A stretch of 64,000 bases of DNA from Oryzomicrobium sp. GTDB taxonomy: Bacteria; Pseudomonadota; Gammaproteobacteria; Burkholderiales; Rhodocyclaceae. How positions within the stretch are numbered: the stretch's first letter is position 1; the number at the start of each line of letters is the position of its first letter. The stretch lies in assembly GCF_021287045.1 (NCBI RefSeq), contig NZ_JAJTBG010000007.1, forward strand, positions 190,664-254,663, given 5' to 3'. The position numbers and the translations under genes are program-made. Positions 1 through 64,000 of this stretch are shown here, one piece after another. The notes beneath the pieces are model-generated. The model saw only the letters and a list, made by a program, of their open reading frames with translations. It was not told the DNA's origin and did no database searches.

Positions 1-507
1 GGACAGCTCGATCACCGGGTAGCCGAGGGCGGCCAGGGGCGCCAGCCGGGCCCGGGCGTCGACCAGGCGGTCGGCCAGGTCGCACTTGTTGAGCACGATC
101 AGGGCGCGGATTTCCTGGTCCTCGGCGGCCACCAGGCAGCGGGTCACCAGGTCGTCGTAGAACGAGGGCTCGGTGGCCACCACGATGGCGATCTGGGTGA
201 CGTTGGCGGCGATCAGCTTCTGGCGGAATTCGTTGCTGCGGTAGAGCAGGGAATCCCGGGGCGCCACGGCTTCGATCACCCCCTGGTCCGGGGCGCTGCG
301 CTCCACCAGCACCCGGTCGCCGCAGGCGATCTCGCTCTTCTTGCCCCGGGGGAAGCAGAGCAGGGGCTGGCCGTCGTCGTCGAGGCGGACCTGGTACTGG
401 CGGCCGAAGGCGGCCACCACGGTGCCGGGCAGCAGGGCCGCGGCGTTCTTGCCGGAAGCGGGGGAGCGGTTGCGGGAGTTGGGAGCGTTGCGGGCAGGAC
501 CGGCCAT
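1..507 (-). CDS. rsgA: Ribosome small subunit-dependent GTPase A, C-terminus cut by window edge
   Basis: This is the N-terminal part of RsgA, a circularly permuted GTPase that helps mature the 30S subunit. The frame is open from an ATG at 507 to the first base of the window, about 169 residues. Visible are an OB-fold region, the conserved stretch LLYRSNEFRQKLIAANVTQ, and the G4 nucleotide motif NKCDL, which in this permuted family precedes G1. The G1/G3 motifs and the zinc-binding tail must lie beyond the left edge. The gene leads away from the other minus-strand housekeeping genes, an order usual in this bacterial group. Identity is firm; the end is unseen. Confidence 0.92.
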   Translation of the reverse strand, partial: MAGPARNAPNSRNRSPASGKNAAALLPGTVVAAFGRQYQVRLDDDGQPLLCFPRGKKSEIACGDRVLVERSAPDQGVIEAVAPRDSLLYRSNEFRQKLIAANVTQIAIVVATEPSFYDDLVTRCLVAAEDQEIRALIVLNKCDLADRLVDARARLAPLAALGYPVIELS

Positions 508-607
508 GAAGTGAGCGGGGCGGGAAGAAGAATGGAGATGGAAAAGTGGAATGTGGAATGTGGAATGCGCGCGCCGGCGGCGCAGGCCGGGCGCGTCGCC
601 CGCCAGT

Positions 608-991
608 TTACCCGGCGGCGGCGAGCAGGCGGGCCACCTTGGCGGCGGCGCGGAAGTCGTTGATCGACAGGCCGCCCACGTCGTGGGTGGAAAAGCGCAC
701 GGTCAGCCGGCCCCAGCCCACGGTCAGGTCCGGGTGATGGTTCTGGGCTTCGGCCAGGGCGCCGATGTGGTTGGCGGCGGAGAGGGCGGCGGCGAAGTCG
801 GGAAAGCGCAGGCTGGCGACGATGGCGCCGTCCTCCAGGCGCCAGCCGGGCAGGAGTTGCAGCAGGCTGGCGACGCTGGCCGGGTCGAGACGGTGGGCCG
901 GGCCGCGCAGGGGGGCGCAGGGCGTGTCCACCAGTTCGGCCAGGCTGGGCAGGACGGGACGGCCGGCGGGCGAAAGACTGAGACTGCTCAT
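608..991 (-). CDS. 4a-hydroxytetrahydrobiopterin dehydratase (pterin carbinolamine dehydratase)
   Basis: A 127-residue cytosolic protein of the PCD/DCoH family, which dehydrates 4a-hydroxytetrahydrobiopterin to recycle the cofactor of aromatic amino acid hydroxylases. The family signature is seen as E81-A-Q-N-H85-H86-P, followed by H103-D in the THDVGGLS segment; these histidines are the expected pterin-site residues. An N-terminal extension of about 20 residues makes it slightly longer than typical members. It lies between rsgA and a small cytochrome c gene on the same strand. No phenylalanine hydroxylase gene is visible here, so its partner must be elsewhere. Confidence 0.9.
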   Translation of the reverse strand: MSSLSLSPAGRPVLPSLAELVDTPCAPLRGPAHRLDPASVASLLQLLPGWRLEDGAIVASLRFPDFAAALSAANHIGALAEAQNHHPDLTVGWGRLTVRFSTHDVGGLSINDFRAAAKVARLLAAAG

Positions 992-1025
992 GGCGGGCTC
1001 CAGGGGTATGGCCGCGGAGGCGGGG

Positions 1026-1370
1026 TCAGCGCGGGAAGTGGTAGTAGGTGTCGTTCAGGTAACGGGCCACGTCGGCCTCGTCGTCCGGGAACCAGCCCAG
1101 GTGGTTGCGCGAGACGCACAGGGCGACCCGTTGCAGCAGTTCGGTGCGGTCCGAGATCATCCGCCCGGGCTGGGTGTAGATGGCGCCGGCGTCGCCGCCG
1201 TACATGCGCTTGTGGCAGCTCGTGCAGGCGGCGTCGTGGAGTTGCTTGCCGTGCTTGGGATCGGCATGGTCGATGGGATCGGCCAGGGCCGCTGCCTGGA
1301 AGGCCGCGCCAGATAAGGCTCCCAGCAGGGCTACCGTGGAAAGCCGCGTGGTTGTTCGCTTTGCAGTCAT
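1026..1370 (-). CDS. Small periplasmic c-type cytochrome
   Basis: A 114-residue protein with an N-terminal signal peptide (basic start, hydrophobic residues about 11-30 ending in an Ala-rich cleavage region) and one haem c attachment motif CTSCH at residues 49-53. M56 or M71 could supply the distal haem ligand; I cannot tell which. A further cysteine, C85, lies in the second half. It would be a periplasmic single-haem electron carrier. It sits between the pterin dehydratase and the M48 protease genes. Redox partner unknown. Confidence 0.88.
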   Translation of the reverse strand: MTAKRTTTRLSTVALLGALSGAAFQAAALADPIDHADPKHGKQLHDAACTSCHKRMYGGDAGAIYTQPGRMISDRTELLQRVALCVSRNHLGWFPDDEADVARYLNDTYYHFPR

Positions 1371-1414
1371 GGTGCCTGGAACTCCTTATCTGGCGCGGGG
1401 TTCGGATGAGTGGC

Positions 1415-2668
1415 CTAGCCGCCTTGCAGGTGCGCCACGCGCAGGGCAGCGGGGGGGTGGGAATCGTAGAAGAGCGAGTGCAACGGGTCCGGGGTCAGGG
1501 TCGCGGCGTTGTCCTCGTAGAGCTTGACCAGGGCCCGCACCAGATCGGCGGCAGAGGCGTGCTCGGCGGCGTAGTCGTCGGCCTCGTACTCGTGGCGGCG
1601 CGACAGCAGGCTGGAGAGCGGGGTGAACGGGAAGGTGAACACCGGCACCGCCAGGAAGAACAGGGTCAGGGCCAGGGCCGTGTTGGCGGCGGGCACCCCG
1701 AGGCCGGCGAAGAACCAGGGGGCCTCGATCAACTGGCCGAGCAGCCACAGGAAGCCTAGGGACAGGGCGAAGGTCAGGCCGATGCGTTTGGCGATATGAC
1801 GGCGCTTGAAGTGGCCCAACTCGTGGGCCAGCACGGCCTCGATCTCGGCCGGGGAGAGGCGCTCGATCAGGGTGTCGAAGAAGACGATGCGCTTGTTGCG
1901 GCCAAAGCCGGTGAAGTAGGCGTTGCCGTGGGCGCTGCGCTTGGAGCCGTCCATGACGAACAGGCCCGAGGCAGCAAAGCCGCAGCGCGCCAGCAGGGCC
2001 TCGATGCGGCCTTTCAACTCGCCGTCCTGGAGCGGGGCGAACTTGTTGAACAGGGGGGCGATCCAGGTCGGGTAGACGAACAGCAGCAACAGGTTGAAGC
2101 CGCACCAGAAGGCCCACACCCACAGCCACCACAATTCGCCCATGCGGCCCATCAGCCACAGCACGGCGGCCAGTACCGGGGTGCCGATGAGCAGGCCGAG
2201 CAGGGCGGCCTTGAGGGCGTCGGCCACGTACAGGCCCAGAGTCATGCGGTTGAAGCCGAAGCGTTCCTCGATGACGAACTGGCGGTACAGGCCCAGGGGG
2301 ATTTCCACCACGCCGGAGACGGCCATCACCGACAGGATCAGGGCCAGGCCGTACAGGATCGGGCTGGTTTCGGAACCGATCGCTCCCTGCCAGAAGCCGT
2401 GCAGCGCGGCGATGCCGCCGCCCAGGGTGAGGGCCAGCAGCACGGCGGTTTCCACCGCCAGGCCGAGCAGGCCGAAGCGGGTGCGCACGGCGGTGTAGTC
2501 GGCGGCCTTCTGGTGGGCGGCCAGGGTCACCCGGTCGGCGAAGCGCTCTGGCACGGCGCCCCGGTGGGCGGCCACGGAACGGATCTGGCGCAGGGCCAGC
2601 CAGACGCGCACGGCCAGGGACAGGCCGAGCAGGGCGAGAAAGAGGGCGGTGAAGGCGGAGGCGGTCAC
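1415..2668 (-). CDS. M48 family (Ste24/CAAX prenyl protease-like) membrane metallopeptidase
   Basis: A 417-residue polytopic membrane zinc protease. The N-terminal half has several membrane segments, and the metal-binding motif HELGH occupies residues 282-286. A downstream [11 protein letters not shown] segment supplies the third zinc ligand (Glu). These match the Ste24-type M48 proteases, which in bacteria are thought to act in membrane protein quality control. The start is the GTG at 2668, giving the usual family N-terminus; the frame stays open farther upstream but would overlap orn on the other strand. It is divergent from orn. Confidence 0.9.
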
Positions 2669-2758
2669 GGGGGGGAATGGAAGACGGAGAAGACGGGGAG
2701 GAAGGGCGGGAGCGCCTGTTGCTGTGACACAATGGCGCTTTTTGGAGTTCGAAGGATT

Positions 2759-3301
2759 ATGGCACAGGACCCCAACCACCTCGTCTGGCTGGACATGGAG
2801 ATGACCGGCCTGGAGCCGGACCGGGACCGCATTCTCGAACTGGCCATGGTGGTGACCACTTCCGACCTGGAAGTGGTGGCCCAGTCGCCGGTGTGGGCGG
2901 TGCACCAGCCCGAGGCCGTGCTGGCCGGCATGGACGACTGGAACCAGAAGACCCACGGCGAATCGGGCCTGATCGCCCGGGTCAAGGCTTCGACCACCGA
3001 CGAGGCTGCCGTCGAGGCCCAGGCGCTGGCCTTCATGCAGCAGTACGTGGACAAGCGGGTGACGCCGATGTGCGGCAACTCCATCGGCCAAGACCGGCGC
3101 TTCATGGCCCGCTACATGCCGACCCTGGAAGCCTGGTTCCACTACCGCAACCTGGACGTGTCCACCGTCAAGGAACTGTGCCGGCGCTGGCGCCCCGAAG
3201 TGTTCGCCGGGCTGAAGAAGAAGGGCGCCCACACGGCCCTCTCCGACATCCTGGAGTCCATCGACGAGCTGCGCTACTACCGGACCAATTTCTTCAAGTA
3301 A
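2759..3301 (+). CDS. orn: Oligoribonuclease
   Basis: A 180-residue DEDDh exonuclease that degrades 2-5 nt RNAs (and pGpG, linking it to c-di-GMP turnover) in the cytoplasm. The first acidic motif is LDMEMTGL (D12, E14). The later motifs [10 protein letters not shown] and [15 protein letters not shown] carry the remaining aspartates and the catalytic histidine. The ATG at 2759 gives the typical family length. It is divergent from the M48 protease gene and followed by a hairpin terminator at 3383. Identity is very clear. Confidence 0.97.
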
Positions 3302-3382
3302 GACGTTGGGGCTGGTGCGACAGCATCACCCATGGCAGCTATCCGGTGCGGCATTCAAGTCACGCCCGGATCAAGCAAAAGC

Positions 3383-3417
3383 AAAACGCCCGGCGGGGTT
3401 TCCCGGCCGGGCGTTTT
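3383..3417. terminator. Bidirectional intrinsic terminator after orn
   Basis: Eight-base-pair GC stem (CGCCCGGC at 3387-3394 with GCCGGGCG at 3406-3413), flanked by four A on the left and four T on the right. It lies between the convergent orn and glycosyltransferase genes. Confidence 0.85.
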
Positions 3418-3467
3418 CATTGCCGCCCGCGGTTGGGCAAGGAGCGGTCGGTCGTGGTCGGCCGTGG

Positions 3468-5138
3468 TCAGTCGCGCCGGAACAGGCGCAGGCGTTCGCT
3501 GCGCTCGCCCGGGCGGTGGCCTTCCCAGACCCGCTCCCAGCCGGGCTGGCTGCGCTCTTCGCCGGGGGCGGTCTGGATCAGCAGCCAGTCGCAGCTTTCC
3601 CGGCCGCGCCGCTCGCTCTTCACCGTCCAGCCTGTCTCGTAGCGCACCAGGGCCTTGAGCGTGGGCGGCAGGCGCACCGAGACGCAGGCCGGGGCAGCGT
3701 CCGCAGGCATGGCCTGGCGCATGGCGGCAAAGGTGCCATCGTAGCCCCGACCGTATTCGAGCCAGGGCAGCCACAGGGCCACCAGCAGCACCCACACCAG
3801 GGTCAGGCCGGCCAGCCAATGGGTCGGGCCACGGAACAGGGAACGCTCGGCGGTGGTGCGTATCTGGGAGGCCCGGTACAGCAACCAGCCCCACATCGCC
3901 GTTACCGCCAGGGCCAGCGCCAAGCCGGACCATGAGACTTCGGCGGTGAATCCGGGGGTGAGGCGGTGCAGGGTGCGCACCAGGGGTTCGGGCCACTGGA
4001 CCACCATGGCGGTCCAGCCGAGCCAGATGTAGGCGGCGGCCAGGGTGAAGGTGATCACCGCGAACCAGGAATAGGCCGCCGCAGCCCCCTTGCGCAGCCG
4101 GGTAGCCTCCAGGGCGGCCAGGGCGGTGAGGGGGACGTAGAAAATCAGGGCGTCAGGGGCCTGGGTGGCGGCCCAGGCATGGACCAGCAGGTTGCCGACG
4201 AGCAGCACCAGGGGCAAGGCAACGACCGGACTGGCCAGGGCATGGCGGCGGCGCCACAGGGTCCAGCCCGCCAGGGGCAAGGGCACCCAGGCGAACCAGG
4301 CGAGCAGGGCCAACAGGTCGAGCAGATGGCGCGGGCCGCCGCCGTCGTTGAGGCTGGCCAGATCGGCGGCCTGCCAGGCAGAAAAACGGTTCGGCGCGTA
4401 TTCGGCCAGGGGGGCGAGCCACAGGGCGGCCAGGCCCGCGCCCAGGGCCAGGGCTGCGAGCAGGGCGGCCAGGGCGGGCAGGCGGGAAGTCTTGGGGGCC
4501 GGCTGGGTTTCGGCGAGCCAGGCCGGTACGTGGGGGCGCGGCGGGGGAAAAAGGGGAGCGGCAGCCAGCAGCAGGGCCACCGGCAGGGTGCCTTGCAGGC
4601 CGCCGGCCAGGTAGGCGCCGCCCAAGGCTAGGCCACCCGGGGCGAGGCCGCGCCAAGGTTTGTCGATGAGCAGGGCGGCGGCCCATAGGCCCAGGGCCTG
4701 GGTGGCCATCACCGCCAGTTGCGGCTGGGCCTCGTGACCATGCACCACCAGGCCGATGCCGCCCAGCAGCAGATAAGGGGTCACCCGCTCCGCCTCCTTG
4801 TCCCGGGTGCGCCGGGCCAGCATGGCGAGGCAGGCCAGGGTGAGGCCGAGCCAAAGCAGGTTGGTCAGGCGCACGCCGTTGTGGAAAGCGGTGAACGGCG
4901 CGAGCAGGCTGCCCGCCAGGGCGGCGACCCAGTGGTAGAGAGGGGCTTCGTTGAAGGCCGTGTCGGCCAGCCGGGGGGCGTACCAGGGCGCGCCCTGGGT
5001 GAATTCCCAGGCGACGCCCAGGTGGATGGCGTCCTCGCCCTTCCAGGGGGCGGGGCCCACCAGGCCGGTGACGAGGAACAGGGCTGCCAGGAGCAGCAGG
5101 GCGGGCCAGGGCAGGGGCAGGTAGGGGCGTTGCGGCAT
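3468..5138 (-). CDS. GT-C fold membrane glycosyltransferase (ArnT/PMT-like family)
   Basis: A 556-residue polytopic membrane protein with about 11-12 hydrophobic segments. The first periplasmic loop after the first membrane helix carries acidic residues (WKGEDAIHLG) and then DTAFNEAPLYHW, the layout of polyprenyl-phosphate-sugar glycosyltransferases of the GT39/GT83 group. The C-terminal about 100 residues are soluble. A transfer of sugar from a lipid carrier to an extracytoplasmic acceptor is the family role; substrate and acceptor cannot be read from sequence. It stands alone between orn and rpmE and would share the terminator at 3383. Confidence 0.75.
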   Translation of the reverse strand: MPQRPYLPLPWPALLLLAALFLVTGLVGPAPWKGEDAIHLGVAWEFTQGAPWYAPRLADTAFNEAPLYHWVAALAGSLLAPFTAFHNGVRLTNLLWLGLTLACLAMLARRTRDKEAERVTPYLLLGGIGLVVHGHEAQPQLAVMATQALGLWAAALLIDKPWRGLAPGGLALGGAYLAGGLQGTLPVALLLAAAPLFPPPRPHVPAWLAETQPAPKTSRLPALAALLAALALGAGLAALWLAPLAEYAPNRFSAWQAADLASLNDGGGPRHLLDLLALLAWFAWVPLPLAGWTLWRRRHALASPVVALPLVLLVGNLLVHAWAATQAPDALIFYVPLTALAALEATRLRKGAAAAYSWFAVITFTLAAAYIWLGWTAMVVQWPEPLVRTLHRLTPGFTAEVSWSGLALALAVTAMWGWLLYRASQIRTTAERSLFRGPTHWLAGLTLVWVLLVALWLPWLEYGRGYDGTFAAMRQAMPADAAPACVSVRLPPTLKALVRYETGWTVKSERRGRESCDWLLIQTAPGEERSQPGWERVWEGHRPGERSERLRLFRRD

Positions 5139-5330
5139 CCTGGGAACGGTGAGTCCGGAAGGGAAGGGATTTTACGGGTTCGCAGCCGCCCGGCGGAAAA
5201 AATGACGGCGGGAAACGGAGGCGCCGGCGCTGGCGGACCGGGGCGCCGGACAGTCCAGTGGGCGATGGTGCGGGGTCGGCCTGATCCGTGCAGGCATGGG
5301 CCGAAGCTGTGGCAACGACGCCAGGGCAAC

Positions 5331-5359
5331 AAAAAAGGCAGCCCGCGGGCTGCCTTTTT
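5331..5359 (-). terminator. Intrinsic terminator of rpmE
   Basis: Stem GGCAGCCC (5337-5344) with GGGCTGCC (5347-5354), flanked by six A and five T. It lies 35 bases past the rpmE stop on the minus strand; the A/T flanks would also allow function on the other strand. Confidence 0.85.
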
Positions 5360-5394
5360 GCGATCGGGCCGGGCGAACGCCGGCGATCTCGCCC

Positions 5395-5610
5395 TTAGGC
5401 GGAGCGGCGCAGGCCACCGAACTTCTGGTTGAACTTCTCGACGCGGCCAGCGGTGTCCACGATCTTCTGCTTGCCGGTGTAGAACGGGTGGCAGGAGGAG
5501 CAGACTTCCACGTGCAGGGGCTTGCTCATGGTGGACTTGGTGGTGAAAGTGTTGCCGCAGGAGCAGGTCACTTGCACGTCGTTGTATTCGGGGTGGATAC
5601 CGGCTTTCAT
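5395..5610 (-). CDS. rpmE: 50S ribosomal protein L31, zinc-binding form
   Basis: A 71-residue ribosomal protein L31. It is the C+ type, with zinc cysteines C16, C18, C37 and C40 all present, so it is expected to bind one zinc and to be the form used under zinc-replete conditions. The start at 5610 follows an AAAGGA ribosome binding site; an earlier in-frame ATG at 5625 would add five residues and has no better site. It is transcribed in the same direction as rho, about 110 bases downstream of it, and ends in a strong terminator. Confidence 0.97.
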
Positions 5611-5720
5611 TTTGAATCCTTTCATGCGTGGTCGGCGGTTTTGGCCGGCCAATGAAAAACGAAGATTATGGCGGAACGACCGGGAAAAAACAAGCAAATT
5701 CAGGGCTTGCGGATCGATGG

Positions 5721-6977
<1,257 letters not shown>

Positions 6978-7419
6978 AAGGTTGGAAAGGGAGCGGGAAG
7001 GGCCGGCGGACGGTCGATCGGGCGGAGCGCTGGCAGGCGGGGCGGACCGTTGGGCGGTCGCGGCCTGGGATCAGGCGTGGGTGACGGACGCAGGATTGCC
7101 GGAGGGGCCAGAAAGGTTAGAGGCAGCCAGAATCGGGCGGAATCGTAACGGAACCGGTGGGGCGCGGAGCGCCGGAAAAGATCGGAGGTGGGGAAAAGCC
7201 GAAAATTTCAGGAGGATTGAGGCAGGCCGGGGTGGCCGGCGGTGCTTCGGCAGCGCCACGAGAGCGGCTGCTGGGGCCCGGGTCGCGGTGCCGCGCTGGT
7301 GGCGGTGCGACGGCGCGGTTGGCGCGGACTACTTTGGGGCGAATTGCTTTTCGGTCTTCTGGACAGTCCGGCGGGCAAGAATCACTGCCGGACTGTCATT
7401 GCGTTGCAGCGTAGCGGCT
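6978..7419. other. rho leader / trxA-rho intergenic region without a recognisable gene
   Basis: This 442-base gap separates trxA from rho, both on the minus strand. It must hold the rho promoter and leader. It contains a perfect 11-base inverted repeat next to trxA (listed separately). I see no convincing open reading frame with family features and no clear sigma-70 promoter. Confidence 0.5.
7362..7397 (-). repeat. Perfect 11-bp inverted repeat downstream of trxA
   Basis: GACAGTCCGGC at 7362-7372 and GCCGGACTGTC at 7387-7397 are exact inverse copies with a 14-base loop, starting 23 bases after the trxA stop. On the transcribed (minus) strand no T-run follows the hairpin, so it is not a classical intrinsic terminator. 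It could protect the 3' end of trxA mRNA or assist Rho-dependent termination. Confidence 0.6.
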
Positions 7420-7746
7420 TTACAGGGTGCTGTCAATGAACGCAGTGAGTTGCGACTTGGACAGGGCGCCGACCTTGGTGGCTTCGACGTTGCCGTTCTT
7501 GAAGATCATCAGGGTGGGGATGCCGCGGATGCCGTACTTGGCGGGGGTGGCCTGATTCTCGTCGATGTTGACCTTGGCCACTTTCAGCTTGCCGGCATAT
7601 TCCTTGGCGACTTCGTCGAGGATCGGGGCGATCATCTTGCAGGGGCCGCACCATTCGGCCCAGTAGTCCACCAGCACAGGCTGCTGGGACTGGAGCACTT
7701 CGGCGTCGAAGGAATCGTCGGAGACGTAGTGGATGTGTTCGCTCAT
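7420..7746 (-). CDS. trxA: Thioredoxin 1
   Basis: A 108-residue cytosolic thioredoxin. The redox site is W32-C33-G34-P35-C36-K, and the cis-proline segment [11 protein letters not shown] is intact. It reduces protein disulfides using electrons from thioredoxin reductase. There is no signal peptide. It lies upstream of rho on the same strand, a conserved pairing in many proteobacteria, and is separated by 204 bases from the end of the aryl-polyene operon behind it. Confidence 0.97.
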
Positions 7747-7950
7747 GAAACGTTTGCCTCGGGAGGGGGAAGAGAGGCGACCGGATGGAAAAGTGGAGCG
7801 GAGCTGGGCTCCGGGGGGCCGCCAGAATGCTGAATCAACGAAAACGGATGCTAGCGAAAAAGAAAAGGGAGGGGAAGGGGAAAACCGGCTATGGCGCCGA
7901 TAGGCGTTCTTCGGTGTTGTTCCCGAGTCCCGGGCACGTATGCCGCCGAG

Positions 7951-9267
7951 TCAGGCCCGGGCCGGCTTTCCGGGCACCGCCAGGCCGATCCGGGGCAGCC
8001 ACAGGCGCAGCCCCGGGGTGGTGACCACGGTGCTGACGATGGCCACCAACACCAGCATGGTGAAGGTGTGCTGGGAGATCACCCCCAGGTCGTAGCCGAC
8101 GTTGATGACGATCAGCTCCATCAGGGCCCGGGTGTTCATCATGATGCCGAGCACGCTGGCCTCGTGGTGGTTGAGGCCGCAGGAGCGGGCCGCCAGGTAG
8201 GAGCCGCCGAACTTGCCGACGGTGGCCAAGGCGATGATCAGGGCGCACCAGCCCCAGGCGGCCAGGCTGTCGAGGCCGCCGACGTTGGTGCGCAGCCCGG
8301 TATAGGTGAAGAAGATGGGCAGGAAGAAAACGGTGACGAAGTGGCCGATGCGCTCTTTCCAGGCCGCCACCAGGCCGTGCTCGTCATGCAGGATCACGCC
8401 CATCATGAAACCGCCGAAAATGGCGAAGATGCCGAGCTGGAAGGTGGTCATGCCGGCGATGAAGATCGCCGCGATGACGATGCCGAGCAGGTTGTTGTTG
8501 AGGCGGAAGCCCTGGCTCTCCTGGCGCTGGGTCCAGCGGATCACCGCCTTCAGCGCCGGGCGCACGGCGAACCAGCTGGCGGCGAAGAACAGCGCCACCA
8601 GCAGCACCTTGAGGGCGAAGTCCGGGCCGCTGAAATCGGCCACCGTGAGGGTGGTGACCAGGGCCAGCAGCAGCCAGCCGACCACGTCGTTGATGGCGGC
8701 GGCGGCAATGGCGATGACGCCCAGGGGCGTGCGGGTCAGGTCGAACTCGATCATGATCCGGCCCAGGATGGGTAGGGCGGTGATCGAAAAGGCGGTGCCG
8801 ATGAATAGCGCCGAGGCCAGGGCGTTGGCCCCGGGGTTGAGGATCGGCGCGGCCACGTAGCCGAAGCCGGCGCCCAGGGCGAAGGGCAGCAGCAGTCCGG
8901 CGGCGGCCACCCGGGTGACGGCGGTGCGGTTGCGCTTTTCGGTGAGATGGCCGAAGTCGAACTCCAGGCCGATCTGGAACATCAAGAGCAGCAGGCCGAT
9001 CTGGGACAGGATCTGCATTGGCTCCGGCGCCGACGAGCGGAACACATAGGCGAACAGATCCGGGGCCAGCCAACCGAACAGGGACGGGCCGAGCAGGATG
9101 CCGACGATGATCTCGCCCACGGCCGCCGACTGGCCGAAGCGCAGCGCCAGGGCGCCGCCCAGCCGGCCGGCCAGGACGATCACCGCCAACTGGATCAGGG
9201 TGAAGAAGAGCAGCAGTTCCGTCTTGTGGACCGCTACCTGGTGCACCGCGCCGGCTGCTGCGCTCAT
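7951..9267 (-). CDS. CPA2-type cation:proton antiporter, last gene of the APE operon
   Basis: A 438-residue membrane protein with about 12-13 helices of the Na+/H+ exchanger (CPA2, Kef/GerN-like) fold. A conserved acidic residue is seen in the QIGLEFDFGHL segment, and helix-breaking glycines in GEIIVGILLGPSLFG. There is no C-terminal RCK/TrkA domain, so regulation by NAD(H) binding is unlikely. The start lies 13 bases after the upstream ketoreductase gene on the same strand, so it is probably cotranscribed with the aryl-polyene genes. Whether it serves pigment export or is a passenger is not known. Confidence 0.82.
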   Translation of the reverse strand: MSAAAGAVHQVAVHKTELLLFFTLIQLAVIVLAGRLGGALALRFGQSAAVGEIIVGILLGPSLFGWLAPDLFAYVFRSSAPEPMQILSQIGLLLLMFQIGLEFDFGHLTEKRNRTAVTRVAAAGLLLPFALGAGFGYVAAPILNPGANALASALFIGTAFSITALPILGRIMIEFDLTRTPLGVIAIAAAAINDVVGWLLLALVTTLTVADFSGPDFALKVLLVALFFAASWFAVRPALKAVIRWTQRQESQGFRLNNNLLGIVIAAIFIAGMTTFQLGIFAIFGGFMMGVILHDEHGLVAAWKERIGHFVTVFFLPIFFTYTGLRTNVGGLDSLAAWGWCALIIALATVGKFGGSYLAARSCGLNHHEASVLGIMMNTRALMELIVINVGYDLGVISQHTFTMLVLVAIVSTVVTTPGLRLWLPRIGLAVPGKPARA

Positions 9268-9280
9268 GTCAGCGCTCCTT

Positions 9281-10000
9281 TCAGAGCATCCCGCCGTTGA
9301 TGGAAACGATCTGGCCGCTGATGTAGGCGGCCTGGTCGGAGCAGAGGAAACCCACCAGGTCGGCCACTTCCTCGGGCCGGCCCTCGCGCTTCATCGGCAC
9401 CATGCGGGCCACCGCCTCGGCGTCGAAGGCGGCCTCGCTCATCTCGGTGGCGATGATGCCCGGTGCCACGGCGTTGACCGTGATGCCCCGGCTGGCCACT
9501 TCCAGGGCCAGGGATTTGGTGGCCGAGTGCAGCGCCCCCTTGGCGGCCGAATAGTTCACCTGGCCCCGGTTGCCGCTCAGGGCGGCCACCGACGAGATGT
9601 TGACGATGCGTCCCCAGCGGGTGCGGATCATCGGCATCAGCACCGCCTGGGTGACGTGGAAGAAACCGTTCAGCGAGACGTCGATGACGTCGTGCCACTG
9701 GGCTTCGGACAGGCCGGGAAAGGGCGCGTCGGCGTGGATGCCGGCGTTGTTCACCAGCACCTGGATGGGGGCCTCGTCGCACAGGGCCTCCAGGGCCGCC
9801 CGGGTGGCGGCGCCGTCGGTGACGTCGAACACCAGCACGCCGGCGCTGCCGCCGGCCGCCGCGATCTCACTGGCCAGAGCGTCGGCACGATCCCGATTGC
9901 GGTTGGCGTGGATGACCACGTGGTAGCCGTCCCGGGCGAGGCGGCGGCAGATGGCGGCGCCGATGCCGCCGCTGCCGCCGGTGACGAGGGCTCGTTTCAT
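9281..10000 (-). CDS. 3-oxoacyl-ACP reductase (FabG-like ketoreductase of the APE cluster)
   Basis: A 239-residue short-chain dehydrogenase. The NADPH site is TGGSGGIG at the N-terminus, and the catalytic set is S (NISSV), Y and K in the NYSAAKGAL segment. In aryl-polyene biosynthesis this enzyme reduces the beta-keto group after each ketosynthase extension. It lies 13 bases from the dehydratase gene upstream and 13 from the antiporter gene downstream, so operon membership is clear. It differs from the PhaB-type reductase at 49336, which has different flanking motifs. Confidence 0.9.
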   Translation of the reverse strand: MKRALVTGGSGGIGAAICRRLARDGYHVVIHANRNRDRADALASEIAAAGGSAGVLVFDVTDGAATRAALEALCDEAPIQVLVNNAGIHADAPFPGLSEAQWHDVIDVSLNGFFHVTQAVLMPMIRTRWGRIVNISSVAALSGNRGQVNYSAAKGALHSATKSLALEVASRGITVNAVAPGIIATEMSEAAFDAEAVARMVPMKREGRPEEVADLVGFLCSDQAAYISGQIVSINGGML

Positions 10001-10013
10001 GGCTGTTTTCCGA

Positions 10014-10463
10014 TCAAGAAGTCAGGGCGCCGCTGTCGAGCACCACGGCGGCCCGGCCGCTGGCCACCGCGGTGGCGCCGGCGGCAACGGTGAAGGCGTA
10101 GAGCACGTTGTTGCCGTCGCCGGAGATGCGCTCGGCGCGAATCTCCAGGTCGCCGGTCAGATCGTCCAGGCGGGCCACGTCGAGGGTCACGCTGCGTACG
10201 CTGGTCAGGTAGCCGGCCCGGGGGCGCTCGGCTCGGTCGCCCGCCCCGGCCAGCAGAGCGCCGTGTACGGCCATTGCCTGGGCGGCGTATTCGATGGCGT
10301 TGGCTGCCCCCAGGCGCCCGTCGGCGCGCAGCGGGTTGGCCGGGTCCCGGTGGCTGGTGGCGGTAGCGCGGATCGACTCCCCGTCCCAGGCATCGACCCG
10401 GGCGAGCAGGCACATGGCGCCCTGGTGGGGGATGCGCGCGGCGATCTCGTCCCGGGTCAGCAT
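10014..10463 (-). CDS. APE-type beta-hydroxyacyl dehydratase (hotdog fold, ApeP-like)
   Basis: A 149-residue hotdog-fold protein. The N-terminal signature IPHQGAMCLLARVDAW, with H13, is characteristic of the aryl-polyene dehydratase that works with the KS/CLF pair. It would dehydrate the 3-hydroxyacyl-ACP to the enoyl form, leaving a conjugated double bond. The ATG at 10463 overlaps the end of the chain-length-factor gene by seven bases, indicating translational coupling. A second dehydratase of the cluster is at 18988. Confidence 0.85.
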   Translation of the reverse strand: MLTRDEIAARIPHQGAMCLLARVDAWDGESIRATATSHRDPANPLRADGRLGAANAIEYAAQAMAVHGALLAGAGDRAERPRAGYLTSVRSVTLDVARLDDLTGDLEIRAERISGDGNNVLYAFTVAAGATAVASGRAAVVLDSGALTS

Positions 10464-11296
10464 GGCGTGCCGCCGACGTAGGGTTCCACGGTCACCGCCA
10501 GCTGGACGGGGGCCAGGTACTCGATCACCGCCCGGCCGGCCTGGCCCCGGGCCAGGAGTTCCAGGAGGGGCAGGCTGCGGGCGGCGGGAATGCCGGTGCG
10601 GAGCGCTTCCAGCTCGGGCTGGGCCATGGCCTGGGCGGCCTCGCCGGTCAGGGCGACGCCGATGCGGGCCAGGGTGCGGGGGCCGGGCGCCGGGGCGAGC
10701 ACCAGGGCCACGCCGAAGCAGCCGGCGATCGGCCGGGCGCCTTGCAGGGGCTCGGGGTAGGGGGCGTCGTAGGCGATCAGGGTGTTCGGCGTGCCGTCCG
10801 CCGCCACGTGGGCCAGGGATTCGAGCAGGCCGGCGGCGAAGCTGCCGTCTAAGGCGCAGAGCACGTCGGAGGTGGCCATGGCGCCGGTGGCGATGCCCCA
10901 GTAGCCGGCCGGGGCGTTGTGCACCGAGTTGTGGAAGCGGGTCGGCGACACGGTGCGGTCGTCGGAGGCCAGCACCTCGCACAGGGCGTGGCAGTTGTCG
11001 CCGTCGCCGCTGGAGGCGGCGAACACGGTGGCCATCCGGGCCGGGTCCTGGCCGGCGGCGGCCAGGGCTTCGAGGCCGATGGCCAGGGCCAGCTTGACGC
11101 TCTTGCCGGTGCGGCGCCGCTCCGCCGGGGGCAGGCCCTCCGGGGCGGGCAGGACGGCGGGGGCCGGGGCGTAGGCTGCGGCACCGGCCAAAACGGCCTG
11201 GGCGCCGGGCCAGTCGGCCAGGCCCGGGCCGAGCAGGCCGATGCCGTCCAGGTAGGCGGTGAGGGTGACGGGCATGGCGGTTTCTCGGGTGCTCAT
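10457..11296 (-). CDS. Ketosynthase-like chain length factor (beta-ketoacyl synthase N-domain only)
   Basis: A 279-residue protein resembling a shortened ketosynthase. Where a working ketosynthase has ACSSS, this protein reads ALDGS, so the nucleophilic cysteine is missing. That is the hallmark of a chain-length-factor partner. It would pair with the active ketosynthase encoded just upstream to set polyene length. The start ATG at 11296 overlaps the ketosynthase stop in an ATGA arrangement; a second possible start is the ATG at 11275. The name ApeC is used for this subunit in other clusters, but I did not verify orthology. Confidence 0.82.
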   Translation of the reverse strand: MSTRETAMPVTLTAYLDGIGLLGPGLADWPGAQAVLAGAAAYAPAPAVLPAPEGLPPAERRRTGKSVKLALAIGLEALAAAGQDPARMATVFAASSGDGDNCHALCEVLASDDRTVSPTRFHNSVHNAPAGYWGIATGAMATSDVLCALDGSFAAGLLESLAHVAADGTPNTLIAYDAPYPEPLQGARPIAGCFGVALVLAPAPGPRTLARIGVALTGEAAQAMAQPELEALRTGIPAARSLPLLELLARGQAGRAVIEYLAPVQLAVTVEPYVGGTPC

Positions 11297-12492
11297 CGGG
11301 CGTCTCCCCGGGCGAAGACCAGGCTGCAGTTGGTGCCGCCGAAGCCGAAGGAATTGGATAGCACCCGGGCCACCGGCGCGTTGCGGTTGGCCAGCAGGTA
11401 GTCGATGGGGATGGCCGGGTCCGGCGTGGCGGTGTTCACGCCCCCGGGCATCAGGCCGTGGGTCAGGGCCAGGGCGGCGATCACCGCTTCCAGGGCGCCG
11501 GCGGCCCCCAGGGTATGGCCGGTGTGACCCTTGGTCGAGCTGGCCGGCACCCGGTCGCCGAACAGGGCGGCCACGGCCTTGCCCTCGGCGGCGTCGTTGC
11601 TCGGCGTGGCGGTGCCGTGCAGGTTGATGTAGTCGATGTCGCCGGCCGCCAGCCCAGCGGTGGCCAGGGCCTGTTCCATGGCCAGGCGGGCGCCCAGGCC
11701 CTCCGGATGGGGCGACGACATGTGGTAAGCGTCGCTCGATTCGCCGATGCCCGCCAACAACACGTCGTTGCCGGCGGGGGCGGCCGGCACCCGTTCGAGC
11801 AGGGCGAAGGCGGCGGCTTCGCCGATGGAGATGCCGTCCCGGTCGGCGTCGAAGGGACGGGCCGGCCGGGGCGAGAGCAGTTCCAGGGAGTTGAAGCCGT
11901 ACAGGGTGGTGAGGCAGAGGGAATCGACGCCACCGACGATGGCCGCATCGATCAGCCCGGCCTCGATCATGCGTCGGGCCGAGGCGAACACCTTGGCGCT
12001 CGACGAACAGGCCGAGGACACGGCCACCGCCGGGCCGGCCAGGTCGAACCAGGCGCGCACGAAGCCGGCCACCGAGTAGGTGTTGTGGGTGGTGCGGTAG
12101 ATGAAGTCGGCGGGCAGGGCGCCGCTGGCAGGGTCGCGGCGGCGGTAGGCCTGCTCGGTCTGCAGGATGCCGGCGGTGCTGGTGCCGAGGAACACCCCGA
12201 TCCGCTCCCGGCCGTGGCGGGCGATGGCCGCATGCACTGCCTCGGCGAAGCCGTCCTGCCGGAATCCTAACTGGGCCAGGCGGTTGTTGCGGCAGTCCCA
12301 CGCGGCTAGATGGCCGGGCAGGCGCTCGTCGTCCACCCCGGCCACCTCGCCGATGGCGGTGGGCAGGTCGATGGTCTCGAAGGCGCAGGGCACCAGGCCG
12401 CCGCGCCCGGCGCGCAGGGCGTCCAGGGTGGCGTCCAGGCCGGCGCCCAGGCAACTGGTGGCGGTGTAGCGGGAAAGGAGCAGGGGAGTCAC
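11293..12492 (-). CDS. Beta-ketoacyl-ACP synthase, elongating KS of the APE cluster
   Basis: A 399-residue type II ketosynthase. The catalytic triad is intact: C162 in SSACSSS, H292 in LHGTATPSND, and H326 in KGHTGHTLGA. Its stop overlaps the start of the chain-length-factor gene by four bases, the usual coupling for obligate heterodimers. It should extend the aryl-primed chain with malonyl units. The other ketosynthase of the locus (21874) is a separate subtype. A 117-base gap separates it from the methyltransferase upstream. Confidence 0.92.
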   Translation of the reverse strand: MTPLLLSRYTATSCLGAGLDATLDALRAGRGGLVPCAFETIDLPTAIGEVAGVDDERLPGHLAAWDCRNNRLAQLGFRQDGFAEAVHAAIARHGRERIGVFLGTSTAGILQTEQAYRRRDPASGALPADFIYRTTHNTYSVAGFVRAWFDLAGPAVAVSSACSSSAKVFASARRMIEAGLIDAAIVGGVDSLCLTTLYGFNSLELLSPRPARPFDADRDGISIGEAAAFALLERVPAAPAGNDVLLAGIGESSDAYHMSSPHPEGLGARLAMEQALATAGLAAGDIDYINLHGTATPSNDAAEGKAVAALFGDRVPASSTKGHTGHTLGAAGALEAVIAALALTHGLMPGGVNTATPDPAIPIDYLLANRNAPVARVLSNSFGFGGTNCSLVFARGDAR

Positions 12493-12609
12493 GGACGTCG
12501 TGGCCTAAGGGGGCTATGGGGGCTGAGGGTAGGGTGCGGCGGCAGGTAGTGTCGGCGCAAACCGGCGGATTTTAACAAAGATGGATAACCGGCCGGCTGC
12601 CGTCCCGGT

Positions 12610-13338
12610 TCAGGGGCGGCGGGCGGACAGCAGCACGTTGGCGAACGGGGTGCCCTGGCTCATGGGGCGGACATCGACGGCGAAGCCCAGGTTTTCCAGG
12701 GCGGCGACCCAGGCCCGCAAGGGGCGGCAGTAGAGCCGCGACAGACGATGGCCGCGCACGAAGGTGACGAGAAGATCCACCGCGTTCGTCACCGCGAAGC
12801 GCCAGCCCGCCTCGGCATCCCCCACCCGCAGCAGCAAGGCGCCGCCGGGGGCGAGGCAATCCCGCACCCGGCGCAGTACCACGTCCTGGGCGGCGTAATC
12901 GACGTAATGCAGCACGTCCAGGATGACCACCGCGTCGCTGTCCGGAAACGCGGTGACGCAAATGTCCCCCTGGAGCACCGTGGCCGGCACCGGATGGTCG
13001 TGCAGGGCAGCGAGGGCCCGGGTGACGTCGGTGGGCATCAGTTCGACCCCGGTGTAGGCGGTGAGAACGGGGGGCGGCGCCCAGCCGGTGGGCCAGTCGC
13101 CGCTGTCGTGGCACTGCCGGGCGCTGTGCAGCCAATGGCAGAGCAGGCTCTGGCCGCTGCCCAGGTCGAGCAAGCGCAGACCGCTGGCAGGGCGGGGCAG
13201 CAGGCCGTCGCGCAGTAGGGCGGCAAAGGCCGGGTCTCCGCCGAGCTTGCCCCGGGCAAAGTGCCAGGCGAAGGCGCCGGCGGCGCGGAAGGCGTGGGTG
13301 GCTTGGTCGATCAGGCGGGTGGTAAATGCGTCGCGCAT
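12610..13338 (-). CDS. Class I SAM-dependent methyltransferase in the APE operon
   Basis: A 242-residue protein with a Rossmann-fold SAM site. Motif I is LRLLDLGSGQSLLCHW (about residues 54-69), followed by an acidic residue in TGVELMP and a later DVLHYVDY region. In aryl-polyene pathways a methyltransferase can decorate the aryl head group, so O- or C-methylation of the starter ring is a reasonable inference. The start ATG at 13338 is eight bases from the end of the deacetylase gene upstream. Confidence 0.78.
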   Translation of the reverse strand: MRDAFTTRLIDQATHAFRAAGAFAWHFARGKLGGDPAFAALLRDGLLPRPASGLRLLDLGSGQSLLCHWLHSARQCHDSGDWPTGWAPPPVLTAYTGVELMPTDVTRALAALHDHPVPATVLQGDICVTAFPDSDAVVILDVLHYVDYAAQDVVLRRVRDCLAPGGALLLRVGDAEAGWRFAVTNAVDLLVTFVRGHRLSRLYCRPLRAWVAALENLGFAVDVRPMSQGTPFANVLLSARRP

Positions 13339-13346
13339 GGCGGCGT

Positions 13347-14234
13347 TCAGGCGAAGGAAGAAGAAAGAGGGGCGGCGGGCCGTTGTGCCGGAATGGCTGC
13401 ATCCAGGGTCACCGGGGTCAGGCCCTGGGCGGCAAGGGCGTCGAGCAGGCGGGGCAATACCGCCAGCACCACCGGTTCCCCGTCCGGTCCGGGGGCGGCA
13501 TTGCCGTCGTGGAGCAGCAGGATGTCGCCGGCGGCCAGATTGTGGGTCAGGCGGGCGAGCACGGTGGCGGCGTCGCCGCAGCGGGTGTCGAAGCCGCGCC
13601 GGGTCCAGGTCGCCAGTTCCAGGCCGCAGCGGGCCAGCACCGGTTCGAGGAAGGGATTGCGCAGGCCGGCCGGTGCGCGGAAGAAGCGGGGCGCGCTGCC
13701 CGCCAGGGCGGCCAGGGTGGCCTGGGCGGCGCCGACTTCCCGGGCGAGGCCCCGGGGCCCCAGGGTGGAAAAGCGCAGGGGATGGCCCTGGCTGTGGTTT
13801 TCCACCCGATGGCCCCGGATGGCGATGGCGCGTACCAGGTCGGGATGGGCCGCAGCCCGGTCGCCGATGCAGAAGAAGGTGGCCCGGGCGCTGTGGTGGT
13901 CGAGCAGGTCCAGGATGCGGGGGGTGACGGCCGGGTCGGGGCCGTCGTCGATGGTCAGCGCCACTTCGCCCCGGGCGGCGGCGGCGGCCGGCAGGCGCCG
14001 GTGGTTGGGCCCCAGCAAGGTACTGCGCGGCCACAGGCCGGTGGCGCAGAGAATGGCGTGGTCGAGGACGAACAGGGCCAGCCCCCAGCCCCAGAAGGTC
14101 CAGCCCAGGCCGAGGAGGGGGGTGAGCAGCAGGGCCAGGCCCAGGGCGGCGTGCAGCGCCAGGCTCAACAGGACCAGGGGCGTGGGGCGCCAGGGGCGCG
14201 GCACGGGGGCAGACGGCAAGGGCGTGGTGGACAT
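13347..14234 (-). CDS. Polysaccharide deacetylase (NodB homology) inside the APE operon
   Basis: A 295-residue carbohydrate esterase 4 protein. Two or three hydrophobic segments at residues about 15-60 probably anchor it in the inner membrane. The NodB domain begins at LTIDDGPDP, which holds the catalytic base and a metal aspartate, and continues to NHSQGHP, with the two metal histidines. It would remove an acetyl or acyl group from a sugar outside the cytoplasm. Twelve bases separate it from the hydrolase gene and eight from the methyltransferase gene. Deacetylases are not core aryl-polyene enzymes, so its target is unknown. Confidence 0.85.
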   Translation of the reverse strand: MSTTPLPSAPVPRPWRPTPLVLLSLALHAALGLALLLTPLLGLGWTFWGWGLALFVLDHAILCATGLWPRSTLLGPNHRRLPAAAAARGEVALTIDDGPDPAVTPRILDLLDHHSARATFFCIGDRAAAHPDLVRAIAIRGHRVENHSQGHPLRFSTLGPRGLAREVGAAQATLAALAGSAPRFFRAPAGLRNPFLEPVLARCGLELATWTRRGFDTRCGDAATVLARLTHNLAAGDILLLHDGNAAPGPDGEPVVLAVLPRLLDALAAQGLTPVTLDAAIPAQRPAAPLSSSFA

Positions 14235-14246
14235 GCCGGGAGCCTG

Positions 14247-14975
14247 TCAGGCGGCGGCGCCGAGGGCGGGGCGGGTGGCCAGGCCCAGGGCATCCCGGTC
14301 GAGCAGACCCTGCCACAGGGTCCGCCAGGTGGGCCAGTCGTGGCCGCCGGCCACGGCGAGCACCCGTCCGGCGGGCAGGGCGTCGGCCATCAGGCGGTGG
14401 CCGGCGGAAAAGCGGTCGTCCCGTCCGTAGCCGAGGTGGAGCGGCAGGGCGGCGCGGTGGCCGCCCGGGTTGCCATAGCCCTTCAGCCAGGCCCAGACCT
14501 GGAATTCCACATCGTCCTCGCCCAGGGCCGGCGGCGTCCAGCCGGCCACGCCGCCTACAGCGGCGATGGCGCCGGTGACGGCCCGGTTGCCCAAGTAGGG
14601 CGCCAGGGCCAGCACCCCGTCCGGGGCGGCTTCGGCTGCGTTTTCGTGGCGGGCGGCGTAGGCCAGGCTGGCCAGGCCACCCAGGGAAATGCCCACCAGC
14701 CAGATATGCCGGTAGCCGCGCTGGCGGGCGGGGTGCATCAGGTCGTCGCGCAATTGCCCGAACACGGCGCCGTCGCTGTACAGGCTGACCGGGGCGTCGG
14801 CCAGGGCCAGGTCCAGGGGGAGGCGCCGTTCTGCCACCGCCGCGGCGAAGCCTTCCCGCAGGAAATCCTCCGGGGTGCCGTAGGCGCCGGGCAGCAGGAT
14901 GGCCAGGGTGTCTGCACCGGGGGGCAGGGGCGCCGGGGATGGCGCATGGCCGGGGCTGACGTAGAGGGCGTCCAC
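14247..14975 (-). CDS. Alpha/beta hydrolase in the APE operon
   Basis: A 242-residue alpha/beta hydrolase. The nucleophile elbow is GISLGG. The acid is probably in GYGRDDRFS, and the histidine in VAGGHDWPTW near the C-terminus. There is no signal peptide, so the enzyme should be cytosolic. It may act as a thioesterase that releases the finished polyene from the carrier protein, or as an esterase; neither can be decided from sequence. It starts three bases after the exporter gene, within the operon. Confidence 0.8.
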   Translation of the reverse strand: MDALYVSPGHAPSPAPLPPGADTLAILLPGAYGTPEDFLREGFAAAVAERRLPLDLALADAPVSLYSDGAVFGQLRDDLMHPARQRGYRHIWLVGISLGGLASLAYAARHENAAEAAPDGVLALAPYLGNRAVTGAIAAVGGVAGWTPPALGEDDVEFQVWAWLKGYGNPGGHRAALPLHLGYGRDDRFSAGHRLMADALPAGRVLAVAGGHDWPTWRTLWQGLLDRDALGLATRPALGAAA

Positions 14976-14978
14976 GGT

Positions 14979-17387
14979 TCAGTCGGCCTTGCGCTGGGCG
15001 AGGATGGCCGAAAAGACCAGGGCCAGCACCACGCCGGGGCCCACCGTGGCGCCGACGGCTTTGAGGATGGGCACGCTGGACAGCCCCAGGACGCCGAAGC
15101 CGGCCACGGTGGTGACGTTGGCCAGCACGATGGAGGCCAGGGTGCGCGGCGCCAGGGTGCCCTGGTTGAAGAACAGGGCGTAGTTGGAGCCCACCGCCAC
15201 GATCAGCAGCAGGCCGATCAGGTGCAGGATGGTGAGCTGCTGGCCGGCCAGCAGCAGGCCGGCGGCGACGATGGCCACAGCGGCCACCAGGGGCAGCAGC
15301 ACCTGGACGACGCGGCGGGCCGAACGCAGGGTGGCGGCGAGCAGCACGACGATCACCCCGACCCCGGCCAGGGAAAGCAGGATGGCTTCGTGCAGGTAGT
15401 TGGCGTAGAGGCCCTGCATCTCGTTCTTCATGTCCACCAGCAGGGGGGCGGCCTGGCCCGTCGGCAGCGGCACCTCGGCCAGGGCGGCGCGGATGCGGGG
15501 CACGTCCACGTTGCCGGTCTGGTCGCCGGCGCGGGGCGCCTTGAGGGGCAGCAGGACGGTGACCTGGGGGGGCTGGCCATCCGCCTCGGCGTGGCGGACC
15601 AGCATGGAGTCCACCGCCAGGGCCAGGGACGAGCCTTCCAGGTCGGCCCGGGTCAGGGGGGGCTGGCTGCGGGCGGCAGCCACGTCGGCGATGAAGGGGG
15701 CGAGCCGCTCGGCGCGCAGCGGCTGGTCGGCAAGGGCGGTAGCGAGGCGGCGGCGCAGTTCGTCGCTCTCGGGCAGGCTGGCCAGGCGGTGGTTCTGGGT
15801 GGCGCGGCTGGGCAGGAAGCGGGCTGGGCTCTCGAAACCGGCCAGCACGCCGGCATCCACCAGCCCGTTGAGCCGGTCGCCGACGCCCTCGGCCAGGCGC
15901 AGGGCGCTCTCCTCGTCCCGGGCGGACACCACCACCAGGTAGCGCACGTCCGGGGCGCCCAGGTCGGCGCGCAGTTCGCCATCGAGCCGCTGGTCGGCCT
16001 CGGCTACCGGCGAAAGAACGCCCAGCTCCCGGTTCCAGATATGGTCGTGGTGCTGGCCGACCACCACCAGGGCGGCCACGGCCACGGCCAGCAGGGGCCA
16101 GCGCAGCGCCGGCGCCCGGCTTACCAGGCCGCCCAGGCGCAGCCCCAGGGGGGTGACGTCACGGACGCGGAAGTTGCGCGGCAGCAGGTGGGGCAGCACG
16201 TAGCGGGTGATCAGGGCGGCTGCCAGCAGGCCGGCGATGGAGTAGAGCCCGAGCTGGGCCAGGCCGGGGAAGCCGGAGAAGAGCAGGGCGGCGAAGCCGC
16301 TGGCCGAGGTCAGCACTCCCAGGCGGATGGTGGGCCAGAAGGATTTCACCCAGCCCGCGTCGGCCCCGGCGCCGGGCTCGCGTTTTTCCGACTGGACGAA
16401 CAAGTAGATGGCGTAGTCCACCGCCTCGCCGATCAGGGTGGTGCCAAAGCCCAGGGTGATGCCGTGCACCAGGCCGAAGCCCAGGCTCACCGCCGCCACA
16501 CCGGCCAGGGCGGCGGAGGCCACCGGCAGCAGGCCCAGCACCAGGGCCGGCACCGAGCGGTAGATGACCAGCAGCAGGGTGGCGATGATGGCGGTGCTGA
16601 TCAGGGACAGGCGGGCCACTTCGTCCTTGATGGTGGCCCGGGACGAAACCGAGAACACGCCGGGGCCGGTCATCACCAGCCGGGCTTCCCGGGCGGCGGG
16701 GCGGTCCGCTGCCACCTTGTCCTGGGCGGCGGCGAAGGCGCTGCCCAGGGCGGCGATGGCCTGCTCCTGGGCGTCGGTGTCGGAGCCGGCGGCCCGGGTC
16801 TGCACCACCAGCAGGGCCCGCCTGCCGTCCCGGGAGGCCCATACCCCGCCCTTGTCGGCGGGGCGCTGGCCGGAATCGAGTTCCGAGAGCAGGGCGACGA
16901 TCTCGCCGGTGGGGTCCCGGGGCAGCAGGCTCTTCAGCAGCAGCCCGGCGGGGGAGGCGAGCAGGTCGATGCTCTCGGCGATGGCGTCATGCAGGCCGGC
17001 GGCGGTGAAACGTTCCGGGGTGACCGCCGGGGAAAGGGCGTAGCGGTGGGCGAAGAGCAGTTCCCGGTCCCGTTCCAGGCTCACCGATTCGCCGTTGGCC
17101 ACCGCCGAGAATTGCTTGTCCTGGCGTAGGGCGGCGCCCAGGGCCCGGGACAGGGCGGCCCGGGTGGGCACGTCGGCGCCTTCGACGCCCAGCAGGATCA
17201 TGCGCGAGACCACGCCGTCCTTGAGCTGATCCACCAGCACCTGCTGCTCGGCGGAGGGCGTCTTGGGCAGGAAGGCGGTCAGGTCGGCGGTGAAATGGCT
17301 GCGCGCGATCACCGCCAGACAGGCGGCGACGAAGGCCAGCCACAGGGCGAGGGCGGCCAGCCGGGGGCGGAAGCCGGCGCGGCTCAT
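14979..17387 (-). CDS. MMPL/RND-type lipid exporter of the APE cluster
   Basis: An 802-residue inner-membrane protein with a first transmembrane helix near the N-terminus, a large periplasmic loop, a five-helix block around residues 240-400, a second loop and a second five-helix block at the C-terminus. This is the twofold RND/MMPL layout. A family role in carrying the aryl-polyene lipid toward the outer membrane is likely. The start at 17387 overlaps the LolA-like gene by four bases, coupling exporter and periplasmic carrier. Longer upstream reading in this frame runs through the LolA-like gene and is not coding. Confidence 0.9.
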   Translation of the reverse strand: MSRAGFRPRLAALALWLAFVAACLAVIARSHFTADLTAFLPKTPSAEQQVLVDQLKDGVVSRMILLGVEGADVPTRAALSRALGAALRQDKQFSAVANGESVSLERDRELLFAHRYALSPAVTPERFTAAGLHDAIAESIDLLASPAGLLLKSLLPRDPTGEIVALLSELDSGQRPADKGGVWASRDGRRALLVVQTRAAGSDTDAQEQAIAALGSAFAAAQDKVAADRPAAREARLVMTGPGVFSVSSRATIKDEVARLSLISTAIIATLLLVIYRSVPALVLGLLPVASAALAGVAAVSLGFGLVHGITLGFGTTLIGEAVDYAIYLFVQSEKREPGAGADAGWVKSFWPTIRLGVLTSASGFAALLFSGFPGLAQLGLYSIAGLLAAALITRYVLPHLLPRNFRVRDVTPLGLRLGGLVSRAPALRWPLLAVAVAALVVVGQHHDHIWNRELGVLSPVAEADQRLDGELRADLGAPDVRYLVVVSARDEESALRLAEGVGDRLNGLVDAGVLAGFESPARFLPSRATQNHRLASLPESDELRRRLATALADQPLRAERLAPFIADVAAARSQPPLTRADLEGSSLALAVDSMLVRHAEADGQPPQVTVLLPLKAPRAGDQTGNVDVPRIRAALAEVPLPTGQAAPLLVDMKNEMQGLYANYLHEAILLSLAGVGVIVVLLAATLRSARRVVQVLLPLVAAVAIVAAGLLLAGQQLTILHLIGLLLIVAVGSNYALFFNQGTLAPRTLASIVLANVTTVAGFGVLGLSSVPILKAVGATVGPGVVLALVFSAILAQRKAD

Positions 17388-17992
17388 GATCCGGGTGCCC
17401 GTTCGATGGACATCACCGAGCGGTCCCCGTCGGCCTGGAGGATTTCGATGCTGCGCACGTCGCCCCGGACGCCGGCGATGCTGATGCGCGATACCAGGGC
17501 AGCCATCTTCGGGTCGTTGGGCAGCAGGTAGAGGGTCCAGCGTTCCGGCGTGCCTTCCAGGCGCAGGCCGTAGACCCGCTCCAGGGCCTTGCGGTCCCCG
17601 GCCAGGGTGCCGCGGATGCTTTCGACGAAGGCGGCCACTTCCGGATAGTCCTGTAGGGCCAGTTGGTGTTTCTGCTTGCCCCGCTCGATGGTCAGCAGCC
17701 CGCCTTCGAGCACCAGGGACTCGGGGCGAGGCTTGAGGGTGCGCTTTTCCAGCCGGTCCGGGGCGACGTAGAGCAGTTCGCCGGAAGATTCCACCGGCTT
17801 GTCCAGCACCGCCAGGTATTTCTTTTCGACGAACAGGGCCCGGTTGCCCCGGTTCTGGGCCAGGGTCTGCATCAGCTGGCCCAGGTCGAAGGCGGCCAGG
17901 GCGGTGCCGGCCGGCAGGGCCAGGCACAGGGTGAGCAGGGCCCGGGAGGCCAGGCGGGCGGGCAGGGGGAGCCGGGAGAAGTGAAGGAGCAT
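17384..17992 (-). CDS. LolA-like periplasmic lipid carrier
   Basis: A 202-residue protein with a Sec signal peptide ending about residue 33 (LCLALPAGTALA, then AFD). The mature part resembles outer-membrane lipoprotein carrier proteins (LolA fold): a beta-rich segment GELLYVAPDRLEKRTLKP, and no lipidation cysteine. In aryl-polyene clusters this type of protein is thought to ferry the hydrophobic product across the periplasm. It overlaps the exporter gene by four bases and lies 51 bases after the acyltransferase gene. Confidence 0.83.
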   Translation of the reverse strand: MLLHFSRLPLPARLASRALLTLCLALPAGTALAAFDLGQLMQTLAQNRGNRALFVEKKYLAVLDKPVESSGELLYVAPDRLEKRTLKPRPESLVLEGGLLTIERGKQKHQLALQDYPEVAAFVESIRGTLAGDRKALERVYGLRLEGTPERWTLYLLPNDPKMAALVSRISIAGVRGDVRSIEILQADGDRSVMSIERAPGS

Positions 17993-18043
17993 CGCAGGGC
18001 TCGTCGTATCGTCGTGGGGCGAGAGGGGGCTAAGGGCCAGGGG

Positions 18044-18991
18044 CTAAGGGATGGCCGGCGTGTCGCGGGGCTGCCAGAAATCGAAGAAGTTGAACCAGTT
18101 GTAGGGCGCGCGCCGGCACTGGGCTTCCAGGCAGGCGGAGTAGCGGGCCAGGGCGGCGCGCACGGCCGCGTCCCGGCCGCCGGCGGGAGTGTCGCTGAAA
18201 TCGGCGATCAATTCGAAGTGGATATGGTAGCGGTTGCCGCCGGTGTGCAGGCCGGCCATGAAGACCACCGGGCGGCGCAGCATGGCCGCCATGCGGAAGG
18301 GGCCGAGGGGGAAGGCGGCGGTGCCGCCGAGAAAGGGCAGTTCGACGCAGGCCCCCGCGTCCAAGGAGCGGTCGGCCAGGATGCCGACGACCATGCCCGC
18401 ATCCAGCCCCTCGCGCACCTTGAGCATGGAATCGAGCCGGCCCAGGGGGATCAGGTTGTGCTGCACCCGGGGATTGATCGCCGAGAGCATGGCGTTGATC
18501 TTGCGGGCGTTGTCCTCGTACATGAGGGTGGCGAAGTCCAGGCGCGGGTAGCGTCGGCCCAGGGCACGCACCGCTTCGAAGCTGCCCAGGTGGGCGCCCA
18601 TGAGGAAGGCGCCGCGGCCGTGGGCGCCGATGTCCTGGATGATGTGTTCGCCGACGATCTCCAGGTCGAACAGGTCGAAGCGATCGTTGATCAGGTAGAC
18701 CCGGTCGTGGATGGTGGTGGCGAAGGTGTGGAAGTGGCGGTACAGGTCGCCCAGCCGCGGCGGCCGGTCGAGCACCCGGGCCAGGTAGTTCCGCGAGGCG
18801 CGCCGGGCGGCGGGGGAGAAGGCCAGGAAATAGGCGGCGATCAGGTGCAGCACCAGCCGGGCGGCGGGGCGACCCAGGCGCAGGGAAATCCAGGTCATGA
18901 CCCGCAGCCAGAACATGCTGCTGCGTTCCGGCCGGGTGGCCCATTCGGCCCGGGGCGGCGGGGCGGGGGGAAGGGGCATCGGCGCGCTCAT
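18044..18991 (-). CDS. Lysophospholipid/lipid A-type acyltransferase of the APE cluster
   Basis: A 315-residue membrane-associated acyltransferase of the LpxL-like (LPLAT) superfamily. One N-terminal hydrophobic region (about residues 25-57) precedes the fold. H in the GAHLGSFEAVRALG segment matches the HX4(D/E) catalytic motif, and LADRSLDAGA is a second conserved block. It likely attaches the aryl-polyene chain to a lipid anchor, as in known APE lipids. The ATG at 18991 overlaps the dehydratase stop by four bases, which decides the start over longer readings. Confidence 0.85.
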   Translation of the reverse strand: MSAPMPLPPAPPPRAEWATRPERSSMFWLRVMTWISLRLGRPAARLVLHLIAAYFLAFSPAARRASRNYLARVLDRPPRLGDLYRHFHTFATTIHDRVYLINDRFDLFDLEIVGEHIIQDIGAHGRGAFLMGAHLGSFEAVRALGRRYPRLDFATLMYEDNARKINAMLSAINPRVQHNLIPLGRLDSMLKVREGLDAGMVVGILADRSLDAGACVELPFLGGTAAFPLGPFRMAAMLRRPVVFMAGLHTGGNRYHIHFELIADFSDTPAGGRDAAVRAALARYSACLEAQCRRAPYNWFNFFDFWQPRDTPAIP

Positions 18992-19323
18992 GCGTCCGGA
19001 GCGACGAGCCAGGTGAGGGCGGCGCTGGCCACCCGGGTGCCGTCGGCGGCGCTCAGTTCCAGACGCACCGTGCCGCCGGCGGCGAGGCTGCCGCTCCAGG
19101 ACAGGACGAGCTCGGCGTCGCCGCTGCCGGCGGGCAGGCGCACCGGGGCGAGGAACTTGGCCGAGCCGAGCTGAATGCCCGCCTCGTCCAGACCGCCCCG
19201 GCGGGCCAGGGCACGGATGGCCAGGTCGAGCAGGACTACCCCGGGGACGATCGGATTGCCGGGAAAGTGCCCGGCCAGGGCCGGATGGTCCGGGGCGATG
19301 CGCAGCGACAGCGTGGTCGTCAT
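18988..19323 (-). CDS. Short hotdog dehydratase (FabA/FabZ-like, ApeI type)
   Basis: A 111-residue hotdog-fold protein. The FabZ signature HFPGNPIVPGVVLLD is present with H19 as catalytic histidine. It is shorter than housekeeping FabZ and acts as the second dehydratase of the aryl-polyene system. It overlaps both neighbours by four bases (AMP-ligase upstream, acyltransferase downstream), so the three are translationally coupled. Confidence 0.87.
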   Translation of the reverse strand: MTTTLSLRIAPDHPALAGHFPGNPIVPGVVLLDLAIRALARRGGLDEAGIQLGSAKFLAPVRLPAGSGDAELVLSWSGSLAAGGTVRLELSAADGTRVASAALTWLVAPDA

Positions 19324-20729
19324 GCGTCGCTCCCGGGGCGCCGGGCGGTTTCCGCCTGGGCCTGGAGGGCGCGCAGGGCATCCCGGGGCAGCTTGCCGGT
19401 GGCGTTGCGCGGCAGGGCGGCCACGAACACCAGGGGGCGGGGCAGGAAGACCGGGTCCACCCGTTCGCGCAGGGCCTGGAGGACGGCGGCAGCGGTGAGC
19501 CCCGGGGCGACGACGAAGGCGGTGAGGCGGGTGACCCCGTCCGCGGCCTCCTCGTCGGGCATCAGGAAGGCGCCGTCTGTCACGCCGGGCACGGCGGTGA
19601 GCTGGTGGTTGAGGTAGGCCAGGGAGGTGCGCTTGCCGGCGATGTTGATCAGGTCGGCGCTGCGTCCGAGCAGGATGAAGTTCTCGCCGTCCTGCAGATC
19701 CAGGATGTCGCCCAGGGGCACCGGCTGGTCCAGGTGCAGGCCGGTGGCGAAGAAGCGGGAGGGTTCCTCCGGGTCGTCGCCGGCCTCGGCGCGGATGGAC
19801 ACGCCGGGGAAGGTCTTCCAGGCCGCGCCGGCGGTGGTGCGCCGGGTGGCGATCTGGCCGGTCTCGGTGCTGCCGTAGATTTCCATGAGGGGGGCGCCGA
19901 AGCGTTCCTCGGCTTCCCGGGCCAGTTGCTGGGAGAGGGGCGCGGTGGCCGACAGCAGTAGGTCGGCGGGGGGCACGCTGTCGGCTTCGGCCAGCAGGGA
20001 GCGCAGGTGGAAGGGGGTGGTGACCAGCATCCGGGGCCGGGGCACGGCAGCGAGGGCGGCGGCGATGTCGGCCGGATAGAAGGGCCGGCCGCCGTGGAGG
20101 GCGCCGCCGGATTGCAGCACCAGCAGCACGGTGGATTCGAAGCCGTACATGTGCTGCGGCGGGACGGTGCCGACGATGGCGGGGGGCTGGCCGCCAAAGG
20201 CGCTGGCCAAGTGGCGGGCCTCGGCCCGGGCATTGCGCACCAGGTTGCCCCAGTGCTTGGCGTGGGGCACCGGGGCGCCGGTGGAGCCGGAGGTGAACAC
20301 GTAGGCAACGCAGCGCCCGTCGGGGATGCGGGGCACCGGCACGTCGGGAAGATTGCCTGTTTCGCCTGCCTCGGCCGAGGCTTCCGGATAGTGGCAGGTC
20401 GGTAGGTCGATGGCGCTGTCGGCCTGGTCGGTGAGGCAGAACACGTCCGGGGCGAAATCGCGCATGCGCCGCACCGTTTCCGGCGTGTGGGTGGATGGCA
20501 GCAGGCTGATCCGGTCGCTGACGATGGCCGCCGCCAGGGTTACGGTGAAGCGGTAGCGGTCGGCGCAGGTGTTGAGGACGTAGCCGCCCGCGGGCATGGC
20601 GGCGGCCACCCGGGCCACGTCGGCAAGGAATTCCCGGACCGGAACGGCGCGCAGGATGCCCGGGGCGGTTTCCCGGTAAGCGATGGTGGCAGCGGGGGAG
20701 ACGTGGGCGACGAGAGGCGAGGAATCCAT
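19320..20729 (-). CDS. AMP-dependent acyl ligase that probably activates the aryl starter
   Basis: A 469-residue member of the ANL adenylating superfamily. The phosphate-binding loop is FTSGSTGAPVPHAK, followed by MEIYGSTETG and the late ATGKLPRDAL with the catalytic lysine. In aryl-polyene clusters this enzyme loads a hydroxybenzoate-type acid on a carrier protein. No tyrosine/histidine ammonia-lyase or chorismate lyase gene is in the operon, so the starter acid must come from elsewhere. It lies 22 bases after the membrane protein gene. Confidence 0.85.
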   Translation of the reverse strand: MDSSPLVAHVSPAATIAYRETAPGILRAVPVREFLADVARVAAAMPAGGYVLNTCADRYRFTVTLAAAIVSDRISLLPSTHTPETVRRMRDFAPDVFCLTDQADSAIDLPTCHYPEASAEAGETGNLPDVPVPRIPDGRCVAYVFTSGSTGAPVPHAKHWGNLVRNARAEARHLASAFGGQPPAIVGTVPPQHMYGFESTVLLVLQSGGALHGGRPFYPADIAAALAAVPRPRMLVTTPFHLRSLLAEADSVPPADLLLSATAPLSQQLAREAEERFGAPLMEIYGSTETGQIATRRTTAGAAWKTFPGVSIRAEAGDDPEEPSRFFATGLHLDQPVPLGDILDLQDGENFILLGRSADLINIAGKRTSLAYLNHQLTAVPGVTDGAFLMPDEEAADGVTRLTAFVVAPGLTAAAVLQALRERVDPVFLPRPLVFVAALPRNATGKLPRDALRALQAQAETARRPGSDA

Positions 20730-20751
20730 GACGACCAGGCGGGCGGTGGCC

Positions 20752-21474
20752 CTAGGAGCGGGGTTGGGGCGGCGCAGCCGGTGCTGCCCCCTCGCGGGAG
20801 GAGCGCAGGTAGGCGCGCACGCCGTCGAGGATGCTGCCTTCGTGGCGCATCCAGGGCATCTTGATCAGGCGCACGGCGTATTCGGCCACGAACATGGCGG
20901 CTACCAGGGGAAAGGCCAGCAGGTTGGCGAACACGGACCAGGTTTCCCGGGGGGCGAAGCCGAAGAGGAGCAGGGAAATGGCGGCGACGGTGGCGAAGAA
21001 GGTGGTCCACGCCACGGTCACCTGGCGGCTGTAGCGCAGCATCTGCGCCGACAGGGGGCCGTGAACCATGATGGCGAAGGTGGTGCACAGGGGCGTGCGG
21101 CCCGGCAGCAGGGTGCGGCCGAAGAAGACGCCGAGCAGTACGTTGCTGACCACGTGGTCGGCCAGGTAGACCCAGCTGAAGTGGGCTTCGAGCAGCGCGC
21201 GCTGCCAGGCCAGCAATCCCAGGACGGCGGCCAGGGCCGCCAGCCAGAGAGTGCGCCTGGGGGATCGCCAGGCCACGGCCAGGGCGATCAGGGTGGCCGG
21301 GGCCACGGCCACCAGGGCGCCGACCAGGGTGAGGGGCACTGGCTGGCCTTGGGCGGAAACGGCCGCGGCCTGGTGGGCCGTGGTGTAGTGCGCCAGGAGC
21401 GGGTAGCTCGCGGCCAGGCCCGCCAGGAGCACCCAGCGGCCGGTCCGGAGCAGGCGCGCCAGCAGGGGCATCAC
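20752..21474 (-). CDS. COG4648-type integral membrane protein of the APE cluster
   Basis: A 240-residue protein with about six hydrophobic segments, and HFSWVYLADHVVSN in the middle as the most conserved-looking polar stretch. Proteins of this size and character, labelled COG4648 membrane proteins, recur in aryl-polyene clusters between the carrier protein and ligase genes, as here. The molecular role is not known. It overlaps the carrier protein gene by four bases. The assignment rests on membrane topology and position more than on motifs. Confidence 0.7.
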   Translation of the reverse strand: MMPLLARLLRTGRWVLLAGLAASYPLLAHYTTAHQAAAVSAQGQPVPLTLVGALVAVAPATLIALAVAWRSPRRTLWLAALAAVLGLLAWQRALLEAHFSWVYLADHVVSNVLLGVFFGRTLLPGRTPLCTTFAIMVHGPLSAQMLRYSRQVTVAWTTFFATVAAISLLLFGFAPRETWSVFANLLAFPLVAAMFVAEYAVRLIKMPWMRHEGSILDGVRAYLRSSREGAAPAAPPQPRS

Positions 21475-21752
21475 TTGGTGCGGTTGGCGGCGATGTGCCG
21501 GGTCAGGCTTTCCAGGGAGCGGAAGATGCGCACGTTGTCTTCGTTGTCGGCGCGCAGCTGGAAGCCGTAACGCTTGGACACCACCAGGGCGACTTCGAGG
21601 ATGTCGATGGAGTCCAGGCCCAGGCCTTCGCCGTAGAGGGAGTCGGCGGGGGCGATGTCGGTGGGGGCGACGTCGAGGTTGAGGGCGGAGACGATCAGTT
21701 CGGCGACTTCCTGCTGGAGGGCCGGATCGATGGGAGTGGCGTTTTCAGACAT
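21471..21752 (-). CDS. Acyl carrier protein 2 of the APE cluster
   Basis: A 93-residue acyl carrier protein. The phosphopantetheine attachment site is GLGLDSIDILEV with S48. It is expected to hold either the aryl starter or the growing polyene. No phosphopantetheinyl transferase gene is in the cluster, so the housekeeping enzyme must modify it. A 121-base gap with a GC hairpin separates it from the ketosynthase gene upstream, and it overlaps the membrane protein gene downstream by four bases. Confidence 0.92.
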   Translation of the reverse strand: MSENATPIDPALQQEVAELIVSALNLDVAPTDIAPADSLYGEGLGLDSIDILEVALVVSKRYGFQLRADNEDNVRIFRSLESLTRHIAANRTK

Positions 21753-21799
21753 GACCGTGATTACCTGAGGTGTGTGGACGTGCTGTTTTTATGGGGTTT

Positions 21800-21822
21800 C
21801 CGCCCGGCCTGGGGCCGGGCGG
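21800..21822 (-). repeat. 10-bp GC hairpin between ketosynthase and acyl carrier protein genes
   Basis: CCGCCCGGCC (21800-21809) and GGCCGGGCGG (21813-21822) can form a ten-pair stem with a three-base loop. No T-run follows on the transcribed strand, so full termination is not expected. It may tune mRNA stability between the first two genes and the rest of the operon. Confidence 0.6.
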
Positions 21823-21873
21823 GTGAGCGGTAGGCAGATTTTACCGTGGCGCGCCGGCCCCGGGCGGCCCGGC

Positions 21874-23124
21874 TCAAGCAGTGCGGCGGAAGGCCAGCAC
21901 CGCGTTGGTGCCGCCGAAGGCGAACGAGTTCGACAGCGCCGCTTCGGCCGTGGGTGCCGCGCCTTGGGCGGCCGTGACGTGGCGCACCCCGGCGCAGTCG
22001 GGGTCGATCTCGTCCAGGAAGGCGGTGGGCGGGACGACGTTGCGGGCCAGGGCCAGCGTGGTGACCAGGGCTTCCACCGCGCCGGTGGCGCCCATCAGGT
22101 GGCCGTGCATCGACTTGGTGGCGCTCACCGGCAGATCCGGCGCCAGGGGGCCGAAGACCTCGCGCAGGGCGGCGATCTCGGTGGGGTCCCCTTCCCGGGT
22201 GGCGGTGCCGTGGGCATTGACGTAGCCCACCTGCTCCGGTGTCAGGCCTCCATCCGCCAGGGCGGCGCGGATGGCCCGGACTTGCCCCTCGGCTTCCGGC
22301 TTGACCAGGTGGCTGTGGTCGCTGGTGGTGCCGTAGCCGACCATTTCGGCGTAGATGCGGGCGCCCCGCGCCTGGGCCAGGTCCCAGTCTTCGAGGACCA
22401 GGGCGGCGGCGCCTTCCCCCAGCACCAGGCCGGCCCGGTCGCCGCTGAAGGGGCGGCAGGCCCGGTAGGCGGTGGTTTCGTCGCCGGGGGCGACCACGCG
22501 CAGGGCTTCCCAGGCGCGCACCACGCCGTAGCCCAGGGGGCAGTCGGAGCCGCCGGTGACCATCAGGTCGGCTTCGCCGCGGCGGATGCGGTGGAAGGCT
22601 TCGCCGATGGCCACCGCCGCCGAGGCGCAGGCGATGGTGTAGGTGTGGCAGGGGCCGGGCAACTTGAGCTGGATCGAGATGTGGGAGGCGGCGGCGTTGT
22701 TCATGCCGAGCACCACCGACAGGGGCGATACCCGCTCCCGGCCGAGCATGTAGAGGTCCCGGTAGCCCTGCTCGAAGGTCAGGGTGCCGCCCAGGGCCGT
22801 GCCCCAAGCCACCCCGGCGTTGCGGTGGGGCAGGGCGGCAGCGCTCTTTTCGGGAAAGCCGGCGTTCTGCCAGGCGGCGAAGGCGGCAGTGGCCCCCAGC
22901 TGGGAGCAGCGGTCCATGGTGTGGGCCAGGCCGCGGCCCAGTTCGGCGCCGCCGTCGAAGCCGGCGCAGTGCACGGCCGGCAGGGCGAAGGGGCGGGGGA
23001 TGTCGGTGCTGTAGAGGCGGATGGCGGATTCGCCCCGGGCAAGCCGGGCGAAGTAGTCATCCAGGTCGGTGCCGAAAGGGGAGACGATGCCCAGTCCGGT
23101 GACGGCGACGCGGCGCTGGCCCAT
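21874..23124 (-). CDS. Beta-ketoacyl-ACP synthase, second KS of the APE cluster (FabF-like)
   Basis: A 416-residue ketosynthase. The triad is C166 in TIACASAAVA, H305 in NAHGTATREGDP and H342 in KSMHGHLMG. It is the promoter-proximal ketosynthase and probably makes the first condensation on the aryl starter or supports elongation (the role described for ApeR-type enzymes). It starts three bases after the first carrier protein gene. Sequence cannot fix the division of labour with the KS at 11293. Confidence 0.9.
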   Translation of the reverse strand: MGQRRVAVTGLGIVSPFGTDLDDYFARLARGESAIRLYSTDIPRPFALPAVHCAGFDGGAELGRGLAHTMDRCSQLGATAAFAAWQNAGFPEKSAAALPHRNAGVAWGTALGGTLTFEQGYRDLYMLGRERVSPLSVVLGMNNAAASHISIQLKLPGPCHTYTIACASAAVAIGEAFHRIRRGEADLMVTGGSDCPLGYGVVRAWEALRVVAPGDETTAYRACRPFSGDRAGLVLGEGAAALVLEDWDLAQARGARIYAEMVGYGTTSDHSHLVKPEAEGQVRAIRAALADGGLTPEQVGYVNAHGTATREGDPTEIAALREVFGPLAPDLPVSATKSMHGHLMGATGAVEALVTTLALARNVVPPTAFLDEIDPDCAGVRHVTAAQGAAPTAEAALSNSFAFGGTNAVLAFRRTA

Positions 23125-23127
23125 CGG

Positions 23128-23376
23128 TCAGGCGCCCGCTGCGGGCTCGGCGGTGGCGTACTTGTCGAAGATCTCGACCAACTCGCCCACGGTCTTGGGG
23201 TTCGGCGTGTCGGTGGGGAGCTTGATGCCGTGGTGGTCTTCGAAGTCGAACATGAGGTCGAGCAGCATCAGGGAATCTACCCCGATTTCCTGCAGCACGG
23301 CGTCGGCGGTGATCTGCTCCAGCGGCGTGCCGGCCTTGTCGTGGATGAAGTCGCGGATGAGATTGAGCGTGTCCAT
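23128..23376 (-). CDS. Acyl carrier protein 1, first gene of the APE operon
   Basis: An 82-residue acyl carrier protein with the attachment serine S35 in EIGVDSLMLLD. The start at 23376 has the ribosome binding site AGGGG six bases upstream. That site lies in an 8-bp inverted repeat (23380-23405) that could mask it. It is the first gene after the putative promoter at 23403-23431 and three bases from the ketosynthase gene. Confidence 0.92.
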   Translation of the reverse strand: MDTLNLIRDFIHDKAGTPLEQITADAVLQEIGVDSLMLLDLMFDFEDHHGIKLPTDTPNPKTVGELVEIFDKYATAEPAAGA

Positions 23377-23379
23377 GAG

Positions 23380-23405
23380 AATCCCCTGTGAGTTTTGAGG
23401 GGATT
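23380..23405 (-). repeat. Inverted repeat overlapping the APE -10 box and ribosome binding site
   Basis: On the minus strand AATCCCCT and AGGGGATT form a perfect 8-bp inverted repeat with a 10-base spacer. The right half contains the AGGGG ribosome binding site of the first carrier protein gene. The left half touches the predicted -10 element. Confidence 0.6.
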
Positions 23406-23431
23406 TTAGCGAATCGCCCGACGTCTGTCGC
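23403..23431 (-). promoter_or_regulatory. Candidate sigma-70 promoter of the APE operon
   Basis: On the minus strand GCGACA (-35, 23426-23431) and TAAAAT (-10, 23403-23408) are 17 bases apart, with an A/T-rich stretch upstream. Transcription would begin near 23396, about 20 bases before the first start codon. The -35 matches four of six consensus positions. Confidence 0.45.
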
Positions 23432-23551
23432 CGAAACGGGGGATTCTTATGGAATATTTTTCCGCGCTCGGCCGAAAGGGCCTGGGGTGTCGGGGTGCCG
23501 ACTGGTGAAAACATGGTGTTTTCGTGCGAATGGCGAAGAATTGCCACAAAA

Positions 23552-23585
23552 GAAAAAAGCCAGATGTCGAAACATCTGGATTTTT
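23552..23585. terminator. Intrinsic terminator after tRNA-Arg
   Basis: CCAGATGT (23560-23567), loop CGAA, ACATCTGG (23572-23579), with six A on the left and five T on the right. For the minus-strand tRNA genes it ends in a run of T and sits 9 bases beyond the tRNA-Arg 3' end. Confidence 0.9.
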
Positions 23586-23593
23586 GGTATTGC

Positions 23594-23670
23594 TGGCGCG
23601 CCCGGAGCGATTCGAACGCCCGACCCCTTGGTTCGTAGCCAAGTACTCTATCCAACTGAGCTACGGGCGC
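23594..23670 (-). tRNA. tRNA-Arg(ACG)
   Basis: 77 nt on the minus strand. Acceptor stem GCGCCCG/CGGGCGC, D-arm TAGCTCAGTTGGATAGAG, anticodon stem CTTGG/CCAAG with loop CTACGAA (anticodon ACG), T-loop GTTCGAATC, discriminator G and encoded CCA (23594-23596). The ACG anticodon is normally deaminated to ICG by TadA to read CGN codons. Confidence 0.97.
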
Positions 23671-23686
23671 GCACTTGAGAAAACGA

Positions 23687-23715
23687 ATTATATGTGTCGT
23701 TTTCGACTTTGCCAA
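23687..23715 (-). promoter_or_regulatory. Promoter of tRNA-Arg(ACG)
   Basis: TTGGCA (23710-23715) and TATAAT (23687-23692) with a 17-base spacer on the minus strand, 17 bases before the tRNA 5' end. Near-consensus sigma-70 promoter. Confidence 0.8.
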
Positions 23716-23747
23716 GCGTTTTCTGAAGTTTTCATCAAAAAATCGTT

Positions 23748-23841
23748 TGGCGGAGACGGAGGGATTCGAACCCTCGATACGAGTTTTAGCCCGTATGCTC
23801 CCTTAGCAGGGGAGTGCCTTCGACCTCTCGGCCACGTCTCC
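23748..23841 (-). tRNA. tRNA-Ser(GCT)
   Basis: 94 nt class II tRNA with a long variable arm. Acceptor GGAGACG/CGTCTCC, anticodon stem CTCCC/GGGAG around loop CTGCTAA (anticodon GCT, reads AGC/AGT), T-loop GTTCGAATC, discriminator G and encoded CCA. Confidence 0.97.
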
Positions 23842-23881
23842 AAGACAGGAGCGGGAAGCTCTTGCCTTTTGCGAGGGGCGG

Positions 23882-23910
23882 ATAATAGCGTCTTACCAGC
23901 TCCCGGTCAA
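23882..23910 (-). promoter_or_regulatory. Promoter of tRNA-Ser(GCT)
   Basis: TTGACC (23905-23910) and TATTAT (23882-23887) with a 17-base spacer on the minus strand, about 40 bases before the tRNA 5' end. Confidence 0.8.
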
Positions 23911-23935
23911 ATCAACTGCGATTGCTGCTGCGGCC

Positions 23936-25168
23936 TTACGCGTTCTGGTCCAGGCCGAAGGTGCGGTGAAGGATGCGCACGGCCAGTTCCAGGTACTTTT
24001 CGTCGACCACGACGGAAATCTTGATCTCGGAGGTGGAAATCATCTGGATGTTGATGCCTTCCTCGGCCAGGGTGCGGAACATCTGGGAGGCCACGCCCGG
24101 GTGGGAGCGCATGCCCACGCCCACGGCGGAGACCTTGCAGATCTTGTTGTCGCCGACGATTTCACGGGCGTTGATGTGAGACTTGACGCCTTCGAGGACG
24201 GCCTTGGCCTTCTCGAATTCGCTGCGGTTGACCGTGAACGAGAAGTCGGTGGTGCCGTCGCGGCCCACGTTCTGGATGATCATGTCCACATCGATGTTGG
24301 CGTCGGCGATGGGGCCCAGGATCTGGTAGGCGATGCCCGGACGGTCGGGGACGCCGAGAACAGTGAGCTTGGCCTCGTCGCGGTTGAAGGCGATGCCGGA
24401 GATGATCGGTTGTTCCATATTGCGGTCTTCCTCAACGGTGATCAGCGTGCCCTCGCTTTGCCCCACTTCCTCAAAGCTGGACAGCACGCGCAGTTTGACT
24501 TTGTACTTGCCGGCGAACTCGACGGAGCGGATCTGCAGGACCTTGGAGCCCAAGGAGGCCATCTCGAGCATCTCCTCGAAGGTGATGCGGTCGAGCTTGC
24601 GGGCTTCCGGGACGATGCGCGGGTCGGTGGTGTACACGCCGTCGACGTCGGTGTAGATCTGGCATTCGTCGGCACGCAGGGCGGCGGCCAGTGCCACGGC
24701 GGTGGTGTCGGAGCCGCCGCGGCCCAGGGTGGTGATGTTGCCGTGCTCGTCCATGCCCTGGAAGCCGGCGACGACCACGACGCGGCCCTGGTTCAGGTCG
24801 CGGCGCATGTTCTCTTCGTCGATGGCGAGGATGCGCGCCTTGGTGTGGGTGCTGTCGGTGAGGATGCGCACCTGGCCGCCGGTGTAGCTGCGGGCGGGGA
24901 TACCTTCGGCTTCGAGGGCCATGGATAGCAGGCCGATGGTCACTTGCTCGCCGGTGGAGATCACCACGTCCATTTCCCGCGGGGCGGGGGAGCCGGTAAT
25001 TTCCTTGGTCAGGCCGATCAGGCGGTTGGTCTCGCCGCTCATGGCGGAAACCACGATCACCAGGTCGTGCCCCATGGCCCTAAACTTGGCCACCCGTTTG
25101 GCCACGTTCCTGATGCGTTCCGTCGTGCCTACAGACGTGCCGCCATATTTCTGAACTATCAGCGCCAT
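23936..25168 (-). CDS. lysC: Aspartate kinase
   Basis: A 410-residue monofunctional aspartokinase (first step of the lysine, methionine and threonine pathway). The N-terminal kinase domain starts with VQKYGGTSVG, and later contains the nucleotide-site block TLGRGGSDTTAVALAAAL and TDVDGVYTTDP. Two C-terminal ACT domains follow (about residues 265-405), where lysine/threonine feedback acts. An internal start around residue 250 may give a beta subunit as in related enzymes. It sits just upstream of tRNA-Ser(GCT), which has its own promoter. Confidence 0.97.
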   Translation of the reverse strand: MALIVQKYGGTSVGTTERIRNVAKRVAKFRAMGHDLVIVVSAMSGETNRLIGLTKEITGSPAPREMDVVISTGEQVTIGLLSMALEAEGIPARSYTGGQVRILTDSTHTKARILAIDEENMRRDLNQGRVVVVAGFQGMDEHGNITTLGRGGSDTTAVALAAALRADECQIYTDVDGVYTTDPRIVPEARKLDRITFEEMLEMASLGSKVLQIRSVEFAGKYKVKLRVLSSFEEVGQSEGTLITVEEDRNMEQPIISGIAFNRDEAKLTVLGVPDRPGIAYQILGPIADANIDVDMIIQNVGRDGTTDFSFTVNRSEFEKAKAVLEGVKSHINAREIVGDNKICKVSAVGVGMRSHPGVASQMFRTLAEEGINIQMISTSEIKISVVVDEKYLELAVRILHRTFGLDQNA

Positions 25169-25317
25169 CGACTATCCAATAGGTATGTGAAAAACCAGGG
25201 ATTGTAACTCATTGCGCCCCCGGGTTGGCAGATGGTGGCCCACATACCCCTGTTAGGTGTAAGGACTTGGTTTCGATGAAACCCACGCAGGTTGCGGATA
25301 CTACGTATTAATGCTAC

Positions 25318-25345
25318 TTGCAAATTTATGAAATCGGGTTATACT
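25318..25345 (+). promoter_or_regulatory. Sigma-70 promoter of the small HTH gene
   Basis: TTGCAA (25318-25323) and TATACT (25340-25345), 16-base spacer, in an unusually A/T-rich stretch for this window. It leaves a leader of about 105 bases before the ATG at 25457. Confidence 0.65.
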
Positions 25346-25456
25346 TCGTCTATAACTTAAGTCATATGCCTGTTCAGGATAGGACAAGCGGAGCAGGGGG
25401 TAGAAGTGCAGCCACAAGCTGCGGACTTGAGCACCGTGTTTAGAGAGGCTTTCATC

Positions 25457-25762
25457 ATGAGCAACGTCAAGGCGATCGAGAACCTCGATCCTCGTGAGAT
25501 CCGGCGCAAGCTGGGTCTGAATCAACAGCAGTTTTGGTCCAAGATCGGCGTCACCCAGAGTGGCGGTTCCCGGTACGAGAGCGGGCGCAACATGCCCAAA
25601 CCCGTCAAGGAGTTGCTGCGCCTGGTCCATGTCGAGCAGGTCGACATCCAGCGCGTCAAGCGCGAGGACGTCGAAGTGATCGAGTACCTGCGCTGTTTCG
25701 AACCGGACCTGTATAAAAATCTGAAAAAAGCGGCCAAGGCAAAACTCAAAAAGGCCGCCTAA
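25457..25762 (+). CDS. Small XRE-like helix-turn-helix regulator
   Basis: A 101-residue protein. Residues about 12-40 form a helix-turn-helix (REIRRKLGLNQQQFWSKIGV followed by TQSGGSRYESG), close to the XRE/Cro fold, and the C-terminal tail is lysine/alanine rich (KKAAKAKLKKAA). It is probably a DNA-binding regulator; the target is unknown. The ATG at 25457 follows AGAGAGG at a good distance; an upstream in-frame ATG at 25406 is less likely. It has its own promoter and terminator, so it is a one-gene unit in the lysC-queD interval. Confidence 0.8.
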   Translation: MSNVKAIENLDPREIRRKLGLNQQQFWSKIGVTQSGGSRYESGRNMPKPVKELLRLVHVEQVDIQRVKREDVEVIEYLRCFEPDLYKNLKKAAKAKLKKAA

Positions 25763-25806
25763 GCTAGTTCCCCAAAATAAGACACCGTTCCCGCGTCGCG
25801 GGACGA

Positions 25807-25847
25807 GGGCTCAAGGACTGACAGTCACCTTGAGCCCTTTTTCTTTT
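25807..25847 (+). terminator. Intrinsic terminator overlapping the radical SAM gene end
   Basis: GGGCTCAAGG (25807-25816) and CCTTGAGCCC (25828-25837), perfect 10-bp stem, followed by TTTTTCTTTT. It ends the HTH gene transcript. The stem also encodes the last residues and stop codon of the convergent radical SAM gene. Confidence 0.85.
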
Positions 25848-26656
25848 AGGCGCCCCGCCAGGGCGTCGAGGCTGGCGGCGGGCAGGCGTTGCAGGTGGTC
25901 GCCGCCAGGTTGCATCACTTGGCGGGCAATGCCGTAGAGGTGGATGCCTTGGATGCGGTCGGCGACGCCGGCGGCGAAATCCACGTAGGCCTGCAGCTCG
26001 CTTTCTTCAGGCGGTCGGCCGTCCCGGCCGAACACGCAGGTCTGGAGCCAGGTGGGGGCCAGGTCGCAGCAGCGTAACAGGTTGATGCGCTGGTGTTCCG
26101 GGCTGAGATTGACGCCGTTCACGGCGGCGATGCCGGCGGCAGTGGCCCGATCCACCTTGAACCAGACCTCGCCGCCGTAGGAGCCGATGCGGGCGACGCC
26201 GCGTCGGGCGCTCTCGCGGTGCATCAGGCTGCCGTTGGTGATCAGCCGGATAGGCAGATTGGCGCCCCCTTCACCGCGAATGCCCAGGTCGTCGAGCACG
26301 GCGATGACCCGTTCCACCACCTCGGGAAATTCCGGGCTGCTGGTGGGCTCGCCGTTGCCGGAAAAGGCCACGTCGCTGAGGCGGCGGGCGTCTTCGGGCA
26401 CCTCCCGGGCCATGAAGTCGCCGTGCAGTAGGCGTTCGAGAAAGCTGCGCAGTTCCCGTTCCAGCAAGGCCAGGTCCACGGGCGGCGGCCCGCCGCGGGT
26501 GAGGTTGGGGACCTGGCAATAGACGCAGGCCCAGTTGCAGGCGTTGTTGACGTTGAGGTTGATCCCCAGGGAGACGCCCCGGGCGCGCCGCGAGATCACC
26601 GGGTAGACGTAGGTGAGTCCGGCGGTGTCGCGGTCGTGGTCGGTGGGGGTGAGCAT
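25811..26656 (-). CDS. Radical SAM protein of unknown substrate
   Basis: A 281-residue protein with the radical SAM cluster motif C-x3-C-x2-C in NNACNWACVYCQVPN (about residues 39-53). A GNGEPTSSPEF segment corresponds to the SAM-binding GGEP motif, and LITNGSL to a core strand. It resembles the MoaA/NifB-like group, but not QueE, whose cluster motif has a long insertion. No C-terminal extra-cluster cysteine pattern is obvious (C residues near CCDLAP only). It is divergent from queD, 111 bases apart; whether they share a pathway is open. Confidence 0.8.
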   Translation of the reverse strand: MLTPTDHDRDTAGLTYVYPVISRRARGVSLGINLNVNNACNWACVYCQVPNLTRGGPPPVDLALLERELRSFLERLLHGDFMAREVPEDARRLSDVAFSGNGEPTSSPEFPEVVERVIAVLDDLGIRGEGGANLPIRLITNGSLMHRESARRGVARIGSYGGEVWFKVDRATAAGIAAVNGVNLSPEHQRINLLRCCDLAPTWLQTCVFGRDGRPPEESELQAYVDFAAGVADRIQGIHLYGIARQVMQPGGDHLQRLPAASLDALAGRLKEKGLKVTVSP

Positions 26657-26716
26657 GGCGTCGGGCGAGGGAAAGAGGGTAGTGCGGCAGCGGGCCCGCG
26701 GGGCCTGGGAAGCCAA

Positions 26717-26725
26717 TGATATACT
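26717..26725 (+). promoter_or_regulatory. Extended -10 promoter of queD
   Basis: TGATATACT is an extended -10 element (TG at 26717, TATACT at 26720-26725). No good -35 is visible. The start codon is about 35 bases after the expected start of transcription. Confidence 0.45.
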
Positions 26726-26767
26726 CGCTGCCCCGTAACGCCATCACCGGGTTTCCCGTTGCCGTCG

Positions 26768-27214
26768 ATGCAGATCACCCGCCGCCTGGAGTTCGATGCC
26801 GGTCATCGCATTCCCGATCACAAGAGCCAGTGCCGCCACCTGCACGGGCACCGCTACGCCCTGGAAATCACCCTGTCCGGAGAGGTGATCGAGTTGGACG
26901 GCGACGCCGCCAACGGCATGGTGATGGATTTCGCCGAGGTGAAGTCCCTGGCCAAGGAGCACATCGTGGACCGCTGGGACCACGCCTTCCTGGCCTACGA
27001 GCAGGACGAGCCCCTGGTGAGCTTCCTACAGGGCATGCCCGGCCACAAGACGGTGTTGCTGCCGTGCGTGCCGACGGCGGAAAATCTGGCCCGCCAAGCG
27101 TTCAAGATTCTCGACGAGGTCTACCGGGACACCTACGGCAACCACCTGCGCCTACAGCGGGTGCGCCTCTACGAAACCCCAAACTGCTGGGCTGACGCGG
27201 TCCGTCCCGAATGA
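26768..27214 (+). CDS. queD: 6-carboxytetrahydropterin synthase (QueD/PTPS family)
   Basis: A 148-residue member of the PTPS family that makes 6-carboxy-tetrahydropterin from dihydroneopterin triphosphate in queuosine synthesis. Zinc ligands are H13 (DAGHRI), H26 and H28 (CRHLHGH), with catalytic C22. The RLYETPNCWA segment near the end contains the pterin-binding glutamate. The ATG at 26768 gives the usual N-terminus; a TTG at 26759 would add three residues. Neither has a strong ribosome binding site. No queC or queE gene is adjacent. Confidence 0.88.
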   Translation: MQITRRLEFDAGHRIPDHKSQCRHLHGHRYALEITLSGEVIELDGDAANGMVMDFAEVKSLAKEHIVDRWDHAFLAYEQDEPLVSFLQGMPGHKTVLLPCVPTAENLARQAFKILDEVYRDTYGNHLRLQRVRLYETPNCWADAVRPE

Positions 27215-27345
27215 TCCGGCGCGTGGCGGGTAGGTGGAACCGGCCGCCTGGCGCAGCGTGTTACCTGGTGTTACGAAGGGCGCGGCGGGTTTCGCTAAAC
27301 TCCGCCCTGACCCTGCTCTGACGCGGCCGGCAGGCCGTAGGGATG

Positions 27346-27433
27346 TGGCGGATGGGGTGGGATTCGAACCCACGAGCCCTTGCGGGCCGCCGGTTTTCAA
27401 GACCGGTGCATTCAACCACTCTGCCACCCATCC
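27346..27433 (-). tRNA. tRNA-Ser(TGA)
   Basis: 88 nt class II tRNA. Acceptor GGATGGG/CCCATCC, anticodon stem CGGTC/GACCG region with loop CTTGAAA (anticodon TGA), long variable arm, T-loop GTTCGAATC, discriminator G, encoded CCA at 27346-27348. It lies between queD and the Bax-inhibitor family gene on the opposite strand. Confidence 0.97.
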
Positions 27434-27600
27434 GCGTCTCGCGGGCCAGGCCGTCGCGAGGGGGCGGATGATAGCATAAGCGCGCATTCCGGCCCCAGCC
27501 CGGCGGGTCACGAAGCGTGACAAACCGCTACATAACAATGGCAACTCGGTTGCCGCCGCATCGATCAAAATAAACGCAATTTCTCTCTGGAGGTAGCGCC

Positions 27601-28296
27601 ATGCAACCGCAGTTTCAAATGACCACCGGCAGTGCTTCTCAGGAACGTTCTGTCCAGCAAAACCGTGTGCTGCGGAACACCTACCTGCTGCTCGCCCTGT
27701 CCATGATCCCCACCGCCATCGGCGCTCTGGTCGGCATCAAGATGGGCTTTTCCTTCTTCGCCGGCAGCCCGATGGTGAGCTTCCTGCTCTTCCTCGGCAT
27801 CGCCTTCGGCTTCATGTGGGGCATCGAGAAGACCAAACACAGCAGCATGGGCGTGGCCCTGCTGCTCGGCTTTACCTTCTTCATGGGGCTGATGCTGTCG
27901 CGCATCCTGTCCTTCGCCCTGGGCTTTTCCAACGGCGGTTCCCTGATCTTCATGGCGGCGGCCGGCACCGCGGGCGCCTTCTTTGCCATGTCGTTCCTGG
28001 CCACGGTGATCAAGACGGATCTGTCCTACCTGGGCAAGTTCCTGTTCATCGGCGTGATCGTGCTGCTGGTGGCCTCCCTGGCCAACATCTTCTTCCAGAT
28101 CCCGGCGCTGGCCCTGACGATCTCCGCCGCGGCTGTGATGCTCTTCTCCGCCTATCTGCTTTACGACATCAAGCGCATCATCGACGGCGGCGAGGACAAC
28201 TACATCACCGCCACTCTGGCGGTGTACCTGGACATCTACAACATCTTCGTCAATCTGCTGAACCTGCTGATGGCCTTTGCCGGCGAGCGCGACTGA
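27601..28296 (+). CDS. Bax inhibitor-1/YccA family membrane protein
   Basis: A 231-residue protein with seven hydrophobic helices, about 25 residues of soluble N-terminus and the conserved C-terminal acidic segment YDIKRIIDGGEDNYITATLAVYLDIYN typical of the family. Bacterial members (YccA) modulate the FtsH protease or leak calcium in a pH-dependent way. A ribosome binding site CTGGAGG precedes the ATG. It is a single-gene unit with its own terminator at 28327. Confidence 0.93.
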   Translation: MQPQFQMTTGSASQERSVQQNRVLRNTYLLLALSMIPTAIGALVGIKMGFSFFAGSPMVSFLLFLGIAFGFMWGIEKTKHSSMGVALLLGFTFFMGLMLSRILSFALGFSNGGSLIFMAAAGTAGAFFAMSFLATVIKTDLSYLGKFLFIGVIVLLVASLANIFFQIPALALTISAAAVMLFSAYLLYDIKRIIDGGEDNYITATLAVYLDIYNIFVNLLNLLMAFAGERD

Positions 28297-28326
28297 CGCG
28301 CCTGTCCGCCCCCGGATGCACCAATG

Positions 28327-28356
28327 AAAGAAGGCGCCCCTCGGGGCGCCTTCTTC
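28327..28356. terminator. Bidirectional terminator between YccA-like gene and rlmD
   Basis: GAAGGCGCCCC (28330-28340) and GGGGCGCCTTC (28343-28353), an 11-bp stem with a two-base TC loop between convergent genes. Flanks are only moderately A/T-rich. Confidence 0.75.
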
Positions 28357-28390
28357 GTTATCGGCCTTCGCCGGTCGAGCGAGGGGAGGG

Positions 28391-29791
28391 TTACTCCCGC
28401 TCGAACAATGCGATGGACTCCACGTGGGCGGTGTGGGGGAACATGTTGGCGATGCCCGCGCCACGCAGGGTGTAGCCCTTCTGATGGACCAGAATCGCGG
28501 CGTCCCGGGCCAGGGTGGCCGGGTTGCACGAGACGTAGACGATGCGCTTGGGGCCGTCCGGGCCCAGGGATTTCACCAGTTCCAGGGCACCTTCCCGGGG
28601 CGGGTCGATCAGCATCTTGTCGAAATGCCCCCAGCCGGCCACGATCTCCGGCGTGCACAGGAACAGGTTGGCCACGCCGTAATCCACCTGGCTGGCCAGG
28701 CCGTTGGCCTGGGCGTTCTCGAAGGCGCGCTTGACCAGGGCTTCGCTGCCTTCTACGCCAAACACCTGGGCGCCGGAGCGGGCGATCGGCAGGGTGAAGT
28801 TGCCCAGGCCGCAGAACATGTCGGCAATCCGCTCGCCCGGCTGAGGGTTGAGCAGGCGCAGGGCCTTGCGCACCAGCACCCGGTTGATCGGGTAGTTCAC
28901 CTGGGTGAATTCGGTGGGCGAGAAATTCATCTCGATGGCGAATTCAGGCAGGGTATAGGTGAGCGGCGGCGCATCCAGGGGATAGAAACGGGCCACCGTG
29001 TCCGGCCCCTTGGGCTGCAGGTAAAAGACGACACCGTGGCTGTCGGCGAAACGGCGCAGCAGCTCTTCGTCGGCGCCGTTGAGCGGTTCCAGCACGCGCA
29101 GCACCAGGGCCAGGCAGCGCTCGCCCACGGCCACTTCCACCTGGGGCATGCGGTCGCTGATCGACAGGGCGCCGATCAGTTCGCGCAGCGGCAGCAGCAG
29201 GTCGGAAACGCGCTTGGGCAGCACGTGGCACTCGCGCATGTCGGCGATGTAGCTGCTCTTCTTCTCGTGGAAGCCCACCAGCATGCCGCCCTTCTTGGGC
29301 ACCAGGCGGGCGCTCAGGCGGGCCCGGTGGCGGTAGCCCCAGGGGCTGCCCTGGAGCGGCGAATAAATTTCTTCCGGCTTGACGTTGCCGATGTGGGCCA
29401 TGTTGTCTTCGAGCACGCGCTGCTTGGCCGCCACCTGGGCGCTCGGGTCCGCGTGCTGCAGGGCGCAGCCGCCGCATACGCCGAAATGGGGGCAGCGCGG
29501 CACGACCCGGGACGAGGCCGCCTTGATGATGCGGGTCGCCTGGGCGATCTCGAAGGTCGGCTTCTTGCGGTAGCTGGAATATTCGACCACTTCGCCGGGC
29601 AGGGCGCCGTCGATGAAGATGGTCTTGCCGTCCACGTGGGCGACGCCCTTGCCTTCATGGTCGAGGGATTCCACCTGGGCGATGCGCGGGGCGCGGGCGG
29701 GCTTGGCCTGGGCCGCCGGGGGCGGTGTTGCAGGCGCTTCGGGCGCGGCCTCCAGGGCCGGGGTGGCGAGGTCGGGGGAAGGTTGGGACAT
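28391..29791 (-). CDS. rlmD: 23S rRNA (uracil-1939 C5) methyltransferase
   Basis: A 466-residue enzyme of the RlmD/RumA family, which methylates U1939 of 23S rRNA. After a Pro/Ala-rich N-terminus comes a TRAM domain (residues about 35-90), then an iron-sulfur cluster site with C100, C106 and C109 ([11 protein letters not shown]), a SAM domain with [10 protein letters not shown], and the catalytic cysteine in [12 protein letters not shown]. The ATG at 29791 gives a family-like length. The frame stays open to another ATG at 30022 with a good AAGGA site, but that extension is proline-rich and unlike the family. Confidence 0.93.
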
Positions 29792-30262
29792 CGAGGGTAG
29801 CCCCCTGAAAAAACGCGAGATTTTAGCGCCCGCCGGGCAATTTTCAATGCCCGGCGAAATGTCGGGGAGTGGCGGCGGCCTGCTGGGCCATCGCCCTGGG
29901 GCATTTGCCTCTTGCGGGACGATCCGTGAATCGGTCGTGGCAATCAGGTTGCGGGCCTCCTGGGGAGTGGCGTTTCGACGCCTGACGGTCGGTTCAGTCA
30001 TCCCTTTTTCGCGGGTTTTCATATGGGGAATCCTTTATGGAGTTATTGAATGCTGATACCAGGCTGACAATTTCTCCGGGGCGGGCTGCTGGCCGGGGTT
30101 GGCGGGCTTTTTGCCGGCAATGCGAGGGGAATGAACTTGAATGGTTAGCACCCCTACCTTTTTCAAAAATGGTGCTACAATTAGAGGCTGGTCGATCCCC
30201 CCCGGTCGGCCTCTGAATATTTCGGATCTGTACCTTTTCTCCTCCATAAAGGGAATTAACAA
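29792..30262. other. rlmD / lipoprotein intergenic region
   Basis: This 471-base stretch between divergent genes contains an 8-bp inverted repeat (GCCGGGCA 29832-29839 with TGCCCGGC 29848-29855) close to rlmD. An extended -10 promoter for the lipoprotein is at 30173-30181. On the minus strand an ATG at 30022 with an AAGGA site is in frame with rlmD. I see no independent gene with recognisable features. Confidence 0.5.
30173..30181 (+). promoter_or_regulatory. Extended -10 promoter of the Ala/Pro-rich lipoprotein gene
   Basis: TGCTACAAT is an extended -10 (TG-n-TACAAT). No clear -35 is seen at 17 bases. Transcription from about 30188 would leave a 75-base leader. Confidence 0.4.
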
Positions 30263-30517
30263 ATGAAACAGTCTCTCCTGGTTGCTGCTCTCGTTGCTCT
30301 GGCCGTCTCCGCTTGCGGCAAGAAGGAAGAACCCGCTCCGGCCCCGGCCCCCGCTCCCGCCGCTGAAGCTCCCGCCGCTGCTCCGGCTGCCCCCGCCGCT
30401 GACGCCGCCAAGCCCGCCGAAGGCGCTGCCGCCGACGCCGCCAAGCCCGCCGAAGGCGCTGCTCCGGCTGCTGACGCTGCCAAGCCCGCTGAAGCTGCCC
30501 CCGCCGACAAGAAGTAA
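30263..30517 (+). CDS. Small Ala/Pro-rich repeat lipoprotein
   Basis: An 84-residue predicted lipoprotein. The signal peptide ends in a lipobox LAVSAC, so C18 or thereabouts would be lipidated, followed by GKKEEPAPAPAPAP. The rest is low-complexity: alanine/proline-rich with three DAAKPAE repeat units. Position +2 after the cysteine is Gly, which does not suggest inner-membrane retention. Such proteins may be periplasmic spacers, but function is unknown. Good ribosome binding context (AAAGGGAATTAAC) and a strong terminator at 30535 support real expression. Confidence 0.8.
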   Translation: MKQSLLVAALVALAVSACGKKEEPAPAPAPAPAAEAPAAAPAAPAADAAKPAEGAAADAAKPAEGAAPAADAAKPAEAAPADKK

Positions 30518-30534
30518 TCTCGGCTTAAGCAGTG

Positions 30535-30566
30535 AAAAAAACCGGCCCATCGGGCCGGTTTTTTTT
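30535..30566. terminator. Intrinsic terminator after the small lipoprotein gene
   Basis: ACCGGCCC (30541-30548) and GGGCCGGT (30552-30559), preceded by six A and followed by eight T. Works for the plus strand and probably for the minus-strand GGDEF-EAL gene. Confidence 0.9.
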
Positions 30567-30707
30567 CGTCCCTACATCGGGCCAGGCGTGGGGATGGGGC
30601 GGGGTTGGAGTGGTGACAAGGAGGTAGGGGGGCAGGGGCGCTTGCAGGGAATCACGACTCCACCCTTGCCTCGCTGAGGCGGGTAGGAGAGGGAGCCGGA
30701 TTCCGGT

Positions 30708-33599
30708 TCAGGCCTTGACCGGGGCGGCGATGAACGCGGCTTCGAAGTCCTTGGCCGGCAGGGGGCGGGCGAACAGGTAGCCCTGGACCACCTGGCAGCC
30801 CTGGGCCCGCAGGTGGTCGCGCTGGGCCTCGTTCTCCACGCCCTCGGCCACGGTGGCCAGGCCCAGGTGGCCGGCCATGCCGAGAATGGCCGCCACGATG
30901 GCCGCGTCGTCCTGGTCGTCGGGCAGGGCCAGGACGAAGGAGCGGTCCACCTTGAGCACGTCGAGGGGAAAGCGCTTCAGGTAGGCCAGGCTCGAATAGC
31001 CGGTGCCGAAATCGTCCAGGGCCAGGCGTACGCCCATGGCCTTGAGTTCGTCCAGGGTGTCGATCACCGGTTGGATGCCGCCCATCAGCACGCTCTCGGT
31101 CACTTCCAGTTCGAGCAGGGCGGGGGGCAGGCCCGACAGCTCCAGGGCGTGCCGCACCTCGGCCGCCAAGTCGCCGTGGTGGAACTGGCGGGCCGAGATG
31201 TTCACCGCCACCGTGACCGGCGGGCACCCCGGCCGCTGCCAGCCGGCGGCACGGCGGCAGGCGTCGAGCAGCACCCAGCGGCCGATGGTCAGGATCTGGC
31301 CCGTATCCTCGGCAATGGGGATGAAACGGTCTGGCGCGACCATGCCCAGTTCCGGATGCCGCCAGCGCAGCAGGGCCTCGGCGCCGCGCAACTGCCCGGT
31401 GCCCAGGTCGAACTGGCCCTGGTAGTACAGCGTCAGCTCCTGCCGTTCCAGGGCGCGGCGCAGGGCCTGCTCCAGGGCCAGGCGTTCCCGGGCCTGGGCA
31501 TTCATTTCCTCCCGGTAGAACTGCATCCGGTTGCGCCCCGTTTCCTTGGCATGGTTGACCGCTGCGTCAGCGTTGCGCAGCAGGGTGTCGAAATCGTTGC
31601 CGTCCCCGGGGAACAGGGTGACGCCGACGCTGCAGTTGATGGCCAGGACGTGGCCATCCACCACCAGGGGCGGAGTGAAGGCATCCATCAGTGACCGGGC
31701 GGCCGACGCCGCGGCGGAAGCGTCGCTGGCCCCGGGGAGGATCACCGCGAATTCGTCGCCGCCCAGGCGGCTGACGGTGGCGCCTTCGCCGGCCGTTTCC
31801 ACCAGGCGTTCGCCGACGATGTGCAGCACCCGGTTGCCGACCCCGTGGCCGAGGGAATCGTTGATCGTCTTGAAGCGGTCCACGTCCAGGATGCACAGGG
31901 CCAGGCCGTGCTCGCTGCGCCGGGCGTCCAGGATTGCCTCGTTGCAGCGCTCTTCCAGCAGCAGGCGGTTGGGCAGGCCGGTGACCGCGTCGTATTCGGA
32001 CAGGTAGCGCACCCGGGCCTCGGCCGCCTTGCGTTCCGACACGTCGGAGAAGGCGGCCACCCGGTGGGTGACCTGGCCGGCGTCGTCGAACAGGGTGGAG
32101 ATGTGCAGCCACTCCGGATACAGGCTGCCGTCCTTGCGCCGGTTCCAGATCTCGCCGCTCCAGGTGCCGCTTTCCCGCAACGCTTGCCACATCTGCCGGT
32201 AGAACTCGCCGTCGTGGTAGCCGGATGAGAGCAGGCGCGGATTGTGGCCCAGCACCTCGCTGGGGGTGTAGCCGGTGATCTGGGTGAAGGCGGCGTTCAC
32301 CGCCACGATGGTGTTGCCGGCGTCGGTGACCACCACCGCCTGGTTGCCGCTCTCGAACACCCGGGCCGCCAGACGCAGGTCCCGGGTCTGGGCCTCCAGG
32401 GTCTCGGCCTGGTCCTGGCCGTCCTGGCGCGAGCGCCGCAACAGGGTTTCCAGCCAGCGGGCGTAGAACACGGCGAAGAGCATGGCCACCGAGACGGTGA
32501 CCAGCAGCGCCAGGATGATGGCGCTGCCTTGCTTGGCCAGTTCCCCTTCCAGTGCTTGGCGTTGCCGGATTTCCTCGACGTCGATGGCGCCCTGGTCCGT
32601 GCCGGTCACCAGGGACCAGCCCCAGGCGTCGGGCGGCGTCACGTAGGCAAAGCGCGGGGCGAGGGGCGGCGGCGGGCCGTCCTCCGTGGCCGTCGCGCCG
32701 GGCTTGACCCAGTCGTGGCGGACGAAACCGCCGCCCCGGGTGGCCATCTCATGCAGCCGTTCCAGGGCCGCGCGCAGTTCGGGAGCAGGCAGGTCCCGGG
32801 GGGCCAGGCCCTCCAGTGCCGGCTGGGCGGAGGCCAGCAGCAGCCGGCCGCTGCGGTTCAGCACCAGCAGTTCGCCGCTGCGCGCGGCGGCGCTGCCATT
32901 CAGGCGGGCCAGGGCTTCGCGCTGCATGTCCTGTTCCGCCGCGTCGACAAAGTCGCCGGCTCCGATCAGCCAGCCGTAGGGCGCGAAGCGCCGCACGTAG
33001 GAGAGTTTGTCGCGCAGCGCGGCTCCGCCCGGAGCGTGCCAACGGTAGGTGATGTAGCCCGCGCCCTCCGGGTTGTCCACGGCCTGGCGCAGGGCGGCCA
33101 GCAGGGATTGGCCGGCATCGTCGCGCAGATCGGCCAGGGACGTGCCTTCGCGCTCCGGCTGGTCGGGGGCGAGGATGCTGCGGCCGTCCTCGCCGCTGAT
33201 GAAGAAATAGCCCCGACCGTCGAAGAAGCGTAGCGGCCGCAGGGCCTCGGCCACCAGCCGGCGGGTGATGGGGCCCTGGATGCGGCCGGATTTTTCGTAC
33301 AGCCCGGCGACGATGGCCGTGCCGTCGTCCACCTGGCGGCGCAGTTGCCCGCGCAGCCGGGCGTCGGCCTGGCTGCGGGTCTGCTCCAGGTCGTTGCCCA
33401 GCGTTTCTGCCTGGGTCTTGAGCTGGTCCTGGTAGCGGGCCTGGATGGTCTCGTGCAGCTGGGCGGTGTTGTCGCGGAAGGTGCGGGCGTACTGCCAGGT
33501 GAAATAGCCGCCCAGGCCGATGCACAGGGTCAGGACGACGACCAGCATGCCCGCCAGTTGCAGGTGCTTCAGATTGCGTGAAACGAAGGAGCCGGACAT
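30708..33599 (-). CDS. Cache-PAS-GGDEF-EAL c-di-GMP signalling protein
   Basis: A 963-residue membrane sensor. Transmembrane helices are at about 13-35 and 359-381, enclosing a periplasmic Cache-type ligand-binding region (two blocks, GYFFISGEDG and FAYVTPPDAWGWSLVTGTD). Then come a PAS domain (about 410-520), GGDEF (G613-F617, intact) and EAL (E741-A-L743, intact). The RxxD inhibitory site ahead of GGDEF is absent (GATVS instead). Both cyclase and phosphodiesterase motifs look functional; the net direction cannot be decided. It is a single-gene unit; the frame stays open far upstream but conflicts with the helicase gene. Confidence 0.92.
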   Translation of the reverse strand: MSGSFVSRNLKHLQLAGMLVVVLTLCIGLGGYFTWQYARTFRDNTAQLHETIQARYQDQLKTQAETLGNDLEQTRSQADARLRGQLRRQVDDGTAIVAGLYEKSGRIQGPITRRLVAEALRPLRFFDGRGYFFISGEDGRSILAPDQPEREGTSLADLRDDAGQSLLAALRQAVDNPEGAGYITYRWHAPGGAALRDKLSYVRRFAPYGWLIGAGDFVDAAEQDMQREALARLNGSAAARSGELLVLNRSGRLLLASAQPALEGLAPRDLPAPELRAALERLHEMATRGGGFVRHDWVKPGATATEDGPPPPLAPRFAYVTPPDAWGWSLVTGTDQGAIDVEEIRQRQALEGELAKQGSAIILALLVTVSVAMLFAVFYARWLETLLRRSRQDGQDQAETLEAQTRDLRLAARVFESGNQAVVVTDAGNTIVAVNAAFTQITGYTPSEVLGHNPRLLSSGYHDGEFYRQMWQALRESGTWSGEIWNRRKDGSLYPEWLHISTLFDDAGQVTHRVAAFSDVSERKAAEARVRYLSEYDAVTGLPNRLLLEERCNEAILDARRSEHGLALCILDVDRFKTINDSLGHGVGNRVLHIVGERLVETAGEGATVSRLGGDEFAVILPGASDASAAASAARSLMDAFTPPLVVDGHVLAINCSVGVTLFPGDGNDFDTLLRNADAAVNHAKETGRNRMQFYREEMNAQARERLALEQALRRALERQELTLYYQGQFDLGTGQLRGAEALLRWRHPELGMVAPDRFIPIAEDTGQILTIGRWVLLDACRRAAGWQRPGCPPVTVAVNISARQFHHGDLAAEVRHALELSGLPPALLELEVTESVLMGGIQPVIDTLDELKAMGVRLALDDFGTGYSSLAYLKRFPLDVLKVDRSFVLALPDDQDDAAIVAAILGMAGHLGLATVAEGVENEAQRDHLRAQGCQVVQGYLFARPLPAKDFEAAFIAAPVKA

Positions 33600-33923
33600 G
33601 AGTCGTGAGCCGGCGCCGGGAGATTCCCGACGTCGGGTGGAACGGGCGCACCGGCGGGGCCGGGGCTGCCCAGGGGAAAACGGCGCTGCTTCCGGCAGCG
33701 GACGGAGCCGGGGCCGGGAGGCGGGCGCGGGAAAAGCGGGGGGAAGGAGAAGACCGTCCGGTGCCGCAGTCAGGCAGGGAAGCGGCCGAAGCGGGCGCAG
33801 CAACTGCAAGCCGGCGGGCATTTTAGCGTTGACTGAATTTCCTCTCAATTTTCCGGAGAGCCATGCAACCGCCGGGCCGGGGCGCCAATCTGATAGGATG
33901 CGGCACCCTGCTCGATTCGACCG
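33600..33923. other. Intergenic region between GGDEF-EAL gene and helicase gene
   Basis: 324 bases between divergent genes. A TTGACT is present at 33829 but no -10 follows at proper distance, so no promoter can be named with confidence. No gene or repeat is seen. Confidence 0.5.
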
Positions 33924-36041
33924 ATGGCTTCTCCCCACACCCCCGCCGCCGTTCCCGCCAGCGCCCTGGCATCCGTGGAATCTGGCGCATCGATCCCTCC
34001 CGCTCCGTACGTTCCCGCCTCGGCCCTGGGCGCCCGGGTGGAGCAGATTTTTCGCCCCGATGGCCCCCTGGCCGCCTCGGTGGGTCACTACCGGTTGCGC
34101 CCCCAGCAGCGCGAGATGGCGCTGCGCATCGCCGACGCCGTGGCCGACAACCGGGTGTTCGTCGCCGAGGCCGGCACCGGTACCGGCAAGACCTTCGCCT
34201 ACCTGGTGCCGGCCCTGCTTTCCGGCGGCAAGGTGATCGTCTCCACCGGCACCAAGACTCTCCAGGACCAGCTGTTCACCAAGGACATCCCCCTGGTGCG
34301 CGGCGTGCTCAACGCCCCGGTCAAGGTGGCTCTGCTCAAGGGGCGGGCCAATTACGTCTGCCATTACCACCTGCAGCGCTCCCTGCTGGAAGGCCGCTTC
34401 CTCACCCGGGACGATTCCACCTACATCCAGCGTATCGCCCGCTTCGCCGCCATCACCGGCACCGGCGACAAGGCCGAATGCCCGGACGTGCCCGAGGCCG
34501 CGCCGGTGTGGGGCATGGCCACCTCGACCCGGGAGAACTGCCTGGGCCAGGAATGCCCCAACCACAAGGACTGCTTCGTCCTGGCGGCACGCCGCCAGGC
34601 CCAGGAAGCCGACGTGGTGGTGGTGAACCACCACTTGTTCTTCGCCGATGTGATGTTGAAGGACGAGGGGGCTGCCGAACTGCTGCCGGCCTGCAACACG
34701 GTGATCTTCGACGAGGCCCACCAGTTGCCGGAAACCGCCAGCCTGTTCTTCGGCGAATCGGTATCCACCAGCCAGGCCATCGACCTGGCCCGGGACACCC
34801 GGGCCGAGGCCCTCACCGACGCCAGGGACTGCCTCGACCTGCCGCCGGCCTGCGCCGTCCTGGAAAAGGCCGCCAAGGACCTGCGTCTGGCGGTGCCCAT
34901 CGACCCGGCCCGCTATTCCCTGGCCCAGTTGCAGCGCTTTGCCGACTTCGAATCGGCCCTGGACGGCTTCGAGGCGGCCATCGACCACCTGGCCGCCATC
35001 CTCGAAACCCAGGCCGGGCGCAGCGAGGGGCTGAAGAACTGCTGGGAGCGCAGCCTGGAACTGGCCGTCCTGGTGAACAAGTGGCGCCGCGGGGTGCCCG
35101 GTGAGACGGACGAGACAGCCTTCCCCGAGGAGCCTGCCCCGGGAGCCAAGCAGGGTGCGGCTTCCGACAAAGCCGCCCCGGTGGAGCACATCCGCTGGGC
35201 CGAGGCCTACACCCACGCCCTGCAACTCAACGCCACGCCCCTGTCTATCGCCCGCATCTTCCGCCGCCAGATGGGCGGCCATCCCCGGGCCTGGATCTTC
35301 ACCTCCGCCACCCTGGCGGTGCAGCAGAACTTCACCCACTACTGCGCCGAGATGGGCCTGTGGGAGGTGGAGACCGCCTGCTGGGAAAGCCCCTTCCGCT
35401 ACGACGAGCAGGCCATCCTCTACTCGCCGTCCGGCATGCCCGACCCCAACAATTCCGCCTACCCGGACGCGGTGATGAACAAGGCCTGGCCGGTGCTCAA
35501 GGCCGCCCGGGGCGGTGCCTTCTTCCTGTGCACCTCGTTGCGCGCAATGCGCCGCATCCACGAGCTGCTCAAGGCGCGCATCGAGGACGAGGGCCTGGAC
35601 ATCCCCCTGCTGATCCAGGGCGAGGGCAGCAAGAACGAGCTGCTCGACCGCTTCCGCCAGCTTGGCAACGCCGTGCTGGTGGGCAGCCAGAGCTTCTGGG
35701 AAGGGGTGGACGTGCGCGGCGAGGCCCTCTCCCTGGTGGTCATCGACAAGCTGCCCTTCGCCCCGCCGGACGATCCGGTGCTGTCGGCGCGCATCGAGCA
35801 CATGAACAAGGCCGGGCGCAACGCCTTCGTGGATTACCAGTTGCCCCGGGCGGTGATCAACGTCAAGCAGGGCGCCGGCCGCCTCATCCGCAGCGAGACC
35901 GACCGAGGCGTGCTGATGATCTGCGACCCGCGCATGGTGGACAAACCCTACGGCCGGCGCGTCTGGCGCAGTCTGCCGCCGATGCGCCGCACCCGGGACG
36001 AGCAGGTGGTCCTCGATTTCTTCGCCGAGGGCCGCTACTGA
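33924..36041 (+). CDS. DinG/YoaA-type ATP-dependent helicase (iron-sulfur, XPD-like)
   Basis: A 705-residue superfamily 2 helicase. Walker A is EAGTGTGKTFAYL. The iron-sulfur cysteines are spread over VCHYH, AECPD and the NCLGQECPNHKDC segment. The DEAH box is IFDEAHQLPE, and the late motifs VGSQSFWEGVDV and GRLIRSETDRG complete the motor. It unwinds 5'-overhang DNA or R-loops in repair. The start at 33924 gives a usual N-terminus. Confidence 0.93.
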   Translation: MASPHTPAAVPASALASVESGASIPPAPYVPASALGARVEQIFRPDGPLAASVGHYRLRPQQREMALRIADAVADNRVFVAEAGTGTGKTFAYLVPALLSGGKVIVSTGTKTLQDQLFTKDIPLVRGVLNAPVKVALLKGRANYVCHYHLQRSLLEGRFLTRDDSTYIQRIARFAAITGTGDKAECPDVPEAAPVWGMATSTRENCLGQECPNHKDCFVLAARRQAQEADVVVVNHHLFFADVMLKDEGAAELLPACNTVIFDEAHQLPETASLFFGESVSTSQAIDLARDTRAEALTDARDCLDLPPACAVLEKAAKDLRLAVPIDPARYSLAQLQRFADFESALDGFEAAIDHLAAILETQAGRSEGLKNCWERSLELAVLVNKWRRGVPGETDETAFPEEPAPGAKQGAASDKAAPVEHIRWAEAYTHALQLNATPLSIARIFRRQMGGHPRAWIFTSATLAVQQNFTHYCAEMGLWEVETACWESPFRYDEQAILYSPSGMPDPNNSAYPDAVMNKAWPVLKAARGGAFFLCTSLRAMRRIHELLKARIEDEGLDIPLLIQGEGSKNELLDRFRQLGNAVLVGSQSFWEGVDVRGEALSLVVIDKLPFAPPDDPVLSARIEHMNKAGRNAFVDYQLPRAVINVKQGAGRLIRSETDRGVLMICDPRMVDKPYGRRVWRSLPPMRRTRDEQVVLDFFAEGRY

Positions 36042-36094
36042 AGCGCGCTGCCGACGCACCTCCCCAACCGACATCCGATTGACGACCCCACGCC

Positions 36095-37372
36095 ATGACC
36101 GCCCAGACCGTGCCTGACGCCCAACGCGCCGCCGCCGAGCAGCGCAACGCCGTGCCCGACGCCGGACGGCCCGATTCCGCCGTGCTCGACGCCCGCCTCG
36201 GCAGCGAAGCCCTGGCCGGCCGGCCCACCCTGTTTTCCGCCGCCCGGGTCCACGTGGCCCAGGCAGACCTGGATGCCATGGCCGCCTTCGCCGCCGCCAT
36301 GGAGGCCGTTGCCGCCCTGCCGGCCTGGCGCGAAGTGGCCCTGGCCCAGGCCCCGGCCAGCGCCGCCGAACGGGCCGGCCGCGACGTCGCCGCCGAGAGG
36401 CCCCTGGCCGCCTCGGCCTTCATGGGCTACGACTTCCACCTGTCGCCGGAAGGCCCGCGCCTGATCGAGATCAACACCAACGCCGGCGGCGCCCTGCTCA
36501 TGGCGGCCCTGCTCGATGCCTGGCAACCCGGCCAAGGGGCGGCCCTGGAAGAGGCCATCGCCGCCATGTTCGCCGCCGAACTGGCCCGGGAAGGCAAGCG
36601 CGCCGCCCTGCCCCGGGCGGTGGTGGTGGACGAGGCGCCGGCCGAGCAATATCTGGCCCCGGAATTCACCCTCACCGTGGATCTGCTCGCCCGTCACGGC
36701 TGGCAGGCCGCGGTGGCCGATCCTGCCGAGCTGGCCTGGGACGGCGCCTACCTCACCCATCAGGGCCAGCCGGTGGATCTGGTCTACAACCGTCTCACCG
36801 ACTTCTACCTGGATGCCCCGTCTTCCCAGGCCCTGCGACAGGCGTGGCGCAGCGGCGCGGCGGTGGTCACCCCCCATCCGGCGGCCCACGCACTGTTCGC
36901 CGACAAGCGGCTGATGACCCGCCTGTCCGATCCGGCCTGGCTGACCGAGGCCGGCGCCGATGCCGCCACCCGGGCGGCCATCGCCGCCTGCACGGCCGAA
37001 ACCCGCCAGGTCACCCCCCATAATGCCGAGGCCCTGTGGGGCGAGCGGCGCCGCTGGTTCTTCAAGCCCGCCGCCGGCTTCGGCAGCCGCGCCGCCTACC
37101 GGGGCGACAAGCTGACCAAGCGGGTGTTCGAGGAGATCGTCGTCGCCAGCAGCGATCCGGCCGCCGGCGGCTACGTGGCCCAGGCCCTGGTGCCGCCGTC
37201 CACCCGGATGGTGGCAACGCCGGAAGGGGATCAGCCCCTCAAGGTTGACGTGCGCAACTATGCCTACGCCGGCCAGGTGCAACTGGTGGCGGCCCGCCTC
37301 TACCAGGGCCAGACCACCAACTTCCGCACCCCGGGCGGCGGCTTTGCCCCGGTGCTGGCGGTGGCCGGCTGA
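36095..37372 (+). CDS. ATP-grasp fold protein of unknown function
   Basis: A 425-residue protein. A segment PRLIEINTNAGGALL (about residues 125-139) and RRRWFFKPAAGFGSRAAYRG with VFEEIV resemble the metal- and nucleotide-binding pieces of ATP-grasp ligases. Parts appear in a different order from classical ligases, so a permuted ATP-grasp is possible. It may join a carboxylate to an amine or thiol. It lies 53 bases after the helicase and 160 before mobB; neither neighbour explains it. I do not recognise a characterised homologue. Confidence 0.65.
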   Translation: MTAQTVPDAQRAAAEQRNAVPDAGRPDSAVLDARLGSEALAGRPTLFSAARVHVAQADLDAMAAFAAAMEAVAALPAWREVALAQAPASAAERAGRDVAAERPLAASAFMGYDFHLSPEGPRLIEINTNAGGALLMAALLDAWQPGQGAALEEAIAAMFAAELAREGKRAALPRAVVVDEAPAEQYLAPEFTLTVDLLARHGWQAAVADPAELAWDGAYLTHQGQPVDLVYNRLTDFYLDAPSSQALRQAWRSGAAVVTPHPAAHALFADKRLMTRLSDPAWLTEAGADAATRAAIAACTAETRQVTPHNAEALWGERRRWFFKPAAGFGSRAAYRGDKLTKRVFEEIVVASSDPAAGGYVAQALVPPSTRMVATPEGDQPLKVDVRNYAYAGQVQLVAARLYQGQTTNFRTPGGGFAPVLAVAG

Positions 37373-37532
37373 GGGCGGGATTCACCCGCACGCGCCGGGC
37401 AGCGGGGGCGTCGGTTTCGTCCCCGGCCCCTGTATTCCCAGCCTCCCTGCGCCGTCCGGCGCCCGGAATCCGCCACCGCCGTTTTTGACCCGCGCCGTGG
37501 CGCCTGGTCCCATTGCACGCTATCGTTCGTCC

Positions 37533-38117
37533 ATGACCGAATCCCTTCGTCACGCTTCTTCTTTGCCTTCCCCCACGCCCGTGCCCCGGGCCGCCGACCT
37601 GACCCCGCGCATCGCCGGCAAGACCGTGTTCGGCTTCGCCGGCTATTCCGGCTCGGGCAAGACCACCCTGATCGAACAGCTCATTCCGCGCCTGATCGCC
37701 CGGGGGCTGCGGGTGTCCCTGATCAAGCACGCCCATCACGATTTCGACATCGACAAGCCGGGCAAGGACTCCTATCGCCACCGCCAGGCCGGCGCGGCGG
37801 AGGTGCTGATCACCTGCAATTCCCGCTACGCCCTGCTGCACGAACTGCGCGGGGCACCGGAGCCGACCCTGGCCGAGCACCTGGAGCGCCTGTCGGCCTG
37901 CGACCTGGTGCTGGTGGAAGGCTTCAAGAACGACCCGATCCCCAAGATCGAAATTCATCGTCCGGTTCACGGCCGGCCCCTGATCTATCCTGAAAATCCC
38001 TACGTGGTGGCAGTGGCCAGCGATGCCGACCTGGACCTGCCGCCGCCCTTGTCCCGCCTCGACTTGAACGATCCGGACGCCGTGGCCGACTTCATCGCCG
38101 CCTACGTCCGGACCTGA
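37533..38117 (+). CDS. mobB: Molybdopterin-guanine dinucleotide biosynthesis adapter MobB
   Basis: A 194-residue P-loop protein. GYSGSGKTTLIEQL is the Walker A motif and SLIKHAHHDFDIDKPGKDSYRHRQAGA is the signature of MobB, which assists MobA in attaching GMP to molybdopterin. A 29-residue N-terminal extension precedes the fold. It is 21 bases upstream of moeA and begins the molybdenum cofactor block. Confidence 0.92.
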   Translation: MTESLRHASSLPSPTPVPRAADLTPRIAGKTVFGFAGYSGSGKTTLIEQLIPRLIARGLRVSLIKHAHHDFDIDKPGKDSYRHRQAGAAEVLITCNSRYALLHELRGAPEPTLAEHLERLSACDLVLVEGFKNDPIPKIEIHRPVHGRPLIYPENPYVVAVASDADLDLPPPLSRLDLNDPDAVADFIAAYVRT

Positions 38118-38138
38118 CCCACGCGACTACGCAAGAGA

Positions 38139-39383
38139 ATGCCCATGCTGACCCTGCACGACGCCCTCGACCGCCTTCTCGCCGCCGCCACGCCGGTGAG
38201 CGGGGAGCGAGCCATCCCCACCATCGCCTGCGCCGGCCGGGTGTTGGCCCAGGAGCAACGCTCCGCCATCGCCGTCCCGCCCCTGGACAACTCGGCCATG
38301 GACGGCTACGCCTTCAACCATGCCGACGTCGTGGCCGCCGCTGGGGCCGACGGTCGCGTCACCCTGCCGATTTCCCAGCGCATCACCGCCGGTAGCGTGG
38401 GGCTGCCCCTGCGTCCCGGCACCGCCGCCCGCATCTTCACCGGTGCACCGATCCCCCCCGGGGCCGATACGGTGCTGATGCAGGAGCGCACCGAGGCTGA
38501 TGCCGAGGGCCAACAGGTGACCCTGCTGGACGTGCCCGCCGCCGGTACGGCGGTGCGCCGCCGCGGCGAGGACATCGGCGAGGGCGACACCATCCTGCCC
38601 GCCGGGCGCAAACTCACGCCCCAGGACGTGGCCCTGGCCGCCTCCGTCGGCCTGGCCACCCTGCCGGTGTACCGGCGGGTGCGGGTGGCGGTGTTCTTCA
38701 CCGGCGATGAACTGCGCATGCCCGGCGAGCCGCTGCCGCCGGGGGCCATCTACAACTCCAACCGCTTCGCCCTGGTGGCGCTGCTGGAGCGCCTGGGTTG
38801 CGAGGTCAAGGATCTGGGCCAGGTGCCGGACAAGCTGGAGGCCACCCGCACGGCTCTGCGCGAGGCGGTGCAGCAGGCCGACCTGATCGTCACCTCCGGC
38901 GGCGTCTCGGTGGGCGAGGAAGACCACGTCAAGCCGGCGGTGGAAGCCGAAGGCCGCCTCGACCTGTGGCAGGTGGCGATCAAGCCGGGCAAGCCCCTGG
39001 CCCTGGGCGCGGTACGCGGCGGCGACGGGCCGACCGGCGAGGTGCCCTTCATCGGCCTGCCGGGCAACCCGGTGTCCAGCTTCGTCACCTTCCTCACCCT
39101 GGTGCGCCCCTTCGTCCTCAAGCTCCAGGGCGTGGCCGACGCCGCGCCGCGCAGCTACCCGATGCGCGCAGGTTTTTCCTGGACCCGCCCCGATCCGCGC
39201 CGCCACGAATACCTGCGCGTACGCCTGGGGGCCAACGGTGAGCTGGAGTGCTTCCCCAACCAGGGTTCCGGGGTGCTCACCTCGGTGGCCTGGGCCGACG
39301 GCCTGGTGGAAAACCCGCCGGGCACCGTGATCGCACCGGGGGACATCGTCCGCTTCCTGCCCCTGGCCGAATTGCTCGGCTGA
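38139..39383 (+). CDS. moeA: Molybdopterin molybdotransferase
   Basis: A 414-residue MoeA, which inserts molybdate into adenylated molybdopterin. The active-site strand NSAMDGYAF and the RRRGEDIGEGDTI and TSGGVSVGEEDHVK segments are all present, as is the C-terminal beta domain. ATG at 38139 or 38145 could start it (MPM); I chose the first. It is between mobB and moaD, all plus strand with short gaps. Confidence 0.95.
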   Translation: MPMLTLHDALDRLLAAATPVSGERAIPTIACAGRVLAQEQRSAIAVPPLDNSAMDGYAFNHADVVAAAGADGRVTLPISQRITAGSVGLPLRPGTAARIFTGAPIPPGADTVLMQERTEADAEGQQVTLLDVPAAGTAVRRRGEDIGEGDTILPAGRKLTPQDVALAASVGLATLPVYRRVRVAVFFTGDELRMPGEPLPPGAIYNSNRFALVALLERLGCEVKDLGQVPDKLEATRTALREAVQQADLIVTSGGVSVGEEDHVKPAVEAEGRLDLWQVAIKPGKPLALGAVRGGDGPTGEVPFIGLPGNPVSSFVTFLTLVRPFVLKLQGVADAAPRSYPMRAGFSWTRPDPRRHEYLRVRLGANGELECFPNQGSGVLTSVAWADGLVENPPGTVIAPGDIVRFLPLAELLG

Positions 39384-39402
39384 TTTCGTCGCAAGGACCG
39401 CC

Positions 39403-39657
39403 ATGACCGTGACCGTGCTGTACTTCGCCGCCCTCAAGGAAGCCCTGGGGGCATCGTCCGAATCCCTGGCCCTGCCCGCCGGGGTGGCCACCGTGGCCGA
39501 TCTGCGCGCCCACCTGGCAGCCCGGGGCGAGGCCTGGGGGCAACTGGCCTCGTTCAAAAACCTGCGTTGCGCGGTGAACCAGGACATGGTGCCGCTCACC
39601 GCTGCTGTGAAGGAAGGCGACGAGGTGGCCTTCTTCCCCCCGGTGACCGGGGGCTGA
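39403..39657 (+). CDS. moaD: Molybdopterin synthase sulfur carrier subunit
   Basis: An 84-residue ubiquitin-like protein ending in the diglycine PPVTGG, the site that becomes a thiocarboxylate. It forms molybdopterin synthase with MoaE, encoded four bases downstream. 19 bases separate it from moeA. Confidence 0.95.
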   Translation: MTVTVLYFAALKEALGASSESLALPAGVATVADLRAHLAARGEAWGQLASFKNLRCAVNQDMVPLTAAVKEGDEVAFFPPVTGG

Positions 39658-39661
39658 GGCC

Positions 39662-40126
39662 ATGAAGATCGCCGTTCAGGAAGCCGACTTCGATGTCGGT
39701 GCCGAGCTGGCCGCCCTGACCCGGGGCCAGCCGGCGGTGGGGGCCTGCGCCAGCTTCGTCGGCTATGTGCGCGACCGCAACGACGGTGCGGCGGTGGCGG
39801 CCATGACCCTGGAGCACTATCCGGGCATGACCGAAAAGGCCCTGGCGGCCATCGTGGACGAGGCCCGGGGCCGTTGGGACTTGCTCGATGTGACCGTCAT
39901 CCACCGGATCGGCCGGCTCGACATCGGCGACCAGATCGTCCTGGTGGCGGTGACCAGCGCCCACCGGGGCGAGGCTTTCGCCGCCTGCGAGTTCATCATG
40001 GACTACCTGAAGACCCGGGCGCCGTTCTGGAAGCGGGAGGAAACCCCCGAGGGTGCCCGCTGGGTGGATGCCCGGGAAACCGACGACGCAGCCGCCGGGC
40101 GCTGGGGGGAGGGCGGGCGTCGATAG
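39662..40126 (+). CDS. moaE: Molybdopterin synthase catalytic subunit
   Basis: A 154-residue MoaE, the subunit that inserts two sulfurs into precursor Z using MoaD thiocarboxylate. Seen are the FVGYVRDRNDG block, VTIHRIG-like VIHRIGRLDIGD, and the catalytic lysines in YLKTRAPFWKREE. It closes the mobB-moeA-moaD-moaE unit, followed by a long perfect hairpin terminator. Confidence 0.95.
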   Translation: MKIAVQEADFDVGAELAALTRGQPAVGACASFVGYVRDRNDGAAVAAMTLEHYPGMTEKALAAIVDEARGRWDLLDVTVIHRIGRLDIGDQIVLVAVTSAHRGEAFAACEFIMDYLKTRAPFWKREETPEGARWVDARETDDAAAGRWGEGGRR

Positions 40127-40144
40127 CGCCGGCGCCCGTCGCCC

Positions 40145-40184
40145 CACAAGCAAAAGGCCGCTGCAATGCGGCCTTTTGCTTGTG
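40145..40184. terminator. Bidirectional terminator after moaE
   Basis: A perfect 17-bp stem (CACAAGCAAAAGGCCGC, 40145-40161, with GCGGCCTTTTGCTTGTG, 40168-40184), between convergent moaE and the DUF805 fusion gene. It carries A and T tracts inside the arms, so works in both directions. Confidence 0.9.
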
Positions 40185-40206
40185 GAGGGGGCTGCTGCCA
40201 GTGTCG

Positions 40207-41556
40207 TTATGAGGCTGGGCGCAGATGGTTGTGGACCAGGTTGATGCCCGGGTTGCCGGGCAAGACTTTGCCGTTGACCCGCAGCACCGGCAGCATGATG
40301 TGCTGGGCTCCGCCGCCGAGCATGTCGTGCAGTTCCTCCGCCGCCTGTGGGTCCCCATCCACGTTGTACACCGCCGGCTGGATGCCGTTGGCCCTCAGCC
40401 AGCCGTGCATCTGGTCGCAGCTGCCGCAACCGGGAATGACGTAGAGGTCGACCTGGTTGCTGGCGGCGTAGCGCGTGACCGGCGGCATGGTGGTCTCCTC
40501 GTCCCCCTCGTCGTCGCCCGTGCTGGGCGGAGCCATCCACTCGGTGCCGATGGCCATGGCCTGGGCGAACTTGACGAGGTTCTCGGGGCTGCGGGTCATC
40601 TGCTTGAACGCGGTGACGAGCATCAGGCCGGAGAGGACGAGGGAAATGAGCAGGCGCTTGCCGCCGCCGGCATGGGGCGGGGCGCCGTAGTCGTTGTCGT
40701 CCTGGCTGCCGGGGATGAAGAACAGGGCCAGGCTCATCAGCACCCCGACGATGGGCACCGCAGCGATCAGGGAGAGCCAGCCGCTGTGGCCCGTATCGTG
40801 AAGGCGCAGGGCCAGGCAGCGCACCGCATAGACCAGGCCGATGAAAATGCCCAGGCCGGCGATGAAGAACTGGCCCGTGGACACCGCCAGGAGCACGCCG
40901 GCCAGCCAGACGATGGTGGCGACGAAACCGCTGGCCAGGTAGTCGAGACGGCCAAGCCGTCCGCTGAAGCCGATGCCGATCAGGCTGGCACCGTCGATGC
41001 CCATGGCTGCCGGCTGGCGCAACCCGGCGCCGGTGCCAATGCCGGGGTTGCGGGCCGGACCGGCCTGCTGCGCGGTCAGTTGTTCGCGGGCCTCTTCGGC
41101 GGCCTGCTGCTGGGCGAGCAGGTAGCGCGGCATGTCGAGGCCGCACTGGCGGCACAGGGTGCGCTTGGGCTGGGCCTCGCCGCACTTGGGGCAGACGATT
41201 TCCTCCACGGCTGTTTCCACGGTTGGCGCGGCAGTTGTGGCTGCCTCGGCAGTCTCGGTGGCGACGTTCGCCGGGGCGGCCGTAGCCGTTGGCGTGGCTG
41301 GTGCTTCCACCACCGGCGCGATTGGGGCAAGGGGTTGCCGCATCGCCTCCAGGTCGAGGCCGCGCAGGCGCGTCAGCCATTGCTCGCTCACGGGGCCGGT
41401 GGCGCTTTTGACCACGACCACGGGCCTGCCGCAGAGCATCTGGGCCAGCTGGTCGCCCTGGAGCTTGAATGCCCTGCCTACCTGATCGAAGACCTCATTC
41501 AGTGGGCGTCCGGAGATGGTGCGTCCGGAAATGATCACGCGATAAAGTTCTGTCAT
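40207..41556 (-). CDS. Zinc-ribbon / DUF805 / glutaredoxin-like fusion protein
   Basis: A 449-residue protein of unusual architecture. Residues 1-75 form a small soluble domain (ISGRPLNEVFDQVGRAF). A Pro/Ala/Thr linker leads to a zinc ribbon (C122, C125, C135, C138), then a four-helix DUF805 membrane domain (about 197-325, with GRLGRLDYLASGF and RLHDTGHSGW). A C-terminal glutaredoxin/NrdH-like domain carries CGSC at 377-380 and LPVLRVNGK. The last could receive or pass electrons at the cytoplasmic face. No partner gene is adjacent; function unknown. Confidence 0.8.
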   Translation of the reverse strand: MTELYRVIISGRTISGRPLNEVFDQVGRAFKLQGDQLAQMLCGRPVVVVKSATGPVSEQWLTRLRGLDLEAMRQPLAPIAPVVEAPATPTATAAPANVATETAEAATTAAPTVETAVEEIVCPKCGEAQPKRTLCRQCGLDMPRYLLAQQQAAEEAREQLTAQQAGPARNPGIGTGAGLRQPAAMGIDGASLIGIGFSGRLGRLDYLASGFVATIVWLAGVLLAVSTGQFFIAGLGIFIGLVYAVRCLALRLHDTGHSGWLSLIAAVPIVGVLMSLALFFIPGSQDDNDYGAPPHAGGGKRLLISLVLSGLMLVTAFKQMTRSPENLVKFAQAMAIGTEWMAPPSTGDDEGDEETTMPPVTRYAASNQVDLYVIPGCGSCDQMHGWLRANGIQPAVYNVDGDPQAAEELHDMLGGGAQHIMLPVLRVNGKVLPGNPGINLVHNHLRPAS

Positions 41557-41687
41557 TGTCGATTTTCCCCGCAGCGCGGCGTCCGGCTTGGGGCGGCCTT
41601 GTCGAATGCTTCATTGCTTATGCATCGAGTATAACAACGAGGCGCTATGTCACCGGTGGCGCAGGATGGGTGACCGTATCGCTGCCC

Positions 41688-41723
41688 CATGAAAAAAGGC
41701 GCCTGCTGGCGCCTTTTTTCATG
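41688..41723. terminator. Bidirectional terminator downstream of the first chemoreceptor gene
   Basis: CATGAAAAAAGGCGCC (41688-41703), loop TGCT, GGCGCCTTTTTTCATG (41708-41723). For the minus-strand chemoreceptor the stem is followed by six T. Confidence 0.88.
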
Positions 41724-41737
41724 GCCGGAAACTGCGT

Positions 41738-43384
41738 TCAGCCGATGCGGAAGCGGCTGACGGCGCCTTGCAGGGTGCCGGAAAGCTCGTGCAGGCGGCG
41801 TGCCGCGTTGGCGGCGTGGCCGATGGCGCCGGCGGTGTCCTCGGACATCTGGGCGATCTTTTCCACGCTCCTGGCGATGTCGCTGGAGACGGCGCTCTGC
41901 TCCTTGATCGAGGCGGTGATGTCGTTGACCACGTCGCGCACCTTGGCGGCGGAGTCGCGAATCTGCAGGATCGATTCGCCGGCCTGGTTGGCCAGGGCCA
42001 CGCCGTTTTCCACTTGGGCCACGCCAGCTTCCATGCTGGTGACCGCGTTGCGGGTGCCGCCCTGGATCTTGCCGATCATGTCGGCGATTTCCTGGGTGGA
42101 CTGGCTGGTGCGCTCGGCCAGCTTGCGCACCTCGTCGGCCACCACGGCGAAGCCGCGGCCGGCCTCGCCGGCCCGGGCCGCCTCGATGGCGGCGTTCAAG
42201 GCCAGCAGGTTGGTCTGGTCGGCGATTTCCTTGATGGTGTTGACGATGGTGGTGATCTGGTTGGACTGGCGGCCCAGCTCCTCGATGATGGTGGAGGAGG
42301 AGCGCACCGAGTCGGCGATCTGGCGCATCTCGCCGGCGGCGCCGTGGATCACCGCAGTGCCCCGTTCCGAGAGATCACCGGATTCGACGCTGATGCCGTG
42401 GGCGACCCGGGCGTTGTCCGCCACCTGGTCGATGGACACGGTCATTTCCTCGACCGCGGCGGCCATGGCCGACGAGGCCTCGCTCTGGTGCAGGGCGCTG
42501 CCGGTGACTTCCTCGGAGGTGGCGAGCAGCTGGTCGGCGGCCTCGGTGAGCTGTTCCGAGCTGGAGATGACCTGGCCGATCATGTTGCGCAGTTCGCGCT
42601 GCATGTCGCGCATGGAGGACATCAGGCTGGTGGTGTCGCCGGGAGCAAGGCGGATTTCCTCGGTCAGGTTGCCGTCGGCGATGCGCTGCACCGCCGCCTT
42701 GGCATCCCGGGGTTCGCCGCCCAGGGCACGGAAGATGCTGCGGTAGGTGAGCACCAGGAAGCCGGCCAGCAGGGCCACGGCGATGCCCATGTAGATGGCG
42801 AACTTGAGGGCCTGGGCGCGGAAGATGGTGTCCACGTCGTCGATGTAGATGCCGGTGCCGATCACCCAGCCCCAGGGCTGGAACAGCTTCACGTAGGAGA
42901 GCTTGGGCACCGGGGCCTCGGCGCCGGGCTTGGGCCACAGGTAGTCCACGTAGCCGGCGCCGGATTCCTTGACCACCCGCATGAACTCCTGGAAGAACAG
43001 CTTGCCGTTGGGGTCCTTGAGCCCCGACATGTCCTTGTTTTCGAGCTCGGCCTTGATCGGGTGCATGAGCATCTTGTTGTCCAGGTTCTGGACGAAGAAG
43101 TACTCGCTCTTGCGGTAGCGCATGGCGCGGATGGCGCCCAGGGCGGCCGCCTTGGCCGCTTCCGGTTCCATCTGCCCGGTCTTGGCCTGGCCTTCGTAGT
43201 AGGTGACCATGGTCACCACGCCGTCGATCAGGTTGTGCACCTGCTCCTTGCGGTCCTCGATCAGCCGGTCGCGCTGGGCGGCCAGGATGAGGGCGAAGAT
43301 AACGGCGAGGATGGCGACGCTGGCGACGATCAGCAGTGTGAAGCGCGTCCGCACCGTGAGGCCCTGGGCTGCGGGGCTGGTCAT
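41738..43384 (-). CDS. Methyl-accepting chemotaxis protein with single Cache domain
   Basis: A 548-residue transmembrane chemoreceptor. Two membrane helices (about 10-30 and 190-215) bracket a periplasmic sCache domain, whose core reads [17 protein letters not shown] and [22 protein letters not shown]. Then come a HAMP and the methyl-accepting domain with the tip [20 protein letters not shown]. There is no C-terminal CheR-binding pentapeptide. Cache domains of this kind often bind small organic acids; the ligand is not identifiable. Preceded by an A/T-rich promoter region and followed by the terminator at 41688. Confidence 0.93.
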
Positions 43385-43533
43385 GATTCTCTCCCTTGCA
43401 AAAACACGTTGGAGCCGTCGTTTTGGACGCCTTCGTGGCGGGGCGCGGCTCTTGGGGAAAGAACTATATCATGAATGCATAATTATCGTTCTAGCTCAGA
43501 TAGTTGGCGCTTTTTCTGTGACGTTTCCATGGC

Positions 43534-43567
43534 AAAAGGCCCTGCGCCGGGATGGGCAGGGCCTTTT
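43534..43567. terminator. Terminator of the second chemoreceptor gene
   Basis: AAAAGGCCCTGC (43534-43545) and GCAGGGCCTTTT (43556-43567), a 12-bp stem ending in four T on the minus strand. Confidence 0.82.
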
Positions 43568-43596
43568 GACGGCAAGGCGAAAATCAGGAAGCCGGA

Positions 43597-45255
43597 TCAG
43601 GCGACGCGGAAATGCCCCACGGTCTGGCGTAGGGAGTCGGCCAGGGCCTGGAACGAGCGTGCCGATTCGGCCGCTTCACCCATGTGGGCGTCGTTGGCCT
43701 CGGCCAGGCGGGCGATGCGCTCCACGTTGATTGCGATGTCCTGGCTGGCAGTGCGCTGTTCCCGCACCGAATCGCTAATCTCGTCGATGCCCTTGTGGGT
43801 GGTGGCGACGACGTCGCCGCTCTCGCCGAGCAGGACCGCCACCCGGTCCAGGGTGGCATGACTGGCGCGCAGGGCGGCCAGGCCCTGCTGCACCACCGCA
43901 TCCAGCTCGGTGGATTTGGCACCCACGGTCTCGGTGACGCCGCCGATCTCGGCGGCCGATTTGGCGGACTTTTCCGCCAGCTTGCGCACCTCGTCGGCCA
44001 CCACGGCAAAGCCGCGGCCCTGTTCGCCAGCCCGGGCCGCCTCGATGGCGGCGTTCAAGGCCAGCAGGTTGGTCTGGGCGGCGATCTCGCTCACTTCCTC
44101 GGTGAGGGCCGAGATGGTGCGGGTGCTGGCGATGTAGTCGGCCACGGCGGTGGCGATGGCGCCCACGGTGGTTTCCACCCCTTCGATCTCGGTCATCAGG
44201 GTGGCCACGTTGCTGCGCCCTTCCTCGCTAGCGGCCAAGCTCTGGTCAGAGGTGACGCGCACGCCGTCGGCGGAGTCGGCCACGGTGGCGATGCTGGTGG
44301 TCAGTTCCTCGACCTCGGCGGCGATGGTGGCGGCGGATTCGGTCTGCTCCCGGGTGGAGGAGGCCACCTCGCCCACCTGGCTGGCGATACTGCCGGCGGA
44401 CGCGCTCACCTGTTCGGCAATGGTGTGGATTTGGCGCACCGTGGCCTGGAGCTGCTCGGCGAAGGTGTTGAAGGACATGGCGATACGCCCCACCTCGTTG
44501 GCCGATTTCACCGGCAGGCGGCGGGTCAGGTCGCCGTCGCCGGAGGCCAGCTGGGCCATGGAGTTTTCCAGTTCGGCCAGGGGGCGGCGCAGGGCCAGGG
44601 CGGTCAGTACCACCATCACGCCGCCCAGCAGCAGTGTGACCCCGGCAATGAGCATGGACAGGGTGCGGGCCGTGCCGGCCTGGCCGAGGACGTCGTCCCG
44701 GGTGTTGGTGACGGCCTTTTCCTGGCGGGCGATCTCATCCATCAGCACCTGGCGCAGCTTGCGCCAAGCCGGGGTCTCATCCTTGTTCAGGGTGCCGGTG
44801 GCGGCCGCCGTGTCGGCCTTGGCCAAGGCCACGACCCCTTCGCGGATGCCTCGCAGCGGCGCCCAGTTCGCGGCGGCCTGATCCATTGCCTTGGCGAAAT
44901 CCGGATCGCCCGCGCCGAGCCCCTTGGCCTGGGACAGCACGTCCTCGAATTTCTTGTGGGCGTTGTCCAGGTTCGAGTAGGCCTTGGGATTGCCCGGGTC
45001 GAGCACGATGTTGCGCAGGGCCTGGCCGGCTTGCAGGCCCTGGGCGTAGAGGTCCTGGACCAGGATTAGGCGGGCCTGGTCCCGGTCGATGAATTCGCCG
45101 AAGCGGTCGGCCACCTTGTCCAGGGAATGGAGGGCGTAGGCGAACGCCCCGGTGATGCACAGGGCGGCGATTCCGAGGAGGGCGAACATGGGGAAGAGCA
45201 GGGAATTACGGAAGCCGGCGTTGGGCGAGGGGGGATGGGCGGCAATTTTTGTCAT
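43597..45255 (-). CDS. Methyl-accepting chemotaxis protein with four-helix-bundle sensor
   Basis: A 552-residue chemoreceptor. The first membrane helix is at about 17-37, followed by a helical periplasmic domain of the 4HB type (about 40-190), a second helix (about 200-222), HAMP and the signalling domain with tip [20 protein letters not shown]. Its ligand is unknown. It runs in the same direction as the other chemoreceptor, but each gene has its own terminator and upstream A/T-rich region, so they appear independently controlled. Confidence 0.92.
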
Positions 45256-45273
45256 GATTTCCTGTCCATGCGA

Positions 45274-45310
45274 ATATAAATAAGTGTCTATATTCTATAC
45301 ATATAAATAA
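45274..45310 (-). repeat. Direct repeat ATATAAATAA in the chemoreceptor promoter region
   Basis: The same ten bases occur at 45274-45283 and 45301-45310, 27 bases apart start to start, in an A/T-rich island 19-55 bases upstream of the chemoreceptor start codon. They could be promoter elements or an operator. Confidence 0.5.
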
Positions 45311-45480
45311 CGCCTTGTCCTCGGGAAATGGCGTGGAATAACGGGCTTGGCGATGGAGGCGTCGGCCGGATGGGAATAACGCTGCTTAATTCCGCTTGGC
45401 AGCGCCAATCGGTGCATATGTTTAAGCGAATGGCATTGACGGATCGTCGGGCCGAGGCAGGAAACAGCCAAAAATCGGGC

Positions 45481-45508
45481 AAAAAAAACCCCGGCCGAAG
45501 CCGGGGGG
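45481..45508 (-). terminator. Terminator downstream of the CoA-transferase gene
   Basis: CCCCGGC (45489-45495), loop CGAA, GCCGGGG (45500-45506), followed on the minus strand by eight T. It lies 125 bases beyond the CoA-transferase stop. Confidence 0.85.
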
Positions 45509-45633
45509 ACGATCCCTCCTGGGAAGGAAAAACGGTTGGGCTGCTACGCCCTGCGGGTTCAACCGGATAGAGGGGCGCGGGCCGTGTCGTGGGGCGGTAC
45601 CCCACTATCCCCAGGGTCGAACGCGGCGGGGCG

Positions 45634-47226
45634 TCAGCCGGCGATCATGGTGCGCAGGCCCATGGGGGCGGGGGCGAAGATGCGTGCGTCCATGAGCTTG
45701 AGGTCCGGGCTGATGTGCGGGCGGAAGTCCATCAGGGCCAGCACGTCCTTTTCCAGCTCCACCCCCGGGGCGATCTCGATCAGTTCCAGGGTGCCCTCGG
45801 CGGTGAGGCGGAACACACAGCGCTCGGTGATGTACAGCACCGGCTGGCCGCGTTTCGCCGCCACCGGGCCGCTGAAGGTGCGGTGCTCCACCTGCTCGAC
45901 GAACTTGCGGGTGCGGCCTTCCTGGCGGATCGCCAGCTTGCCGTCTTCCACCGCCACGTCCAGGCCGCCGGCGGTGAAGGTGCCGACGAAGATCACTTCC
46001 TTGGCCGACTGGGAAATGTTGATGAAGCCGCCGGCCCCGGTCAGGCGCGGGCCGAACTTGCTGACGTTGAGGTTGCCCTCGGCGTCGGCCTGGGCCAGGC
46101 CGAGGAAGGTCAGGTCCAGGCCGCCGCCGTCGTAGAAGTCGAACTGGTAAGGCTGGTCCACGATGGCGGCGGTGTTCACCGCCGCGCCGAAGTTGAGGCC
46201 TCCGGCGGGCACGCCGCCGACCACGCCGGGCTCGGTGGTCAGGGTCAGCAGGTCCAGCACCCCTTCTTCGGCGGCCACGGCGGACACCCCGTCGGGCATG
46301 CCGATGCCCAGGTTCACCACGGCGCCGGGCTTCAGTTCCATGGCGGCGCGGCGGGCGATGATCTTGCGCTCGCTCATCTCCATGGGCGGGATCGAATCCA
46401 CCGGCACCCGGATCTCGCCGGCAAAGCCCGGGCTGTAGTCGGTGGCGAAGGTCTGCATGTGGTACTCGGGCTTCTCAGCCACCACCACGTAATCAACGAG
46501 AATGCCCGGAATCTTCACCTGGCGCGGGTGCAGGGTGCCCCGCTCGGCGATGCGCTCGACCTGGACGATGACGATGCCCCCCGAGTTGTGGGCGGCGGTG
46601 GCGATGGCCAGGGCCTCCAGGGTGAGGGCCTCCCGCTCCATGGTGATGTTGCCGTCGGCGTCCGCCGTGGTGCCGCGGATGATGCCGACGTGGATCGGGA
46701 AGGTACGGTAGAGCAGGCATTCCTCTCCCCCCACTTCAGTCAGGGTGACCAGCTCCTCGGTGGTCGAGGCGTTGATCTTGCCGCCGCCGAAGCGTGGATC
46801 GACGAAGGTGCCCAGGCCGATGCGCGACAGCTGGCCCGGCTTGCCGGCGGCGATGTCGCGGAACAGGTGGGCGATCACCCCCTGGGGCAGGTTGTAGGCC
46901 TCGATCCGGTTGTCCACGGCCAGTTGCTGCAACTTGGGCACCAGGCCCCAGTGGCCGCCCACCACCCGCTTCACCAGGCCGGCGTGGCCCAGGTGGTTGA
47001 GGCCCCGTTCGGCCCCGTCGCCCTGGCCGGCGGCATAGACCAGGGTCAGGTTGCGCGGCGCCGCCTCGGCGCCGAAACGGGCCTCCAGGGCCACGGCGAT
47101 GTTTTCGGGAAAGCCGATGCCGACGAAACCGCCGGTGGCCACCGTGGCGCCGTCATGGATGTGGCTGACCGCTTCCCGGGCGGAAACGATCTTCTGGCGG
47201 CGAGGGGAGGTCGGAGTAGCGCTCAT
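45634..47226 (-). CDS. Fused family I acyl-CoA:carboxylate CoA-transferase
   Basis: A 530-residue enzyme in which both half-domains of a family I CoA-transferase are joined, like propionate CoA-transferase. The catalytic glutamate should be E332 in [14 protein letters not shown], and the N-terminal half carries [10 protein letters not shown]. It would move CoA between acyl-CoA and a carboxylate such as acetoacetate, acetate or propionate. The neighbouring reductase, permease and sigma-54 regulator suggest ketone-body use. A sigma-54 promoter about 285 bases upstream and a terminator downstream make it a single-gene unit. Confidence 0.88.
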
Positions 47227-47509
47227 GGGAATCCTAACGATGTTGGCTGTGCAGGAAAGTGACGGAATGCGCCGCCGGCGTGCCGGTACGGGCGCGCCCG
47301 GTCCGGCAGGCGCGAGTGCGGCTGCCGGCCAGGGGGCCTGGCGGAAGGCGGGAGGCGTCGGGGGATGACGAGGGGCAGCCGGACGCGGGCGCTGGGCCTG
47401 GGTCCGGCAGGGCGTTGCGGCATGGGCGCCGCAGCGGGGAAAACGGCAGGGTCATGGCTCTCCTCCAACGGTCGGCGGCTCTCTCGTCCGCTCGCCCTGT
47501 TCCTATCGC

Positions 47510-47524
47510 AGGGGCCGTGCCAGC
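47510..47524 (-). promoter_or_regulatory. Sigma-54 promoter upstream of the CoA-transferase gene
   Basis: On the minus strand TGGCACG-GCCC-CTGC: the -24 element matches the sigma-54 consensus in full, and the -12 has CTGC instead of TTGC. GG and GC dinucleotides are correctly spaced by 10 bases. Start of transcription would be near 47498. Confidence 0.65.
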
Positions 47525-47587
47525 CGGTTCATCGTATTGAAATAAAAGGGGAATAGGGCAGGGCGTGGCAGATGGCCGGTGCGCCTT

Positions 47588-47664
47588 GTCTCGGGAGCGA
47601 GACGTTTTCCGGAGATTTGGCGGCTGGACGCGTCTCCCAGGCGGGAATGTCTCGGCGCAGAGAT
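47588..47664 (-). promoter_or_regulatory. Putative enhancer (UAS) sites for the sigma-54 activator
   Basis: A perfect palindrome GTCTCG-GGAG-CGAGAC (47588-47603) and a weaker copy GTCTCG-GCGC-AGAGAT (47649-47664), centres 61 bases apart, about 90-165 bases upstream of the expected start of transcription of the CoA-transferase gene. The same palindrome class recurs before the permease gene at 51861. Confidence 0.55.
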
Positions 47665-47689
47665 GGGGGAGGGTAACGCCGGGATGGCC

Positions 47690-47722
47690 AAAAAGCAGAA
47701 CGCCGGGCGGTGCCCGGCGTTC
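47690..47722 (-). terminator. Terminator of the sigma-54 regulator gene
   Basis: GAACGCCGGGC (47698-47708) and GCCCGGCGTTC (47712-47722), followed on the minus strand by GCTTTTT. It separates the regulator transcript from the CoA-transferase promoter. Confidence 0.75.
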
Positions 47723-47746
47723 GTGGCGTTTGCCCGGCGGGGCGGA

Positions 47747-49249
<1,503 letters not shown>

Positions 49250-49290
49250 AGTATGCCTTCAGGCCGTGGGGGTTAAAGCTGCACTGCGGC

Positions 49291-49316
49291 AAAAAGGGGC
49301 CCGCAGGCCCCTTTTC
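49291..49316. terminator. Terminator of the acetoacetyl-CoA reductase gene
   Basis: AAAAGGGGCC (49292-49301), loop CGCA, GGCCCCTTTT (49306-49315), with T run on the minus strand. Confidence 0.85.
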
Positions 49317-49335
49317 TTGATGCGGCGCAAACTGC

Positions 49336-50088
49336 TTACTGGTAGTAGAGGCCGCCGTTGATGTTGATGGTGGCGCCGGTGATGAAGCCGGCCAGGTCGG
49401 AGGCCAGGTAGGCACACAGGGCGCCGATCTCTTCGGGCTTGCCCAGGCGCTTCATCGGCACGGAGTCGACGATGGTCTGGAGGATCTCCGGCTTGATGGC
49501 CATGACCATCTTGGTGGCGACGTAGCCCGGGGCGATGGCGTTGACCGTCACGCCCTTGGCGGCCAGTTCCTGGGCCAGGGCCTTGGAGAAGCCGATCACG
49601 CCGGCCTTGGCGGCCGAGTAGTTGGACTGGCCGGCCTGGCCCTTGACGCCATTGACCGAGGAGATGTTGATGATCCGGCCCCAGCCGCGCTCGGCCATCT
49701 TGGCGGATACCTGGTGGGTGACGTTGAACAGGCTGTTCAGGTTGGTGTTGATCACCGCGTCCCACTGGCCCTTTTCCATCTTGGCGAAGAACTTGTCCCG
49801 GGTGATGCCGGCGTTGTTGACCAGGATATCCACCGGGCCCACCTTGGCTTCGACTTCGGCCACCATGGCCTGGCACGACGCGTAGTCGGACACGTCGCCG
49901 GCCACCGGCACGAAGTCCTTGAAGCCGGCCTCGGCCTGCTCCTTGAGCCACTCTTCCGGATTGTCGAACTGCGGGTGGTAGTTCGCCGCCACCTTGTAGC
50001 CTGCCTTCGCCAGTTCCTGGCAAACCGCCGAGCCGATGCCGCCCATGGCGCCAGTGACGAGTGCGATGCGTTGTGCGGATTGGGTCAT
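49336..50088 (-). CDS. phaB: Acetoacetyl-CoA reductase
   Basis: A 250-residue NADPH-dependent short-chain reductase that converts acetoacetyl-CoA to (R)-3-hydroxybutyryl-CoA. The cofactor site is [12 protein letters not shown]. The catalytic residues are in [10 protein letters not shown] and SNYSAAKAG. The insertion [15 protein letters not shown] is typical of the PhaB branch and absent from the FabG at 9281. No phaA or phaC is adjacent, so polyhydroxybutyrate genes, if present, are elsewhere. It has its own terminator and follows a terminator after the permease. Confidence 0.88.
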
Positions 50089-50115
50089 TGCTTACTCCTA
50101 GTCGAAACCTAGTCG

Positions 50116-50142
50116 AAAAAAAGGCAGCCCCGGAGGGCTGCC
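50116..50142 (-). terminator. Terminator of the GntP-family permease gene
   Basis: GGCAGCCC (50123-50130), loop CGGA, GGGCTGCC (50135-50142), followed on the minus strand by seven T. Confidence 0.85.
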
Positions 50143-50160
50143 TGGTTGCTGCCGGGGCGA

Positions 50161-51558
50161 TCAGACGATGCCGAAGGCGTAGTACAGGGTGATGATGAAG
50201 AACACCGCCAGGGTTTTGATCAGGGTGATCGAGAAGATGTCCTTGTAGGACTGGCGGTGGGTCAGGCCGGTCACCGCCAGCAGGGTGATGACGGCGCCGT
50301 TGTGGGGCAGGGTGTCCATGCCGCCGGAGGCCATGGCGGCGACCCGGTGCAGCACTTCCAGGGGGATGCCGGCGGCCTGGGCGCTCTGGATGAAGGTATC
50401 GGCCATGGCGGCCAGGGCGATGCTCATGCCGCCGGAGGCCGAGCCGGTGATGCCGGCCAGGGCGGTGACGGTGATGGCTTCGTTGACCAGGGGGTTGGGG
50501 ATGGCGCGCAGGCCGTCGGCCACTACCAGGAAGCCGGGCAGGGCGGCGATCACGGCGCCGAAGCCGTATTCCGAGGCGGTGTTCATCGAGGCCAGCAGGG
50601 AGCCGGCGATGGCGGCCTTGGAGCCTTCGGCGAAGCGGCTGATGACGGCCTTGCCGCCGAAGATGAACACGGTGAGGATGCCCACCAGCAGCGCCCCTTC
50701 AACCGCCCAGATGGCGACGATCTTGGAGATTTCCTGGACCACCGGGGCGGCCTTGCCGATCACCGCCGGCACGAAGGAATGGCTCTTGCCGTAGAACTCG
50801 GGGATCAGGAGGGTGAACACCTTGTTCATCACGCCCACCAGTACCAGGGGCAGCAGGGCGATCAGCGGGTTGGGCAGGTTGGTGTGCTCGAAGGGCTCCG
50901 GCTCATTGACCAGGTTGGTGCCGTAGCCTTCACCGGCGGCGGCGGCCTGGCGGCGGCGCCATTCCAGGTAGACCATGCCCAGGGCCAGGATGAACAGGCC
51001 ACCCAGGGTGCCCAGCCAGGGGGCGGCCCAGGTGTCGGTCTTGAAGAAGGTGGAGGGGATGATGTTCTGGATCTGCGGGGTACCCGGCAGGGAATCCATG
51101 GTGAAGGTGAAGGCGCCCAGGGCGATGGTGCCCGGGATCAGCCGCTTCGGGATGTTGCTCTGGCGGAACATCTCGGCGGCGAACGGATAGACCGCGAACA
51201 CCACCACGAACAGGGACACGCCGCCGTAGGTGAGGATGGCGCCCACCAGCACGATCGACAGCATGGCCCGCTTGGCGCCCACCACCTTGATCACGGCGGC
51301 GACGATCGACTTGGAGAAGCCGGACAGTTCGATCACCTTGCCGAAGATGGCGCCGAGCAGGAACACCGGGAAGTACAGCTTGACGAAGCCGACCATCTTG
51401 TCCATGAACAGGCCGGTGAACATCGGCGCCACCAGGGAGGGGTCGGTCAGCAGCACCGCGCCCAGGGCCGCCACGGGGGCGAACAGGATCACGCTGTAGC
51501 CCCGGTAGGCCACGAACATCAGCAGCGCGAGCGCCACCAGCACGATTAAAAAGCTCAT
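50161..51558 (-). CDS. GntP-family organic acid permease
   Basis: A 465-residue transporter with about 12-13 membrane helices of the gluconate:H+ symporter (GntP) family, in which some members carry 3-hydroxybutyrate. Typical blocks are LTYGGVSLFVVVFAVYPF, FTMDSLPGTPQIQN and SASGGMSIALAAM. The start ATG at 51558 follows a strong AGAGGAG site; a longer reading upstream lacks one. It would import 3-hydroxybutyrate or a similar hydroxy acid given the gene context. It is controlled by the sigma-54 promoter at 51619. Confidence 0.88.
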   Translation of the reverse strand: MSFLIVLVALALLMFVAYRGYSVILFAPVAALGAVLLTDPSLVAPMFTGLFMDKMVGFVKLYFPVFLLGAIFGKVIELSGFSKSIVAAVIKVVGAKRAMLSIVLVGAILTYGGVSLFVVVFAVYPFAAEMFRQSNIPKRLIPGTIALGAFTFTMDSLPGTPQIQNIIPSTFFKTDTWAAPWLGTLGGLFILALGMVYLEWRRRQAAAAGEGYGTNLVNEPEPFEHTNLPNPLIALLPLVLVGVMNKVFTLLIPEFYGKSHSFVPAVIGKAAPVVQEISKIVAIWAVEGALLVGILTVFIFGGKAVISRFAEGSKAAIAGSLLASMNTASEYGFGAVIAALPGFLVVADGLRAIPNPLVNEAITVTALAGITGSASGGMSIALAAMADTFIQSAQAAGIPLEVLHRVAAMASGGMDTLPHNGAVITLLAVTGLTHRQSYKDIFSITLIKTLAVFFIITLYYAFGIV

Positions 51559-51618
51559 TGTTGCTCCTCTCACACTAAATGTTTTTGTGGTTCGGCCTGG
51601 GCCGGACATGCCCTCTTA

Positions 51619-51633
51619 GCAACCCTCGTGCCC
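51619..51633 (-). promoter_or_regulatory. Sigma-54 promoter of the GntP-family permease gene
   Basis: On the minus strand GGGCACG-AGGG-TTGC, which matches the consensus TGGCACG-N4-TTGC at all but the first base. It lies 61 bases before the permease start codon; transcription would begin near 51607. Confidence 0.75.
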
Positions 51634-51860
51634 ATTCCCATAGACTCGCCTTAAGCGCTTGATGTTCCATGGCTATCGTCCGGCCGGGCGGTCCCGGGGG
51701 GCGGGGGAAGACCCGGCCAGTCCCCGAAATGGGACGGAAACGGCCGGCGGGGAGCAGGTCGGGTGTTCCGCCCATAGACTGGCCGGCGAGGGTTGCGCCA
51801 GGCTGGGCATAAGCGCATGAATACAGGGCGTTTTTGACGGTTCCGTGACAGACCGTAACA

Positions 51861-51876
51861 GTCTCCATCCGGAGAC
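51861..51876 (-). promoter_or_regulatory. Putative enhancer (UAS) palindrome upstream of the permease gene
   Basis: GTCTCC-ATCC-GGAGAC is a perfect 16-base palindrome, about 255 bases upstream of the expected start of transcription. It has the same GTCTC-N6-GAGAC frame as the site at 47588. Confidence 0.55.
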
Positions 51877-51897
51877 TTTTTGCCGATGCCCGGAAAG

Positions 51898-51952
51898 CCA
51901 CGACTGGCGCGGGGTTTGGCGATAGGGGTCTGGAACGCCGCGCCAGTCGTGG
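51898..51952. repeat. Perfect 15-bp inverted repeat between permease and clpB
   Basis: CCACGACTGGCGCGG (51898-51912) and CCGCGCCAGTCGTGG (51938-51952) are exact inverse copies with a 25-base loop. No T-run follows on either side. It is 141 bases upstream of clpB and not explained by any gene. Confidence 0.7.
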
Positions 51953-52027
51953 ATCTCCACGCCTGGGCTGTGAAGATGCCCGTCCGGTGCGGGGAGCGCA
52001 AGGGGGCTGGCAATTCTTGCGGCCGCG

Positions 52028-52056
52028 CTTGAAATCCACGGCGGGGCACCCACATA
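52028..52056 (+). promoter_or_regulatory. Sigma-32 heat-shock promoter of clpB
   Basis: CTTGAAA at 52028-52034 is a full sigma-32 -35 box. After 14 bases comes CCCACATA (52049-52056), close to the -10 consensus CCCCATNT. The clpB ATG is 38 bases farther. Confidence 0.7.
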
Positions 52057-52093
52057 CATGGCATCACACATTAATTGCCGCGAGGACCGATCC

Positions 52094-54679
52094 ATGCGCT
52101 TCGACCAGTGCACCACCAAATTCCAGCAGGCCATCGCCGACGCCCAGAGCCTGGCCGTGGGCGGCGACAACCCCTACATCGAACCCCTGCACCTGCTGCT
52201 GGCCCTGCTCAACCAGGACGACGGCGCCAGCACCTCCCTGCTCGCCCGGGCCGGGGTGAACGTGCCCGCCCTGCGGAACGACGTGGAGCAGGCCCTCAAG
52301 CGCCTGCCCCAGGTCAAGGGCAGCGGCGGCGAGGTGACGGTGAGCCGCGACCTGAACAACCTGTTCAACCTGACCGACAAGGAAGCACAAAAGCGCGGCG
52401 ACCAGTTCATCGCCTCGGAGCTGTTCCTGCTGGCGCTTGCCGACGACAAGGGTGAGGCGGGCCGGCTGGCCAAACAGCACGGCCTGGCCAAGAAATCCCT
52501 GGAAGCGGCCATCACCGCCGTGCGCGGCGGCCAGAACGTGGGCAGCCAGGAGGCCGAATCCCAGCGCGAGGCGCTCAAGAAATACACGGTGGACCTGACC
52601 GAGCGGGCCCGCCGCGGCAAGCTCGACCCGGTGATCGGCCGGGACGACGAGATCCGCCGCGCCATCCAGATCCTGCAACGGCGCACCAAAAACAACCCGG
52701 TACTGATCGGCGAGCCCGGCGTGGGTAAAACCGCCATTGTCGAGGGCCTGGCCCAGCGCATCGTCAACGAGGAAGTGCCGGAAACCCTCAAGGGCAAGAA
52801 GGTCCTGTCCCTGGACATGGCGGCGCTCCTGGCCGGCGCCAAGTACCGGGGCGAATTCGAGGAGCGCCTGAAGGCGGTGCTCAACGACATCGCCAGGGAA
52901 GAGGGCCGCATCATCGTTTTCATCGACGAGATTCACACCATGGTCGGCGCCGGCAAGGCCGAGGGCGCCATCGACGCGGGCAACATGCTGAAGCCGGCCC
53001 TGGCCCGGGGCGAGCTGCACTGCATCGGCGCCACCACCCTGGACGAATACCGCAAGTACATCGAGAAGGACGCCGCCCTGGAGCGGCGCTTCCAGAAGGT
53101 GCTGGTGGACGAGCCCAGCGTGGAAGCCACCATCGCCATCCTGCGCGGCCTGCAAGAGAAGTACGAGGTGCACCACGGCGTGGACATCACCGACCCGGCC
53201 ATCGTTGCCGCGGCCGAGTTGAGTCACCGCTACATCACCGACCGCTTCCTGCCGGACAAGGCCATCGACCTGATCGACGAAGCCGCCGCCCGGATCAAGA
53301 TGGAGATCGACTCCAAGCCCGAGTCCATGGACAAGCTGGAGCGGCGCATGATCCAGCTCAAGATCGAGCGGGAGGCGATGAAGAAGGAGACCGACGAGGC
53401 CTCCAAGAAGCGCCTGCAACTGCTCGAAGAGGAACTGGAGCGCCTGCAACGGGAATACAACGACCTGGAAGAAATCTGGAAGGCCGAGAAGGCCCAGGTG
53501 GTGGGCTCCCAGCACATCAAGGAGCAGATCGAGGCGATCCGCCTGCAGATGGACGAGGCCAAGCGCAAGGGCGACTGGCAGAAGATGTCCGAGTTGCAGT
53601 ACGGCAAGCTGCCCCAGCTCGAAGCCCAGTTGAAGGCTGCCGAGGCCGGCGATAAGGAAAGCAAGGCGCAGAAGTTCAAGCTGCTGCGCACCGAGGTCGG
53701 CGCCGAGGAAATCGCCGAGGTGGTCAGCCGCGCCACCGGCATTCCGGTGAGCAAGATGATGCAGGGCGAGCGCGAGAAGCTGCTCAAGATGGAAGACCGC
53801 CTGCACCAGCGCGTGGTCGGCCAGGATGAGGCGGTGCGGCTGGTGTCCGACGCCATCCGCCGTTCCCGCGCCGGCCTGTCGGACGAGAACAAGCCCTACG
53901 GCTCCTTCCTCTTCCTCGGCCCCACCGGCGTGGGCAAGACCGAGCTGTGCAAGGCCCTGGCCGAGTTCCTGTTCGATTCCCAGGAGCACCTGATCCGCAT
54001 CGACATGAGCGAGTTCATGGAGAAGCACTCCGTGGCCCGCCTGATCGGCGCGCCTCCGGGCTACGTGGGCTACGAGGAGGGCGGCTACCTGACCGAAGCC
54101 GTGCGGCGCAAGCCCTACAGCGTGATCCTGCTCGACGAGGTGGAAAAGGCCCACCCGGACGTGTTCAACGTGCTGCTGCAAGTGCTCGACGACGGCCGTA
54201 TGACCGACGGCCAGGGCCGTACGGTGGACTTCAAGAACACGGTGATCGTCATGACCTCCAACCTGGGCAGCCAGATGATCCAGCAGATGGCCGGCGACGA
54301 TTACGGCGTGATCAAGGTGGCGGTGATGGCCGAGGTAAAGAGCTACTTCCGCCCCGAGTTCATCAACCGCATCGACGAGGTGGTGGTGTTCCACAGCCTG
54401 GGCGAGGCCCACATCAAGAACATCGCCAGAATCCAGTTGCAATACCTGGAAAAGCGCCTGGAGAAGATGGAGATGGGCTTGCAGGTGGACGACAGCGCCC
54501 TGGCCGAACTGGCCCAGACCGGCTTCGACCCGGTGTTCGGCGCCCGGCCGTTGAAGCGCGCCATCCAGAGCGAGATCGAGAACCCCCTGGCGCGGCTGAT
54601 CCTGCAAGGCGAATTCGGGCCCAAGGACAGCATCCGGGTCACCTGCGAGAACGGGGTGATGCGCTTCAAGAAGGCCTAA
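52094..54679 (+). CDS. clpB: ATP-dependent protein disaggregase ClpB
   Basis: An 861-residue Hsp100 chaperone that solubilises protein aggregates with DnaK. It has an N-terminal double-repeat domain, AAA+ domain 1 with Walker A GEPGVGKT, the long coiled-coil middle domain ([19 protein letters not shown] onward, about 410-530) and AAA+ domain 2 with GPTGVGKT. The ATG at 52094 follows GAGGA at eight bases; an upstream in-frame ATG at 52058 lacks support. The sigma-32-like promoter agrees with heat-shock control. Confidence 0.97.
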
Positions 54680-54696
54680 GACTGAGTCTGGGCAAA

Positions 54697-54727
54697 GAAA
54701 AACGGCGGGCTATGGCCCGCCGTTTTT
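54697..54727. terminator. Terminator of clpB
   Basis: GAAAAACGGCGGGC (54697-54710), loop TATG, GCCCGCCGTTTTTC (54714-54727... five T). Confidence 0.9.
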
Positions 54728-54917
54728 CGTCGACGTGCGAAAGACGTGCAATCGGGCGGTTAATGAATTTCGCATATCGCCACGCGCCCCGATTTTTTTC
54801 CATTTGTGCCCACTTTCATTGACGATCCGTTGACGTTGATTGGATAGCGTTCGCTGGCGTAATGATCAATGAATCGTGATTCGGATGACTCGTCCATCCG
54901 GTGGGAGGTTGGGAGCA

Positions 54918-56462
54918 ATGAGGAAAATCAACAGGGTAGCCATCATCGGTGGTGGCTTGAGCGGCCTTGCGGCGGCCTATGTGTGTAAGCAGCAGGGCAT
55001 TGGCTTCACCGTCTTCGAAGATGTCCACCACATGGGCGGCAACATGCGCACCGTGCGCGGGATCGACATCGGCCTGGGGGAGGGCCGCACCCGCTGGGTG
55101 GACCTGGGGGTGAACGACTTTTCCAAGACCGGCTACCAGGAGCTGGTCAAGGTGATGGACAGCCTGAACGTCCAGTACCGGCCGTTGCAGGACGTGGCGT
55201 CCTATTCCACCATCGCCCGGGACGGTACCCCGACCTCCGAGATCGAGACCGGCTTCACCATCGAGAAGGGCTGGAGCACCGAGGCCTCGCCGGAGATCGA
55301 GCAGGGCTTCCTGGATTTCCGCCGCTACTGCGAGGACCACCTGCAGGAGCTGATGGACAGCGACGATCCCCACTACAAGTACATGACTGTGGCCCAGTTC
55401 CTCGAAACCTCGGGGCTAGCGCGTAACACCCAGTTCGTCGAACGCTGCCTCTACCCGCGCATCGTCGGCATGTACTTCACCAGCAAGGTGCCCCCCGGCG
55501 ACCTGCCGTTCCGCGTCATCCTGCACTACTACTACCTCCAGGAAGGCCTGGGCCGCCGGCCGACCCCGGACCCGGAGCGCATGTACTGGGTCGACGGCGT
55601 GCGCAGCTGGGTCGACGCCCTGTGCGCCTACCTGGACCCGGGCTTCGACGGCTCCACCTCCACCGATGCCCTGCGGGTCAATACCTACGCCGCCTTCCGG
55701 GTCGAAGGCTCGGGCGCCGTCCTGGTCAGCTCCCGCCCCGCCCGCTCCCCCGACGCCAAGCCGCTGGTGGAAAGCTTCGACGCCGTGATCGTCGCCAAGC
55801 AGGCCTGGGACGTGCTCGGGCGCTTCGAGGACCCGTCCCAGGCGGCGCCGGGCCTGGCGGACACCCTGGCCCGCTTCCGCTTCTCCGAGGACCAGGTATT
55901 CGTGCACAACGCCACCGGGGTGCTGCCGCCCAACGCCAACGCCTGGAGCACCTACAACCTCAACATCCCCCGGGACTACGCGCCGGAGCACATCGGCTAC
56001 ACCATGACCTACTGGTGCAACCGCCACCAGAACGATCCGGCCAACCCGGACTACAACTGGCAGAACGAGGAATTCCGCGCCCAGAGCTACCTGCCCAACT
56101 TCTTCTGCACCCTCAATCCGATCAACCCGCTGCCGGACGAGAGCATCCTCCTGCCGCCGTGGAAGAACGGCAGCGGCGGCAACTGCACCATGTTCCGCTT
56201 CAAGCACAACATCATGGACATGGCGGCCTATCAGGCCCAGGAATCCCTGCCTGCCCTGCAAGGACACAACGGTGTGTGGTTGGTGGGGGGCTACACCACT
56301 GGCGTGGGCCTGCAGGAGGAATGCTGGATCGGTGCGGTGGATACCGCCGAGGTCATGCTCGGCCTCAAATCGAACTTCACCTCCAAATACCGCCACGACG
56401 TGCACGGGGCCGGCCGCGTGCCTGCCTACATCCGTCGTCTGGTCCACGGCGAGGCGGGCTGA
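54918..56462 (+). CDS. FAD-dependent oxidoreductase (flavin amine oxidase/protoporphyrinogen oxidase-like)
   Basis: A 514-residue flavoprotein. The N-terminal dinucleotide site is AIIGGGLSGLAAAYVC, and a second FAD contact is near the C-terminus (VWLVGGYTTGVGLQEECW). The middle holds the substrate domain, with no recognisable amine oxidase signature. No signal peptide, so cytosolic. The ATG at 54918 follows GGGAG. It is the first of a four-gene plus-strand run with the OsmC-like, FIST and GGDEF genes; the substrate is unknown. Confidence 0.8.
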   Translation: MRKINRVAIIGGGLSGLAAAYVCKQQGIGFTVFEDVHHMGGNMRTVRGIDIGLGEGRTRWVDLGVNDFSKTGYQELVKVMDSLNVQYRPLQDVASYSTIARDGTPTSEIETGFTIEKGWSTEASPEIEQGFLDFRRYCEDHLQELMDSDDPHYKYMTVAQFLETSGLARNTQFVERCLYPRIVGMYFTSKVPPGDLPFRVILHYYYLQEGLGRRPTPDPERMYWVDGVRSWVDALCAYLDPGFDGSTSTDALRVNTYAAFRVEGSGAVLVSSRPARSPDAKPLVESFDAVIVAKQAWDVLGRFEDPSQAAPGLADTLARFRFSEDQVFVHNATGVLPPNANAWSTYNLNIPRDYAPEHIGYTMTYWCNRHQNDPANPDYNWQNEEFRAQSYLPNFFCTLNPINPLPDESILLPPWKNGSGGNCTMFRFKHNIMDMAAYQAQESLPALQGHNGVWLVGGYTTGVGLQEECWIGAVDTAEVMLGLKSNFTSKYRHDVHGAGRVPAYIRRLVHGEAG

Positions 56463-56518
56463 ACCGAGCCGCCACCGGAGACCTTCCACCGCACCAACCA
56501 ATCAATCGGGGAAAAAAC

Positions 56519-57079
56519 ATGAGCAAGGATTTGAACGGGATCGACCTGGAGTCGATGGGCAATTTTGCCGCGGCGGCCAAGGCTGACAAGGGCGTAGCGG
56601 AGGTGAAGTTCGTCGCCAAATCGACCTGGAAAGGCGGCGCGCGCTGCGACGCCACCATTTCCGAGTTCTACTCCAACGGCCAGGTGGCCTCCCGCCCCGG
56701 ACGCGTCTTCACCTTGCCCATGGACGAGCCGCCGCCCATGGGTGGCCATGATGCCCACCCGAACCCGGGGGAAATGCTCGCCGCGGCGATCTGCGGTTGC
56801 CTGACCGCGGGCATTGCTGCCAACGCCGCCCTGTTCGGCACCGAACTGGACAGCATCGAGGTCGAGGCGGCGGTGGACTGGAATCTACTCGGTGTGCTCG
56901 GCATCGACCGGGAAGTGCCCTGTGGCGCCTCCGGCGTCCATTACACGGTCACCCTCAAGGGCAAGGGCAGTCCGGAGCAATTGCGCCGCAGCAAGGAGAC
57001 CCTGGACCGCAAGTCGGCGATCCTGAACTCCCTGCTCAAGCCGATTCCCGTCTCCAGCAGCACGGTCATCGTCGAGTAG
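56519..57079 (+). CDS. OsmC-like protein without the canonical second cysteine
   Basis: A 186-residue protein of the OsmC/Ohr fold. The central helix motif is seen as MLAAAICGCLTAGIAANAAL, with C92 and C94 where the peroxidatic cysteine sits. In the C-terminal position where Ohr/OsmC proteins have a CP pair, this protein has RKSAILNSLLKPIPVSS without cysteine. C135 lies in a loop. It is therefore probably not a normal thiol peroxidase. The ATG at 56519 is 56 bases after the oxidoreductase stop and 8 bases before the FIST gene. Confidence 0.82.
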   Translation: MSKDLNGIDLESMGNFAAAAKADKGVAEVKFVAKSTWKGGARCDATISEFYSNGQVASRPGRVFTLPMDEPPPMGGHDAHPNPGEMLAAAICGCLTAGIAANAALFGTELDSIEVEAAVDWNLLGVLGIDREVPCGASGVHYTVTLKGKGSPEQLRRSKETLDRKSAILNSLLKPIPVSSSTVIVE

Positions 57080-57087
57080 GGGTTGCG

Positions 57088-58284
57088 ATGCGGGTAGGCG
57101 TTGGCTACAGCGACAATCCGGATACTCTCGCCGCCGGTACCCAGGCGGCCCGGGATGCGTTGACCCAGGCCGGGCTGGAGGGCTGCGACCTGGTGCTGCT
57201 GTTCTCCACGGCGCGACACGATCCCCAGGTTCTGCGCCAAGCGGTCGCCGCGGTGGTCGGGCCTGGGGCGCGCATCGTCGGCGGCTGGGCGGTGGGCACC
57301 CTGACCAATCGCTGCCTGGGCTACGCTGGCGACCAGGTGGGGCTGGCCGCCTTCGCCCTCGATGCGGTGGAATGCCAGCTCATCGCCGAGGGCGACCTGG
57401 CCGAGGGTGAAACCCTGGTCGGCGAGCGGATCGGCCAGCGCCTGGCGGCGCTTGGCACCGGGCACGAATCGCCGGTGCTGCTGTTCTACGACACGGTGAA
57501 TCGCACCAATGGGCGGATGAGCATGCTCATGGCCACGCCGCTGCTGACCGGCATCGAGCGCTCCCTCGGTTACCTGCCGGCCCTGGTCGGCGCCGGCTTG
57601 ACCGGCGACATGGTGGGCACCCCGACCTGGCAGTGGACCGGCGAGGGCATCGCCGAGCGCCACGCCCTGGCCCTGCTGTTTTCTGCCGGCGTGCGCATGG
57701 ACAGCATCATCATGCACGGCTGCCAGCCTTGCACCGGTTACTACACGGTGACCAAGGCCGACGCCCAGACCATTCTGGAGATCGACGGCCGGCCGGCGCT
57801 GGAGGTCATCGGCAGCATTCTCGGGGATGCTATCGCTCCGGAAGATTTCGGCTTTTTCGTCACCCTGGGGGTGAACATGGGCGACAAGTGGGGCGACTTC
57901 GACGAATCGGCCTACGTCAACCGCATGTGCCTGAAGATCGACCGCAAGCGCGGCGGGCTGGTCATGTTCGAGCCCGACATGGTCGAAGGCACCCAGTTCC
58001 AGGTCATGCACCGCAGCGTCAACATGGATTACATCTCACCGCGCATCGAAAGCCTGTTCGCGGGGCTCGACGGGCGCACGCCGGTGTTTGCCTTCTACAT
58101 CGACTGCGCCGGACGGGCCGCCGGTTTTGCCGGCATCGACGCCGAAGACGCCGCCGTGGTCCAGCGGGTGGTCGGCGAGCGGGTGCCCCTGCTGGGCATC
58201 TATTCCGGCGTCGAAGTCGGTTCTGTGCTGGGTCGCCCCCGGGCCCTGGACTGGACCGGCGTGTTCTGTCTGTTCAGCACCTGA
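57088..58284 (+). CDS. FIST N/C domain sensory protein
   Basis: A 398-residue protein made of a FIST N domain (about 25-210) and a FIST C domain (about 220-375). These domains are thought to bind small ligands, perhaps amino acids, in bacterial signalling. GWAVGTLTNRCLGY and MHGCQPCTGYYTVTKAD are typical blocks. No membrane segment. Eight bases separate it from the OsmC-like gene, and the GGDEF gene begins one base after its stop, so the two are tightly coupled. Confidence 0.88.
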   Translation: MRVGVGYSDNPDTLAAGTQAARDALTQAGLEGCDLVLLFSTARHDPQVLRQAVAAVVGPGARIVGGWAVGTLTNRCLGYAGDQVGLAAFALDAVECQLIAEGDLAEGETLVGERIGQRLAALGTGHESPVLLFYDTVNRTNGRMSMLMATPLLTGIERSLGYLPALVGAGLTGDMVGTPTWQWTGEGIAERHALALLFSAGVRMDSIIMHGCQPCTGYYTVTKADAQTILEIDGRPALEVIGSILGDAIAPEDFGFFVTLGVNMGDKWGDFDESAYVNRMCLKIDRKRGGLVMFEPDMVEGTQFQVMHRSVNMDYISPRIESLFAGLDGRTPVFAFYIDCAGRAAGFAGIDAEDAAVVQRVVGERVPLLGIYSGVEVGSVLGRPRALDWTGVFCLFST

Positions 58285-58285
58285 C

Positions 58286-59443
58286 ATGGCAACCACCGCA
58301 TCCGCCTCCACTCCCCCCGCCGAGTTCGACGAACTGCGCCGCGAGGTGGCCTACCTGCGCAAGCGGACCGAGCAGCTCGCCGCCAGCCTGGTGCGGGGCG
58401 ACACCGTCGCCGCGGCGATCCGCCACGAACTGGAGCAAAAGCGACGCGGCTTCACCCTGATGGGCGAACTAGCCGTCACCCTGGGGCAGGACACGGATTA
58501 CGCCAGCGCCTTTCATGCCATCACCCGGCGTATCAACAGCGCCCTCAACATGCAGCGTACCGCCGTGCTTACCCCCAATGACGACGGCAGCTTCAGCGCC
58601 GTCGTGCTGCAGGGCTATGACGAGGCGGATCGGCAGACGGTGGGCGAGCGGTCCATTGCCGTGCCCGCCGAAATGCTCGACCCCCTGCGCCCGGTGCTGC
58701 TCACCCGGGCCGATCCCGACGGCCGCCTAGCCGAGGTGCGCACCGCCTTGGGCTTGCCTTACCTGATTTCCACCCCCGTCGTTTTGAACGGCGAGATCGT
58801 CGCCCTGCTCGTCACCGGCCGGGTGCGCGAACAACGTCCCTTCTTGCCCCGCCTGGGGGGGAGCGACGTCGAGACGGTCCAGGCCGTTGGTGCCTACCTG
58901 GCCGCCGTGCTTGCCGGGCAACGCCTGCAGCAGGCGGAAAACCTGGCCAATTACGATCCGCTCACCGGGCTGCCCAACCTGCGCCTAGCCAGCGATCGCT
59001 TGCAGCAGGCCGTAACCCTGGCCGCCCGGGATGGCTTTAAGAGCGCGGTGATGTTCATCGACCTGGATGGCTTCAAGGCCATCAACGATACCCTCGGCCA
59101 CGCCGCCGGGGACGCCACGCTGCGCATCGTGGCCCAGCGCCTGGAAGCCAGCGTGCGCAAGTCAGACACGGTGGGGCGGATTGGCGGCGACGAGTTCATC
59201 ATCGTCCTGCCCCACATCGACCACGCCGAAGGGGCTCGGGTGGTTGCCGAAAAAGCATTGGCCGAGGTCTGCCGGCCCATGACGTCTTACGGCCTTGACT
59301 GCCAGGTCGGCGCGAGTATCGGCATCGCCGTCTTCCCCGACCACGGCAGTGATGCCGCCACCTTGCTGCAGCGCGCCGACGAAGCCATGTATGGGGTCAA
59401 GAAGAGCGGCAAGCGGGCGGTGCATTTCGTGGGCGAGCGATAA
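58286..59443 (+). CDS. GAF-GGDEF diguanylate cyclase with I-site
   Basis: A 385-residue cytosolic protein. A coiled-coil (about 12-50) is followed by a GAF-like domain (about 60-210) and a GGDEF domain with intact signature G300-F304. R291-K-S-D294 five residues before GGDEF matches the RxxD inhibitory site, so product feedback is expected. It is translated from an ATG one base after the FIST stop. FIST binding of a ligand likely controls this cyclase, in trans. Confidence 0.92.
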   Translation: MATTASASTPPAEFDELRREVAYLRKRTEQLAASLVRGDTVAAAIRHELEQKRRGFTLMGELAVTLGQDTDYASAFHAITRRINSALNMQRTAVLTPNDDGSFSAVVLQGYDEADRQTVGERSIAVPAEMLDPLRPVLLTRADPDGRLAEVRTALGLPYLISTPVVLNGEIVALLVTGRVREQRPFLPRLGGSDVETVQAVGAYLAAVLAGQRLQQAENLANYDPLTGLPNLRLASDRLQQAVTLAARDGFKSAVMFIDLDGFKAINDTLGHAAGDATLRIVAQRLEASVRKSDTVGRIGGDEFIIVLPHIDHAEGARVVAEKALAEVCRPMTSYGLDCQVGASIGIAVFPDHGSDAATLLQRADEAMYGVKKSGKRAVHFVGER

Positions 59444-59557
59444 GCACGCGCTGACGGGGTGACCGGCATCGTGTCCTCCGGGGGCTGGCCCACGACAGCC
59501 CTGGCGGCATGGCAAAAGCGAAGAAAACTGAAGGCGATAGTTTGGTGCCAATCATGG

Positions 59558-59586
59558 AATAGCTTGCAATAAAGTAGTGTGCTATT
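59558..59586. promoter_or_regulatory. Putative OhrR operator upstream of ohrR
   Basis: AATAGC (59558-59563) and GCTATT (59581-59586) form an inverted repeat in an A/T-rich stretch 13-41 bases upstream of the ohrR start codon. The same hexamers occur in front of ohr. Confidence 0.5.
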
Positions 59587-59598
59587 TATATTGATCCC

Positions 59599-60060
59599 AT
59601 GAACGACGCCATCGCACCTGCCGAAACCTCTGCCAGCCTGCTGTTGGACAACCAGTTCTGCTTCGCCCTCTACGCCACCACCCTGGCGATGCAGAAGGTG
59701 TACCGCAAGCTGCTCGCCCCCCTGGGACTGACCTATCCTCAGTATCTGGTGATGATGGTGCTGTGGGAGCGGGACGGGCAGACGGTGTCCCAGATCGGCG
59801 AGCCCCTGGGCCTCGATTCTGCCACCCTGACGCCCCTGCTCAAGCGCCTGGAGGCGGCCGGACTGGTCAGCCGCAGCCGGGCGGCGAGCGACGAGCGCCA
59901 GGTGGTGGTGAGCCTGAGCGAGGCCGGCCGGGCCTTGCGCGGGCGGGCCGAAGAGGTGCCGGCCGCGATGCTGTGCGCTGCCGCCTGCCCCCCCGACGAT
60001 CTGGGCCGGCTCAAGAATGAACTGGAAGAGTTGCGCCAGCGTCTGTTGCAGTACGAATGA
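59599..60060 (+). CDS. ohrR: Organic peroxide-sensing MarR-family repressor
   Basis: A 153-residue winged-helix MarR-type protein. The reactive cysteine expected in OhrR is C21 in [11 protein letters not shown], followed by tyrosine [15 protein letters not shown], and the DNA-binding helix is [18 protein letters not shown]. Oxidation of C21 by organic hydroperoxide should release DNA and derepress ohr. ohr lies 133 bases downstream on the same strand with a similar sequence motif. Confidence 0.92.
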
Positions 60061-60093
60061 GCCGGCAGGGGACGGTTTTTCCCTGCGCCTAAC

Positions 60094-60115
60094 GTATAGC
60101 GCGCTATTCAATAGC
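60094..60115. promoter_or_regulatory. Putative OhrR operator upstream of ohr
   Basis: TATAGC-GC-GCTATT (60095-60108) is nearly palindromic and is followed by AATAGC (60110-60115). These are the same half-sites as before ohrR. The ohr ATG is about 80 bases downstream. Confidence 0.55.
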
Positions 60116-60193
60116 AAAGTTTAAGGCAGGCGATGCGCCCGGGCGGTCCGAAGTCATCGCAGGCAATTCCCCCACTCCTAGGAGAAACGCACC

Positions 60194-60619
60194 ATGTCGA
60201 TCGAAAAAGTCCTGTACCGCGCCGAAGCCCACGTTACCGGCGGCCGCGACGGCCACGCCGCCACCAGCGACGGCCACCTGAAAGTGCGCCTGACCACGCC
60301 CAAGGAACTGGGCGGTGCCGGGGGCGACGGCACCAATCCGGAGCAGCTGTTCGCCGCCGGCTATTCGGCCTGCTTCATGGGCGCCATGAAGTTCGTCGCC
60401 GCCCGGGAGAAGATCGCCTTCCCGCAAGATGCCGCCATCGATGGCCGGGTCGGCATCGGCCCCATTCCCTCCGGCTTCGGCATCGAGGTCGAACTGCGCA
60501 TCGCCCTGCCGGGCATGGCCCGGGACGCGGCCCAGGCCCTGGTGGACAAGGCCCACGTGGTCTGCCCTTATTCCAACGCCACCCGGGGCAACATCGACGT
60601 GACCCTGACCCTGGTGTGA
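60194..60619 (+). CDS. ohr: Organic hydroperoxide resistance protein Ohr
   Basis: A 141-residue thiol peroxidase that detoxifies organic hydroperoxides with lipoyl or similar thiols. Catalytic C60 is in YSACFMGAM and the resolving C124 in [12 protein letters not shown]; both are present in contrast to the OsmC-like protein at 56519. R35-like residue is in [11 protein letters not shown]. The ribosome binding site TAGGAGAA precedes the ATG. Regulated by OhrR encoded upstream. Confidence 0.95.
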
Positions 60620-60643
60620 GGCCGGAAGTCGGGCAAGCCCCCA

Positions 60644-60679
60644 AACGACAACGCCGCCCCTACGGGCGGCGTTGTCGTT
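60644..60679. terminator. Bidirectional hairpin terminator between ohr and the efflux adaptor
   Basis: AACGACAACGCCGCCC (60644-60659) and GGGCGGCGTTGTCGTT (60664-60679), a 16-bp perfect stem with a CTAC loop. T-runs are not long. Confidence 0.8.
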
Positions 60680-60707
60680 GATGGCGGATGGTGGGGTGTC
60701 GGACGGA

Positions 60708-61925
60708 TCAGTTGGCGTCGGCGCCGGTCTTGACCGCATCGCCGACGGCCAGGCCCTTCTGGCCCTTGAGTACCACCTGGGCGCGCTCGTCCAGGCCGGC
60801 CACGATCTCCACCAGGCCGTCCTTGCTGCGGCCGGTCTTGATGTCCACCGCGTCGATCCTGCTTTCGTCGTTCACCGTCAGCACCCGGGCGCTGCCGTTG
60901 CCCGGGTCGCGGACCACGGCGGACTTGGGCAGGGCCAGGGCCTTGCGCTTACCCATGCTGATGGTGCCCGAGACGTTGAGGCCGGCCTTGAGGTTGGTGC
61001 CGGCGGGCAGGTCCACGTAGGCCAGGCCGTTGCCGGTGGTCACGTTGATGGTGGGGGACACCTGGCGCACCCGGCCCTTGACCTCGGGGCCCAGGGGGCT
61101 CTTCACCGTCACCTCCTGGCCGGGGGAAAGGCGTAGCAGGGTTTCGCCCTTGACCTCGGCGCGCCACTCCAGGCGCCCCTGGCGGATCAGGCGGAACAGT
61201 TCGCTGCCGGCGGAGACGATGGTGCCCTCGGCGGCGCTGCTGGCCGAGATCATGCCGTCGTCCGGTGCCACCAGGGTGGTGTTGTCCAGACGCAGCTGCT
61301 GGCGCTTGACCTGGGCCTGGGCGGCGCTCAGGCGGGCCTCGGCGGTGCGCCGCTGGGTCTCGAAGAGGGTCAGCTCCTGCTGGCTGACCCCGCCGGAGGC
61401 GGCCAGGCGCCGGCCCCGCTCCAGGGTGGCGGTGGCCTGGGCCAGGGCGGCCTGGGCTTCGGACAGCTGGGCGTTGGCCGCGTCCAGATCGGTTTCCACC
61501 GTGGCCGCGTCCAGCCGGGCCAGGGGCTGGCCCTTCTTGACCGTGTCGCCCACGGTGACCAGCACCTTGGACAGGCGCAGCCCGCCTACCTCGGCGCCGA
61601 TGCTGGTTTCCTGCCAGGGCATGACGTTGCCGCTGGCCTCGATCAGGTCGGGCCAGGATTCGTTGCGGGGATGGACCACCGCCACGGCGGGAACCGGCTT
61701 GGGCGGCGGGACGGCCGCTGGGGGTTGTACTGCCGCCTGGGCCGCTTGGCTCGTGGCCGGGGCGGCGTCGCCGCCGGCGGTTTCGGCGTTGGACAGGCTG
61801 GCGGCGCCGAGCACCAGGGCGGCGGGCACGGCCAGGGCGAGGAGGGCGGCGAGGCGCTTTTCCGGCAGACGGAGCTTGGCCAGGGCGGCGATGGACGAGA
61901 GGCGGGAGGGGCTGGAGGGCGTCAT
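60708..61925 (-). CDS. RND efflux periplasmic adaptor (membrane fusion protein)
   Basis: A 405-residue adaptor of the AcrA/MdtA group. N-terminal membrane helix about 28-47, then lipoyl halves around a helical hairpin (ETSIGAEVGGLRLSKVLVTVGDTV and AAATVETDLDAANAQL...), beta-barrel and membrane-proximal domain. It links an inner-membrane pump to an outer-membrane channel. The channel gene is directly upstream (7 bases), but no pump gene follows before the terminator at 60644, so the pump is elsewhere or of a different type. Confidence 0.88.
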   Translation of the reverse strand: MTPSSPSRLSSIAALAKLRLPEKRLAALLALAVPAALVLGAASLSNAETAGGDAAPATSQAAQAAVQPPAAVPPPKPVPAVAVVHPRNESWPDLIEASGNVMPWQETSIGAEVGGLRLSKVLVTVGDTVKKGQPLARLDAATVETDLDAANAQLSEAQAALAQATATLERGRRLAASGGVSQQELTLFETQRRTAEARLSAAQAQVKRQQLRLDNTTLVAPDDGMISASSAAEGTIVSAGSELFRLIRQGRLEWRAEVKGETLLRLSPGQEVTVKSPLGPEVKGRVRQVSPTINVTTGNGLAYVDLPAGTNLKAGLNVSGTISMGKRKALALPKSAVVRDPGNGSARVLTVNDESRIDAVDIKTGRSKDGLVEIVAGLDERAQVVLKGQKGLAVGDAVKTGADAN

Positions 61926-61932
61926 GGTTCGC

Positions 61933-63579
61933 TCAATCGGGATGGCGGACTTCGGCCAGGGGAACGGTCTGGACGGCTGCCGCCGGGGCGGCCTGGGCCG
62001 ACACGGCATCGGGTTGAGTGGCGGGGGCGGCCCCAGGCTTGGCATCGGGTGTTGCCCCAGGCGTCGCCCCGGGCTGGGCGTTCGGCTTGTACTGGGCGCC
62101 GCCGCCGGTGGCGCGGTTGAGCGCCACCCAGGCTTGCAGGCGTTCCTGCTGCACGCTCAACAGGGTCTGCTGGGCGCTCAGCATCGAGCGGCGGGCATCT
62201 TCGAGTTCCAAGAGGTTGCTGGCGCCCTCGCGGAAGCGCACGTCCACCGAGTCGAAAAAGCGCTGGTACTGGCTGGCGGACACCCGGGCGTTCTCGGCCC
62301 GCTCGTGGGCGGCGGCGTAGCGGGTCAGGGCGTCCTCGATCTCCTGGATGGCCGCCCGGGTCTCGGCCTTGAAGTCGGCCAGGGCCTCGTCGTAGCGGGA
62401 CTTGGCGATCTCCACGGCGGCCTTGCGCCGGCCGCCGTCGAAGATCGGCAGGCTCAGGGACGGGCCGAAGGACCAAGTGCCGAAGGACAGGGCGCCGCCG
62501 CCGCTGGTTTCCGACACGGTGTAGCCCAGGTCGCCGTTGAGGGTCAGGCGCGGGTAGCGGTCCGCCTCGGCCAGGCCGATGTCGGCGGACGCCGCCGCCA
62601 GCCGCCGCTCGGCGGCGCGCAGGTCGGGGCGCTGTGTCAGGGCGTCCTTGGGGATGGCGATGCTGAAGTGCCGGGGCACCGGCAGGCGCCCCAGGCCCGT
62701 GGGCTGGTCGGCCAGGGCGCGCATCAGGGCCGGGCGGGGGATGCCGGTGAGGCGGGTCAGCTGGTTCTCCAGCCGTTCGCAGGACGCCCGGGTGGCCGCC
62801 AGTTGGGTCTTGGCTTCGGCCACCGAGGCGGTGCTGCGCACCGCCTGGTAGGGGGCGGTGAAGCCTTCCTTGACGCTGGCGGCGGTGAGCTGGGCGGTGG
62901 CCTGGCGCGAGGTCAGATCCTGCCCGCTCAGGGCCAGGTAGGACTGGCAGACCCGGTAGCTCAGGTAGGCGTCGGTCACGTCGGCGGCCAGGCTCACCCG
63001 GACGTCGGCCAGGGTCGCCGCCTGGGCCGCTTCCCGGGCCAGGGCGCCTTCCTTGCCGCGGCGCACGGCACCGAACAGGTCGATTTCCCAGGAGGCGTTC
63101 ATCGACAGCCAGGATTCGCTCAGGCTCTTGCCCGAGGAATCGCTCACCCCGCTCTGGGCGTTGGCGCTGCCGTCCACAGTCGGCTGTCCGGCGGCATTGG
63201 CCTGGCCGGTGCGGGAGCGGGACTGGCGGAGCTTGGCCGTGGCCGCTTCCAGGGTCGGGCTGCTGGCGAAGGCTTCGGCGATCAGGTGGTCGAGCACCGG
63301 GTCGGACAGTTCTTCCCACCAGGGAGCGGTGCGGGCCACGCCGCCGTCGGGGACGGAGGATTTTGCGTCCGGGGCGTCAGGAGTACCTGGGGTGGCCAGG
63401 GCGGTGCTCGACGTCCAATGGTTGGGCACGTCGGTCGGGGAGAGCTTGGGGGCCTGGTAGTTCGGGCCCACCGCGGCGCAGCCCGCCAGGGCGAGGGCAA
63501 GGAGGGGAGGGAGGATGCCTGGTGAGGCAAGGGCCCGCCGCCGGGGCGCGCCTGGAGGCTGGGGGTACTGAGAGGCCAT
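61933..63579 (-). CDS. NodT-family outer-membrane efflux lipoprotein
   Basis: A 548-residue TolC/OprM-like outer membrane factor. The lipobox LALAGC follows a short hydrophobic signal at residues about 19-34, so it is lipidated. The mature part has the two repeated OEP domains of this family, with ALDAN-like coiled-coil hairpins and an Ala/Pro-rich tail. It forms the outer channel of the efflux system with the adaptor 7 bases downstream. Start ATG 63579; a longer reading upstream lacks the signal. Confidence 0.9.
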   Translation of the reverse strand: MASQYPQPPGAPRRRALASPGILPPLLALALAGCAAVGPNYQAPKLSPTDVPNHWTSSTALATPGTPDAPDAKSSVPDGGVARTAPWWEELSDPVLDHLIAEAFASSPTLEAATAKLRQSRSRTGQANAAGQPTVDGSANAQSGVSDSSGKSLSESWLSMNASWEIDLFGAVRRGKEGALAREAAQAATLADVRVSLAADVTDAYLSYRVCQSYLALSGQDLTSRQATAQLTAASVKEGFTAPYQAVRSTASVAEAKTQLAATRASCERLENQLTRLTGIPRPALMRALADQPTGLGRLPVPRHFSIAIPKDALTQRPDLRAAERRLAAASADIGLAEADRYPRLTLNGDLGYTVSETSGGGALSFGTWSFGPSLSLPIFDGGRRKAAVEIAKSRYDEALADFKAETRAAIQEIEDALTRYAAAHERAENARVSASQYQRFFDSVDVRFREGASNLLELEDARRSMLSAQQTLLSVQQERLQAWVALNRATGGGAQYKPNAQPGATPGATPDAKPGAAPATQPDAVSAQAAPAAAVQTVPLAEVRHPD

Positions 63580-63933
63580 CGTCGTTGTTTCTTCTCGTGA
63601 CGTGGGCCGTGGCCGGGCTTGTGGCGCGGGCACGCCGGGGCGTCGTGGGATTGCCAATCCAAGAGGATGACGGCTGGCCGGAGGGAGTTCAAGGGAAGTT
63701 TTGCAACAGCATGTATCCACCCTGCCGGCCTGCGTTTTCCGGGGCGCTGCCAAGCCTGCGCGCCCCGCATGTCGGGACGATGAATCCCGGGAATGGGGAG
63801 GCGTATCACCGGCCTTCCGCCTGCCGTGGCCGTCCGCAATCGTCCGGCTGCACGGCATGGGGCAAGGGGGGCGTTCCGGGCCGGTCCGGGCCCCGCGTCG
63901 ATTTTGCCGCCTGCGGTTGTCCGAGGTAGGTGG
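63580..63933. other. Efflux operon upstream region
   Basis: This stretch between the efflux genes and the tandem repeat at the window end holds the efflux promoter on the minus strand, but I could not find a convincing -35/-10 pair. Frames here are open by high GC only; no gene is named. Confidence 0.4.
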
Positions 63934-63940
63934 ATGGGGG

Positions 63941-64000
63941 GAAAGAAGGTGGGAAAGAAGGTGGGAAAGAAGGTGGGAAAGAAGGTGGGAAAGAAGGTGG
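63941..64000 (+). repeat. 12-bp tandem repeat GAAAGAAGGTGG, five copies to window end
   Basis: Five exact head-to-tail copies of GAAAGAAGGTGG fill 63941-64000, and the array may continue beyond the edge. It follows an ATG at 63934 with a possible ribosome binding site (GAGGTAG), in a frame that reads Val-Gly-Lys-Lys repeats. The unit is a multiple of three, so copy number changes keep the frame. Confidence 0.85.

What the first reader, a model, noticed from the sequence alone, without database searches (positions are those of the whole stretch)
45634..51876. A sigma-54 regulon for CoA-transferase and GntP permease sharing a 16-bp palindrome
Two genes flanking a PAS-type sigma-54 activator (47747) each have a -24/-12 promoter: TGGCACG-GCCC-CTGC at 47510 and GGGCACG-AGGG-TTGC at 51619. 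Both are preceded, further upstream, by palindromes with the same frame: GTCTCG-GGAG-CGAGAC (47588) and GTCTCC-ATCC-GGAGAC (51861). Seen in sequence: motifs and positions. Known: sigma-54 activators bind UAS palindromes typically 80-200 bp upstream. Inferred: one activator controls both genes for 3-hydroxybutyrate or acetoacetate use, with GTCTC-N6-GAGAC as its site. I know of no described operator of this sequence for this activator type.
Basis: partly seen in the sequence, partly recalled or inferred. Interest (0 to 1): 0.7.

Follow-up and report, generated by a model that had tools for sequence, protein, structure and literature searches.

The report
Operator of a 3-hydroxybutyrate gene switch
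A short DNA palindrome repeated in front of two genes is, by its conservation beside the same regulator gene in many bacteria, very probably the docking site of a known type of activator that switches on use of 3-hydroxybutyrate, the building block of bacterial bioplastic.

Summary
GTCTC-N6-GAGAC occurs twice in the window and nowhere else in the 3.91 Mb held of its genome. Both copies lie upstream of good -24/-12 boxes, for a CoA-transferase and a permease that flank a PAS-type sigma-54 activator. Of 91 non-duplicate loci with relatives of the activator, 54 have an exact site within 500 nt of its gene, 15 only a one-mismatch site and 22 neither; 81 exact sites lie near the gene, 6 in the other 1.15 Mb. 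The relatives include pseudomonad HbcR, which in P. fluorescens answers to (R)-3-hydroxybutyrate (PMC10482368, passages). The proximal site lies in 10-11-bp steps from the -24 box. An IHF-like motif sits 6-7 nt upstream of -24 in 24 of 54 promoters. The fifth base of the half-site tracks one recognition-helix residue, K/R with C and E with G, on few independent lineages. The regulator kind is known. I saw no printed operator, but could not read the founding HbcR paper. Binding is untested.

The parts
45634..47226 (-). fused CoA-transferase (YdiF/FadX-like), target gene
   Evidence: Pfam CoA_trans 2.3e-37; NCBIfam FadX 3.4e-127 but below its cut-off; solved relative E. coli YdiF 2ahu, 2.9e-146
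47453..47455 (-). start codon left in front of the CoA-transferase; in the same-genus genome G001 two genes (substrate-binding protein, chemoreceptor) begin at this point
47508..47522 (-). -24/-12 box TGGCACGGCCCCTGC (10 of 11 consensus positions)
   Evidence: identical in G001
47530..47542 (-). IHF-like TTTCAATACGATG (2 mismatches), 7 nt upstream of -24; the stretch is largely conserved in G001
   Evidence: not among the 24 promoters with at most one mismatch
47588..47603 (.). proximal operator GTCTC-N6-GAGAC, 81 nt from the -24 start
47632..47647 (.). weak third operator-like site (2 mismatches)
47649..47664 (.). distal operator, one mismatch, 142 nt from -24; conserved in G001
47698..47722 (-). 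intrinsic terminator-like hairpin after the activator gene
   Evidence: z -4.88
47747..49249 (-). PAS / AAA+ / Fis-type HTH sigma-54 activator, HbcR-like
   Evidence: Pfam PAS, Sigma54_activat, HTH_8; tree
47783..47902 (-). Fis-type HTH of the activator with recognition helix [10 protein letters not shown]
49336..50088 (-). acetoacetyl-CoA reductase (phaB), 99.7% over 740 bp to the phaB of the phaC-phaB-phaR cluster elsewhere in the genome
   Evidence: TIGR01829 above cut-off
50122..50143 (-). intrinsic terminator-like hairpin after the permease
   Evidence: z -2.39
50161..51558 (-). permease, target gene; family uncertain; 67-88% to most permeases beside activator relatives, 44-47% to a second type
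51619..51633 (-). -24/-12 box GGGCACGAGGGTTGC (10 of 11, counted by eye)
   Evidence: GGGCACGGCGGTTGC in G001
51720..51735 (.). proximal operator, symmetric variant GTCCC-N6-GGGAC, 102 nt from the -24 start
   Evidence: in G001 the counterpart GTCCCGTTTTGGCGAC is less symmetric
51861..51876 (.). distal operator GTCTC-N6-GAGAC, 243 nt from the -24 start; one-mismatch counterpart at L098:2969 in G001

Best explanation
The gene at 47747-49249 is an HbcR-type sigma-54 activator. Its Fis-type HTH dimers bind paired GTC[T/C]C-N6-G[A/G]GAC operators in front of the CoA-transferase and the permease. When its PAS domain senses (R)-3-hydroxybutyrate or a near relative, the AAA+ ring assembles on the tandem sites. 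The DNA between bends, probably with IHF just upstream of -24, and the ring contacts sigma-54 polymerase on the face fixed by the helical spacing. The permease then brings the acid in, and the CoA-transferase with PhaB or the separate 3-hydroxybutyrate dehydrogenase feeds it to acetoacetyl-CoA. Shown here: sites, promoters, spacing and conservation. Inferred: binding, the ligand, looping, IHF and the metabolic order.
For: Exact sites only here in the held 3.91 Mb. 81 exact sites near the activator gene against 6 in the other 1.15 Mb of 91 loci; a control palindrome of the same letters 0 and 0. In two of three pseudomonad genomes searched whole, 2 of 3 exact sites lie beside the activator; the third genome has none. 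First of 21,504 arm/spacer combinations. Proximal site to -24 falls at 66-69, 77-82, 88-91, 99-102 or 113 nt in 52 of 58 promoters, clusters named after seeing the data. IHF-like motif 6-7 nt upstream of -24 in 24 of 54 promoters; single-letter shuffles gave a mean of 2.45 and a maximum of 8 promoters with a match anywhere in the 60 nt. The same-genus genome keeps promoters and sites. Base 5 of the half-site tracks the helix residue: C majority in 73 of 73 decided K/R loci (5 tied, 16 without sites) and in 0 of 10 decided E loci (5 tied, 9 without sites), near-duplicates included. The activator groups with Pseudomonas, Burkholderia and Neisseriales relatives. HbcR is activated by (R)-3-hydroxybutyrate in P. 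fluorescens SBW25 (PMC10482368, passages) and is listed as a regulator of its catabolism (PMC8694187, passages).
Against: No binding or transcription data. 37 of 91 loci have no exact site near the gene and 22 none within one mismatch: 9 are Glu-helix relatives, 13 are not. Five Lys-helix loci (L034, L041, L047, L053, L087) show none even at two mismatches (L034 is cut short upstream). GlrR-type activators use TGTC-N10-GACA and can sit beside exact GTCTC-N6-GAGAC sites. The 3-hydroxybutyrate dehydrogenase gene (C25:65641) has no site within two mismatches. The permease operator nearest its promoter is only the weaker variant. In the window the IHF-like motif has two mismatches, and 13 of 13 Burkholderia-group promoters have none better than three. 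The ligand is taken over from pseudomonads.
Confidence: 0.86

Rival explanations
1. The palindromes are sites of another sigma-54 activator, chiefly the GlrR/QseF-type response regulator present elsewhere in the genome, which reads the overlapping TGTC-N10-GACA.
For: GTC-N10-GAC is common to both consensuses (PMC4987338 Table 1, passages; PMC8745638, passages). In G060, which had no hit to the window activator at 1e-120, exact GTCTC-N6-GAGAC pairs lie beside a GlrR-type gene and at one other place, each 83 nt from a -24-like box. The window's genome has a 61% relative of that protein.
Against: In the window's own genome the GlrR-type gene is followed by sites with other inner bases (TGTCGTCCCGGCCCGACA, CGTCGGGACTGGACGACA) and an 11 of 11 -24/-12 box. 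Exact sites lie beside the HbcR-type gene in 54 of 91 loci.
Confidence: 0.07
2. The palindromes are chance or serve another purpose (terminator stems, a repressor operator), and the -24/-12 resemblance is fortuitous.
For: GC-rich DNA yields many inverted repeats; terminator-like hairpins lie close by. 83 exact copies lie in 61 related genomes against 50 of the backward control, so the motif as such is not rare (sums).
Against: 165-fold enrichment beside the activator gene, conserved spacing, conservation in G001.
Confidence: 0.03
3. The activator and operators are as described, but the signal is acetoacetate, another short acyl acid or an acyl-CoA and not 3-hydroxybutyrate.
For: The CoA-transferase is nearest to YdiF, FadX and 3-oxoacid transferases; the PAS ligand is unknown, and one paper assigned the PA2005 PAS domain to autoinducer binding from conserved residues (PMC8694187, passages).
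Against: HbcR of P. fluorescens responds to (R)-3-hydroxybutyrate (PMC10482368, passages); permease and dehydrogenase neighbours recur with it.
Confidence: 0.25

Closest known systems
HbcR (PA2005 of P. aeruginosa; PFLU2630 of P. fluorescens SBW25)
   Same: PAS-AAA+-HTH sigma-54 activator; pseudomonad relatives lie next to a related permease and a dehydrogenase and carry the same operator at similar spacing.
   Different: Here the targets are a fused CoA-transferase and a permease with a phaB copy; the dehydrogenase proper lies elsewhere without a site. P. aeruginosa itself was not recognised among the genomes searched, and the founding paper is not held.
GlrR / QseF
   Same: sigma-54 activator with TGTC-N10-GACA sites, hence the same outer GTC/GAC.
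   Different: Response regulator with a receiver domain (by eye); in this genome its own sites have other inner bases.
GcsR / TyrR-like activators
   Same: Regulators with two-armed sites of 18 bp (GcsR TGTAACG-N4-CGTTCCG; PMC4894688, passages).
   Different: Other half-site sequence and ligand.
PhaB of the phaC-phaB-phaR cluster
   Same: The dehydrogenase between permease and activator is 99.7% identical over 740 bp.
   Different: It sits in a predicted catabolic regulon, not in the synthesis cluster (genes named by eye).

Membership tests
HbcR-type sigma-54 activator | PAS sensor, AAA+ sigma-54 domain, Fis-type HTH, no receiver domain | tested here: met
   Pfam hits at residues 39-131, 174-340 and 450-489; no receiver domain listed
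HbcR-type sigma-54 activator | common descent with pseudomonad HbcR | tested here: met
   A set of 85 K/R rows holds window and pseudomonad proteins, SH-aLRT 91, quick tree with long-branch warnings; that these pseudomonad rows are orthologues of PA2005 is inferred from a gene order recalled for PAO1
HbcR-type sigma-54 activator | adjacent permease and dehydrogenase genes | tested here: met
   both beside it here; pseudomonad loci have permease 70-75% and SDR 32-38% alike, though some lack a hit to one of them
HbcR-type sigma-54 activator | activation by (R)-3-hydroxybutyrate and RpoN dependence | not testable with these tools
   experiment needed
sigma-54 promoter | -24 GG and -12 GC with consensus TGGCACG-N4-TTGC (recalled) | tested here: met
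   10 of 11 positions at both promoters (for the CoA-transferase, by eye for the permease)
GlrR as owner of the sites | TGTC-N10-GACA | tested here: not met
   window sites read TGTC..GACG and AGTC..GACT
GntP permease | GntP profile match | tested here: not met
   no Pfam match above threshold; a poor model (pLDDT 57) weakly resembles TRAP, NaS1 and Pho90 transporters, best E 1.4e-3, TM 0.30
acetoacetyl-CoA reductase | TIGR01829 above cut-off | tested here: met
   388.8 bits, cut-off 302.1; the PhaB equivalog NF042966 is below its own cut-off, 195 of 436
FadX fatty acid degradation CoA-transferase | NF052271 above cut-off | tested here: not met
   425 bits, cut-off 750

The most novel reading that the evidence does not exclude
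The operators of this activator subfamily follow a simple code: all share GTC-N10-GAC, and the residue after the invariant tyrosine of the recognition helix chooses the fifth base of each half-site (Lys or Arg with C, Glu with G), so that one amino-acid change rewires a sigma-54 regulon between otherwise alike promoters.
Probability: 0.38. Interest if true: 0.6.

Novelty: new member of a known kind. Interest (0 to 1): 0.47.

Why it matters
It gives a concrete, testable operator and promoter geometry for a widespread switch of 3-hydroxybutyrate use; in the listings and passages I saw, the regulator was known but its DNA site was not given. It lets regulons be predicted from sequence, offers a compact 3-hydroxybutyrate sensor part for PHB work, and points to one helix residue as a specificity switch among sigma-54 activators.

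Tried and rejected
Chance origin of the palindromes: rejected. GlrR as owner: set low. A larger regulon in this genome: of 32 one-mismatch sites only two had a -24/-12-like box (at least 9 of 11) within 350 nt on the right side, window 47649 and a poor one (CGGCGCGGCGGTTGC at L100). A site at the 3-hydroxybutyrate dehydrogenase gene: none. Identifying the permease by fold: the model was poor and the match weak, so its family is left open. De novo palindromes in small groups gave mostly noise. Independent-pairs test of the helix/base code: only 1-2 pairs, cannot reach significance. A reading of Asn with A at base 5 was dropped on checking: the one Asn locus (L056) has 3 A and 3 G; the probability of the novel case was lowered from 0.40 to 0.38 for this and for the GlrR result below. 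Against extending the code to GlrR: the GlrR-type protein of the window's genome has Arg after the tyrosine but no C at base 5 of its two sites. Literature: ten searches; two found no paper and one search returned mostly cardiology and registries.

Rows dropped: L005-L008 as duplicates of L023, L033, L029, L027 (from then on; still); six hold-out loci at 90% or more identity to the first set; two rows without a readable helix left out of the tree. Twelve gene starts were set by hand for position counts because the automatic start lay too far upstream. In one search ties between promoter candidates went to the one nearest 80 nt, which leans slightly towards that spacing.
Full report
What is there. 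The window holds, all on the minus strand, a permease (50161-51558), a short-chain dehydrogenase (49336-50088), a PAS-type sigma-54 activator (47747-49249) and a fused CoA-transferase (45634-47226). The two palindromes are exact and are the only copies of GTCTC-N6-GAGAC in the 3.91 Mb held of the genome. Each lies upstream of a -24/-12 box with 10 of 11 consensus positions: TGGCACGGCCCCTGC at 47522-47508 and GGGCACGAGGGTTGC at 51633-51619 (consensus recalled). No sigma-70-like promoter was found in 45400-52100.

The CoA-transferase promoter also has GTCTCGGCGCAGAGAT at 47649-47664 and a weak site at 47632-47647. The permease promoter also has the symmetric variant GTCCCATTTCGGGGAC at 51720-51735. 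The same variant occurs beside the activator in L036, L068 and L086, and GTCCC with spacer 6 was shared by L068, L075 and L086. In the same-genus genome G001 both promoters and counterparts of these sites are kept, some with further mismatches.

Conservation. A scan of named genomes with the PAS part of seven relatives gave 333 relatives, of which the best 80 were kept. With the window and 14 loci this made 95, or 91 after dropping L005-L008 as duplicates. A count of all 1024 five-base arms at spacers 0-20 within 500 nt of the activator gene put GTCTC with spacer 6 first, in 45 of 95 loci; the next had 20. With corrected gene starts, 54 of 91 loci have an exact site near the gene, 15 only a one-mismatch site and 22 neither. 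81 exact sites lie in 94,582 bp near the gene and 6 in 1,154,929 bp elsewhere (one of the 6 is the window's permease site, 2.6 kb from the activator gene); a control palindrome of the same letters had none in either. In three pseudomonad genomes searched whole, 2 of 3, 2 of 3 and 0 of 0 exact sites lie beside the activator (places compared). Loci with exact sites include Rhodocyclales, Burkholderia and Trinickia, Neisseriales, Pseudomonas, Halotalea and, outside Pseudomonadota, Holophagaceae. Of the 22 without, 9 are Glu-helix relatives and 13 are not (helices); five Lys-helix loci (L034, L041, L047, L053, L087) have none even at two mismatches. This is unexplained.

Geometry. For 58 promoters with a box of at least 9 of 11, the start of the proximal site lies 66-69 (6), 77-82 (24), 88-91 (9), 99-102 (11) or 113 (2) nt from the -24 start; 6 fall elsewhere. 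The clusters were named after seeing the data and many promoters are close kin; the Rayleigh value (R 0.65) is not corrected for that. Steps of 10-11 bp mean one face of the helix. The permease promoter of the window is not among the 58; its variant site lies at 102 (by hand). Where three sites occur, the upper two are often 18-21 bp apart. A WATCAANNNNTTR-like motif with at most one mismatch ends 6-7 nt upstream of -24 in 24 of 54 promoters; single-letter shuffles gave a mean of 2.45 and a maximum of 8 promoters with such a match anywhere in 60 nt. All 24 are Rhodocyclales-type or pseudomonad-type loci. In the window the counterpart has two mismatches, in a stretch largely conserved in G001; 13 of 13 Burkholderia-group promoters have no match better than three mismatches. 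This is the usual layout of an enhancer, a bend and a sigma-54 promoter; IHF itself is inferred.

Which regulator. The activator groups with pseudomonad relatives in a set of 85 rows (SH-aLRT 91, quick tree with long-branch warnings). Most of these have permease and dehydrogenase neighbours like HbcR (PAO1 gene order recalled). I read passages only: HbcR of P. fluorescens SBW25 is activated by (R)-3-hydroxybutyrate (PMC10482368), and PA2005 is listed as HbcR, regulation of (R)-3-hydroxybutyrate catabolism (PMC8694187). The founding paper is not held, so an operator may be printed there. I saw none in the listings and passages from ten literature searches.

A wider class and a possible code. 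GlrR/QseF sites are TGTC-N10-GACA (PMC4987338, PMC8745638, passages), the same outer core. In G060 exact GTCTC-N6-GAGAC pairs lie beside a GlrR-type gene. In the window's genome the GlrR-type gene (C20) has sites with other inner bases and an 11 of 11 -24/-12 box. Within the HbcR subfamily I collected every GTC-N10-GAC near the activator gene and read base 5 of each half-site. In the first set, loci with Lys after the helix tyrosine had C in 202 of 236 half-sites, Arg 39 of 48, Glu G in 24 of 30 and C in 1. A second set of 40 loci, fetched after the rule was seen, was thinned to 34 under 90% identity to the first: Lys 9 loci, 6 with C majority and 3 without sites; Glu 15 loci, 4 G, 1 A, 4 tied, 6 without sites; Gln 5 loci, 2 G, 1 C, 2 without; one Leu locus G; three Asp and one Gly locus without sites. 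Over all, decided loci are 73 C to 0 for Lys/Arg and 0 to 10 for Glu. Against a general code: the GlrR-type protein of the window's genome has Arg at this place but no C at base 5, and the single Asn locus is undecided, 3 A and 3 G. The tree allows only 1-2 independent pairs, so this is an association on few events, not proof.

Regulon. Of 32 one-mismatch sites in the genome, one is window 47649 and one other has a poor -24-like box. So the predicted regulon is two promoters. The 3-hydroxybutyrate dehydrogenase above its family cut-off (C25:65641) has no site. The dehydrogenase in the window is a 99.7% copy of the phaB in the phaC-phaB-phaR cluster. Terminator-like hairpins follow the permease, the activator and the CoA-transferase; the scan found 6 such sites against a shuffled mean of 4.2, but those behind the permease and the activator fold better than most shuffles. 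So permease and CoA-transferase are probably separate transcripts.

What it means. The regulator kind is known; the operator, its spacing and its spread look new within what I could read. Binding, ligand and RpoN dependence in this organism are inferred.

Noticed in passing
L098:7396-8598 and L098:8603-10417 (G001), window 47227-47455: In the same-genus genome a Peripla_BP_6 substrate-binding protein and a chemoreceptor lie between the promoter and the CoA-transferase; in the window only the start of the first remains. Relatives of the binding protein lie beside the activator in L019, L025 and L033 too. It suggests chemotaxis tied to this regulon.
   Followed up: partly
window 43597-45255 and 41738-43384: Two chemoreceptor genes, one with an sCache_2 domain, follow the CoA-transferase.
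   Followed up: no
window 49336-50088 and G000:C15:114774-115502: Two phaB copies 99.7% identical over 740 bp in one genome, one in the synthesis cluster and one beside the HbcR-type gene; recent copying or gene conversion.
   Followed up: partly
L142:4349-4443 and L143:4466-4545 (G060): Pairs of exact GTCTC-N6-GAGAC 79 and 64 bp apart, each 83 nt from a -24-like box, the second pair just behind a GlrR-type gene.
   Followed up: partly
L146:3196-3415 (G000:C20): GlrR-type gene of the window's genome followed by two GTC-N10-GAC sites and an 11 of 11 -24/-12 box TGGCACGGCTGTTGC.
   Followed up: no
L010, L074: Glu-helix relatives beside a permease 88% and (in part, at a contig end) 80% alike to the window's, with GTCYG-like sites: same target gene, other operator.
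   Followed up: partly
window 50161-51558: A well-conserved permease (24 sequences, 74% mean column identity) with no Pfam family above threshold and no solved relative by sequence at E up to 1.
   Followed up: partly
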